DNA of 64,000 nt from contig LLCB01000072.1 of the NCBI GenBank assembly GCA_001414345.1, positions 186,001 through 250,000 on the forward strand. The letters run 5' to 3'. The stretch comes from Hymenoscyphus infarciens (taxonomy: Eukaryota > Ascomycota > Leotiomycetes > Helotiales > Helotiaceae). The notes under the pieces were generated by a model. It was not told where the DNA came from and ran no database searches. It saw nothing but the letters and a program-made list of their open reading frames with translations. This document shows, one piece after another, positions 1 to 64,000 of the stretch. The translations under genes and the position numbers were made by a program. Numbering within the stretch: the first letter of the stretch is position 1; every line of letters starts with the position of its first letter.

Positions 1-2
1 AG

Positions 3-1013
3 ACCTTCAATGAGATGCCAGTCGAAGAGGTCTGGGAAGTCATCGGTAAGTAGATAATTCGATATGTTTTTCATGGCTCCTAGACCCTCATACTTGAGGC
101 AAAATTCTAAGTCTCAAAATCGTATAGAATTTGGCCTATTCCTCCAATCCAAACGCCCCAAGGAGGCCAATTTCTCGAAATTGAGAAAATGGTTGGTCAA
201 AGTTGTAGACCACCACAGTGTCAAAAATGCCAAGCACGCCAAAGAGAACGAAGAGAAAATCCGCATGCTACTATATCCATGTTACTTGTTTGATCTTCCG
301 GCATCATTTGCGACTCTCACGCGGCTACTGGTATACAATTTTGCCGGGCATATTACCGAGTACAATCCTACGGAAAACTACCACCTTCACTTGGATGGCA
401 ACATGATTGGTAAGTGAATACTTCGTCAGTGCATCGCTGATCTCCCCCTTGACCTTTCATCTTGTGTGTGCTAACCAGACACGCAATAGGAGCCTTGAAT
501 GGAGCCCGGGGTAGTCTGAAGTCTCAACTCGTCGGTGGATTCTTCGAGCCCGAAGAGAAGTTCTTTGAAATCAGTTGCAAGTGCAAAGAAAAATCACTTT
601 ATGCATATGCCGCGGCTGTACACAATACCGAGCTCTGGCCAATTCAGAGACTTCAGCAAAAATCAATCGTTGACATTACTGATTGCGCTGGATCTGTAAA
701 CTTCGCTCCCAGAATACCAGAAGACGCCTGCATGAGTTGCCGATATATCTTAAATAGGGGTGTTATCAGCGATCTCCTCGACAAGATAGCTTCTAAGTTC
801 CAAGGCATATGTCTCGACTGCGTGAAGAAGACCAAGACCGGAGATATTGATAAGGATTACTGGAGACATGATCGGCTTAGAAAATGGAGCTCTAAATGTC
901 GTATTAGCCATGGGCAGTCTACATGGTATTGGTCATTCATGGGAAAAAGAGACCTTATGCATACCTACCAAGAGGCAAGGAAAGAAGAGAGAAATATGCG
1001 AGAAACGGAATAG
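3..1013 (+). CDS. C-terminal part of a fungal BTB/POZ-family protein (5' end outside window)
   Basis: Spliced model: exon up to 45, exon 128-409, exon 490-1013, stop TAG at 1011-1013. Both introns have GTAAGT donors and TAG acceptors, and both keep frame (phase 1). The product reads through motifs I associate with fungal BTB-domain proteins: RMLLYPCYLFDLP, then LVYNFAGHITEYNP, a region beginning ALNGARGSL, then a Cys pair CMSCR, a second pair in GICLDCV, and a C-terminal GQSTWYWSFMGKRDLMH block. These Cys pairs may bind metal, but that is inference. In such proteins the BTB fold lies N-terminal to this region, so it would be upstream of the window. The function of these proteins is mostly unknown; BTB domains dimerise or bind cullin 3. 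The gene sits at the edge of a RIP block about 240 bases downstream and is itself not mutated. The family name rests on recall of sequence pattern, not on a search. Confidence 0.62.
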
Positions 1014-1841
1014 TAGTTAGGGGCACACAAAAGGTTCTAGCGCAAGCTAGGAGAACATCAAGGGGGCAGTAGTTACCTTTATTTTCCTGAGAATTATCTG
1101 CTGGTCGGAAAGCTAGTAACTGAACTTCATGAAATGCAAAATTATTTTCACAATCTTTCTTACTCAACTCACAAATAGGAATAAACACTTGGAAACTACA
1201 TCCCGCGCTTCAATTGTCTTCAAGTCACAGGCTGACTCAACTCAATAGTGAAAGTCGCGATGGGGGAAAATAGGATTTGAATCTAACAGTTTAGATAGCT
1301 TATCAACATTAGATACAAGAGCTGATATATATTAAGTACTACGGCGGGGTCGCCTTAGACTACTTATATGCTAAATTTACTACTATAGAATGTTAAGATC
1401 TGCGATCCTAAGGTATTATATACTCGGCAATTAACTATTTTACTCTCTAATTAATTTAAAAGAACTAATTTATCTCTTTTAGTAAAAGAGAGATTCTAGT
1501 TAGAATATTTCTTGTATTTATTAGTTTTAATATACTAATATACTAAGAAATTAATAAATATTATCTACTTCTACTCTATTAACTTTCTGCTTCGTAGGCT
1601 ACTTCGTAGTCTCTTTACTAGTAAATAAGTCTAAAGTCTTTATTTACTCTTTTACTTACTCTACGAAAGTAAGAAAAGTATCTAGAACACTCTCTTAGTA
1701 TATCTAGTATACTCTAACAAGGGTTTTTATCTCTATAAGTAAGCTAGCTAGGATTAAAAAGTGGAATTTAAGAATAGTACTCGAACTCTTTCTAAAAGAA
1801 GTAGGTCTTTCTAAGAGAAGTAGATACTATAGGCGCTAGCT
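1014..1841. other. 3' flank of the BTB-type gene passing into RIP-mutated AT-rich DNA
   Basis: The first ~240 bases are ordinary gene-flank sequence. From about 1251 the composition changes abruptly to AT-rich sequence nearly free of CA and TG, with TA in excess, as expected after RIP. No coding frame survives. The last five bases, TAGCT at 1837-1841, are the left target-site duplication of element A. Confidence 0.7.
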
Positions 1842-2204
1842 TATAACGGCACGAAATATACACTATAGGAGAAGAGGTATATAGAAGTACGTTTAAGACT
1901 AAATAACGTAAGTAGATACTAGACTCTAATATAGAAGAAAAGGAAAAACTATTCTTCTTCTATACTAAGTATAAACATCTATATATAAGAGGTCGAAGAC
2001 TACTAAGTTCTAATAAAAATAATAACTAAGTCCTTTCTAATATAGCTACTAAAATAATAAGAGCTTTAAAGCTAAATATATAAGACCTTAAAGCAAAACA
2101 TATAATATTCGATTCTTACTCTCTTCAGCCTCTTCTATCTTATAAGTCGTAGGAGTATTAGCAGTTTTACAAATACCGACAATTTAGAATAGCGTACTAT
2201 TATA
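1842..2204 (-). repeat. Element A left LTR (3' LTR in element orientation)
   Basis: A 363-base repeat matching 9338-9700 along its whole length apart from transition differences. It starts TATAACGGCACG and ends CGTACTATTATA, RIP-altered forms of the family termini. Confidence 0.92.
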
Positions 2205-2217
2205 TCCTCTCTTCTTT
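2205..2217 (-). other. Polypurine tract of element A
   Basis: On the minus strand this reads AAAGAAGAGAGGA directly before the left LTR. The same tract sits at the same place in copies B (43056), C (51882) and, slightly changed, D (60443). In LTR retrotransposons this tract primes plus-strand cDNA, so it fixes the direction of the element. Confidence 0.8.
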
Positions 2218-3690
2218 AAAAAGACTCGTCCCGAGTCTTTAGTTAGTAATTAGCATAGTATTAGATTAACTAGAGCATTATTTACATAATTGTTATAAAG
2301 AATATAACTTATCTGCTATTATAGTGTCTAGTAGTTGAGGTAGGGTCGGTAGCTAGTAGTATTATTGTTTTAAGAGATCGTTCTTTATTTACTATTATAT
2401 ATTATATAATAATAGATGTAAACAGAAGAGAGGCTGATTATTAGCTATTAGGTAGAAAGCGGTACACTATTATAGAGTTATCGTGTTCTTACTATTATTA
2501 TATATTATAATAGTAATTATTAAGTAATAAATAATAATTATAAAGTAATAGCTATTATTATATATTATAATAGTAATTATTAAGTAATAAATAATAATTA
2601 TAAAGTAATAGCTATTATTATAAGTAGTATATTAGTAGGCGACTTTTCTCTAATTCTAACTTCTCTTCTTCTTTTCTTTTTATCTAAAATAATATATAGT
2701 AAGAATACCTTCTAATTAGATATATCTTTATATATTAACTTTTATTCTAGAACATATATATATATTATATATATATATAAAAGTAAGTCTTTCTCTCCTT
2801 TATTAGGCCTAGTTTAGAGCTAATCTAATATAGTAAAATACCTCTCTTATATCTTCCTAGTACGCTTCTAGCTATCTACCGAGTCTACTACGTTTAGTGC
2901 TTTTAAGTAAAATCTTAGAATAGAGATTACGTATACGCTTTTAAGAAGCTAAAGTTAAAGAAGTATAAGTACTATATAGAGTAGAATACTATATATATCC
3001 TAGTAAGTTTAATCTTAAATATATACTAAATCCGTTCTAACTTAGATAGTTACTATAGTTTATAGAGAAGAAGTTTAATAAGCTTAAGCTTAAAGAGAAG
3101 AAGAGAGCTATTAAGAAGGCTACTAAGGCCTTAGATAAGGTATTAGTCGTTACTAGTATAAAGGTACTAAAGAATAGTTTAAAGATATAGTTCGCTCTCT
3201 TAGAGAAGACTTAAGCGCTTTATACTAAAGTTATTATAAGTACTCCTTATTTATTAAAGAGGTTTTAGTTACTAATATTTAATAGTTCTTATACTATACT
3301 ATAAAGAGTAGGACCTCTATCTAAACCTAGGTTTAAGTCCTCTTTAAGGCCTACTTAAAGAGTTTATAAGCGTCCTCTTCTAAGCTAGTTATAGGAGATT
3401 ACTAAGGTAAGAAGTATACTTATAAGAAGGAGGTAAAAGAAGAGCTAGTTTAAGCTTCTTATACTTAAGAGAGTAAGAAGAAGAATAATAAGTTAAAGAA
3501 AGGAGAGGCTATAGCTTAGAAAGAGTTAGTAAGCCCTGTTTTAGTAGTAACTTAGTCTTAGTTCTTTACTTTATTAATTTTAAATATTCTTACTAGTTAG
3601 TGTTTTATCTTAGGTTTTTATTATAAGTTCCTTATTAAGAGTAACTAGAATTAGAGAGTATTAATAGAGTTTTATAAATTAACTCTTTTA
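2218..3690. other. Unassigned ~1.4 kb segment between the chromodomain and the polypurine tract
   Basis: Gypsy elements usually place the 3' LTR close to the end of pol. Here about 1.4 kb intervenes, and the same segment is kept in B and C. On the plus strand (antisense to pol), around 3060-3480, one frame is long and lysine/leucine rich, for example KKATKALDKVLVVTS. It is interrupted only by TAA/TAG codons, as in the RIP-mutated pol frame. I do not recognise a domain. It may be an antisense or extra gene of the element, or non-coding sequence that looks open because RIP removes TGA codons less than it creates TAA/TAG. Confidence 0.45.
2494..2630. repeat. 60-base tandem duplication inside element A
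   Basis: A ~60-base AT-only unit beginning TAAGTAATAAATAATAATTA occurs at 2521 and again at 2581. Copies B, C and D have a single unit at the matching place (43,377; 52,201; 60,761). The duplication is therefore private to A. Confidence 0.85.
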
Positions 3691-6600
3691 CTTAATTCTT
3701 ATCTAATTCCTATATATTAATCTATTTAGAGAGGAGTTAGAGTAGTCTTAGCTATTCTAGATATTTAGTATAAAAGTCTTTTAAATAATATAATAAACCT
3801 TAAAAATTATCTATAAGATACTAAGTAGGATTTAAATTATATCTAATCTATCTTACCTAGTATTATAGCTATCTTTTAAAAAGTCTACTACTAAGTATTT
3901 CTTAAACCTCTTATTCTTATATACCTTAAATAATATCTAGTAGAGGCTTTAGAGCCTCTTACTCTAGTAAAGGGGTATTTAGATCCTTTAAAAGTATATT
4001 AGAGGCAAAAACATTATAAATTAATAATCTTTTTAGAAGTTTTAGCTTATAGAAGTATCTTATATAATCTAGTATTTTAAAAGGTCTTATCTACTATTTA
4101 ATAAGCTTTTAGCTAGAATAATTTATCTTAAGATTCTTAGTAAATAAGTAGACTTTATCTCTAATATCTTAGTTAATAGCTCTTTAGTATTAATTTATAC
4201 TATTCTCTATTCTTTTCTAAGCCTTACCTATATTATTTTTTACTATCCTCTAAGTAGAGTATATATATTAAGCTACTTTTACTACCTTATCATAGTTAAG
4301 ACATTCTTAAGAAATAGACGTCTTTAGTATATTCTAGTTCTATAAAGTTCTTAGGTTAAGTCTAAACTTAAGCTAATAAGAGGTTATACTAATAGATAAG
4401 TATAAAAGTATTATTTATACTCTATTTATTAAAGAGATTAATTCGCTTTAGTTATCTTAGTAGTAGTTTATAAAAGGCCTTAGTCTTTAATTAATATATT
4501 AGTTTATTATCTCTATCTATCTATTTATTTATTTATAGTAGGTAGTACTAAGCTTAAGCTTAATACTAATTATTTAATAAAATTTAGTCTAAAATAATAA
4601 TATAAATTAAGGTTCTTAATTAGATATAATCGATTTAAGATAGTAACTAAAATAGTAAATCTATTAAATAAAGAGTTTAGCTAAGCCTTTAGCGTCTATA
4701 GTTAAGTAGTAGAGTATTAATACTAAATCCTTTCTAAGTTAGTTAATAAATACTAGTATAGTGTTAAATCTATGTTTATCTTTTAAGAATAATTTAAAAT
4801 CTATATATAAATATTATATAAGATAGTTAAGTACTAGAAGAGGGTAAAGAAAGCCTTACTACTTAGTCTATTAAGGATAAGAGTATCTATAAGTTTAATA
4901 ATTTACTATATATCTCTTATAGTCTAAACCTAGTCTAACCTAGTAGTAGTATTATACTAATAACTAGTATATCTTTTTTATACTTAGGTAAGTACTAGAT
5001 ACTTAGTCGTAGACTTCTTAGATTAGCTTTATATATAGTTTAGTATTCCTTTAAACGTAAAGTCGATTCTTAAAGAGGAGTAAATTATCTAGTAAAATAG
5101 AGTATCTATTTAGAAGTTTATAACATTCTTTTTAAAAGGAGCGTAGATTATCTTCTTTTAACTTCTAAATTATATTTAAACTTAACTCTAGAATAATATC
5201 TATTATATTAAAAGATATAGACTATTCTTATAAAAAGATCTAAGTAAGTTTAGTATTAATTCAAAAGTCTAACTAATTAAGTTCTAAGAGAGTATATAAA
5301 TAGCTATCTAATTTAGCTTAATTATAGGTTTTTAGGTCTTATTTATATTAGGTTAATATATCTACTTTTTAATTACTCTTCTTAGACGTAAATTAGATCT
5401 AAAAGTTAAAGTCTAATAAAAACTCTATCTATTAGACTTATTTAGCTATAAGTAGCTTAGTTATTATAAAGTATTCTAATAATCTATAATTTAAATATAT
5501 ATTAATATACTTCTAATATAATATAAGTTTAGAGTACTATTTCTTAAAAGCTTCTATAATAGTAGATAGTTCTTTATTATAGATCTCCTAGTTTAATTTA
5601 TAGCTAACTAAGACGTATAAGTAGAACCTTATAGAGTACTAAAGGCTATTATATTATTATAAGAAAACACTTATTATTACTTCTTCTAAAGAGTCTATTT
5701 CTACCTTTATATTATAATTAAAGTTAAAGTAGTATAAGGTTTATATAGTAAGTAGCTTAGTCTTTAACGTTTTAAAGACTTTATTATATTTAGATATTTA
5801 TAGAAAAGGCTTTAAAAAGTATATTATTATAGTTAAAGGTTTAGCAATTTTAATATAACCTTTAATAAATTATTTATAAAATCCTATAAACTCTAGGTAA
5901 GACTTTACACCTATTATAGTAGTAGGTTAGACCTAGTTTTATAAAGGTTCTACTTTTTTAAGATTAACTTTAAGTCTCTTTATAGTTAAGATAAATCCTA
6001 AGTATTTAACTCTAGTAATACTAAATTCGCTTTTCTTAATATCTACTTAGAGTCCTACTTCTTAAAGCTAACTTAAAACCTTTTTAACTTATACTTTATA
6101 TTCTTTAATAGTATCTAAATAAATTAAAATATTATCTAAGTAAGTAATATAAAAGTTATTTAGATAATTAATTAAGACGTTATTTATATAATATTAATAG
6201 ATAGCAAGGCTATTATAGAGTCTAAAAGAAAGAACCTTATATTTATATATACTATATCTTATTCTAAACGTAGTTATCTCTTCTAAGGTAGAGTCTATCT
6301 AGATATAATAGAAAGCTTATCTTATATCTAACTTAGTAAAGATTTTAGCTATTCTTATCTTTAAAAGGAGCTTATTAATTTAAGAGAGTAAGTAGAGATT
6401 ATTTTAGGTTAGAGTATTAAGCTTTTTATAATTAATATAGAACTATAGCTTATTACTATTAGCTTTTTTAATAAAGAGTACTAAAGAGGTAAAAGAGCTA
6501 TTACTATTAATAATAAACCCTTTGTCTAGGTTTTTTATAAGATACTCCTTTATAGCTTTAAGCTCTATAATTAACTATTAATATAGAGGCGAAAAGAAGT

Positions 6601-9000
6601 TAAGAAGTAGTTTATTTAAAGTAATCTTATAGTTATATTTATAATAAGAAGAGAGCTTATTAGAAGCTACTTTTAAAAACACGTCTTTATAGGAAGAATA
6701 ATATTTTAAGAGTTAAGCTTATATTAGGGCTCTTATATTATCGTTATCTTAAAGAGAGGCTAACTTTTTATTAATAATCTAATCTAGCTTATAGATACTA
6801 GTTATATAAAATTCTAAGTTAGATTATTTTATATTAAAGTATATAGTATTAGTGCTTATTTTACTAATAAAAGAGTATAAAGTCTAGTTTTTTAAAACTA
6901 TACTAGTAGTTTAAAAAGACTTTAGACTAGAGTCAGAGGTTGAAATTTTAAAAAGAGTTATTATTATAAATAAGAGTAATAGCTCGACTATATTTATAAG
7001 TCTACTCTTTCTACGTCTTTCTTATTACTAGATAGTATACTCTCTTTAATTTATATTTAACTAGTAATTTAAAAAGGGTTTCTAGTTCTAGCTAGAAAGT
7101 AGAAGTAAGATCTTCTTACTAAAGTAGAGAGTTAGAGAGTAATTAGCTAGCTAAGTAATCTAGCTTTTTAAAAGATTAAGAAGGACTTTAAAATAGTTTA
7201 ACTACTTATTACTAATAATTAGGTCTTATTATCTAAGGTCTAAGATAATAAAAGAGTAGTTAAGAATATAATATTTATTAATATTTAAATATAGTTATAT
7301 AAACTATATTACTTAGCTCTTAGTACTATTATTATATCTATAAATAGATATTATATATAGTAATCTCTAAATCTTTAAACCTATTATCTTAGATAAGTAT
7401 AAGGCTAGAGGCTAATTTAGAAATAAGTATCTATTTACTTCTATATCTACTAAAGCTTATAATTTAATACTATATTCTTATATACTAAGAGTAGTATTTA
7501 TAAGAAACTGTTTTCTTCTTATAAGCTTAGAAAGATCGAGTCTAGTTAAGTTATAATTATATAAGCTTAGGAAGGAATTTTTACCTAGGCCTCTTTATTT
7601 TTCTTCTAACTTAGCTTAGAGTTAGAGTACTTTTTAAAAAGTTATTCTTCTTTAGATTAATTATTTATTTTATTAATACTAAGAAGATTAGAGTAATTAG
7701 GTTTAAAATACCTAAGCTTATTATAATAGTAATACTTTATACTAATAAGGACTTAGTCTATTAATATAGTCTTTGATTTTTTACTAGTAGAAAATAGTCT
7801 AAGAGTTTATAAAATCTTCTAAGATATAGAATTAAGTTTATATAAGAGTAAAGAGGGTTTTAGAGTTAAGTTAAATAAGGATTAAAAAGTACTTATCTTT
7901 TTAAATAATAAGATTATACTAATTAGTTTAGCTATAATACTAGTTATAAATAACTTTATATTTTAATACTTCTTCTTATCTAAAGCTAAAAGATATACTA
8001 CTATCTTATTAAAATTATAATTCTAATCTCTCTTAGCTAAAGTAGAGCTACTTTAAAGCTATAGTATAATCTTATCTTATATCTAGTAGAATCTTTCTAA
8101 CTCTAGTATTCTCTTAAGTATAGCTATATTTAAGAAGTATACTCTAAAATCTAAAAAAGTTTCTTTTATATAACTCTTTCTACCTATTTATAAAGCTTAA
8201 AATTTATTCTAAGCATTCTTCTTCTTATAACTAGTTAGAAAGTAGGAATTAAGGAGTTTAATTATATCTTATTAATCTTTAAAGGCTATATTACTTATAT
8301 CTAACTTATATTAGAGCTCTAAGTAGTTCTTAGTAAGTTTTATAATCGTCTCTTAAATAAGAGCTTTATAAGTTTTAAGTATATAGTAATAGTTAGTATT
8401 TACTTAGAGTCTATTATATATAGATATCTTCTATTACTTATAAGTAGGTAAAATACTATTATTTAAAGGTTTAATTTTCTTTATAATTTTATTTTTAGTA
8501 GGTTATTAGGTTTTTAGTAAGGTTTTAGCTTATAATTATAAAGTAGATTATTATAAAAGAAGAATATTAAGAGTTGAGTTTTATATTTAAAGATAGTCTA
8601 GTATAATAGAAGAGTATAAAGAAGGAGTCTAATTATTTCTTAATAAGTATTTACTAATCTATTATACTAAATCTACTAATTAAGCGATTTAGTTATCTTA
8701 TTATTAAATTCTTTTATCTTTTTCTTAGTCCTTAGCCTCTATAGCCTAAATCACTTCTTATATCTTATCTATATTAGAGAAGTCTTAGTTATCTCTTTAG
8801 CTTCTAAGAGTAACCCCTTTACCTTTATTACTCTAAGACTTTTTATTCTTTAGTAAGTAGTATTAAGTTAAAGACTTTTCTATAAGTACTTAACTTTATT
8901 CTTTAAAAGAAAGCTCTACGCTTTAAAGCAAAGCTTAAGAGAGACCTAGAGTTACTTCTAAGTCTAATATATTAAATGTTAAAAAAGAGAGAGTAAAAGA
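3690..9000 (-). pseudogene. RIP-degraded gag-pol of element A
   Basis: Read on the minus strand, the remnants come in order. A CCHC zinc knuckle lies at about 7695-7740, with its ligand positions now read as Tyr (frame KYYYYNKLRYFKPNY). A protease-RT linker ending in a DLII...YFKVL-like stretch follows at about 7190-7260. The reverse transcriptase catalytic box is at 6131-6142, reading YLDN instead of YLDD and followed by an ILIY box. Integrase is at about 4420-4700, with remnants of SDRGPQFI (near 4602-4630) and of LSTAYHPQT. A KVYLFTKNL segment is at about 4130-4170. A chromodomain remnant (EILSSRLFKR and following) is at about 3730-3925. The in-frame TAA/TAG codons fit C-to-T change of CAA/CAG. 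The 5' limit of gag is approximate. Confidence 0.88.
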
Positions 9001-9337
9001 GGTAATTTAGAAGTTTTTTAGATAACTGTTTATATTATTAACTATCTAAATTATATATAGTAATCCTTATACTAAGAGGGTTATTAGGATTCTTAAGAAT
9101 ACTTAGTATATTCTAATCTCTTAATATATAAGATATAATTTTTACTAGCTATTTATATAGATATTAAACCCTAGTATTACTAGCTATTTAAGAGATCTCT
9201 AGAATCTTAGCTATTTAAGAATATATTATTATAGTCTAATTCTAGGCTAAATTAAAATTAAAATAAAAAGAGTAATAATAAGCTTAAAAGAGATATTATA
9301 AAAGCTATTATTAGTAAAGAAGAGTTTTTCCTTTTTA

Positions 9338-9700
9338 TATAATAGTATGAAATATATACTATAGGAGAAAAGGTATATAGGAGTATATTTAAGACTAAAT
9401 AACGTAAGTAGATACTAGGCTCTAATATAGAAGAAAAGGAAAAACTATTCTTCTTTTATACTAAGTATAAACATCTATATATAAGAGGTTAGAGACTACT
9501 AAGTCTTAATAAGAATAATAACCGAGTCCTTTCTAATATAGCTACTAAAATAATAAGAGCTTTAAAGCTAAACATATAAGACTTTAAAGCGAAATATATA
9601 ATATCTAATCCTTACTCTCTTTAGCCTCTTCTATCTTATAAGTCGTAGAAGTATTAGTAGTTTTATAAATACCGACAATTCAAGATAGCGTGCTATTACA
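9338..9700 (-). repeat. Element A right LTR (5' LTR in element orientation)
   Basis: A 363-base LTR, same length as its partner at 1842-2204. It ends CGTGCTATTACA, the least mutated terminus in the window, and is followed by the target duplication TAGCT at 9701-9705. Confidence 0.92.
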
Positions 9701-9705
9701 TAGCT

Positions 9706-11335
9706 TTATAGTTTTTAAGTACTTTAAGTAGCTATAGAGGTTATATATTCTCTTTTAAGAAATAGTTAGTACTCTTAGTATTTAGAAATAGCCTTATATT
9801 ATACGATTACTTAATTACTCTCTTCTTTTTTTCGCTAATCCTCTACTTTTATAAAATCGCTTCTTTTAAAAGAATAAGTAATAAAATTAGACGTTTTAGG
9901 CGAAGTTTACTACTTCGCGTACTTATACTTATACGCGTGTCTATAGATAAGCTCTTAAATTCCTTACCTTTGAAGTAACTTAGAAGAATCTATCTACTTT
10001 AAAGAGAGAGAAGAGGAAGAGAGAGTAGAGAGTAAAAGAAAGTATAAATTTTAAAATTTAAAAAAATAAGTCTTATTTTAAAATACCTTAAAAAAGTCTA
10101 AGCTTTATTAATTATAAGCTCTTTATTCTTATAGAATATTATTACTTTTTAATACTAATCTCTATCTAAAACTTCCTTATAAACCTCTTAATAAGCGCCC
10201 TGATTCAGCTAGATTCTATATAGTATAGAATATTAATAATAGAGAGAGCGCTTTGCTTTCGTAGAGTTAGAGCTTTTATTACTAAATCAACGATTTAAGA
10301 CTTTTTAAAGATTTTTTAGTTCTCGCTTTTAATTCGCGAATCTTTAAATTAATTTAATATACAAATCTCGTTTTAAAATATAAATCTATTTAGTAAAAAG
10401 CCTCTATTTATAAATCGAATTATTTAAATTAAGCTTTAGTATTATATTCGTAAATCTCTTATATAAAAAAGCTTAATTCGTAAATACTATTCTAGAGAGT
10501 TATTTACGAATCGAATCTTTACTTTATATTTTATATAAATTCTAATACTAATACTATCTCTTTAGTTATTCTTATACTCTACGTGATTTAGTAGAACGCG
10601 GTTCTAATCTTATATTTCTAGCTTTAACGCGACTAAATATTTAAATTATTATCTTATTCTTTAAACTCTAATAATAATTATTATTATTATTATAGAAATT
10701 GAATAATAATTTACCTATAATCTTATATTTAAAAACCTCTACTAAAAAAATCTTTATTTTAGTATAAGTTAGCCTATAATACGAGTATATAAGCTAAGTT
10801 TCCTCTACTTACTTCTACTACTTCTACTACTTCTACTACCTCTTTTATACTCTTTTATTCTTCTTTTTAATTAATATACCTCCTCTAGAATAGCGTAAGG
10901 CTAATACTACTCCTAGTATAAAAAAGTCTACTAAAAAAGTCCTTAAAAAGAAGGCTTCTCAAGTACGCTCTATAAACGTGTTTCTTACTTTAATTTAGAT
11001 TTTAATATCTTAGCACTCCTAAACTGGTTTAGCAGCATCGTAGTTCGAAGCTACCTAGATTTTAGTCTAAAACTATCTTAAATAAGAGTAGTTTTAAACC
11101 AGACTACTGAACGCGTCTATACGTGAGGTATAAGGATAACTAAAGAGATAGTATATCTTTCTTAATTAGTATAATAACGTTATACTATTCTTAATCGTAG
11201 ATATATTATAGTTACTAGCGTAAGAGTAGCTATATTAATAGCTCTCTATTTTAAGAATAACTTTATTAAAAAGCTTTAATATATTTAAAGCTTGGCAGAG
11301 AGAAGTATCTTACATAACAAAGTCAAGTAAGAAAC
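9706..11335. repeat. RIP-mutated flank right of element A with a possible relic ORF
   Basis: AT-rich sequence with no clean gene. A 9-base TTCTACTAC microsatellite lies at about 10810-10840. From ~10876 to ~11300 one plus-strand frame is fairly open if TAA/TAG are read as mutated CAA/CAG; it includes a basic run KKSTKKVLKKKASQVRS. I do not recognise it. Composition returns to normal near 11310-11335. Confidence 0.5.
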
Positions 11336-11798
11336 CTAAGAAACTCTCAACTCGTCTTCAAAAAGGCCAGGCATATGTATTATCTAAAATTAATAAAATG
11401 TACACAGTAGCCTCCAATTCTTTCTTAACTTTTCTTCTCAGGCAGTAGTAAGACCTTCATCATACCCCCCTTTCCCGCCCAAAATCTCAAGACGCCTTGC
11501 TCACACCCTCCAAAAAGAGAAGAACCCTCTGCTCCAACGAGAGAGAAAGAATCAGACAAAAAGAGGGGAGAAAAAATAACATAAAATGCACCGCACGCAT
11601 GCAAGTGCGCTCATCCATATTCATATCCCAAGAGCAAAACCCAGACCTCGAATAAAAACACAAAAAAATGCAAGTATTCTCTCTCCTATACCCCGCAAAA
11701 ATCACAAAAAAACAATGCAATTTTCGAAATCCTCTGATCTTTTTTCTGTTGGAAGGGGAAAAGAACGATTCTCGCTTGCTTGCTTGACTTTGCTGTTT
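11336..11798. other. 3' flank of the mannose-1-phosphate guanylyltransferase gene
   Basis: Normal-composition sequence between the RIP block and the stop codon of the next gene. It probably holds that gene's 3' UTR. No gene seen. Confidence 0.5.
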
Positions 11799-13103
11799 TT
11801 ACATAATGATAGCGGGGACATCCACATTAACCTTGATGCTCTTATGAGGAAGGATGCTCCCACCGTTGACATAAATCTCATCACCAATCGTCACATCGTC
11901 ACCCAAAACACTGACATTTTCCAAGCGTGCCCACTTTCCAATAGTCGAGTTCCAGCCTACGATGGTGCTCTTGACCCACGCGTGGTCCTTGACTTTGGAT
12001 CCCTCGAGGAGAACGCATCGTTGGAGACGAACTCCATCTCCTACAATAACATTTGGACCGATTGTGACGTTGGGGCCGATTCTGCAGTTTTTGCCAATCT
12101 TGGCAGAGGGGTCGATGAGGACGTTACCTCCGTGGACGTAGGATGTGTTGATGGGTGTGAGGAGCTTGGAGCCCTTCTTGGTGAGTGAGGAGAGGTAGAG
12201 ACATGTTCCAGTGAGGAAATCTTTTGGTTGTCCAACATCCATCCAGAATCCCTCCAAATCGAACGAGTGTAATTGTCCGTCGGCGCAAATCGCGGGGAAG
12301 GTTTCTTGCTCAATGGATGTGGGACGTAAATCGATGCGCTTGAGAACGCTAGGGTTTAGAATGTAGATACCGGCATTGATACGGTTTCCGACGAACTCGA
12401 CTGGCTTCTCGACGAATCGGTCAATGCGCGAGTTGTGTCCTGGCTTGTGTACGACGACACCATATTTCGATGGTTCCTCGACCTTTGTGACTACAATTGT
12501 ACCTTCTTGACCGTGAGCCTTGTGGAAAGCAGCCAAATCAGCAAAAGGATATTCGCAGATGACGTCCGAGTTGAGAACAAAGAATGGATCATCGCCTTTT
12601 CCGAGAATCTTTTCTGCGAGTTTGAGAGGACCGGCGGTACCTAGAGGTTCGGATTCGATTGAGAATGTGATTTTGACGTTGAATTTCTCTTCATACTACC
12701 ATGCCCCACTTTGTCAGCCTTGTAAATATTGGTAGGAGTTTCTGTGCTGGCATACCTCTTCTAGATATTTTTCCATCACCTCTGGTCGGTAGTTGACCGC
12801 CAGAACGATATCTGTAACTCCGGCCTCTGCCAATGCCTCGACTTGGTGCAAAATCATGCGCTTGTTTCCAAACTCGACCAATGGCTTGGGAAGAGTGAGG
12901 GTCTGTCGATATGTCAGTCATTGTCGATATTGGAGGGTCTAGAGAATCTGCGGTCCAGGGTTCGAGGTTCTGGGGCTTCGAGCGGGGTTTGAACGTACGA
13001 GAGGTCGTAGACGGGTGCCGAAGCCACCGACGAGAATGAGGGCTGTTTTCCATGTCAGCAAGGGAGAATATGATCTCTCAATCGGGAGCAGCCTACCCTT
13101 CAT
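11799..13103 (-). CDS. mpg1: Mannose-1-phosphate guanylyltransferase (GDP-mannose pyrophosphorylase)
   Basis: Makes GDP-mannose from GTP and mannose-1-phosphate in the cytosol, feeding protein glycosylation, GPI anchors and mannan. Four exons on the minus strand: 13097-13103 (only ATGAAGG), 12999-13042, 12756-12902 and 11799-12695. Together they give exactly 364 aa, the usual length of this enzyme in fungi. The N-terminus reads [20 protein letters not shown], the nucleotide-binding signature. FVEKP, a second nucleotidyltransferase landmark, follows in the last exon, then NAGIYILNP. From about residue 250 hexapeptide repeats ([17 protein letters not shown]) form the left-handed beta helix, and it ends VDVPAIIM. 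All introns are GT-AG and in phase. The antisense open frame over exon 4 is a shadow. Orthologues are PSA1/SRB1 in yeast and mpg1 in filamentous fungi. Confidence 0.97.
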
Positions 13104-15185
13104 CTTGGGGGAAGTGGTATTGGGGTGTTTGTTGGGAGGTGGTGTTGTAGTTAAAGGGGCACGAAAGGATACCCCACAATCCGATGGTTAATTTTAGCTT
13201 TGGTGAGTTCGAGGCGCAACGAGTGAATGCGGTGTTGATGTAGCGCGCGCAGGTATTTGGGGCTCAGCGAGAGTGGTCGAAGTGAATGCAGAAGTGTGAA
13301 TTTGATGGAGGTGAGGAAGTCGGGCTCGACAGGTGGTGGTGGTCTGGTCTTAGATCAAGGACACCTCTCAAAATCGCGGTCGAATCCCAAAGGGTAACTT
13401 CTCGCCTAGTGCCACAGTGGAGAGAATAATAGGGGCGCTTATTAGGGGACTACAACTAAGCTAGAGATTTGCAACCTGAACCTGGAACATCCTGAACTGA
13501 AATTTAACTGCTGCACTGGTCCGTGAGAACAGAGGTCAGCTGCACCGATTCCCACGTTTTGGAATTCCATTGCATGAGAGGACGACGGCCGTTTGGTTTG
13601 ACGGCTACTCGAGTAGAGTGGTGTAAGGACTAATTTTAGACCAAACGAAGGTCACTTATTTGGGGGTTCTGGATGCAGGAACCAACCCCTATTCATTGTG
13701 AGGATATATGCGGCTCGTCTATTGACTAGGCCCGTCAATTACATTTTACGAGTGTCTTCTGATGTCTGATTTGGGGGGCTGGTTTCCTTAATTTTACGAG
13801 AGAAAACCTTCTTCTTTCGGTACATCATAGGAATACGTACTTCATCCATCACCTGGTGTGTCATTCTTGTAGTCCTTCAACCGCTTCGAAGCAAGCGGTG
13901 GGGGTTTCTCATCTTCCTCCTTCCTCTAACCACATTACCATTTCTTATTCCCAATCTCGTATTTCCCCTAAAAGAGCACTCAAACACGAGAACAAAAATA
14001 AAGTCACCTCGGGATCACGAGGTGTCAAAAGAATGTGGTCTGCCAGTGGCTGTGCACTTCATCAACGCCACAACCGCCTCCCATTTCCAGCTGGTTTCCT
14101 GAGGTGTGGACATTGGACGACGGTACTCGGTACTTCAACTTACTAGTTCAACTGCATGCAGTAAGAAAGTACCTAGAAGACTCTGATTATGTCGCTTCTT
14201 GCATACATAATAAACGGTGCTGGGTCCCGTTTTCCCCCAGGTGATCGGTTGACGGGTTTGTAGTTTGAACGACATCGAGAATTTCACATCCTACGAGGCT
14301 GGGAAAAGTACACAAGCATCCTCAAGAAAGGAAACTCATGTAAAGGGGAAAAATCAATATAATCGGTTGCCCATAGAAGTTTTATTTTTCATCAAGTCAT
14401 TTATCGTAAAAGTATCCTCCTCACTCCCACCTCAAAAGTCACCAATCCTTTCCGTCTTCCCCAAGCAAAAGACAAACCAACCACCCTGTTGAAGAAAGAG
14501 AAGTTGTAAACGTCAATTCATTCAGAGAACAAAAGTTTCAAACGCTGCCACCACGCTGGCTAAATGCATAAAGGTAAAATGTGAAAAAGAAAGGGTCTTC
14601 AAACCACCGCCCCCAATGTCATGAAAATGGAAGAAACAACAACTCCTCTCCATGTCTTTTAAAAACTGAAGTGTTTGCAACGTAAGAAAGATGAACCAGC
14701 CCCATAATGACAGTAAATCCAGGGTTGCCTCTGTTTCATTAAGTGGCTGGTGCTGTATAATACCCATGCCTTGCCTCGAAAAATTCTTGATATCGAAAAA
14801 AGCGATGTGTTATGTTGTGAGTGTTTATTTGTGTGGGAGGAAAATGGAATTCGTCCGTTCATTATAATTCGTTAAAAGTTTTGCTTCTTCTTTCGTTCGT
14901 ACGTCGTCAAAAGCAAAATGAAATTTTCCCGTGCCTCGTTGCCAGGCGGTTTTTCTTTTCTTCATTCGTTCGTTTCGTTTGATTTCGTAAAATGGTCTGC
15001 CTTCGATTTCTTCAAAAGGAAAAGCCCTGCTCGTAGATCGGTTTCATCCAGAAAGTACGAGCAGAATTTGTGATTGGGTTTGGTGGTTGGTGGTTGAAAA
15101 GAGAAGACTCTTTTGCAACCAGAAGGAGAATTGACAGCTAATTCTTAGACTGTCGAAAAAAGCGACGTCCAGGATATATAGCAGC
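13104..15185. other. Intergenic: promoter side of mpg1 and probable 3' UTR of the dsRBM-like gene
   Basis: The first part is the upstream region of the minus-strand mpg1 gene. Short plus-strand frames at 13856-14492 show no family features and have no supported splice structure. From about 14500 to 15185 the sequence lies downstream of the next minus-strand stop codon and is probably a long 3' UTR. No gene supported. Confidence 0.5.
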
Positions 15186-15858
15186 TCATTCCGAAGATGT
15201 TGTGGAACTGCTGCTGCTCAGATTGACTGAATGTCTCCCCCCTCCTCGTTTCCTGTGCCGGCTACTGCTCTCATTGGTAGGCAGTCCTTGGACAACGCCA
15301 TTGCGAGCCAGCATCCCTCCATTGACCGAGAAGTTTCGGCAGACCATAAACGCCCGCATTGCTGCGTTCTCCTGGGCCAATCCTCCGGACTCGTAGGCGA
15401 GATCGGTTTGATATTGTCGTCCATTGACCTCCACGTAACAGGCGTATCCCGATTCATCTCTGTATGGCGAGTACACTGGATCTCCCCATCCACGGCGTCG
15501 GCACAGACCTAGGTGAGATGTTAGTGGTTATAATGGTATATTAAGGTCACAGTTCCCGTAATGAGTAGTAAATATAAAGAAAATAGACAAATGAAATGAT
15601 CAGCACATCCATTGGCACATCCCACCCGATATTGGGCATCAAAACCCCACGCCATTTTCGATTGGTACATGAAGGTGATTTTGAATGGCTGATTGAGAAA
15701 CATGACAAGTTTCATAAGTGGACATAATTTCTTTCCAGAACAATACCAAAAGGTCGTATATCAGTGGAAAGTATCTGGGAAAATTTCCCCAAAAGCAAAA
15801 AGGTTTGGCAGTAACAAATCGACGTACTCTCCAAATATGCCATGTAAAAACCACCCAT
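15186..15858 (-). CDS. Small dsRNA-binding-motif-like protein (117 aa)
   Basis: Two-exon model: exon 1 15828-15858 (MGGFYMAYLE plus one base), donor GTACGT; exon 2 15186-15508, after a CTAAC branch point and CACCTAG acceptor. The 319-base intron is in phase and the total is 118 codons. The product begins YLESLCRRRGWGDPVY, continues with a CYVEVNGRQYQTDLAYES strand region, then AQENAAMRAFMV. This is the alpha-beta-beta-beta-alpha order of a double-stranded RNA-binding motif. The tail is basic, then serine rich. The classic C-terminal KKxxK loop of strong dsRNA binders is not obvious, so binding is unproven. Long UTRs are likely: a pyrimidine-rich promoter-like tract lies near 17290-17480 and the next gene 3' is 2 kb away. 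The short first exon is the weakest part of the model. Confidence 0.7.
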
Positions 15859-18800
15859 TGTAACCTTATTCGACGAGTTTAATCGCCCAAACGAAGCGTT
15901 TCCAGGAACCAGCCTTTCCGCCGTGCAGATGTGTGTGGTAGAACAAGTTTGATGAAAAGTGTCAGGGATGCCGAAGTAGGATTGCCCAAGGGGAATATCT
16001 GATGTTGAGAGATGCAATTGAGCCCAATCTCCAAAGGATACAGGGAAATATGCACCAAATCAGTGATGTGTATGTGAAGACAATGGATGTGTGGACGACG
16101 TTGTGGTGATGAGGAGTAGGGCTGACTGATCGGGTGGGTGTCCTAGGGGGGGTTTGTGCAGGACCTCCTCCATCAACGGCGAGTCACTTGTGATTTATTG
16201 CAGAGTCTGTGATTAGCGCTATACAAGGATTATGGATTGGATTCCCGTAGAAATATCCAGGCGCTCTCGAGATAGGACGAAGGGTTGAACCAGATGCAAG
16301 TCATGATGCGGCTCTTCATGTGTGACCCATATCGATGTGTTGGCGTAGGTCGTTGCCAGTTGATAAATGTCAAGAGATTAGGCAACTCCACCACAACATG
16401 GGAACGCATACAATGGGATGATCTTTGACGGCTTGGAAATATCAATTCGCCGTTCTGAGGTTGGTCTGCAGCTACAGAAATTGTCGGACGATGCATCTCA
16501 GTGGCGAAAGAATCAACGGCCTCTGGTCCCAACCCTCGATCTCGGGGCAAAAAATTTTCTGGTATCCTGCTGCCGAAGACAGGTGCAGCCAGTAGCGTTG
16601 ATTCCAGGGAAAAGAGACCATTCAAGGTCTTTTCTGTGTACCATTAAGATCCGCTGGGCTGGCGACTAATGCACGGAAATCGATGGCAGCATGGGTCCAA
16701 TGCACAATAAACGTCACAGAGACTCCGCACATTTGCCCAGGGACAGGACAGGATCCTCCGACTCTCTTCACCCCATCCCAAGGCTACTTTCCCAGGAGTG
16801 AAGGGCCCGACCAGAGAGAGGACAGAGAGACGGTCAAGGCCCATTGCTGCAAATGGCTAATGCGTGAGATAGTCTCTGTCTGCCCCGCACTACAACGATA
16901 CCCCTCTGCCACTTGGGTGAGGGGCAGCGCGCGTTTGACGCTGGATTGACTGGAGAAGGGCTTGACACGAAGTCGGTGAGCGTGGAATGCATACAAAGTG
17001 GCTGGAAAGGACCTGCTCAGCAGCACGAATGTTTTTTTTGGGGGGTGCATTGGATTGGGGTGTACGGATGAGGTCGGATGGAGTGAGATGGTGGTTGTTG
17101 TTCGCAGATTCAAGCGAGGAGGCGAGGGTTTGGGTTGGGGGAAAGGCAAGAAGGCGCGCGAGGTAGGCCGACGACTAGCCGTGAACAAGGTTGGTGCGCA
17201 TGCAATGATGAGCTGGCAGTGCGCTGGAGGGGTCTGAAGCAGTAACAATATGCCGTCAAAATCAAAAGAGGCATACGGCTGTATACGACGGCGTATATTA
17301 AGCAGGTTGAGGGAGAGAAGAGGGAATTGGGGATGAGAAAAAGGGGAGGGAAAAGGCAATATTAAGAGAGGCGAGGACAGCCAAGCGAGGAGAAGATATC
17401 GATGAATCGGACGAGGAAGAATCCCGCGAGACAGAGAGAGTGAGAGAGAGGAAGGCAAGCCAAACATTGACCGGCGGAATATAGTAATGAGGGGTCTCGA
17501 TCCTGGCCATGAACCCCGCGATGCTCCCGTCTCTGAGCCCTTCTGTCGGGCGAGGATGGCAGCCACCACCTTTGGCAGAGGAACAGTGGTTCGCATCCTG
17601 TATGATACTGTATGGGGTGAGATGGTGTGTCTTGTGTCTGAGTTGACGTTGTCGAGAACCGGCTCGCAGGGTATTGGATTCGCCATGGTGTTGTCGTACC
17701 TGACTGATAGGATTTGCTGGGTGAGCAACACCATCCAATCCAAGAGCATCGCCGCAGTGGTTGGTCAATCGGTTGACCCGGCTCTTCCAACGGGCCATCT
17801 CAACGACAAACCACTCGTCGACAGATATTGACCTGGCCTCTCGTCACCGTAGGTAGGTCGCTAGTGCCAGCGAAGAGTTGAGAAGCGACCTCCCCTCGTC
17901 TGGCATAGGATCGACGACTCGTATGTTTCTTCCACGATCAACCAAGTGACTACCGCCTCGAACGACTCGCTCATATGCTGCTGACCAGAACAGGAATGTG
18001 GTGAAGAATTGGCTGGAGGGAACTCCCGTGGCAAAGTGTCCAATGGCCTGGGTTGATTCGTACGATTTCGCCGGTGGAGATGTACTCGATTATGGCCTGC
18101 ATGCATTTTTGCTGCATCGCTGCATCTTGCTGCACTTCTTCCCCACCACTTAAATCCCTCCTGTCGACCCTGATTCAGCGGCGTCCCACCCGCTATTGGA
18201 ATCGAATGCGGAGAAAGGCACATGATTGAAAGCGCACAATTGGAATTCTTTTTTGGTACACGCCAGGGCGGGGCGTAGAATTTCGTGATCATGGTCCCAT
18301 TCAGAAGCTTCTGTTTATCTCAAGGTGACTTCACCGACGCCGGCGGCTGTCGTTGCTACCACCGCATGTATGTTCCGTCGTATGCTTGTCTTCCCGGCAT
18401 CACCGATAACGTGCGGTGCTGTCAATAGCAATGGAAGGAGTGAAAAAGTGTGAGTGATGCAACGAACTCGGCCAAACCTGGGGATGTGTGGTGGTGCGTC
18501 GGCAAAATCCCCTTTTTTTCGCGGACATTTCGCCTCAACCTCGAAAAAAGTGTCATCATCTCAGTGCTGGAAAATTGAAAAATCCGAGGACATGTCGGCT
18601 ACAATAAATTAACAAGATGAGTGAGGACCATATTTGACAGGTCAATTCTTATCAAATAACCAGCTTGGCTTTCATTTTTTTGTTTCCCGCTGCTTACTTT
18701 CTGACTGCATAGAGTAAAGTCACGTTTCATTCTACCGGCGTCAACAGGTATTGGCATTTATTGTTATGCACGGGACGGATAATCCCAGAGATCCCAGTGT

Positions 18801-19312
18801 TTCGTCAGCAAGAAGGGGGGTTTTCTCCTTCCGTTCTAAGTACCGAGATGTGTGAATAGCTATTTGTCCATCAAGAAATCGTCGCTTGTCAATTCTTGTA
18901 AAAACCATCGAAGGGGTGTGAACTTTCTACCTCTGACTGCCAATACGGCCGTGCCATTGAACGGTAAGAAGATGTTAGGAAAACTGCAGATGTTGTGCAG
19001 AAATCCATGTGAGAATAAGAATCTGACTAATTGAGTCTTCTATTCGTTGACGTAAGAGAGATTAAGTATGTGCAAAGTAACGCTGCAGCTTTCCATTATC
19101 AACCGGAACAACCTGTATGTCAAGAATTGACACTTTAACTTGTAAGACCGCCGTAATCTATTCACGAGGCCTCGGACTTTCTTCCACAGGAATCCGACAA
19201 CAAGCGATTCCAAGTTCAAAGCACAGAATATCGAATTAGCTATGTCAATATAAAATTCCTCGCCAATGCTAAAAGGCAAATCCTGCGCCATTAAATGAGT
19301 ACCAAAATCTCT
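15859..19312. other. Long gene-poor interval (likely long leader and promoter of the dsRBM-like gene, then 3' flank of RAM1)
   Basis: About 3.4 kb without a supportable gene. On the minus strand 17290-17480 is strongly C/T rich, followed by TTAATATACG, which resembles a fungal promoter for the dsRBM-like gene and would imply a 5' leader of more than 1 kb. The 321-codon minus frame at 16784-17749 is Leu/Pro/Ser rich and low complexity and I do not call it. Around 18097-18135 GCTGCA-type words repeat several times. 18900-19300 shows nothing convincing. Confidence 0.45.
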
Positions 19313-21053
19313 TCAAAACCCACCCTTCGAGGCGTAATATGCTCTAGTTTCTTCCGCAACACCCTCGGGTATCACGAAGATTGGATGCAAAGTTTTCACC
19401 CGATCTTCTTCGTCGAAAATCTGGGGTTCCTCGGCTATAATTTCTGAAGTCCATTGATAGGCCGAAGTTAGGTTTTCGGCCCGTTCGCTTTTGCTTGCAG
19501 AAAGGTTGAAACGCCACTTATGTTGTGCAGAGCTGAGTCCAGCAAGAACATAACACGTGTGATACGAGTCAGACGAACTATAAAAAAAAGAGTGAGCAAG
19601 AAAGAAACATGCATAAGAGGCTCCAAGGAGAGTTTTGCTTACTGGCTTGGCTTATCCCTTAGACCTCCTCGCTTCGATTGATCCTGGCAACAGCATAGAA
19701 TGTAACGAATGAGACCCTCTCTGCTGTATATGCTGGTGCTGAGGGTTCTTTTTGGAGGTAAAGTAGGTGAGTATGGACCTTCCAGGCAGGCTTCAATTAA
19801 CGGCCAACAGCCTCCAACCCAATGGCTGTAACAACCATCAACCAACTTGTTGGTTCTACCAGAAAAACCCCCCTCGGGTGCATATTGACGAGCCGAAAGC
19901 CAGGATATCAGTCGAGGAACATCGAGATGCCTAGTAAATTAGCTTGACGGTTGTGCTTTAGGAGAACCTTGCTTACTTGGGTATCACGACGTGAGGATCG
20001 CCCAGGATACAAAGGCATGCTAAAGCACAAAATGCGTAGGCGCCATGTGCTTCAGCATCGGGTCGTGAAGAGAATCCACCTTCAAAAGTTTGACCTACAC
20101 AGATTAGCGGGGTTGAGTCATGTAGCGATTGACAAACTTACATTGAGCCACCCACTCTGGGAGTCCCGAAAGGAATGATGTAAACTCAGGTGACCAAGAG
20201 GGAGAGTCTTTGGGTAACTCTAGTGGTAAATCGAGAAGAGTGATGATCACAGATGCACAGTATGCACCGCTATCGTGTGTCAGGAAATGTCTCAACCGGC
20301 CATCTGGTATTGTCAAACTTACCGCATGTCCACCTCCCCGCCTACGGACATTTGGAATGATCCATCTTTTTGTTTCAACGCTCCAAGCCACTTCCACATG
20401 GCTTTTCGATCAATAACTTCCAGAGCCTCGTTACCACCCACCAGCGCTACGGATAACAGGATAGCATACGTTGGTGCTAAGTGTGATGCTTGACCATTTC
20501 CCCCACCGAATCCGCCAGTTGCATTTTGTATTGGACGAGTTGTAGAAATGACTCTCTCCCGATACTCCGAAATGTCCTCACCCATAGTCCGAAGACCATT
20601 AAGCGCCCAGTAGAACATCCATGGTCTACTTGCATCGGCAGCAACATATGCCGCTGGCAATCTTGCTAAAGTCTTGTGAAGAAAAGCTATGTGTCTCTTT
20701 CGGTCCAAATTAGGAAGGCCATAGGCATTGACTTTGATATCTTCCTCGATCCAAGCCAGAAATGGGAGACATTCTTGTATTGTCTGATCTTGTATCTGTG
20801 AAGATCCCGTATTGAGAAAGTCGCGGATTGGCGGGAGGCTGGTGAAGAGGTCGGGGATCATGCTTTCCGTCGCTGCAGCCATGATTATGGGACTCCCGGA
20901 GGCTACAGATCCAAATTCCGCCTCGTCCTCTGAGTTGATTTCCTCAATCACAAAACCAGATCGTGGCGGTAGTGTTTGTGGCTGTTCGCTATATGAGGCT
21001 CGGTCGAAATTGCTTGATGATGATGATGAATTCGAATTTTCCGACCCCGCCAT
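19313..21053 (-). CDS. RAM1: Protein farnesyltransferase subunit beta
   Basis: Catalytic subunit of CAAX farnesyltransferase; it attaches farnesyl to Ras, Rho-type proteins and mating pheromone in the cytosol with an alpha subunit. Five exons: 20323-21053, 20142-20269, 19977-20094, 19643-19930, 19313-19577, giving 509 aa. All introns are GT-AG, mostly GTAAGT/C. Diagnostic blocks: TGGFGGGNGQASHLAPTYA, the DGSFQMSVGGEVDMRGAYC segment, CQTFEGGF with EAHGAYAFC, then GGFSGRTNKLVDGCYSHW. Predicted zinc ligands Asp357, Cys359 and His428 (in SYHTCYVLAGLS) are all present. TGGFGGG and the Gly-rich repeats favour farnesyl- over geranylgeranyltransferase-I. The start at 21053 (AAAATGG context) is preferred over the upstream Met at 21206. 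The N-terminal ~60 residues carry a poly-Ser tract and acidic linker, longer than in yeast. Confidence 0.96.
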
Positions 21054-23586
21054 TTTCCTTTTGTTGAAGAGGACTCTATGGTGGCGCTTCTTTTCTTTGA
21101 TGGTGAATGTCATGTGAAGCTCTCCTTTGCGACGGCATTGTCGCACCCGGCCGGGGCGTTGGATTTCTGGGTTTGTACTGGAGTCACGGGAAATGCACTC
21201 GAACAAAGTAAAAGTGACGATGTTTGAGTGACAGGCGTGGGGTGAGGTTGGGATTTTCGCTTAAGGCCTGCGGAGCGGTTAGTGGCCGAAGCGTGAAGGC
21301 TCTCTTGAGTTGAACAGAGGTGACCCTTTTCGCTTTTCATCCACGGTCTTGATTATTTTTGACAAGATCTCAAGAGCCTCAAGCTTAACCATGCATGGTC
21401 AGCTTGCAGAAGGCAGACCTGACGATACACAAAATCACTGCGGCTTCGACATTTGCCGGGAGCAGAACCTTGACTTGAAAGCACTTGCTGCTGTTCAGAC
21501 GCAGTGATCCCTGGGTGTGTCGTTAAAGTCACGACAAAGATCATATCACATGACCTTCCACCAAAAGACTTTTAGTCTCACCCCATGGTTTACTAGAGTC
21601 GACACTTCAGTTGACAGGTTGTGAAGACCCGGCGATGAAATACCTACGCCCGGACAGAATTGGCTGTGTGGTTATCGCGCCGATAAGACAGACTAAATCT
21701 CGACCCCTCCTCCTCTAAAGTGGTACAAGACTGATGGAATCTCAAGGAACAGACGAAAGTTGGGGCGCATGGCTATCAGTCGACCTTGCCACCGGCGCTC
21801 TCTTGTCATGTTTGCAGCGTCGCATGCGAGTATATCCAATGGTTTCCCTCCATATGCCGCACCGTCCTGCGGGCAGCCATCAGCAATAAGTGTTGCATCT
21901 GATGCATGAATATTGAGCAAGATGGCTTGCATCTGCAACTTGCGACTCGCTAGCGGGTGTGGGGAGAGGAGAAGATCGCGGGCAAGCTCCCGAATTTTTT
22001 ATGATTGATGTCCGTTTTTCCTTGGTTGTTTCTATGCTCGCCGGTGATTTCGCGGAAATCAACATCAAAATCCTGGAGGAATGAAACAATAAGAGTCGGA
22101 AAAAGAGGGGTAGTTCCTGACTCGCTGAAGCTGGACTTTTTTGAACCTGTTCCTGGATTGTGCTGGTTTTGGATGCCGTTATTCTTATTGCTTTTTCTCA
22201 AACGCTTAACCCGGGAGAAACGATGAGACGCAAAGGAAGAGAAAGATCCGGCCAACGGCGGGGCTATTAGTTTTTCGACTCCTCTCCTCACCGGAAGCTC
22301 TCGCTCGATCGGTTCAAGGAAAGGGGCCCTAAATACGATTAACTTATCCGCCAGAAGCTCGTTATTGTGTTTCGAAGGACAGGAGCTTCATTAATTGGGA
22401 AGTGGGATATGTGATTGTCAAGTGCAATTGCCTAGTGCAATTCTCGTCAAATGCGATTCTCGTCAAGTGCGAGTCTTCATACGCGGCATAGAAAACGCTA
22501 AGGTAGATCTGCCTTACCTTGATCGGTCGTGCAGTACGAGCAAATCCACTTCCTAGTCGGCGAGAGTACCAAGTCAAAAGGAACGAACCATATGATATTG
22601 TTATGATCTCAACGAGGAGTAACTCGCCCCCGCTGTTGAAGATCGATCTGAAGGAAGCCGGCAAGAGAACTGTGCGCGCAAGCAAACGAAGAGTGCGGGT
22701 TGAATATTGGTGGTCTCAAGGATGGACCTTGAAGGTACCTTGGGGCTTAACAGATGTTGCCGGGCAATATCGGTTATTGATTCAACTCAAGACCAACATG
22801 CAACCACGAAACCCGCACACATACGTGGGCAGGAAGGATCATTTGTATGTGAGCATCCCATGCGCCCTCAACGGCCAAACCTGTTCTCGGTTGAGGGTTA
22901 AGCCCTTATGAGACGCAAACTTCAGGGGATTCAGCGCGCAGGCCGAGAGACAACAGGGTCTTTTGAGGTCGCTATGAATCTCAGTGGCTGGCGATAGTGG
23001 ATGATGGGGCGACTTGGTGCTCTGAGACTGGTTCCCAGGCGCAACTCCACCGCTGAATCCGGGCTGGAGTATTAGTGTTGAGAGCGAGCGAGTGTGAGGC
23101 TTGTCGATATGACATGGCTCGGGCCACCCTGCCTCCACTCCTCCATGGAAAACACAGTTTTGTGTTCTCACAGCTCTGTCCACCAACCATTGTGTCTGCT
23201 GTTTCCCCACGCTCCGAATCGAGCATGGCCTCGCTCGACCCCAGCAGCTCGCCGTCTCCTGTCATTGGCAGAAATCCGGCCTCGTGCGCCGGTTGGCGTC
23301 TCCAAAATGCAGTGAGAACCTCGCTTGAGGCGTCAACCTCGGTGCTGATTCGTCGTTGCGGGTCGATGGCTGGGATCCTCTAAGGGTCGTCTGAGCAGGC
23401 TAGCAATTCTCCCGGCCCTCTTCACCGCCATCTCGTCCTCCTTGATGGCCTGCGTTGTGCTCCTCCCACCTCACAACCAGACTCTCACCGACTTACATCG
23501 TGAGGTCGTCTCGTCCTCAAAGAGCGGTGTCACCAACCCTCTTTCTTACAATACTATTGACATCCCGTGAGAAATACTCCGTGACA
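21054..23586. other. Divergent intergenic region between RAM1 and the Zn-cluster gene
   Basis: About 2.5 kb that must hold both promoters. At 22413-22475 a short word (GTCAAGTGC/GTCAAATGC with ATTCTCGTCAA) is repeated about three times. Small frames (e.g. 21693-21938 and 21950-22291 on minus, 22519-22911 on plus) show no family features. The last few hundred bases are probably the leader of the plus-strand gene and contain upstream ATGs. Confidence 0.5.
23445..23570 (+). promoter_or_regulatory. Possible uORF (41 codons) before the Zn-cluster gene
   Basis: ATG at 23445, stop TGA at 23568-23570, only 16 bases before the main ATG at 23587. The -3 base is T (weak context) while +4 is G. If the transcript starts upstream, this frame, and another ATG frame beginning at 23225, would limit translation of the main ORF. 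It could also be spliced out. Confidence 0.4.
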
Positions 23587-25949
23587 ATGACCTCGAATCT
23601 TGACTTCTCCTCAGAGGGTCTACTGGATCTCAATTTCGACCAACGAGACTCCCGATACCCGTTCACCTCAAACATGGCGGCCAGGTCAACATGGCCAATG
23701 CCTCTCGATATGGCCTCAGGAGCTACGGATGAGAGGCGAGAAACATCACCAGGCCAGAGTTCACATCAGCAATTTCCTCAGGCAGGGCATCACAATTCTC
23801 CAACTCTCCTGACTGACTGGCCCATGCCTCAGCAACCTCAACAACTCCCACAGTATATTCAAGAGAACTCGTTAGTGGGAACTCAGTTCAACCCATTTGC
23901 GGGTACCTTCCAAACATCACCACTCGAGTATCACCTTCCCTCGACGACAGCAGGCTTCGAGCCAGGACTACAGATGGAGGCGCCATTTAATGGATTGGCA
24001 CAAACGGTGGAACAAGCGGCGATGTGGGCAAACTGGCAGGAGATTGAGCATGCGATGAACTACACTGGTACAAATGATGGATTGCCGAGTTTAGGACGTC
24101 AAAGTCTCGGTAGCAACTCGCCAACAGGAACATATCTAGAAGTTCTTTCTCTCCCAAGCTCAAGTAGTGACAATGGATGGACTACTGTTGATACATTTCC
24201 CAACTTCGAGGCATACCAGCAAGCACAAAATGCCGCGATCTTCAACCCAGGACAAACATTGCATCTGAGAACCCACTCGGACTCGTCACAATCAGACGGT
24301 ACGGGACATACAATGGAGTCCTTCGGAAGCTTCGAGGACATTGCATCTTATCCCCCGTACTCGCCCTACTCGCCCGAATCCGACAACTACGTTGACACAA
24401 CTGGCCACCGAAATTGCTTCCACGGAGAGTCATCACACCAACACAACCATGACAATGTTAGTCCTGCAGCCGTAGCCGCTCCCGTTCCCATCAAGATGTC
24501 TCCTTCGAGTAGAACCACCCCATCTTCAACCTCGTCACCTCCGGCGCGTAGAAACTCCGCCCCACGAAAAAGCCCAGCGGCCAAAGCCACCAAGGCTGTC
24601 ATCCGTCGCACCTCATCAAACGGCAAGAAGGATACAGAAAAGCGTGTTGGTAGACGCCGTGGTCCATTATTACCTGAGCAACGGAAACAGGCAAGCGAGA
24701 TCAGAAAGCTCAGAGCATGTTTGCGTTGTAAATTCCTCAAGAAGACTTGTGATAAGGGAGAGCCTTGTGCTGGTTGCCAGCCATCTCATGCTAGATTATG
24801 GCAGGTTCCTTGTACACGTATCGACATCAAGGATATCAGTTATTTCATGAAGGACTGGCGAGCGGATCACGAACGTCATATCGGTCGTGGTGTTTCTGTC
24901 TACAACATCAAAGGCTTTGCCCAAAAGGAGGAGCTGATATGGATCACCCACGGATATGGATTTGCCATTCCCATCATGGCACGTGAAGTTTACGTCAGTG
25001 ACGACAGCTGCTTCCAAGTCGACTGGGTCGAGACAGCAGATCATGATGAGCCTCTTGAGTTTGATACTCGAACTGAAAGAATGTCAGCTGGCGCTGAAGG
25101 TGTTTCAACTGAGGCATTGTCAGAATACCTGGACAAACATCTCGAGGGTCCGTTTGAAGAGTTTATCGATGAGTACTTTGAGGGAACTCCTTTCATCACA
25201 GAGATCTTGAAGACCGCCCACCGCTACTACACCAAGGAGAAGGTTCCAGTTGTTCGAAAAGCCCTCAAGCTTGTCCTCGCCTACAACCTTACTCTACATG
25301 TCACCATGGTTGAGCAACGTGGAGATGAGCACCCAATGGAGGGATATATCAATGATGAAGACTCCAAATACAACGGAAAGGTCATCGCCCCTGTCATGAT
25401 CAACTTCCAGGTCAAGTGCGCTCTTGCGGATATGTGGCGTGAGCTCCAAAAGGAAATTCTCGAAGAACTGTCATCTTTGTACTCGAGCGTGTACAGTGGT
25501 GACAGACTCAAGAACTGGCCCACCATCTTCATGCTTGCATCAATCCTTCTCGCCGTGTGGGAAGAGATGCAATTTGATTGTCATTACCGTGTTCCCGATA
25601 CCGTGGCAGTCAACAAATTCTGCAACGACATGGAGACCACCCCAGTTGGTGTCATCGTTGGCCTCTTCCATGCCATCTCCCAAAAGCTTCCTTCCTTCAC
25701 CGAATGGGAGACCAGAAGACATGGCCAATTACTCAACAACAATGTGGCTGTCTGTGAAGCCATGACTGAAATGAGAGGACATGTTACGAAGCATGGTGAG
25801 ATATCTCAACACCCAGAACAACTCATGCATTTACTAACCCATCAACAGAGGATTATCTGAAAACCCGCCCCAACGCCAAATTCGACCGAAGAGACTTTGA
25901 CTGCTTATCCAACAAGTTCCTCTCAAAACTCGTCATCCGGGCCAACTAA
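23587..25949 (+). CDS. Zn-cluster (Zn2Cys6-like) transcription regulator, 769 aa
   Basis: Exon 1 23587-25795 and exon 2 25849-25949. The intron has a GTGAGA donor, a TTACTAAC branch and a CAACAG acceptor. Reading through it would replace the proper end (EDYLKTRPNAKF...LVIRAN) with a short tail. The N-terminal ~370 residues are rich in Ser, Pro, Gln and Asn (PQQPQQLPQ, SSSTSSPP), as in activation regions, with a basic stretch before the finger. Residues 378-409 hold six cysteines, CLRCKFLKKTC...C..C...C, with spacing 2-6-5-2-11. The last gap is longer than the usual 6-9, so it is a variant Zn2Cys6. The ~350-residue C-terminal part is globular and unrecognised. I start at MTSNLDFSS because the open frame further up has no ATG. 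Predicted nuclear; targets unknown. Confidence 0.85.
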
Positions 25950-28004
25950 AACAGCTCTTTTCCTCCTCTGCATATATCGTTTCATATATACCCAATGTGC
26001 ATATTCGTCTACAATTTCGCAGCGATGCTGCCACTGGAGGATCTCGCCGAACTCAAACCTGAGCCAACGAGATCTAACCTTTTAATTATTTCCTTTGTAC
26101 AGCAGAATAACTTCTCATTTGTTTGAAAAACTACATCCATGGGATTAAGGGAAAGCCAACAGCGAGGGCAACATCATATTTTTTTGCATATTTTTTTGAT
26201 GATGGGAAGAAGAAGGATGTTAATTTTTCTCTTTTCTTTTTCTTCCTTTTTTTACGATTGATTGGGCATAGCGATACCTTTAACGGCCACCACCCCTTTT
26301 ATGATTGTTTTTTGTTTTTTGTCAGGACAGGAACTTTCCTCTTGTATGAGTGATCGACTTATGATGATCATGGATTTAAGGATTTAACGTACGTTAACGC
26401 TTTTATGTTTTGAATTTTTTTTGATGGATATTTTTCTCTCTTTTTTTTCGAGAGCAAGCAGAGCGGAGAAGTGAAGGAATTGAAATTCAACTTTTTTTGG
26501 GCGTTGGAAAACCCAAACCCCTTATTCGAGGCACAGACAAGGGCCTGCATGTCTGCGGCAGAGAAGGATATTTACCTCTTCTTTTCTCTCTTTATTATCT
26601 TCGGAACTTTTGTATACCAGATATACAAGGGGAATTTTTAAAAAAAAGACAATTACTTTATCTAGATAAAAATGTTAAAACTGACGGATTTACTCCCAAA
26701 CCTTTTGTGTGTTATTGTGATTAATTGATTATGCCCGGTGTATGATAAATGGCGTGATTTGTTCAATGTGAGTTTCCATCAAGTGATCATAAAGCGTAGC
26801 AACATTATTCATCAAATGATCAAAATCTTGGATCGACTACCACCCACCCCTTTTTGCGCCCCTGGGAAATCAGGAACGTTGTCTGAGTCGGTTTTGTTTG
26901 TCAATAATGCGCTCAAAGGGGTCTTGATGCGAGTTAGTTTCATGATTATGGGGGCGCATGCAATGATCAAAAGTCGGTCACGGAAATAGAGCGACTACTA
27001 CTCGCCTCGGCTCGTTGTTCTGGATTGAGTTAGCTGATGGAAAGGAAATATGTCACCAGTGAGTTCTTCAAGGCTAGGTACTATCACGAATTCCTACAAA
27101 CCCGGAGCAAAACGCAAAACTCGACCCCCAAAGGAACACTTTCCTTTCCAATAATTGTCCCAGCCTTCTGGAAGAACCAAGTCAGAATAAATTTAATTAT
27201 CCTAGCCCTTTTAGAAATCGAATTGATTTTGCCAGTCTTGCGGAACTATCTACTCCTAGCACCTGGGATACTTCCTCCCAGTGGCGCGAGGCTTCTTTCT
27301 GCGAGACAACTTCATGTCAGGAAATGGAAGAGCTGGATACTTATTCTAAATTCCAAGCGCCAAATTGCTTTATTGGCAAGAAGACATGATTGTGAGATGA
27401 ATTCTTTCTTCAATACCTAAGTCCTCGCGATGAAAAACGGCAGTAAAAACTTCGGGTTCGTACCTACCTACTACCTACCTTTAGCTCTCGTTGTTCCAGC
27501 TTTCTAGGGTATTTGGAAGGAATTATTCAAGTTTGGAACAAACAACTTGAATTGTTCTAAAGCTTTTGGAGTAAGATCTGAACGTTTAGAACAGAATTTC
27601 AATTTCGCTCCTTTCCAGTCGGATGAACTTTGCTGCGAAGGTTTCCAATCACAGAATGACGTCTTCGTCTTCGTCTTCTCGGCCGTTATCGGTTATCCTT
27701 CGGAGTTCCCGCACCGCCTCGATGCATGCGCAGGCGATGAATAATCATTCGATGCGAGGAGATGCGGTTGTGTAATGCGAAAGATTCCAAATGATTATAA
27801 ACTCGATGTGAATAGCGTCATGTTTGATGATTTCTTCTGAGAATTCTGGTGGCTGGTGGTGATGGGTTGGGAAGTGGCCAGTTTGAAGGTGAATGGGAGA
27901 AGGCGGGAACCTGAAGGCGGGGTTTGCAAGCGGCAAGAGGGTCCGGTCCAGTGACTCCACTCCGCCCTTATCGATTGCAGTAGGAAGGAACGATCGAATT
28001 AGGA
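25950..28004. other. Intergenic region, no gene supported
   Basis: Begins with the 3' UTR of the Zn-cluster gene, then T-rich sequence with many homopolymer runs (26150-26660). Short plus-strand frames (26497-27744) lack family features and splice support. A TACC-type microsatellite lies near 27460-27480. Confidence 0.55.
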
Positions 28005-28107
28005 AAGACTAGAAGACTAGAAGACTAGAAGACTAGAAGACTAGAAGACTAGAAGACTAGAAGACTAGAAGACTAGAAGACTAGAAGACTAGAAGACTAG
28101 AAGACTA
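28005..28107. repeat. 10-base minisatellite (AGACTAGAAG), about ten copies
   Basis: Ten near-perfect head-to-tail copies of AGACTAGAAG. There are no spacers, so it is not a CRISPR array. It lies ~400 bases upstream of the polyubiquitin start. Such arrays commonly vary in copy number between strains. Confidence 0.97.
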
Positions 28108-28505
28108 AAACGAAGCATATTTCGAAAATGGTAGATAGCACTTTCCAATTTAAAGTACGGATAGCTAAGCTTGTATTGAGTCATTCGGTGTAGGAGTATC
28201 AAGAGTGAATGATAGTCGCTTGGGAACAGCCTGGTGCAGCCTAGAAGCTTCGCCCCAGCAGTCTAGTCGTGCTTGCCTTATTCACTCACTGCCAGGCCAC
28301 CTGCAGGCTATTAGGCGCTTGGGCCACCCCTACCTCCGCTTCAGGTGCTTAAAAGCCTCCCCTCCTCCTTCTCAAAGTTTCCCCCAACTTCCTCTACAAC
28401 ACACAAACACGCAACCTCTCTCACCATCCACTCTGCACACTCTCTGCATCCTGCACTCCATCTACAACAACATCTCCATCAATCTTCATACACCACATCG
28501 TCAAG
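28108..28505 (+). promoter_or_regulatory. Promoter and 5' leader of the polyubiquitin gene
   Basis: The 130 bases before the ATG are C/T and CA rich (repeated CTCTC, CATC), a pattern common before strongly expressed fungal genes. The ATG is in a good context (GTCAAGATGC). No clear TATA box or heat-shock element was identified. Confidence 0.5.
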
Positions 28506-29567
<1,062 letters not shown>

Positions 29568-30013
29568 GTCTGTACATATTTTTCGGATGGGTTCTTTCTT
29601 TTTCTGCGATGGCGTTGGTGATCTTATGAGATTTGGAGCTCGATACCTGGGCGTAGGCAAACTCCATGGTGCACTGGCATGTGCAAACCAAATAAGTAGC
29701 CAATAGAGTATTTTTTACTCAATATTTACCAAATAATGATTTGTGACTATACTTTCTCGTCCTGCTCCCCCTCGTTTCTAGAGTTCTTTGTCTCATAACT
29801 TCCGTGCTATCGCGGCTTCTGTGCAACCCCGCCATAATGTCTGCAAAATAATACCTATTTGCCACATTCACCTTCACGCACGCTTAAACCTACCATTATC
29901 TTGCCACTTCTCATTGTGAATGAAGCGCTGACAGTTCTACTTCAATTACGCCATAGCTGCCTAGAAATTTCCATGTTCAACCTTACATACCGTCGCATGC
30001 AGCGACTGATAGG
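29568..30013. other. Polyubiquitin 3' UTR and leader of the BRAP2-type gene
   Basis: Two plus-strand genes lie 446 bases apart. This interval must hold the terminator of the first and the promoter of the second. No further gene seen. Confidence 0.55.
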
Positions 30014-32388
30014 ATGCCCTCCTACTACTACCATCTAAAATTCGAGCTATATCCAAATCCCGAACCTACCAAAGCGAAACATCCACCACAAGATCGAGAG
30101 AGCCCCTTCTGGATCCCACCTTCCAACAGCGATATATTTCTCCAGAAAGACTGGCCAAATCATCAACGACCGGCAAGAGCACATTCGCGACAAGAGAGCG
30201 CCGGTGGGAGGAAAATAACGACTGAATCACATCTGCCAAAGCAAGATCTTGCTCCTACTCTAGGATCTGAGATCGGAGGCGGGGTTATTGATTGTGGTCC
30301 TTCGAGAGCTTCGAGTGGGAATAGAGAGGTCGGCGAGAGTGGTACGGGACGAAAGATTGTTACGAGAACTGGGGAGTTCCCTCCGCCTGCGCCGCGATCC
30401 AAGCTTGGGGACTTGGAGACTGCGAGGAAGGATTGGAGGTTTGAAAGGATACGGGTGGAGAGTTTTGATATGGGTACTGCGAGGGGAGGGGAGTTGGGTA
30501 GACCTGGGCATATGAGGGGAGAGAGTAGTGGGAATGTCGCTGTGAGGCAGGGGACCAGTGGGCATAATGGGATCAATGCTGGACTGGCAGCGGGGGGTGT
30601 AGGGAGGGTTACGAAGGCTATGTATGAGGTTCTTGAGGGGAAGAATACGGAGGTTGGATGGGGGATTGTACATTTATATCGGGATGGGGAGGAGACTCCT
30701 GCGCTGGGATTGGGAGATGCTGTACCTGGAGACCATACGCCTGAACGAGATCTTGCTCCTCCTTCTGTTGCTGGACTGCGGATGAAGGATGAGGGGGAGG
30801 GGGAGGTAGAGGATTGCACTACGCTTTGTATTCCTGCTGTGCCTAGTTACCTTACGCCTAGCGATTTCTTGGGATTTGTGGGCGAGAAGACGAGGGAGCA
30901 AGTTAGCCATTTTAGAATGGTTATGACGGAGAGGATGAATCGGTATCTTGTTCTCATGAAGTTCAGAGATAACGGGGAGGCACGAAGATGGCGAGCAGAA
31001 TGGGATGGGAAGGTCTTCAACGGTATGGAGGTGAGAAGCCCCAATCCTCATGTATTTTTATTCTCTTTCCTGACAATTGGGAATAGCCAGAAACTTGTCA
31101 TGTCGTATTCATCAAATCGATTACCTTCCAAGCACCAAATTCCTCTCGATCGAGTACCAGTTTCCCCGAACTCTCTCATGATCCATTTACACCATCTACC
31201 GCAGCTTCTACCTTCTTGAAGCCATTTCCACCACCAACTCCAAATCTCGTCGAGCTACCAACATGTCCCGTTTGTCTAGAAAGAATGGATGACACCACCG
31301 GTCTCCTTACCATCCTCTGCCAACACGTCTTTCACTGCGCCTGTCTTCAAAAATGGAAAGGAAGTGGCTGTCCCGTATGTCGACACACCAACCCTTCACC
31401 AGGCCAAAACAGCCCAAACACATATCCCCAAGATCCGTCCAATCCACCCTTCGGAAGTGGCGAGGCCCAACTTTGCAGTGTATGCGATTGCGCCGATGAC
31501 CTCTGGATCTGTCTCATCTGCGGAAACGTAGGCTGTGGCCGCTACAAAGGCGGACACGCAAAGGAACACTGGAAAGAAGTAGCCCATAATTTCGCGCTGG
31601 AGATTGAGACGCAGCATGTGTGGGATTATGCGGGGGATATGTGGGTGCATCGCCTCATTAGGGATAAAGGGGATGGGAAGGTGGTGGAGTTGCCTTCTTC
31701 TTCTAGACCTGGTGCTGGTGGATTTGGTGGGGGGAGGGAAGATAGACATGGGGATATGGAAATGGTTCCGAGGGAGAAATTGGAGGGGATCGGGATGGAG
31801 TATACGCATCTTCTTACTAGTCAGCTTGAGAGTCAACGGGTTTATTTTGAGGAACTTGTTGGGAAGGCGGTTGCTAAGGCTGCGGCTGCTTCTTCCTCTG
31901 CAGCTACCGCTACTAAGAGGGCGGAGGAAGCACTTTCCCGTCTCCAGATCTTGGAGGTTGAGAACAAGAAATTGAAAGAAGAAACCATCGCCAACCTCGA
32001 AAAAGATCTCTCGCGCGAAAAGAAGAAAGCCGAGAAATCATCTGAAGTAGCGAGGAATTTCGGGAAGAGTCTCATGGAGGAGAAGAAGGTTAGCGAGGGG
32101 CTCATGGAGCGGATTGGACATGTGAATCGCGGGATGGAAGAGCTTAGGGAGGGGATGAGCAAGGTGAGGGCTGAGAATGAGGAGTTGAAGGAGGAAAATC
32201 GGGATTTGCTGTTTAGTATTACGGCGGGCGATAGGTTGAAGGATATGGAGGCTCAGGAAGGGGAGGGTGGGGAAGGGGCAGGCGGAACGTTGGAGAGGGG
32301 TGATATTGAGGGGGGGACGGTTAGTGTGCCTACGCCGCCCCCGCCCCCGGATAAGGGAAGGAAGGGGAAGGGGAGGGGGAAGAGGTAG
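30014..32388 (+). CDS. ETP1: BRAP2/Etp1-type RING and ZnF-UBP ubiquitin ligase, 772 aa
   Basis: Exons 30014-31030 and 31087-32388, one phase-0 intron (GTGAGA...AATAG); without splicing the frame stops at 31219. Domain order is that of BRCA1-associated protein 2 and yeast Etp1. A BRAP2 RNA-recognition-like domain occupies about residues 265-355 (TLCIPAVPSYLTPSDFLGFV; crosses the splice into PETCHVVFIKS). A C3H2C3 RING uses Cys399, Cys402, Cys417, His419, His422, Cys425, Cys434 and Cys437. A UBP-type zinc finger from about 469 to 530 (CSVCDCADDLWICLICGNVG) would bind ubiquitin's C-terminus. A long coiled coil follows (about 580-720) and then a Pro run and basic end. The N-terminal 250 residues are long and low complexity. 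Yeast Etp1 acts in ethanol tolerance; BRAP2 retains NLS proteins in the cytoplasm. Confidence 0.93.
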
Positions 32389-33220
32389 TCTTTGGACGAA
32401 GGGTGTAGAATGGATTTGGGATTGGGTTGGGTGTGTCAAGCTTGTTGGTGTGGTGTATAGCATAGCATAGAGTGGCGTATGGGATTTCTTGATACCAAGA
32501 TGGTAAATGACCATAGCCTTTGCAAAATGAAATCGGTCGGGGTTTTGTTTTTCCAGTGCTATCTCTTCTGAGACCAGAGGATCTTTCTAGTAATAGGTTC
32601 GCTATTTAAAGTAGCTTTAACTATACTCCAACTAATATCTTAAGTAGTATAGAAGTAAATTATAAGATTACTATTATAATTTAAGTTAATCTTTTTTTTG
32701 TATTTATACTAAAGTTAGATATAGTATAATATTTATAACTACAAGAGTCTATATCTAGATAATACTTTTATATTAGGCCTTAGTAACTATAGTAGTATAT
32801 CAATCTATCTTAATTAGAGTTATATAAGATATAAGGTCCTTAATTTAAAATTAAGAAGAGCTTTAATCAAGGAGCTTTAGTAGAAGGAAATTGGGTTATA
32901 TAGAGGTTATAAGCTACATGTTTATTATATAAGAGAAGAAAGAGTCTTAAAGCTAAGACTTAACTTTTAATACGCTTCGCCTCGTGGACGCGCTCTCGAA
33001 GGTAATCTTAAAGTCCTCTTGCAGTGACGCAAGCTCCCACTGACTTTGCAATTTTTGCCAAAAGCTTCGCTTTTGATGGATGAGAGACTAAAAAGGAAGT
33101 GAGGGTGAGGAGTAGGAAAAAGAAGTATCTCTTATTAAGTATCTATGATTCTGACGATGAAGTAAAGACCCACTTTGGGTTACCATCTAAAAAGCAAGGA
33201 AGTAGAATCTACGACAAGTA
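32389..33220. repeat. Short RIP-like AT island (about 32580-32975) between convergent genes
   Basis: Both neighbours end here (plus-strand BRAP2 type, minus-strand AACS). About 400 bases in the middle are AT-rich and nearly free of CA/TG, like the large RIP blocks, with sharp edges. It is too degraded to name, probably a relic of a repeat. The rest is 3' flank. Confidence 0.6.
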
Positions 33221-36200
33221 TCAATTCTTTCCCGCCCATTCTCTGTACCATTCTAGGCAATCGGCGTTGGCGACACTAGCACTGGTTTGAACATTTATTC
33301 CACAAAGGATTTGTTTGACTGCGACCTCGACCCTATTTTCTGGTTAGCAAACCCCAAGCAAGGGACAAGCAAAGAAAGACGGAAAACTCACTTCTTCCCA
33401 TTCCCCGTAACCGGAATCTCAAAACAAACATCGATAACCCCCGGCACATGCCTAGCACTCAACTCCCTCCTAACAACCCCCCTAATCTCCGCCCTCAACC
33501 CCTCATCCAAATTCACACCCTCACACATCTTCAAAAACAACACCACAACCTCATCATCATCACCCTCTCTCCTCCTCCCAATACAAAGTCCCTCGTCGAC
33601 TTTGCCCCCGAAAAATTTAAGAAGCAAATTATAAATCTCCGCACTTCCAAACCTCACACCACTAGGTTTCAGAATCCCATCTGAACGGCCTAACATGTAA
33701 ATTCCTCCAGTTTGGGGGTTGAAACGTACGAAATCGCCGTGGTGCCAGAGACCGGGAAAAGTTGTGAAGTAGGAGGTGCGGTATTTTTCGGGGCCCGAGG
33801 GACCGTAGAAGGTTGTTGGTTGGGAGGGGAAGGGCTTTGTGCAGACTAGGTCGCCGGGTTGGGAGGTGGTGATTATTTCCCCTGAGGGGGTGACTGCTGC
33901 GATGGCCATTCCCAGGCCTTTTTGTTGTATTTCGCCGATGTAGACGGGGGTGAGGGGACAGGGAGCGCCGAAGAGGGAGATTATGTCTGTACCGCCTGTT
34001 ATGGATGCTGTTTGGACTTGTGGTCCAAATGCTGTGGAGATGTACTTGAACTTGGGGTTGGAGTTAGCATTTTTGTTTTTAAACGGAGGGGGGGCTTCGT
34101 AGATTTGTCGAGTGGAATGAATATTGGGACTTTTAACTTACTGTGCTAGGAGCAAGTGGAGAACCAGTTGAGTAAATAGCTCTAAGAGAAGCAAGACTCA
34201 ACCCCTCGTTCTTTGGAAAAACATTCCTCTGTTCCAAGACACTCAGATATTTCGCAGAAGTACCGAATTGCTTGATTTGCAGTTCATCGATCAATTTTGG
34301 CATTGTTAGGGGTCCATGAGGATAGAAGGGACTTCCATCGTAGAGGATTAAAGTTGCCCCACAGGAAAGACCCGAAACGAGCCAGTGCCACATCATCCAT
34401 GTTGTGGTGGTGAAATAGAAGAGCCTGTCTCTTGGGAGAATATCGCCGTGGATGATATGTTCTTTCTTGTGTTGCACCAAGGTTCCACCCGCTGAGTGGA
34501 CGATACACTTTGGCTTGCCTGTAGTTCCCGAACTATGTGATGTCAGCCACGAGTCAAAAAGTGGTATGTGTGAAAACTTACCTATAGAGAATATATACTG
34601 GATGACTAGCGGGAAACCGTTCAAATTTCATTTCCTTGCTGGTAACTCTAACATTTTTATTCTGGTAAGCTATGAGCAACATATCGTATGGCAAACTTCG
34701 CCCCGGAACAGCACGCTTGTCTCCCATAGAATGACTTTTGCAGGTGAGAGGCTTAGTGCATGGTTGTCCATCCTTTAAAACGCCGCATTGTCTCTCGATA
34801 TCTACTGGGCCACTGAAAAGGGGTTCGCTGTTGAAGAATTAATGAATGTTGCTAAGAAAAAAGAGTGATATGCTCACCACTTGAGGAAGTCCTCGTAAAC
34901 AAAAGCTCTACCCGCTGGAGGGTTCAAGGTGTTTATTTGCGAGAGGATTTCGGTTCCTGGAATTGCTTCGAAGACAACAAGTGCTTTCAACTTTGGAAGT
35001 GAGGCTACTATTTCTCGAACTTTAGTAGTTGTCTCGTAAGTTTTGCCATTGTAAAGTGAGGCGTTGTCGGCGAAGAGAATCACGGGCTCGATTTGTTCTA
35101 GTCTATGTGTGGTTAGTTAGCACTGGGAAAAAAAGAAGAAGAAAAGACAGTAAAGAGTTCTTCCAAAGATGAGTAGTTCATTTGGTTGGCTCGATGATTC
35201 GAGCCAGAGCAGAGACATCCAACAAAAGAGGTAAAAGGAAATACTTACCGATCAAGTACTGCTCCCACTCCAGTATCTGGACTGACTGCCGTCCAAATTG
35301 CTCCAACGGCGGTCGCAGCAAGCATTGCAACGATAGCATTTGTATTATGGCCTAAAGCACCATGAGTACCAGACAAAAATTAAAATCCACTCAAGCAATC
35401 CATACCTATGAACCCGGCGACTCGATCGCCTTTCTTTACACCTTGATGCAAGAGTGCGAAATTGCACTCGGCAACCTTTTCCCTCAATTGACTCCAAGTT
35501 ACCTCGGAGCGTGTCGTTTCAGTGGCAGCTATGATGGCAATATCATCATCTTTGATTTCTCCTGCTGGGTGCAGGGGGTAAAGCAAATTTTCGGCAAAGT
35601 TGAGTTTGATGTCTGGGAAGAAATCTGGTCTGGGGTACATTGGAGCATTTTGAGGTAGAATCTGGGTGAGGAATTAGCGAATGATAAGTCATGAAGGTCA
35701 AATGAAACATTAGAGAATCCTCGAACGTGAGACGAAATAGTATTGCGACGGGGTGGTGGTTGCCAATAGCGAGTATCTCAACTGAACCTAGGGAATACGG
35801 GGCAAAGCATTCAACGAAATACAAGTAAGAGCCCTGAGCTTTGCTCTGCGTACAGCCCACTCCCATTGTATCGTGGTTTTCGTGACGACTCACAATATTG
35901 TCCGAGAACGTTTAGAAGAATGGAGAATCAGAGTGTCTCCTTCTTCTAAACCTTCTCAGAAAATACAAGTAATTATCCTGGACTCGTATAATGAAGTAAA
36001 GGAGGTGTACTCGGAGCAAAGCTGTCGTTTCTTACCACAAGCAGAAAATATTGACCCCTCCCAATCACGAGCAGCAAAGCAGTTGCAACAGCAAGACCAG
36101 GGCCAAAAAAGTCCAAGAATTCTCAAATTACCTGATCAAACAAGCTGTCCTTCGCTTTCGTCCTTGGAAATACATGATTCGCATCTCCGTTAGCTACCAA

Positions 36201-36419
36201 AGAGCCATCCAAAGCGGAAGCTTGCAAACCAGTGAAAATACAAGTCTCCCTCCAAAACTCGGCAATATTCTCAATTGACCAATTATAGAGGTCTTGATAG
36301 TCTCTCAGGGTAACATTGTACTTCTTTTCCACCCCGAGCTTGAAGAGCCACATCTGAGTGGTCTCCGGGGAGGGGTGAGTCCATAGCTCCAAAGGGAGAG
36401 TGGGAGCGGAGTCTCCCAT
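33221..36419 (-). CDS. AACS: Acetoacetyl-CoA synthetase with an embedded SCA7 zinc domain, 759 aa
   Basis: Activates acetoacetate to acetoacetyl-CoA with ATP (ANL superfamily), feeding sterol and lipid synthesis. Eight exons: 36132-36419, 35406-35661, 35249-35351, 34878-35102, 34582-34827, 34142-34532, 33392-34050, 33221-33332; every junction is GT-AG and in frame. AACS hallmarks: N-terminal [26 protein letters not shown], the [13 protein letters not shown] loop (372-381, split by an intron), [72 protein letters not shown] and the C-terminal [13 protein letters not shown] with the conserved lysine. Exon 5 adds about 60 residues between FLK and [12 protein letters not shown]; they form a complete SCA7 domain (297-349). 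The protein is longer than ordinary AACS by about that much. No stop or frameshift is seen. Confidence 0.95.
34639..34640 (-). other. Candidate alternative 3' splice site that removes the SCA7 segment in frame
   Basis: On the minus strand GTTACCAG/CAAGGAAATG supplies a CAG acceptor whose first exonic base is C, as at the main acceptor (AACAG/CGAACC, exon start 34827). Using it would lengthen intron 4 from 50 to 239 bases. It would drop exactly 189 bases (63 codons) and give [12 protein letters not shown], the layout of ordinary AACS. The other nearby CAG is out of frame, and a nearby TTAG site would create a TGA codon. Confidence 0.5.
34653..34811 (-). other. SCA7 (ataxin-7/Sgf73-type) domain inside AACS exon 5
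   Basis: Residues 297-349 of the AACS protein read [12 protein letters not shown], then [18 protein letters not shown], then [20 protein letters not shown]. This is the SCA7 domain of ataxin-7 and fungal Sgf73, the SAGA deubiquitinase-module anchor. The zinc ligands Cys305, Cys314, Cys320 and His323 are all present, as is the conserved [12 protein letters not shown] helix. The frame is open on both sides and the same exon runs straight on into AACS sequence (SKEMKFERF). In Sgf73/ataxin-7 the domain binds nucleosomal histones and holds the module on SAGA. Its role in a metabolic enzyme is unknown. Confidence 0.9.
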
Positions 36420-38315
36420 GATGTGTTGCAGCAGCGAACAAGAAGGGTTAGGGAGGAGATGTTGAGAGATGTCTGGTAGATGTTGTGAAGAATGAATTTG
36501 GGATATGTTTAAGCTTAAATTGGTGAATTGAAAGTTTTGGGCGGAACGAATGTGGGGGTGGGGGGTTCGGGAATGTTGTCCTACGGGTTCCTGAATTGAA
36601 ACCTTCCAGGTTGGTTTATCAATTGCTAGAGGAAGACACTTGGTGTTGTTGGCAAGGTTTGAGCTATGAAGAATCTATGTGAAAGATGGACATAGGGAAT
36701 TTGAGGTTCTGAAAGAATTGATTTGCCTTTACTTGGTCGTCGGGTGGCTCTCGGGTTTGGAGCCGAGGCTGCGTGACGAAACTAAAAGCCACTCTCGAAT
36801 TACTCATACCTACCAGCCTTTTACTTCTCTTCGTTGGATTTTATCTTGGAGGTAAAGACGACGAGATAAATAGATGTATGCATTTTGGTAAACAAACAGC
36901 ATTTTCCTCAACTTTTCCATGGTGCTTTCCCATGGCCAGATTAGCCGGCACTTGCAGGTGATGTACTACAGTCAGGTGATTGATACTTGTTCCTTGTCCT
37001 GCAGGAGCTGAACCTTGTCAACGTGGAGGCGCCTTGTCAACGGTCGATGAGCTCATTATCTGATGATATTTCACTACAACTACAAGTAGTCATCAGTTTA
37101 ACAGCTGGCGTTGACTTCGGCACTAGGTTCCTTGGTATTTATTTGTGTTGATTGTTTTGAAGAAAAGGAGGTAATAGTAATCTGAAAATATAAAATTAGT
37201 GGTGATCTTTCACAGCTGCAGTGGGGTTTCAAATTGATGGGTGCGTGCCAGCAAGGTAATTTTCCATTTCGGATCCCGATCAGCTGGAAACTGGAAAGCG
37301 AGAAGAAAAGTCGAGACCGACTGATGATGCCTCGATCTGTAATTTGTGGAAACGCTCTGAGGGGGTTTATTGTAATATTGACACTTTACCTGGTTGTTAT
37401 GTTAGTTAGACAAAGCTTCATCATAAGATAATCTCATTAAGAGTCCCCCTTCTCGCTCGGGTCGCTTCTTAAAAAGACCGGATGTACCGGCCCTTCCGAC
37501 TCTCCGAAGTTCGAACCCGCTCTTCCCTCAAAGTCACTCCACCGCAATTTGTAAGGAGCGCTGACGAAGATTGTACGGATACATTAGAATTCTCTCTTTC
37601 CCAACGAGACCTTTTCCTTTCCTACCTCTTACCTCCTCTTCTTCTCCTCTTCTCCTCCTCTCTTCTCGAGTCCTGTATCGCTGCCGCTTCATTGCGTTGG
37701 TCGGACTTTGACTTTTGCTCTCGGGTCAAGTTGTTGTGCAGCTGTACAAGTAGCTCGTTAGCTTCAACCAACTCTACTGGAAAAAGACGGTGCAACGCGT
37801 GTGGCGCCACCGCCCTTCGAAGCTTCCCGACTTCCGACTCCTGAGACTAACAACACCACCAAGCGCGCCTTCCCCACGACCATCGCAGACTCCAGTACCA
37901 GCCTGTTCTGTCAATTCATTGTCGTAGATCAAGCAATTGCACTTCCTCGGTATGTATTCTTTCCCCCTTTGCTCCCCTGGAAACCGCCTCTCTAGAGCAG
38001 AGCCCGACCTTCGCCCTACGAATCCGTTCCTACCAATACCTCTTGCAAACCAAATCCTGTACATCTGCGAATACAAGCCTTTCTTTCCAATTGATCGTCC
38101 AACCCCACTGGAAAGCCCGATGCTAACAGGAGGACTTTTCTCAGGCTCAGCCACGATTTAATTACCTACACCGCTGCGACCGCGATCAATTTCCGCGCCT
38201 CAATTGTTGCGACAGCATACGAAAACATATCCTCGAGCCTATTACCTCCTCTTTCCACCTGCTTAAAACACCAATAAGCATTCCGCTACAAAAACAAAAC
38301 CCATACACTTGATCC
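36420..38315. other. Divergent promoter region between AACS and LCB2, with a probable 5' UTR intron
   Basis: No gene supported. For LCB2 a likely leader intron spans 37950-38144: GTATGT donor, TGCTAAC branch at 38121-38127 and TTCTCAG acceptor. C/T-rich sequence at 37600-37680 suggests the LCB2 promoter or start region. The 120-codon frame at 37482 lacks family features and would lie in the leader. Confidence 0.55.
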
Positions 38316-40364
38316 ATGACCAAAATGCCTCAAAGACTCCCACGAAATCCGTTTGCCAGTTCTACCACCAGCTCGGTTTCGATACCGTCAACAGACAGGC
38401 CCGTTCCTCGACGACCTTCGACATCGAAAGGAAACCGACTCACTCAATTTTTCTCCTCTTCGCCCAAGAGTAAAGAACAGCAGACGGCACAAGCGGCACT
38501 ATTATCTGCGGTAGCAGCACAGCAACAGCACCTCCTAAACAACCCATCACCACATATCAGTGCCCCCTCTCTGTCTCTCCCCACTATCTCTCTATCAACA
38601 GCCAAAGCCGGTGAAGCAAATATGGACGAACCCCCAACCACTCTTTTCCAGCCACCTTCCGTAGCGGAGGCAAAGAGACAGGCAAAAATCGACGCCCAAT
38701 TCGGTCCCCTAGGAAATCAAAGCCACCGATATGTGAGCAAACACATGGGGGGAGAATTGGAGGAGCCAGTTATTGACGAGCCACCATACTATTACCTTTT
38801 GACGACGTATATCAGTTATCTCATTCTGATTGTTTTTGGGCACGTTAGAGATTTCTTCGGAAAGCGTTTCAGGGCGGAGCATTACAAACATTTGAAAGCC
38901 GCCGATGGATACGCTGCTCTGAACAACGATTTCGACAACTTCTATGTCCGAAGATTGAAGTTGCGTATAGACGATTGCTTCGCTCGCCCAATTACCGGAG
39001 TTCCTGGCCGATATATGACTTTGATGGACCGAAAGACGGATGATTTCAACGAGCACTACCAATTCACAGGCACCTTTACCGAAACCTTGAACATGAGTTC
39101 CTACAACTACCTTGGATTTGCTCAATCAGAAGGCCCATGTGCGGATGCTGTTGAAGAGACAATTAAGAAATACGGTATTAGTTCCACAAGTCCTCGTGCC
39201 GACGCTGGAACCACCGATTTGGCCCTGGAAGTCGAAGACAGAATCGCAAAATTTGTTGGCAAGCCTTCTGCAATGGTCTTCTCCATGGGATTCAGTACAA
39301 ACGCCAGCTCTTTCCCAGCCTTGGTTGGAAAGGGTTCTCTGATCATCTCGGATGAACTCAACCACGCATCGATCCGTATTGGCGCTCGTCTTTCTGGAGC
39401 CATGATTGCCTCCTTCAAGCACAACGATATGGACGATTTGGAGAAGAAGCTTCGTGAGGTCATTTCGCAAGGTCAACCCCGTACCCATCGACCTTGGAAG
39501 AAGATTTTGGTCGTCGTCGAAGGATTGTACTCCATGGAAGGAACAATGTGCAATCTGCCCGGTCTCGTTGCTTTGAAAAAAAAGTACAAGTACAACCTGT
39601 TTGTGGACGAAGCCCACTCAGTAGGTGCACTAGGTCCGCGTGGCCGCGGTGTGTGCGACTACTTCGATATTGATCCGTCTGAAATTGATATCTTGATGGG
39701 CACGTTAACAAAATCCTTTGGTGCCAACGGAGGTTACGTAGCTGCGGAAAAGCACATTATCGACAAACTTCGATCCACAAATGCCGCTACCATTTATGGC
39801 GAATCACCAACTCCTCCAGTCCTGATGCAAATTCTGAGTGCTCTCAAGATTATCTCCGGCGAGCTTGTTCCTGGCCAAGGTGAGGAACGTCTTCAACGTA
39901 TTGCATTCAACTCTCGATATCTTCGCTTAGGATTGAAGCGTCTTGGTTTCATCACATATGGACACGACGACTCACCTATCATTCCTATCGTTCTGTACAA
40001 CCCTGCCAAGATGCCTGCATTCTCCCATGAAATGCTCCGACGAAAAATCGCCGTTGTCATTGTTGGATACCCTGCCACTCCTCTGATCTCCTCCCGAGCC
40101 CGTTTCTGTGTATCCGCAGCTCACAACAAAGATGATATGGATCGCTTGCTGGCAGCATGTGATGAGATAGGCAACGTTCTTCAGCTCAAGTTCTCCACTG
40201 GCGTTGCCGGTGGAGCCGAACACCTCCCAGATGGTGTGACCCCTGAGATGGAGCACGAATGGAGACAAGCGAATGGATTGCAAGGGGTCGTCAAGCCACC
40301 CCGATGGACACTACGTGAGGTTATTGCGAATGGTGTTCAGGATGTGAAACAACCTTTACGATGA
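38316..40364 (+). CDS. LCB2: Serine palmitoyltransferase subunit 2 (LCB2), 682 aa
   Basis: Catalyses, with LCB1, the first step of sphingolipid synthesis: serine plus palmitoyl-CoA to 3-ketodihydrosphingosine, at the ER. Single coding exon. The N-terminal ~130 residues are Ser/Pro/Gln rich. A hydrophobic segment at about 157-176 (YLLTTYISYLILIVFG) is the ER membrane anchor. The PLP aminotransferase fold follows: YNYLGFAQ, GTTDLALEVEDRIAKFVGKP, SDELNHASIRIGARLSGA, VVEGLYSMEGTMCNLPG, FVDEAHSVGALGPRGRGVCDYF and the PLP lysine Lys466 in GTLTKSFGANGGY. GYPATPLISSRARFCVSAAH is the conserved C-terminal core. Presence of the lysine distinguishes LCB2 from LCB1. A second in-frame ATG lies three codons in. 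The fungal length is typical or slightly longer because of the N-terminal tail. Confidence 0.97.
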   Translation: MTKMPQRLPRNPFASSTTSSVSIPSTDRPVPRRPSTSKGNRLTQFFSSSPKSKEQQTAQAALLSAVAAQQQHLLNNPSPHISAPSLSLPTISLSTAKAGEANMDEPPTTLFQPPSVAEAKRQAKIDAQFGPLGNQSHRYVSKHMGGELEEPVIDEPPYYYLLTTYISYLILIVFGHVRDFFGKRFRAEHYKHLKAADGYAALNNDFDNFYVRRLKLRIDDCFARPITGVPGRYMTLMDRKTDDFNEHYQFTGTFTETLNMSSYNYLGFAQSEGPCADAVEETIKKYGISSTSPRADAGTTDLALEVEDRIAKFVGKPSAMVFSMGFSTNASSFPALVGKGSLIISDELNHASIRIGARLSGAMIASFKHNDMDDLEKKLREVISQGQPRTHRPWKKILVVVEGLYSMEGTMCNLPGLVALKKKYKYNLFVDEAHSVGALGPRGRGVCDYFDIDPSEIDILMGTLTKSFGANGGYVAAEKHIIDKLRSTNAATIYGESPTPPVLMQILSALKIISGELVPGQGEERLQRIAFNSRYLRLGLKRLGFITYGHDDSPIIPIVLYNPAKMPAFSHEMLRRKIAVVIVGYPATPLISSRARFCVSAAHNKDDMDRLLAACDEIGNVLQLKFSTGVAGGAEHLPDGVTPEMEHEWRQANGLQGVVKPPRWTLREVIANGVQDVKQPLR

Positions 40365-41394
40365 TCTGATCTTTATCCTGGCTTCATCGCCTCGGCGAGG
40401 CTGTTTGAATCCTTTTGGTCAGCCCTACTTTCTGGAGCACGAGGCAAATGTCTCGGGGTCACACCCCCTCGTTCCGACCCGCTCGATCTCCATCACAAAA
40501 ACTACAGACCAAAAATTCTCCGCTGTCCTTCGTGTTACCTTGTATACGACCACATTTTTCCAGCTTTGTTTTAAACATGCATTCGTTTTTTTGATGGTGC
40601 ACGCAACGATACCCTTTGATTGTTGCCTAGTTCTTCTGTTTCCATTCTTCTACCGAGGGAATAATGAATTCAATAGGCTTGAAGAATCATATCTACTTTT
40701 TTTGTGTCGTTTTTTTTATGTTACCGTGGTGCATTGGGGCGTTTTACCCTTTTACATTACTCCCACACACTCGCTTGGTAGAGTGCAAGATATGGAACTG
40801 GGAATGAGGGAAGGAAGGGTAATTATTAATAATTTTAATACGCCATACATGGATGGAGTGAAGGGTTGGGCGGGAAGGGGGATCGATTGATACGATAGGG
40901 GGTATTGGTGTATGGTGTTGTTGTGTTGTATTTGAGATGAAAGTGGACTGGTGGTGGTGACAGGTGGATGGTGGATGCGGAGGGAAAGTAGTTGTAGTGT
41001 GTAGCTAGATGGTGAGTGTTGAAATAGAAGAAGATTGGAATTAGTTTCTGCTTTTTTTGTTGATGATTTGGGTTTGGTGATTTTTGTTTCTGGTTACCGG
41101 GTGGCTTCGGTATTGTGTATCAGGGTGTGGTCATCGGCAACAATCCGAGTTATACTACAACAACATTCTATGCGATACATTTGAAGAGGACGCTTGAGGT
41201 GAGAAGACATGTTGTTTGTTTGGTGGAGTCAAAAGCACGTTTGCTGGGAAGATTTTGTAGATTATTTTTTTGTGGAACTTTCAGCTGCTCGACTACGAGG
41301 ACTTACACCTAAGTACCGACATTTGTACTCATTTCTATAGTGAAGCCATGACCACGGAGCCGGGGCTATTCGGAAAAGGCGCCATGATCACGAC
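40365..41394. other. 3' flank of LCB2 to the edge of the RIP block
   Basis: Normal-composition sequence with T-rich and GGTG-rich runs. No gene supported; the 161-codon frame at 40405 has no recognisable features and starts 41 bases after the LCB2 stop, so it is probably 3' UTR. Composition changes sharply near 41395. Confidence 0.55.
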
Positions 41395-42610
41395 TGTTAA
41401 AAATATCTCTAAGAGTAGCAGTAGCTAGCTTCGTAGCTAGGCTTATTACCTTCCGCGAAGAGCTTTATATAAGCTCGTTAAGAGAGTAAGCTACAGAATT
41501 AAAGTATACTAGCTTCGTAGCTAGGCTTTCGAGTACTTGTCGAAGTAAGTATTAAGAGGTTAGTTATACTAACCGACAGCAGAGAGCGTTCTAAATACGT
41601 AGTAATACGTTGAATACGTAAGCAGAAGATAAAGAAGTTATAGAGTATACTATAAGTGTAAACCAGGCTTATAACTATAACGTACTAGTCGTAGTATTTT
41701 CTAAACGTCTCTTAGCTCGTTACTACTTTTTAGTACGCTTTTAGTACTATAACTAAGCAAAAACCACTTATATATCTACTTTTATAATTAATTAACAACT
41801 ATAATATAAAATAGTAAGGAAATACTAAAGATCTAAAAGTCGCTAAGCTCTTAAATAAAAGACTTCTCGACGTAAGGTTCTAGTTTAGTAGCGTACTATT
41901 ATTATTAGTAGAAGTAGATAGAATACTAATAAGTAAGAGTTACTTCTTTAAGTACGAGATAACCTAGATTATATATCTATTTTAAAGAGTAGTATTAGAG
42001 ACCTTAGTTTCTATTACCTTTTATATAATAACACTTAATTTTATATAATATCTATATAGTAAAGGTGAAAAAAGAGAGTTATATTTAAGTAAGAAACTAA
42101 GCTAAAAATTAGCTAAGAACGCTTAGAAAATACTAGACCGAGTATTTTTAAGTTAAAAACGCTTAAAGAAGCTTTATATTCAGAGGTAAAAACTCTACTA
42201 TATATATAGAGAAAAGAGATTACGTAAGACTCTCTTTTTTCCGTAATACTTAGCTATACCTTTATTAAGAGTATTTATAAAGACTTTTTAGCTCTTTTAA
42301 AAGTTAGTTATATATAAGTAAGAAGTAAGAAAGAAAGTAGAAAAGAGACTAAAAAAGAGAAGACTTATTCTATACTTTATAATTAACTTATCTAATCTCT
42401 TATAGATTTTATAAATAAGAGAGATTAGAGAATATATAATAGAATCTCGTAATTCTAGCGAAAACTTTTTTAGAATTAATAAAGTAACTCTAAAAGCCTT
42501 GAAATATATTTAGACGACTATTAGATAGTCTAAGAAGAGACTAAAGCACTTTATAATTATACTAAATAATTATAGTAGTAGTAGTAGTAGGAAAAAGAAA
42601 GGCTTATAAA
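41395..42610. repeat. RIP-mutated tract left of element B
   Basis: AT-rich, nearly CA/TG-free sequence. The 20-base word CTAGCTTCGTAGCTAGGCTT, itself partly palindromic, occurs at 41425-41444 and again at 41509-41528. A GTA microsatellite lies near 42570-42590. The last five bases ATAAA (42606-42610) are the left target duplication of element B. Confidence 0.65.
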
Positions 42611-43055
42611 TGTAATAGTATGAAATATATATAACTATAGTAGAGGTATATAAGAGTGTATATAGTAGAATAACGTATATAAATACTAGGTACTAATATA
42701 GAAGAAAACAATAACTATCTCTCTTCTATACTAAATATAAACGTCTATATATAAGAGGTTAGAAGCTTCTAAGTTCTAATAATAATAATAACCGAGCCTT
42801 GCCTAATATAGCTAATACTAAATAATAAGAGCTGAAAAGCTAAATATATAACATCTGAACCTTAATCCCTTCTATATATAAATATTAGATATTAATACCT
42901 TCGGCACTTCGCTTATATAAGTATCAGTTATTCGTAATCTCGGCTCTAGGTATATTAGAGGTATTAGTAGTACTTAGAGGTATCGGCTGTTTTATAAATA
43001 CTAATAATTTAGAATAGTATTATTATATAATAATCTAGAATAGTATACTATTATA
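42611..43055 (-). repeat. Element B left LTR (3' LTR)
   Basis: 445 bases, equal in length to its partner at 50076-50520; longer than the A LTR by insertions in its middle part. It begins TGTAATAGTATG and ends ACTATTATA. Confidence 0.9.
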
Positions 43056-44449
43056 TCCTCTCTTCTTTAAAAAGACTCGTCTTAAGTCTTTAGTTATTAA
43101 TTAGTATAGTATTAGGTTAATTAGAGTATTATTTATCTCTTTATTATAAAGAATATAACTTATCTTACTATTATAGTATCTAGTAGTTAAGATAGAGTTA
43201 GTAGTTAATAGTATTATTATTTAAGAGCTAATTACTCTTTATTTACTACTATATACTATATAATAATAGGATATAAATAGAAAAGAAGCTAATAATTAGC
43301 TAGTAGATAGAAAGTAGTATACTACTATAGAGTTATCGTATTCTTACTATTATTATATATTATAATAGTAATTATTAAGTAATAAATAATAATTATAAAG
43401 CAACAGCTATTATTATAAGTAGTATATTAGTAAGCGACTTTTCCTCTATTCTAACTTCTCTTCTTCTTTTCTTTTTATCTAAATAATATAAATAGTAAGA
43501 ATACCTTCTAATTAGGTATATTCTTATATACTAACTTATCTTCTAAAACATATATATAAAAGTAAGTTCTTCTCTTCTTAATTAGACCTAATTTAAGACT
43601 AATCTAATATAGTAAAATACCTCTTCTATATTCTTCTAATACGCTTCTAGCTACCTACTAAGTCTACTATATTTAATACCTTTAGATAAAATCTTAGAAC
43701 AGAGACTATATATATACTTTTAAGAAGCTAAAGTTAAAGAAGTATAGATACTATATTAAGTAGAATACTATATATATCTTAGTAAGTTTAATTCTAAATA
43801 TATACTAAATTTATTCTAACTTAAGTAGTTACTATAGTTTATTAGAAAGGAGTTTAGTAAGCTTAAGCTTAAAGAGAAGAAGAAAGAGATTAAGAAGGCT
43901 ATTAAAGCCTTAGATAAGGTATTAGTTATTACTAGTATAGAGGTACTAAAGAATAGTTTAAAGGTATAGTTTACTCTCTTAGAGGAGACTTAAACACTTC
44001 GTACTAAGGTTACTATAAGTACCTCTTACTTATTAAAGAGGTTTTAGTTACTAATATTTAATAGTTCTTATACTATACTATAAAGAGTAGAACCTCTATC
44101 TAAACCTAGGTTTAAGTCCTTTTTAAAGCCTATCTAAAGAGTTTATAGACGTCTCTTCTAAAGCTAGCTATAGAAGGTCGTTAAGGTAAGAAGCGTTTCT
44201 ATAAGAAGGAGGTAGTAAAGGAAGAGCTAATTTAGGCTTCTTATACTTAAAAGAGTAAGAAGAATAATAATAAGTTAGAGAAAGAAGAGGCTATAGCTTA
44301 GAGAGGGTTAGTAGGCTCTGTTTTAGTAGTAACTTAGTCTTAGTTCTTTATTTTATTAACTTTAAATATTCCTACTAGTTAGTGTTTTATCTTAGGTTTT
44401 TATTATAAGTTCCTTATTAAGAGTAACTAAAATTAAAGAGTATTAATAG

Positions 44450-47400
44450 AGTTTTATAAATTAACTCTTTTATCTAATTCTTATCTAATTCCTATATATT
44501 AAGCTATTTAAAGAGGTATTAAGATAGTCTTAGCTCTTTTAAATATTTAGTATAAAAGTCTTTTAGATAATATAGTAAACTCTAAAAATTATCTATAAGA
44601 TATTAAGTAGGATTTAAATCATATTTAACCTATTTTACTTAATACTATAGCTATCTTTTAAAAAGTCTACTACTAAGTATTTCTTATACTTCCTATTCTT
44701 ATATATCTTTAATAATATCTAGTAGAGGCTCTAGAGCCTCTTATTCTAGTAGAGAGGTATTTAGATTCTTTAAAAGTATATTAAGAGTAAAAATATTATA
44801 AATTAATAGTATTTTAAAAGGTCTTATCTACTATTTAATAAGCTTTTAACTAAGATAATTTATCTTAGGATTCTTAGTAAATAAGTAGACTTTATCTCTA
44901 ACGTTCTAGTTAATAGCTCTTTAATACTAGTTTATACTATCTTCTATCTTTTTCTAAGCCTTACTTATATTATCTTTAACTATCTTTTAAGTAAAGTATA
45001 TATATTAAGCTACTTCTACTATCTTATTATAGTTAAGTTATTTCTAGAAAATAGAAGTCTTTAGTATATTCTAGTCTTATAAAGTCTTTAGGTTAAGTCT
45101 AAACTTAAGCTAATAAGAGGTTATATTAATAGATAAGTATAGAAGTATTATTTATACTCTATCTATTAAAGAGATTAATTTACTCTAGTTATCTTAATAG
45201 TAGGTTATAAAGAGCTTTAGTCTTTAATTAATATATTAGTTTATTATCTCTATCTATCTATTTATTTATTTATAATAAATAGTACTAAGTTTAAGCTTAA
45301 TATTAATTATTTAATAAAATTTAGTCTAAAATAATAATATATATTAAAATTCTTAATTAAATATAATTAATTTAAGATAGTAGTTAAAATAGTAAATCTA
45401 TTAAATAAAGAGTTTAGCTAATCTTTTAACATCTATAGTTAAATAATAGAATATTAATACTAAATCCTTTTTAAGTTAGTTAATAAATACTAATATAGTA
45501 TTAAATCTATATTTATCTTTTAAGAATAATTTAAAGTCTATATATAAATATTATATAAGATAGTTAAGTATAGGTAAAGAGTAAAGAAAGCCTTATTACT
45601 TAGTTTATTAAAGATAAGAGTATTTATAAGCTTAATAATTCTTTATATACCTCTTATAGTCTAAAAACATTCCTACTTAGTAGTAGTATTATACTAATAA
45701 CTAATATATCTTTTTTATACTTAGATAAGTACTAGATACGTAGTTATAAACTTCTTAGAGTAGTTTTATATAGAGTTTAGTATTCTTTTAAATATAAAGT
45801 TAATCTTTAAAAAGTAGTAAATTATCTAATAAAAGGTAGTATTTATCTAGAAGTTTATAATATTCTTTTTAAAAGAAGTATAGGTTATCTTCTTTTAACT
45901 TCTAAATTATATTTAAACTTATTCCTAGAATAGTATCTAACTAAATTATATTAAAAGAGGTAGACTATTCTTATAAAAAGGTCTAAGTAAGTTTAATATT
46001 AATTTAGAAGTCTAAATAATTAAGTACTAAAAGAGTATATAAGTAGCTATCTACTTTAGCTTAATTATAGGTTTTTAGGTCTTATTTATATTAGGTTAAT
46101 ATATCTACTTTTTAATTACTCTTTTTAGACGTAAATTAAATCTAAAAGTTAAAGTCTAATAAAAACTCTATTTATTAGACTTACTTAGTTATAAGTAGCT
46201 TAGTTATTATAAAGTATTCTAATAATTTATAATCTAAATATATATTAATACATTTCTAATATAATATAAGTTTAAAGTACTATTTCTTAAAAGCTTTTAT
46301 AATAGTAGATAGCTCTTTATTATAGATCTCCTAGTTTAATTTATAGCTAACTAGAATATATAAATAGAACCTAATAAGGTATTAAAAGCTATTATATTAT
46401 TATAAGAATATATCTACTATTACTTCTTTTAAGAAGTCTATTTCTACCTTTATATTATAATTAAGATTAAAGTAGTATAATATTTAAATTATAAGTAGCT
46501 TAGTTCTTAATACTTTAAAAGCTTCTTTATATTTAAGTATCTATAAAAATAGCTTTATAAGATATATTATTATAGTTAAAGGTTTAATAATTTTAGTATA
46601 ACCTTTAATAAATTATTTATAGAATCTTATAAACCTTAAATAAGACTTTATACTTATTATAGTATTAGATTAAACCTAGTTTTATAAAAGCTTTACTTTT
46701 TTAAAGTTAACTTTAAGTCTTTTTATAATTAAGATAAATCCTAAGTATTTAATTCTAGTAATACTAAATTTACTTTTCTTAATATCTATCTAAAGTCCTA
46801 GTTCTTAGAGCCGATTTAGAACCTTCTTAACCTATTCCTTATATTCTTTAATAATATTTAAATAAATTAAAATATTATCTAAGTAAGTAATATAGAAGTT
46901 ATCTAAATAGTTAATTAAGATATTATTTATATAATACTAATAAGTAGTAAAGCTATTATAAAGTCTAAAAAGAAAGACCTTATATTTATATATACTATAC
47001 CTAGTTCTAAATATAGTTATCTCTTTTAAATTAAGGTCTATTTAAATATAATAGAAAGCTTATTTAATATCTAATTTAGTAAAGATTTTAGCTATTCTTA
47101 TTCTAAAAAGAAGCTTATTAATATAAAGGATTAAGTAGAGATTATTTTAGATTAAAGTATTTAGCTTTTTATAATTAATATAGAACTATAACTTATTACT
47201 ATTAGCCTTTTTAATAAAGAGTATTAAAGAGGTAAAAGAGCTATTACTATTAATAATAAACCTTTTATTTAAGTTTTTTATAAAATACTCTTTTATAGCT
47301 TTAAGCTTTATAATTAACTATTAATATAAAAGTAAAAAGAAGTTAAGAAGTAGCTTATTTAAAGTAATCTTATAGTTATATTTATAATAAAAAGAGAGCT

Positions 47401-49740
47401 TATTAGAAGCTACTTTTAAGAATATATCTTTATAAGATAAGTAATATTTTAAAAGTTAAGCTTATATTAGAGCTCTTATCTTATTATTATCTTAAAAAGA
47501 GACTAATCTCTTATTAATAATCTAATCTAGCTTATAAAAGCTTATTATATAAAATTCTAAATTAAGCTATTTTATATTATAATATATTATATTTATACTT
47601 ATTTTATAAATAAAAGAGTATAGAGTCTAGCTTTTTAAAACTATACTAGTAGTTTATAAAGGCTTTAGACTAAAGTTAAATATTAAAATTTTAGAAAGTA
47701 TTATTATAAATAGAAATAATAACTTAGCTATATTTATAAGTTTACTCTTTTTACGTCTTTCTTATTACTAGATAGTATATTCTCTTTAGTTTATATCTAA
47801 CTAGTAATTTAAAAAAAGTTTCTAGTTCTAGCTAGAAAAAGAAAGTAAAATTTCTTTATTATAGTAGAGAGTTAAGAAGTATTTAGCTAACTAAGTAATC
47901 TAGTTTTTTAAGAAGTTAAGAAGAACTTTAAAATAGTTTAACTACTTATTACTAATAATTAGGTCTTATTATCTAAGGTCTAAAATAATAAAGAAGTAGT
48001 TATAGATATAATATTTATTTATATTTAGATATAGTTAAATAAACTAAGTTATCTAGCTTTTAATACTATTATTATATCTATAAATAGATACTAAATAAAG
48101 TAGTTTTTAGATCTTTAAACTTATTACTTTTAATAATTATAAAGCTAAGAGTTAATTTAGAAATAAATACTTATTTACTTCTATATCTACTAAAGCTTAT
48201 ATTTTAATACTATATCTCTATATACTAAGAGTAGTATTTATAAGAAACTATTTTCTTTTTATAAGCTTAGAAAGGTTAAGTCTAGCTAGATTATATTTAT
48301 ATAAGCTTAAGAAGGTATTTTTACTTAGGCTTCTTTATTTTCCTTTTAACTTAGATTAGAGTTAGAGTACTCTTTAAATAGTTATTCTTTCTTAGGTTAA
48401 TTATCTATTTTATTAATACTAGGTAGATTAAGATAGTTAGGCTTAATATACCTAGGTTTCCTATAATTATAATACTTTATACTAGTAAGGAATTGGTTTA
48501 TAGATGAAGTCTTTAATCTTTTACTAATAAAAGGAGGTTTAAGAGTTTAAGAAGTTTTTTAAGAAGTAGAATAAAGTCTATATAAGAGTAGTAAGAGTTT
48601 TATTAATAAACCTAATAAGGTTTAGTTAGTATTAGACTTTTAGTATAATAAGCTTATTATAATAGGTTTTTTAGTACTTATTATACTAGTTATATATAAC
48701 TTAGTATTATAGTACTATTCCTTATCTATAAATAATAGGTCTCTTACTATCTTATTAAAGTTAATATTCTAGTATCTCTTACTATTAACTAATTAGGTTT
48801 AAAGCTAAGGTATAAACTTATTTTATATATAGTAGAATTTATCTTACTCTAATACTTCTCTAAATATTACTATACTTAAAAAGTAACTTTTAAATTCTAT
48901 AAAACTTTCTCTTATATAACTCTTCTATTCTATTTAAAGAGACTAAAAAGCGTTCTAAGTATTCTTCTTCTTATAACTAGTTAGATAGTAAGTATTAAGA
49001 AGTTTAATTATTTCTTTATAATCTTTAAATACTATCTTACTTATATTAGACTTATATTAAAGCTCTAAGTAGTTCTAGGCAAGTTTTATTATTATTCTCT
49101 AAATAAGGGTTTTATAAGTTAAAAGCGTTTAATAATAGTTAATATTTATATAAAGTTAATTATATATTAATATTCTCTATTACTTATATATAAGTAATAT
49201 ACTATTATTTAAAAGTTTAATTTTCTCTATAATCTTACTTTTAATAAGTTAAAAGGCTTTTAAGGTACTTTTAGGTTATAGATATAGAGTAGGTTATTAT
49301 AAGAAAGGAATATTAGAAGTAGAGTCTTATCTTTAATAATAGTTTAAAGAGATAGAAGAAGGTGTTTATATAGATTAGATAGAACTTAGACTTTAGTTAT
49401 TATTTAGTAGTTATTAACTAATTTAAGATAATCTAATTATCTTACTCTAAAATTCTCTATTCTTTTTCTTAATCCTTAGCCTCTATAGCTTAGATTATAT
49501 CTTATATCTTGTCTATATTAGAGAAGTCTTATTAATCTCTCTAGCTTCTAGACGCTAAGCCTTTACCTTTATTATTCTTAGGCTTCTTAGTATTCTTAGA
49601 AATATAGTACTAAGTTAGAAACCTTTTAGTAGAGGCTTAACTTTATTTCTTAAGAAGAGGCTCTACGCTTAGAAGTAGAGCTTAGAAGAGACTAGAGGTT
49701 ACTCTAGATTCTAATATATTAAATATTAAATTAGAGAGAG
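44450..49740 (-). pseudogene. RIP-degraded gag-pol of element B
   Basis: Minus-strand remnants in order: Gag zinc knuckle at about 48436-48480, reading YYNYRKPRYIKPNY where CxxCxxxxHxxxxC is expected (all four ligands changed to Tyr). The RT box is at 46874-46885, reading YLDN for YLDD. Integrase follows at about 45150-45440, then the chromodomain remnant at about 44480-44700. TAA/TAG codons replace expected CAA/CAG. Boundaries of gag are approximate. Confidence 0.87.
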
Positions 49741-50075
49741 AGAGAGGTAGGATTAGATTTAGAAGCCTTTTAGATAACTATTATAAGTCAACTTATTTAC
49801 AAAATCTAAATCTAGAGTTATTAGAACTCTTAAGAATACTTAGCGTATTCTAATCTCTTAATATATACTAAAACACGATTTTTACTAGCTATTTATATAA
49901 ATACTAAACCCTAGTATTACTAGCTATCTAGATAGTCTCTAATTACCTAGCTATATAAGGATATTATTATAATATTCTAAATTAAGAGTAAATCAACTTC
50001 TAAATAAAGAGTAGTAATAAGCTTAAAGAAGATATTATTAAGGCTATTACTAGCGAAGAAGAGTTATTATTTTTA

Positions 50076-50520
50076 TATAATAATATGAAATATATATAAC
50101 TATAGTAGAGGTATATAGAAGTATATATAGTAGAATAACGTATATAAATACTAGGTACTAATATAGAAGAAAATAATAACTGTCTCTCTTCTATACTAAA
50201 TATAAACGTCTATATATAAGAGGTTAGAAGCTTCTAAGTTCTAATAATAATAATAACCGAGCCTTATCTAATATAGCTAATACTAAATAATAAGAGCTAA
50301 AAAGCTAAATATATAACATCTGAATCTTAATCTCTTCTATATATGAATATTAAATATTAATACCTTTAGTACTTCGCTTATATAAGTATTAGTTATTTAT
50401 AATCTCGGCCTTAGATATATTAGAGATATTAGTAGTACTTAGAGGTATTAGCTATTTTACGAATGCCGATAATTCAGAATAGTGCTATTATATAATAATC
50501 TAGGATAGCGTGCTATTATA
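50076..50520 (-). repeat. Element B right LTR (5' LTR)
   Basis: 445 bases; ends CGTGCTATTATA, directly followed by the target duplication ATAAA at 50521-50525. Confidence 0.9.
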
Positions 50521-50525
50521 ATAAA

Positions 50526-51386
50526 GAGCCTCTATTCCTCTCTCTAAAGCACTAGTAACTAATAAAAATAGTATAACAAACTAAGAAGAGTAGAGTATAA
50601 GGGGATAGAAGAGAGTATTAGACTATATAGATATAATAAAGAAGCACTTAATCTAAATAATACTTAACTTAGTAATAGAAGAGAGAGATATTAAAGTAAT
50701 TATTAAAGTAGTAAGAAAAGTACTTAAGTATAGAAGAACTAAGAAGAGAGAGAATAATATAATTATATATAGAATCCTATAAGAAGAGCTTATTATTATA
50801 GTTAAGAGAATAGAAAGAATAAAGAAGCGTAGTCTAATATAGGTAGAGAGAGCTAGAACTAGAGGACTATAGAGAGAGGTAGTAACTATATTATAGAGGG
50901 AATACGTAGTACTAGCTAAATATACTAGAGAGATTATAGTCTAAGTAATAGAGATAAATAAAGAGAAGAATAAGCTATTACTAAAAGAGGTAATTAGAGC
51001 TATAAATATAAGTAAATATAAGATAGAAGTAATAGTAGCTTAAAAGCTCTAAAGTAGAGATATTATTATAAAGTTTAAAGAAGAGAAGTAGATAGAATAT
51101 ATATAAGATAATAGCTAAGTAAAGAAGATATTTAAATAAGAAATAGTAGTAGTAGTAAGAATACTTATAGTACTTATAAAAAGAGCCTTAGTAAATATAC
51201 TTAAGAATAAGAGAGAGAGTATACTATAAAGTATTTCTTAAGCCTCTAGTATAAGAATACTAAAGATTATATAATAAGGAAATAGACGTAGAGAGTATTA
51301 GAGATAAGAAAGACTAGCTTAAAAGAACTATATTCTTAAAGTAGTAATAATAGAGGAAGTAAGAAAGCTATATATAAGAGGAATAC
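50526..51386 (+). repeat. Spacer between elements B and C, possibly a degraded non-LTR (LINE) gag fragment
   Basis: An 860-base purine-rich stretch. One plus-strand frame is long if TAA/TAG are read as mutated Gln codons. Its run of features (a REDIIIKFKEE-like strand, then ASSIRILKII) loosely recalls gag proteins of fungal non-LTR retrotransposons. This is a weak pattern match. The last five bases AATAC (51382-51386) are the target duplication of C. Confidence 0.35.
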
Positions 51387-51881
51387 TATAATAGCACGAA
51401 ATATATATAACTATAGTAGAGGCATATAGGAGTGCGTATAGTAGAATAACGTATATAGATACTAGACTCTAATATAGAAGAAAACAATAACTATCTCTCT
51501 TTTATACTAAACATAAACGTCTATATATAAGAGTTTAAAAGCTTCTAAGTTCTAATAATAATAATAACCGAGCCTTGCTTAATATAGCTAATACTAAATA
51601 ATAAGAGCTAAAAAGCTAAATATATAACCTCTAATCCTTTAAAAAGCTAAATATATAATATCTAAACCTTAATCCCTTCTATATATAAATGTCGAATATT
51701 AATACCTTTAGTACTTCGCTTATATAAGTATTAGTTATTTATAATCTTAGCTCTAAGAGTATTAGAGGTATTAGTACTACTTAGAGATATTAGTAGTTTT
51801 ATAAATACTAATAATTTAGAATAGTACTATTATATAATAATCTAGCTATTATATAATAATCTAGGATAACGTGCTATTATA
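51387..51881 (-). repeat. Element C left LTR (3' LTR)
   Basis: 495 bases. Compared with B it contains short internal duplications: the words AAAAAGCTAAATATATAA and TATTATATAATAATCTAG each appear twice. It starts TATAATAGCACG. Confidence 0.9.
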
Positions 51882-53329
51882 TCCTCTCTTCTTTAAAAAG
51901 ACTCGTTCTAAGTCTTTAGTTATTAATCGACATAGTATTAAGTTAATTAAAGTATTATTTATCTTTTTATTATAAAGAATATAACTTATCTTACTATTAT
52001 AATATCTAGTAGTTAGAGTAGGGTTAGTAGCTAGTAGTATTATTATTTAAGAGCTAATCGCTCTTTATTTACTACTATATACTATATAATAATAGAATAT
52101 AAATAGAAGAAAAGCTAATAATTAGCTAGTAAGTAGAAAGTAGTATACTACTATAGAGTTATTATATTCTTACTATTATTATATATTATAATAGTAATTA
52201 TTAAGTAATAAATAATAATTATAAAGTAATAGCTATTATTATAAATAGTATATTAGTAGGCGACTTTTCCTTAATTCTAACTTCTCTTCTTCTTTTCTTT
52301 TTATCTAAATAATATAAATAGTAAAAATACCTTCTAATTAGATATATCTTTATATACTAACTTATCTCCTAGAATATATATATATATTATATATATATAT
52401 ATAAAAGTAAGTTCTTCTCTTCTTAATTAGACCTAATTTAAAGCTAATCTAATATAGCAAAATACTTCTTTTATATCCTCCTAGTATACTTCTAGCTACT
52501 TACTAAGTCTACTACGTTTAATACCTTTAGGTAAAATCTTAGAATAGAGATTATATATATACTTTTAAGAAGCTAAAGTTAAAGAAGTATAAGTACTATA
52601 TTAAGTAGAATACTATATATATTCTAGTAAGTTTAATCCTAAATATATACTAAATCTATTCTAACTTAGATAGTTATTATAGTTTATTAGAAAAGAGTTT
52701 AGTAAGCTTTAGAGTAAGAAGAAGAAGAGAGAGATTAAGAAGGCTATAAAGGCCTTAGATAAGGTATTAGTTATTACTAGTATAGAAGTACTAAAGAATA
52801 GCTTAGAAGTATAGTTCGCTCTTCTAGAGAAGACTTAAGTACTTTATACTAAGGTTATTATAAGTACCTCTTACTTATTAAAGAGGTTTTAGTTACTAAT
52901 ATTTAATAGTTCTTATACTATACTATAGAGAGTAGGACCTCTATCTAAACCTAGGTTTAAGTCCTCTTTAAGGCCTACTTAAAGAGTTTATAGGCGTCCT
53001 CTCTAAAGCCGGTTATAAGAGGTTACTAAGATAAGAAGTATCCTTATAAGAAGGAGGTAGTAGAGGAAGAGCCGATTTAGGCTTCTTACGCTTAAAAGAG
53101 TAAGAAGAAGAATAATAAGTTAGAAGAAAGAAAGGCTATAACTTAGAGAGGGTTAGTAAGCCCTGTTTTAATAGTAACTTAGTCTTAGTTCTTTACTTTA
53201 TTAATTTTAAATATTCCTACTAGTTAGTGTTTTATCTTAGGTTTTTATTATAAGTTCCTTATTAAGAGTAACTAGAATTAAAAGGTATTAATAGAGTTTT
53301 ATAAATTAACTCTTTTACTTAATTCTTAT

Positions 53330-56300
53330 CTAATTCCTATATATTAAGCTATTTAGAAAGGTATTAAGATAGTCTTAGCTCTTTTAAATATTTAGTATAA
53401 AAGTCTCTTAAATAATATAGTAAACCTTAAAAATTATCTATAAGATACTAAGTAGGATCTAAATTATATCTAATCTATTTTACTTAATACTATAGCTATT
53501 TTCTAAAAAGTCTACTACTAAGTATTTCTTATACCTCTTATTCTTATATATTTTTAATAATATCTAATAAAAGCTTTAAAACCTCTTATTCTAATAAAGA
53601 GGTATTTAGATTCTTTAAAAGTATATTAAAGACGAAAATATTATAAATTAATAAGCCTTTAGAAAGTTTTAGCTTATAGAAGTGTTTTATACTTTCTAAT
53701 ATTTTAAAAGGTCTTATCTACTATTTAATAAGCTTTTAGCTAAGACGATTTATCTTAAGATTCTTAGTAGATAAGTAAACTTTATCTCTAATATCCTAGT
53801 TAATAGCTCTTTAGTACTAGTTTATACTATTCTCTATCTTTTTCTAAGCCTTACTTATATTATCTTTAGCTATCCTCTAAATAGAGTATATATATTAAGC
53901 TACTTTTACTACCTTATTATAGTTAAGTTATTTCTAGGAAATAGAAGTCTTTAGCGTATTCTAGTCTTATAAAGTCTTCTAGTTAAGTTCGAACTTAAGC
54001 TAATAAGAGGTTATACTAATAGATAAGTATAAAAGTATTATTTATACTCTATCTATTAAGAGGATTAATTTACTCTAGTTATCTTAATAATAGGTTATAA
54101 AGAGCCTTAATCTCTAATTAATATATTAGTTTATTATCTCTATCTATCTATCTATCTATTTATAATAAATAGTACTAAGTTTAAGCTTAATACTAATTAT
54201 TTAATAAAATTTAATCTAAAATAATAATATAAATTAAGGTCTTTAATTAAATATAATTAATTTAAAGTAATAGCTAAAATAGTAAATCTATTAAATAAAA
54301 AGTTTAACTAGTCTTTTAGTATCTATAGTTAAGTAATAGAGTATTAATACTAAATCTTTTCTAAGTTAGTTAATAAATACTAATATAGTATTAAATCTAT
54401 ATTTATCTTTTAAGAATAATTTAAAGTCTATATATAAATATTATATAAAATAGTTAAATATAGGTAAAGAGTAAAAAAAGCCTTATTACTTAGTTTATTA
54501 AGAATAAGAGTATTTATAAGCTTAATAATTCCTTATATACCTTCTATAGTCTAAAAACATTCTAGCCTAGTAGTAGTATTATACTAATAACTAGTATATC
54601 TTTTTTATACTTAAGTAAGTACTAAATACTTAATTATAGACTTCTTAGATTAGTTTTATATAGAGTTTAGTATTCTTTTAAATATAAAGTTAATTCTTAA
54701 AAAGTAGTAAATTATCTAATAAGAAGTAGTATTTATCTAGAAGTTTATAATATTCTTTTTAAAAAGAGTATAAGTTATCTTCTTTTAACTTCTAAATTAT
54801 ATTTAAACTAGTTCTTAAAATAATATTTAACTAAATTATATTAAAAGAAGTAGACTATTCTTATAAAAAGGTCTAAGTAAGTTTAGTATTAATTTAAAAG
54901 TCTAAATAATTAAGTATTAAAAGAGTATATAAGTAGCTATCTACTTTAGCTTAATTATAGGTTTTTAAGTCTTACTTATATTAAGTTAATATATCTACTT
55001 TTTAATTACTCTTTCTAAATATAAATTAGATCTAGAAGTTAAAGTCTAATAGAAACTCTATCTATTAGACTTACTTAGCTATAAGTAGCTTAGTTATTAT
55101 AAAGTATTCTAATAATTTATAATCTAAATATATATTAATATACTTTTAATATAATATAAGTTTAAAGTACTATTTCTTAAAAGCTTTTATAATAATAGAT
55201 AACTCTTTATTATAGATCTTCTAGTTTAATTTATAGCTAACTAGAACGTATAAGTAGAACTTAATAGAGTATTAAAAGCTATTATATTATTATAAGAATA
55301 TACTTACTATTACTTCTTCTAAAAAGTCTATTTCTACCTTTATATTATAATTAGAGTTAAAGTAGTATAAGGTTTATATAGTAAGTAGCTAGGTTCTTAA
55401 TACTTTAAAAGCTTTATTATATTTAAGTATTTATAGAAATAGCTTTATAAGATATATTATTATAGTTAGAGGTTTAGTAATTTTAGTATAACTTTTAATA
55501 AATTATTTATAGAATCTTATAAACCTTAGATAAGACTTTATACCTATTATAGTATTAGGTTAGACCTAGTTTTATAAAGGCTCTACTTTTTCTAAATTAA
55601 CTTTAAATCTTTTTATAGTTAAGATAAATCCTAAGTATTTAACTTTAGTAATACTAAATTTACTTTTCTTAATATCTATTTAAAGTTCTACTTCTTAAAG
55701 CTAATTTCAAACCTTCTTAACCTATTTCTTATATTCTTTAATAATATCTAAATAAATTAAAATATTATCTAAATAAGTAATATAAAAGTTATTTAGATAA
55801 TTAATTAAGATATTATTTATATAATATTAATAAGTAGTAAAGCTATTATAGAGTCTAAAAAAGAGAACTTTATATTTATATATACTATACCTAGTTTTAA
55901 ATATAGTTATCTCTTTTAAGTTAAAGTCTATTTAAATATAATAAAAAGCTTATTTAATATCTAATTTAGTAAAGATTTTAGCTATTCTTATTCTAAAAAG
56001 AAGCTTATTAATATAAGAGATTAAGTAGAGATTATTTTAAGTTAAAGTATTTAGCTTCTTATAATTAATATAAAACTATAACTTATTATTATTAGCCTTT
56101 TTAATAAAGAGTATAAAAGAGGTAAAAAAGCTATTACTATTAATAATAAACCTTTTATCTAAGTTCTTTATAAAATACTCTTTTATAGCTTTAAGCTTTA
56201 TAGTTAACTATTAATATAGAAGTAAAAAGGAGTTAAGAAGTAGCTTATTTAAAGTAATCTTATAATTATATTTATAATAAGAAGAAAGCTTATTAGAAGC

Positions 56301-58630
56301 TACTTTTAAGAATATGTCTTTATAAAATAAGTAATACTTTAAAAGTTAAACCTATATTAGAGCTCTTATCTTATTATTATCTTAGAGAGAGACTAATCTC
56401 TTATTAATAACCTAATCTAGCTTATAGAAGCTTATTATATAAAATTCTAAATTAGGCTATTTTATATTATAATATATTACGTTTATACTTATCTTATAAA
56501 TAAAAGAGTATAGAGTCTAGCCTTTTAAGACTATACTAGTAGTTTATAAAAGCTTTAAACTAAAGTTAGATATTAAAATTTTAAAAGGTATTATTATAGA
56601 TAAAAGTAATAACTTAGCTATATATATAAGTCTACTCTTTTTATATCTTTCTTATTACTAGATAGTATATTCCCTTTAGTTTATATCTAACTAGTAATTT
56701 AAAAAAGGTTTCTAGTTTTAGCTAGAAAGAGAAAGTAAAATTTCTTTACTATAGTAGAGAGTTAAGAGGTATTTAGTTAGCTAAGTAATCTAGTTCTTTA
56801 AAAGGTTAAGAAGAACTTTAAAATAGTTTAATTACTTATTACTAATAATTAGGTCTTATTATCTAAGGTTTAGGATAATAAAGAAGTAGTTATAAATATA
56901 ATATTTATCTATATTTAGATATAGTTATATAAACTAAGTTACTTAGCTTTTAATACTATTATTATATCTATAAATAAATACTAAATAAAATAGTTTCTAG
57001 ATCTTTAAACCTATTACTTTTAATAATTATAAAGCTAGAAGTCGATTTAGAAATAGGTACCTATTTACTCTTATATCTATTAAAGCTTATATTTTAATAC
57101 TATATCTTTATATACTAAGAGTAGTATTTATAAGAAACTATTTTCCTCTTATAAGCTTAGAAAAGTTAAGTCTAGCTAGATTATATTTATATAAGCTTAA
57201 GAAGGTATTTTTACTTAAGCTTCTTTATTTTCCTCTTAACTTAGGTTAGAGTTAGAGTACTCTTTAGATAGTTATTCTTTTTTAGATTAATTATCCTTCT
57301 TTATCTTATTAATACTAGATAGATTAGAATAGTTAGACTTAATATACTTAGGTTTCTTATAATTATAGTACTTTATATTAGTAAGGAGTTAGTTTATAAA
57401 TAAAGTCTTTAATCTTTTACTAGTAAAAGAGAGCTTAAAAGTTTAAGAAGTAGAATAAAGTTTATATAAGAGTAGTAAAGGTTTTATTAAAGAACTAGAT
57501 AAGGTTTAGTTAGTATTAGGCTTTTAATATAATAAGCTTATTATAATAGGTTTTTTAATACTTATTATATTAGTTATATATAACTTAGTATTATAATACT
57601 CTTTCTTATTTATAAATAATAGATTTCTTACTATCTTATTAAAGTTAGTATTCTAGTATCTTTTACTATTAACTAATTAGGTTTAAAGCTAAAGTATAAG
57701 CTTATTTTATATATAGTAGAACTTATCTTACTTAAATACTTCTTTAAATATTACTATACTTAAAAAGTAACTTTTAAATTCTATAAAACTTTCTCTTATA
57801 TAACTCTTCTATTTTATTTAAAAAGACTAAAACGTGTTCTAGGTATTCTTTTTCTTATAACCTATTAGATAATAAGTATTAAAAAGCTTAATTATCTCTT
57901 TATAGTCTTTAAATACTATCTTACTTATATTAGACTTATATTAAAGCTTTAAGTAGTTCTAGGCGAGTTTTATTATTATCTTTTAAATAAGAGTTTTATA
58001 AGTTAAAGATATCTAATAATAGTTAGTATTTATATAGAGTTAATTATATATTAATATTCTCTATTACTTATATATAAGTAAAACGTTATTATTTAAAAGT
58101 TTAATTTTTTCTATAATCTTACTTTTAATAGATTAAAGAGCTTTTAAAGTACTTTTAAGTTATAAGTATAGAGTAGGTTATTATAGAGAAGGAATATTAG
58201 AGGTAGAGTCTTATTTATAATAATAGTTTAAAAAGGTAGAAGAAGATATTTATATAAGTTAGATAAGACTTAGACTTTAGTTATTATTTAGTAGTTATTA
58301 ACTAATTTACTATACTAAGTTTAATAATTAGACGATTTAATTATCTTACTCTAAAATTCTCTATTCTTTTTCTTAATCCTTAGCCTTTATAGCTTAGATT
58401 ATACTCTATATCTTATCTATATTAAAGAAGTCTTATTAATCTCTCTAGCTTCTAGGTACTAAGCCTTTACCTTTATTATTCTTAGGCTTCTTACTATTCT
58501 TAGAAGTATAGTACTAAGTTAAAGACCTTTTAATAAAAGCTTAACTTTATTCTTTAAGAGAGGGCTTTATACTTAAAAGCGAAGCTTAGAAGAGACCTAG
58601 AGTTACTCTAGATTCTAATATATTAAATAT
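53330..58630 (-). pseudogene. RIP-degraded gag-pol of element C
   Basis: Minus-strand remnants: zinc knuckle at about 57331-57375 (YYNYKKPKYIKSNY, ligands changed to Tyr), RT box YLDN at 55764-55775, integrase near 54050-54330, chromodomain near 53370-53570. Stop codons are scattered throughout. Limits are approximate. Confidence 0.85.
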
Positions 58631-58975
58631 TAAATTAAAGAAGAGAGAGAGTAAGATTAGATTTAAAAGCCTTTTAAATAACTATTATAAGTTAACTTAT
58701 TTACTAAATCTAGAGTTATTAGAACTCTTAGGAAATACTTAGTATATTCTAATCTCTTAATATATACTAAAATATAATTTTTACTAGCTATTTATATAGA
58801 TAATAAACTCTACTATTACTAGCTATCTAAGTAGTCTCTAATTACTTAGCTATATAAGAATATTATTATAATATTTTAAATCGAGTATAAATCGACTTTT
58901 AAATAAGAAGTAGTAATAAGCTTAAAAAGAGATATTATTAAAGCTATTACTAGTAAAGAAGAGTTATTATTTTTA

Positions 58976-59470
58976 TATAATAGTATAAAATATATATAAC
59001 TATAGTAAAAGTATATAAAAGTATATATAATAGAATAATATATATAGATACTAAGCTCTAATATAAAAGAAAATAATAACTATCTCTCTTCTATATTAAA
59101 TATAAACGTCTATATATAAGAGTTTAAAAGCTTTTAAGTTCTAATAATAATAATAACCGAGCCTTACCTAATATAGCTAATACTAAATAATAAGAGTTAA
59201 AAAGCTAAATATATAACCTTTAATTCTTTAAAAAGCTAAATATATAATATCTAAACCTTAATCTCTTTTATATATAAATATTAGATATTAATACTTTTAG
59301 TACTTTACTTATATAAGTATTAGTTATTCGTAATCTTAGCTCTAGAGGTATTAGAGGTATTAGTACTACTTAGAGATATTAATAGTTTTATAAATACTAA
59401 TAATTTAAAATAGTACTATTATATAATAATCTAGCTATTATATAATAATCTAGGATAGCGTACTATTATA
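58976..59470 (-). repeat. Element C right LTR (5' LTR)
   Basis: 495 bases; ends CGTACTATTATA followed by AATAC at 59471-59475. Same internal duplications as its partner. Confidence 0.9.
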
Positions 59471-59475
59471 AATAC

Positions 59476-59947
59476 TATAAGAGGTATAATACTTCTTATA
59501 TAAAAGATACGCCTTAGAAGTAGTAGTATAAAGGTATTATAAGTACTAAAAGTAAAGATATATAGTACGCTTTAAATAAGATAAGAGGTATATCTAGTAT
59601 ATATATAAGAGGTATAAAGAAAGTAAGAAAGAGTACTCTAGTAAGAAGAACTTAAAAAAACACCTAGTAAAATATAAGAATTATAAAGAAGAATACCTAG
59701 TATTTATAAAGAAGTACTATATAGAGAAGTAATATTATAAATAGATAAGAGAATAATATCTTAATAAGATAACTATATTTATAAACCTATAAAGACTCTT
59801 AAAAGAAGGTAAGATAGAGATACCTTACCTATTTACCTTTAGCTAGAAAGAAGGCTCTTAAAGCTTAAAGAAGAGGTAGAGATAGAGATTTATACTAAAG
59901 AGGCTAATAAATATAAATAAAGTAAAATAGATAAATAGTAGTAATCT
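59476..59947. repeat. RIP-mutated spacer between elements C and D
   Basis: About 470 bases, AT- and purine-rich. One plus-strand frame is Lys/Tyr rich and fairly open apart from TAA/TAG, but I recognise no family. Probably part of an older repeat that C and D inserted into. Confidence 0.45.
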
Positions 59948-60442
59948 TATAATAGCACGAAATATATATAACTATAGTAGAGGCATATAGGAGTACGTAT
60001 AGTAGAATAACGTATATAGATACTAGGCTCTAATATAGAAGAAAACAATAACTATTCTTCTTCTATACTAAATATAAACATCTATATATAAGAGTTTAGA
60101 AGCTTCTAAGTTCTAATAATAATAATAACTAAGCTCTACCTAATATAGCTAATACTAAATAATAAGAGCTGAAAAGCTAAATATATAACCTCTAATTCTT
60201 TAAAAAGCTAAATATATAATATCTAAACCTTAATCCCTTTTATATATAAATATTAGATATTAATACCTTTAGTACTTTACTTATATAAGTATCGGTTATT
60301 TATAATCTCGGCTCTAGAGATATTAGAGGTATTAGTACTACTTAGAAGTATTAGTAATTTTATAAATATTAATAATTTAGAATAGTACTATTATATAATA
60401 ATCTAGCTATTATATAATAATCTAAGATAATATACTATTATA
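59948..60442 (-). repeat. Element D left LTR (3' LTR)
   Basis: 495 bases, same subtype as C (both internal duplications present). Starts TATAATAGCACG and ends ACTATTATA. Confidence 0.9.
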
Positions 60443-61700
60443 TCTCCTCTTCTTTAAAAAGACTTATCTCAAGTCTTCGGTTATTAATTAGTATAGTATT
60501 AGGTTAATTAGAGTATTATTTATCTCTTTATTATAAAGAATATAATTTATCTTACTATTATAGTGTTTAGTAGTTAAGGTAGAGTTAGTAGCTAGTAGTA
60601 TTATCGTTTAAGAGCTAATTACTCTTTATTTACTACTATATACTATATAATAATAGGATATAAATAGAAGAGAAGCTAATAATTAGCTAGTAGGTAGAAA
60701 GTAGTATACTACTATAGAGTTGTTATATTTTTACTATTATTATATATTATAATAGTAATTATTAAGTAATAAATAATAATTATAAAGTAATAGCTATTAT
60801 TATAAATAGTATATTAGTAGACGACTTTTCTCTAATTCTAACTTCTCTTCTTCTTTTCTTTTTATCTAAATAATATAAATAATAAGAATACCTTTTAATT
60901 AGATATATTCTTATATACTAACTTATCTCTTAAAATATATATATATATTATATATATATATATAAAAGTAAGTTCTTCTCTCTTTAATTAGACTTGATTT
61001 AAAGCTAATCTAATATAGTAAAATACCTCTTCTATATCCTCCTAATATACTTCTAGCTACCTACTAAGTCTACTATATTTAGTATCTTTAGGTAAAATCT
61101 TAGAATAGAGATTATATATATACTTTTAAGAAGCTAAAGTTAAAGAAGTATAGGTACTATATTAAGTAGAATACTATATATATCCTAGTAAGTTTAATCT
61201 TAAATATATACTAAATTCGTTCTAACTTAAGTAGTTACTATAGTTTATTAAGAAGGAGTTTAATAAGCTTTAGAGTAAGAAGGAGAAGAGAGAGGTTAAG
61301 AAGGCTATAAAAGCCTTAGATAAGGTATTAGTTGTTACTAGTATAGAGGTACTAAAGAATAGTTTAAAAGTATAGTTTACTCTCTTAGAAAAGACTTAAG
61401 CACTTTATACTAAGGTTATTATAAGTACCTCTTACTTATTAAAAGGGTTTTAGTTACTAATATTTAATAGTCCTTATACTATACTATAAAGAGTAAGACC
61501 TCTATCTAAACCTAGGTTTAGGTCCTTTTTAAGGCTTATCTAAAGAGTTTATAAACGTCCTCTCTAAAGCTAGTTATAAGAGGTTACTAAGGTAAGAAGT
61601 GTTCTTATAAGAAAGAGGTAGTAGAGGAAGAGCTAATTTAGGCTCTTTATACTTAGAAGAGTAGAGAGGAGGATAATAAGTTAGAGGAAAGAGAGGCTAC
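59948..61700 (-). mobile_element. Element D: 3'-terminal fragment of a fourth copy
   Basis: Left LTR 59948-60442 (495 bases), polypurine tract at 60443, then about 1.26 kb of the conserved non-pol segment. It stops abruptly at GAGGCTAC (61693-61700), where B continues at about 44290. The rest of the element is absent, replaced by the inverted LTR of E. Confidence 0.88.
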
Positions 61701-62196
61701 TATAATAGTATACTATTCTAGATTATTATATAATAGCTAGATTATTATATAATAGCACTATTCTGAATTGTCGACATTTGTGAAACTGCCGATACCTCTA
61801 AGTAGTGCCGATACCTCTAATACCTCTAGGGCTAAGATTATAAATAACCGATACTTATATAAGCGAAGTGTTAAAGGTATTAATATCTAACATTTATATA
61901 TAGAAGGGATTAAGAGTTAGATATTATATATTTAGCTTTCTAAAGGTTTAGAGGTTATATATTTAGCTTTTCAGCTCTTATTATTTAGTATTAGCTATAT
62001 TAGGTAGGGCTTAGTTATTATTATTATTAGAACTTAGAAGCTTCTGACCTTCTTATATATAGACGTTTATATTCGGTATAGTAGAGAGATAGTTATTATT
62101 TTCTTCTATATTAGAGCCTAGTATTTATATATATTATTCTATTATATATACTCCTATATACCTTTACTATAGTTATATATATTTCGTGCTATTATA
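61701..62196 (+). repeat. Inverted LTR of element E
   Basis: About 496 bases; starts TATAATAGTATAC and ends TTTCGTGCTATTATA, the reverse complement of the LTR ends in C and D. Confidence 0.88.
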
Positions 62197-62537
62197 TAAA
62201 AACAATAACTCTTCTTTACTAGTAATAGCCTTAATAATATCTCTTTTTAAGCTTATTACTACTCTTTATTTAGAAGTCGATTTATACTTAATTTAGAATA
62301 TTATAATAGTATTCTTATATAGCTAGGTAATTAGAGACTATCTAGATAGCTAGTAATAGTAGGGTTTATTATTTATATAAATAGCTAGTAAAAATCGTGT
62401 TTTAGTATATATTAAAAGATTAGAATATACTAAGTATTTCTTAAGAGTTCTAATAACCTTAGATTTAGTAAATAAGTTAACTTATAATAGTTATCTAGAA
62501 GGCTTCTAAATCTAATCTTACCCCCCCTCTCTCTAAA
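61701..62537 (+). mobile_element. Element E: inverted 5'-terminal fragment (LTR plus ~340 bases of internal sequence)
   Basis: Opposite orientation to A-D. The LTR spans 61701-62196, and the next ~340 bases match the reverse complement of the region before the right LTRs of B and C. The match ends in a CCCCCCTCTCTCT run near 62537. The LTR is less RIP-altered than the others: it keeps TG and CA in stretches such as TTGTCGACATTTGTGAAACT. Confidence 0.85.
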
Positions 62538-64000
62538 CCGACATCTTCGAAATGTCGAACCTAGTTCTACTATAAGGCGTTAAACGCTCTTCTAGAGCTA
62601 CCCCCCTTTTTAAAAGCCGCCTGAATAGCACCTGTATACTAAGATCTAGAAGATCCTAAAACAACGGTTAAAGAGACTAGTAAGACTTCTTAAATATAGA
62701 CTAGATACGGTCGGTTATATAAGCTTTAGAAGTAGAGAATTAAGAAATAAGGAATTAGCTAGCTAAGCTAGAAAGACAGATAAGCGATCTTATAATTTAA
62801 AGTTAATAAAATACTTTATCTTTAAACCCTTTCTAATCTAACTCTCTCCTACTTCTAAGCTTGAATTCATACTCCTTTTAGCTATAAGTAGCTACCTCTA
62901 ATACCTTCTAATAACCCTCTTCTAAGGCTATACCCCTTTTTAAAAGACCCTCTAAACTATCTCCGATCTATAACCGTATACTAAGACCTAGAAGATCTCG
63001 ATAAAATAATAAGCGAGACTTCTTAAATATAGACGATATTTAGACAAGATAGTAGTATAAAAACAAAGGATAAAACAATTAGTTAGACAAGATAGATATA
63101 ATTATAAGTGAACTATAAAGTTAATAACTTAAAAATACTCTATCTCTAAACCCTTACTAATTTAACCCCTCTTTCAAACCTTCGTTCGAACCCTCCTTTA
63201 CTTTTCAAAGCCTATATTTAGACCTCTTTTACTTATAAGCCCTTACCTCTAATAAACTTCCTAAACCTTAAATCTAATATAAATCAGTTAAAATACGCTT
63301 TCTATTAGAACAAAACTTAGAAGCGAGCTCTTAGCTAAGTTATCACTGTTTCTTAACTAAATATTATCTAACTTAACTCTAAACTTCTCTTAAACCTCTA
63401 CTAGTAAATATTTAAAAAGACTATAGTTATAGACCGAGTCTCTACTAGTATAAAGGTTAAAAGAGATAAAAGTTAAAAGAGAAGGAAGTAGAATTAAGAG
63501 AAGAATATGTTAAAGAAACTTTTACTAACTTTAAAAGATTACTTTTTAAGTATAGCTATACTTAGAAAGATACTAGAATCGGAAAGGTTCTTTTATATAT
63601 AAAATAAAACAAGATTATACCTTAGCTCTAAAACCCGTCTACTACTTTTAAGAGATACTAGAATTATAACTTTGCTAAGATAGTAAACAATCTTTTAGTT
63701 ATAGATAAGAAGACATACTAAAACGCTAAGTTACTTATAATTAGTACTCCGGTTTAAAAGAATACTCCTCTATCCTTGTCTAGTTTAGCTCTAAACTCTC
63801 TATAATCTAATAGCAACTCTTTCTTTAAAATCAGAAGATGAATAAGTCCTTAAGTACTTAAAGAGAATAAAGTAATAATATAATAACTTTAGTATTAAGT
63901 TTTATTTAACTAGTTAAAACTCTACTAACTCTAGTATAGAGTCTTTCTTACTTTTCTAGCTAGGCTAGAAGTTCCTTTTTTTTATTTTTAAACTTTTTAA
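62538..64000. repeat. Unassigned repeat DNA with a ~330-base diverged tandem duplication
   Basis: Two units start at 62587 (CTCTTCTAGAGCTACCCCCC) and 62917 (CTCTTCTAAGGCTATACCCC). They share CTTTTTAAAAG, GTATACTAAGA, CTAGAAGATC and GACTTCTTAAATATAGAC in the same order. RIP is milder here. From about 63300 a plus-strand frame with few stops may be a relic ORF, but no family was recognised and it runs off the window. Confidence 0.5.

Follow-up and report, generated by a model that had tools for sequence, protein, structure and literature searches.

The window analysed here is a 64,000-nucleotide stretch of a Hymenoscyphus infarciens contig, and it carries on its minus strand a gene for acetoacetyl-CoA synthetase (AACS) at positions 33221-36419. 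The spliced model has eight exons joined across GT-AG introns and encodes 759 amino acids, and it reproduces the protein and the coordinates of an initial annotation of this DNA. In the direction of transcription, the gene consists of exon 1 (36132..36419), exon 2 (35406..35661), exon 3 (35249..35351), exon 4 (34878..35102), whose last residues are YEDFLK, exon 5 (34582..34827), exon 6 (34142..34532), which begins within the ATP loop SSGTTGKPK, exon 7 (33392..34050), and exon 8 with the stop codon (33221..33332). These exons come from the splice model and were compared with P0001, the AACS of H. fraxineus: exon 5 by alignment and the other seven by protein match. Exon 5 bears an insert. It lies between a 50-nt intron (GTGAGC...CAACAG) and a 49-nt intron (GTAAGT...CATAG), and the phases at 34582-34827 are consistent with the claim that it is open and in frame with AACS on both sides. 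Introns of 470, 146, and 91 nt are among the others in the gene.

Using Pfam, we identified an AMP-binding domain (PF00501, E=3.7e-33) in the 759-residue protein; ACAS_N remained sub-threshold, with 23 bits against a cut-off of 27. P0001 is the top relative among the 120 matches listed of 7780; the search covered 5.8 billion proteins and scored 8000 candidates. The fusion protein is 86.6% identical to it (94 differences over 701 aligned positions). The SSGTTGKPK ATP loop and the lysines of the C-terminal GKK are catalytic motifs of AACS. In a 13-row AACS alignment, residues S373-G378, P380, K381, and K722-K723 occupy invariant columns. Judged by its sequence, the enzyme that surrounds the insert is a complete AACS with both motifs intact, and it is predicted to be active. 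When the 65.6-Mb assembly was searched with the P0001 protein, 10 matches were returned (12 candidates scored), of which seven are this gene and the other three are only 25-33% identical; thus no second AACS gene was found with this query.

The insert measures 159 bp or 53 codons (34653..34811, minus strand; GPVDIERQ...YQNKN) and forms residues 297-349 of the fusion protein. The SCA7 profile (PF08313) matches residues 296-349 with E=1.2e-22 and 79.9 bits (cut-off 23), and the Pfam search of the spliced protein gives SCA7 together with AMP-binding, as expected from the annotated SCA7 domain embedded in AACS. When the DNA of exon 5 and intron 4 was compared with the whole genome, the single match besides the locus itself was the organism's own SGF73 gene (159 bp, E=5e-47), so the SCA7 match is not due to chance. 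The two copies (SGF73 at G000:C742:75529-75687) agree without gaps at 137 of 159 bases (86%), and the encoded proteins at 45 of 53 residues. An SCA7 family search of the same 65.6-Mb assembly gave two matches from three candidates scored, SGF73 (C742:75508-75690) and the AACS insert. Whether the segment is a copied exon of the species' own Sgf73 gene had been raised as a question, and the 86% DNA identity over 159 bp answers it with yes. The description of exon 5 as SCA7 has to be narrowed: 34653-34811 is derived from Sgf73, but the remainder of the exon, one base and five codons before the insert and 23 codons and two bases after it, is not. Among proteins, the best matches of the insert are Sgf73 rows, the first ones mostly Leotiomycetes by name (120 of 203 matches listed). 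The matched SCA7 sequences with solved structures are 9ynu, 6tb4, 6t9i, 2kkr, and 7ktr. Horizontal transfer of the insert was considered and is not needed, the only genomic match being the own SGF73. Taken at the level of sequence, the locus is a real in-frame capture of one piece of an SCA7 exon by AACS.

For comparison with the family, we used 118 Sgf73 rows, which were drawn from 120 listed of 1704 matches after leaving out two that did not fit the extraction pattern. The translation of the own SGF73 exon is identical at 53/53 residues to P0121 (Amylocarpus) and P0126 (H. fraxineus), which would most simply place all eight amino-acid differences on the AACS side. Lys13-Asp14 of the insert are also found in the own Sgf73 and in 29 and 27, respectively, of the 118 listed rows. 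The Ile47 codon of the insert, ATA, is one base from ACA in the own SGF73 (Thr, seen in 9 of the 118). The changes at T19-K20-P21 are carried by none of these rows. Three cysteines and one histidine of the insert stand at the SCA7 family spacing in columns that are invariant in all 118 rows: Cys305 (insert codon 9, 34785..34787), Cys314 (codon 18, 34758..34760), Cys320 (codon 24, 34740..34742), and His323 (codon 27, 34731..34733), all on the minus strand. From their role in the SCA7 family we take them to be zinc ligands, and the insert shares them with the SCA7 domain of Sgf73/ataxin-7. The initial annotation was right that all four are present, as their alignment to invariant Sgf73 columns confirms. 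Its reading of their retention as a sign of selection does not hold, because eight changes among 53 residues would by chance miss any four chosen positions 51% of the time.

With splice sites read by eye, the SCA7 exon of SGF73 starts after ...CCTAAAG, and the homology starts at the same point. In two metagenomic Sgf73 proteins (P0241, P0245), which apparently read through that intron, the sequence changes at this residue as well. At its 5′ end, the copied piece matches the SGF73 exon start to within one or two bases; at its 3′ end, it stops five codons and one base short of the exon end as read. Intron homology upstream of the insert was not seen in an alignment of 60 bases with 60 SGF73 intron bases (718 of 1000 shuffles scored as high), and exon shuffling with a flanking intron was rejected on this ground. 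The downstream 60 bases reached a score against SGF73, at a 10-base offset, that occurred in 26 of 1000 shuffles; we read this similarity as chance, yet it is not cleanly negative. A 5′ end at an exon start without its intron may reflect chance or an RNA intermediate. Repeat-induced point mutation (RIP) of the AACS copy was also considered and rejected: of the 22 changes, taken in the direction from SGF73 to AACS, 10 are C>T or G>A and 6 are the reverse, which is no clear excess.

At the site that holds the insert, P0001 has the six-residue linker VPASEG, and the other eleven aligned AACS relatives have linkers of differing sequence and length; neither the 53-residue insert nor anything comparable is present in any of the 12. 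P0001 is a whole enzyme like the fusion, but with VPASEG instead of the insert. Streptomyces lividans AACS (PDB 4wd1), the solved structure that best matches P0001 in both sequence and fold, is also a whole enzyme, and the insert is absent from it in the alignment. No AACS relative among the 120 of 7780 matches listed carries the PF08313 label, in line with the earlier statement that AACS is normally without SCA7. The predicted model of P0001 (mean pLDDT 78.9) shows a helix at 283-288, no element at 289-303, and a strand at 309-315, and its confidence falls to 72 in the block 291-300 (neighbouring blocks 92 and 91). In this model, the loop lies between the helix YEDFLK and the strand running into the ATP loop. 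The varying linker and the missing element agree with the earlier description of the insertion point as a short variable loop. Going by the model, a domain at this loop could be compatible with the AACS fold. The exon 5 peptide itself was predicted by AlphaFold2 with low confidence (mean pLDDT 54.6) and one helix, 46-64. By eye, the proline and glycine of VPASEG align with those of EPLFSG in this gene, which would fit insertion within the exon. By parsimony, we infer that the copying postdates the split from Hymenoscyphus fraxineus.

The insert and SGF73 differ at 22 bases. Of the codon changes, 13 are synonymous and 8 nonsynonymous, and neither an indel nor a stop is present. Pairwise estimates, in which the SGF73 and AACS branches are mixed, gave dN 0.072, dS 0.553, and a ratio of 0.13 by NG86, and dN 0.070, dS 0.397, and a ratio of 0.18 by YN00. 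Because of this mixing, we simulated a neutral insert, with equal mutations on the two branches and only synonymous changes accepted on the SGF73 branch; runs with 19-25 total differences were kept, and a row was used if it had at least 20 of them. At 15, 20, and 25 hits per branch, eight or fewer amino-acid changes arose with P = 0.072, 0.014, and 0.008 for kappa 2 (n=97, 359, 123) and P = 0.121, 0.036, and 0 for kappa 4 (n=124, 332, 97). Eight or fewer changes together with the absence of a stop were seen in 5.2, 1.4, and 0.8% of runs (kappa 2) and in 8.9, 1.8, and 0% (kappa 4). The share of runs with eight or fewer changes was 16-53% at omega 0.5 and 57-100% at omega 0.25. Neutral drift of the insert is disfavoured, though not excluded.

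At the rate of the enzyme itself, 3.6 changes would be expected in place of the eight (P=0.029), so that the insert has changed about twice as fast as the enzyme; the expectation is half of the AACS divergence from H. fraxineus, which is conservative if the insert is younger than the split. Thirty-eight insert positions are invariant in the 118 listed Sgf73 rows, and five of the eight changes fall on them (V5, A19, R20, S21, K51) against 5.7 expected at random. A31, an alanine in 117 of the 118 rows, is changed as well. Three of the eight changes are conservative, and the mean BLOSUM62 score is 0.375, compared with -0.43 to -0.51 for random changes (P 0.07-0.10). The dS of 0.55 suggests that the insert has persisted for long. 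Taken together, we regard the insert as an open and tolerated domain under weak constraint, below the standard of Sgf73, and the case for a function as modest.

The insert is probably included in the translated AACS, since intron 4 (34828..34877, minus strand) looks ordinary at 50 nt and its acceptor, CAACAG, lies upstream of the insert. A branch-like TTAAT stands 12 nt before this acceptor. Splice sites were judged by a simple AG/YTRAY rule rather than by a trained splice model. The AGs listed, starting 30 bases past the exon 4 donor and running through exon 5, number 21; six are in frame without a stop, and among these a branch-like YTRAY was found in the scanned range only for 34828 and 34813. 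The latter (TTTTCAG, 34813..34814, minus strand), which follows intron 4 and precedes the insert, would remove five codons. Use of another AG (TTACCAG, 34639..34640, minus strand) with the intron 4 donor would splice out the whole insert and leave a 696-residue AACS, with the open frame as a remnant of its coding origin. This AG is in frame, the resulting junction sequence is close to AACS relatives, the gene has other introns well above 50 nt (those of 470, 146, and 91 nt), and by eye a CTTAC, one mismatch from YTRAY, precedes the site. Yet YTRAY itself is absent from the 45 bases scanned upstream of this acceptor, the nearer AGs at 34648 and 34646 break the frame, and the intron ending at 34828 is standard in both its length and the spacing of its branch-like site. 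The number of amino-acid changes below the neutral expectation and the proline and glycine common to VPASEG and EPLFSG also speak against removal of the insert, which we consider improbable. Far less probable again is an artefact of the assembly or of the gene model. An assembly error is unlikely because 22 of the 159 bases distinguish the copies and the reading frame continues across both junctions within one AACS gene.

AACS is a cytosolic enzyme. In the reading that we prefer, with a probability of roughly 0.6, the insert is an added domain that a working enzyme tolerates, and it has no chromatin role. A 53-codon SCA7 piece of SGF73 has been duplicated in frame into exon 5 of AACS, and the SGF73 copy keeps the family sequence. 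Splicing at 34828 would lead to translation of the domain, which would form a small surface zinc module of an AACS that is ordinary in other respects. Selection would keep the insert open and clear of the active site, but not in the form required in Sgf73, and the enzyme would continue to make acetoacetyl-CoA in the cytosol. The function of the insert is probably limited. Against this reading, change below the neutral expectation, if real, may mean a retained function, and the mildly conservative nature of the changes and the long persistence of the insert point the same way. Such a function might lie within the enzyme, the zinc-stabilised surface domain altering the oligomerisation, stability, or regulation of AACS. 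The nearness in sequence of the predicted loop to the ATP loop and the weak purifying selection would suit this role; the lack of anything comparable at the site in 12 of 12 aligned relatives counts against it, and we hold it to be quite unlikely.

It is also unlikely that AACS docks on chromatin, with SCA7 binding histones or nucleosomes and holding the enzyme there, so that its acetoacetyl-CoA would pass to GCN5-type acyltransferases for histone acetoacetylation. The retained ligands and the low number of amino-acid changes are consistent with such docking. SCA7 is termed a nucleosome-binding domain in excerpts of PMC8080568. According to excerpts of PMC13175576, GCN5, PCAF, and p300 can use acetoacetyl-CoA to acetoacetylate histones in vitro, and in HEK293T cells AACS increases this histone mark. 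The same excerpts also contain evidence against it: AACS had no significant effect on the mark in HepG2 cells, and acetoacetyl-CoA made in the cytosol is argued to reach the nucleus anyway. Moreover, the five residues invariant in Sgf73 and A31 are changed, retention of the four ligands has the 51% chance given above, and the same domain pairing occurs in no other species among the matches listed: no protein with both PF00501 and PF08313 was seen for the AACS query (120 of 7780) or the insert query (120 of 203). That the copied SCA7 still binds nucleosomes and makes AACS a self-targeted source of acetoacetyl-CoA for histone acetoacetylation is doubtful to a similar or slightly greater degree. 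If true, capture of a single exon piece would have made a metabolic enzyme into a chromatin factor.

The initial annotation had further described SCA7 as the domain that tethers the SAGA deubiquitinase (DUB) module and had proposed docking of AACS on SAGA. Neither follows from the yeast protein. Excerpts of PMC8080568 give Sgf73 residues 1-104 as the part used in the minimal DUB module, and excerpts of PMC7594455 give residues 353-437 as the link to the SAGA core; the SCA7 match in yeast Sgf73 (chain 6t9i_Q) covers chain positions 227-277. Both stretches lie outside the match, so SAGA docking is not implied, and we rejected it as the default. Sgf73 beyond SCA7, including the DUB-binding N-terminus and the SAGA-core stretch, is absent from AACS, where the match is limited to the 53 codons. 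According to excerpts of PMC8660637, the DUB anchor of the human complex is ATXN7, which is tethered by SUPT20H; a term search of that text found no mention of SCA7.

Domain insertion by partial gene duplication is a known kind of event, and this genome is the only one in which SCA7 has been observed within AACS. That a gene has taken up a small folded domain from another is mostly deduced from ancient proteins. At this locus, the donor, the recipient, and the insert-free relatives can all be compared, for one exon-sized piece in one loop and, so far, in one genome. The case allows a direct test of how an enzyme copes with a domain nested in it, and of whether a metabolic enzyme can be redirected by a histone-binding module that it has captured. 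If the domain works, ketone-body metabolism would be tied physically to chromatin; if it is idle, the gene would be a clear-cut case of an inserted domain that is tolerated and heading to decay or reuse. In the open-licence literature, we found no paper linking the SCA7 domain or ataxin-7 with AACS or acetoacetyl-CoA, and none on SCA7 domain architecture in fungi. If AACS did dock on chromatin, its functional model would be nuclear acyl-CoA synthetases such as ACSS2, in which we know of no SCA7 domain. Unlike Sgf73, the insert is the SCA7 piece alone, with five invariant positions changed, and is placed inside an enzyme. A metabolic enzyme is likewise paired with SCA7 in five Eurotialean proteins with a ketoacyl synthase (P0265, P0275, P0280, P0294, P0303), but there the arrangement is end-to-end, the enzyme followed by an Sgf73 body with SCA7, whereas the fusion described here is nested. 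A hydrolase with SCA7 (P0242) is also built end-to-end, enzyme first and then the Sgf73 body, and we read all six of these sequences as apparently merged neighbouring gene models.

When intron 1 of the acetoacetyl-CoA synthetase gene (window 35662–36131) was searched against the genome, an interspersed repeat of approximately 210 bases was identified at 35825–36035. The intron is 470 nt long, and the repeat accounts for about 210 nt of this length. The search returned 52 match rows, including the self match, and the non-self matches to the repeat have identities of 70–90%. At several of these genomic places, positions 167–236 of the query also match in reverse orientation, so the repeat contains an internal inverted repeat. 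By resemblance, the element can be described as MITE-like.

In the genome's own SGF73 gene (L001), the intron ahead of the SCA7 exon ends in CCCAAACCTAAAG, which is near-identical to CCCAAACCAAAGG, the end of the exon before it. On this reading of the splice sites, the intron is therefore flanked by a direct near-repeat, as if it had been gained by tandem duplication. In several Eurotiales, a single predicted protein combines a ketoacyl synthase with Sgf73 (P0265, P0275, P0280, P0294 and P0303). These are probably adjacent genes fused by annotation; their recurrence makes real read-through transcripts worth considering.

The window has a gene island at 12001–42000 (42–53% GC), between AT-rich blocks at 2001–10000 (21–25% GC) and 42001–64000 (17–28% GC). 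This pattern looks like that of RIP-shaped genomes. AT-rich genomes whose transposons carry RIP signals are reported for H. fraxineus and H. albidus (PMC8254937). A polyubiquitin gene was assigned at 28875–29564, based on three ubiquitin stretches in a single open frame.
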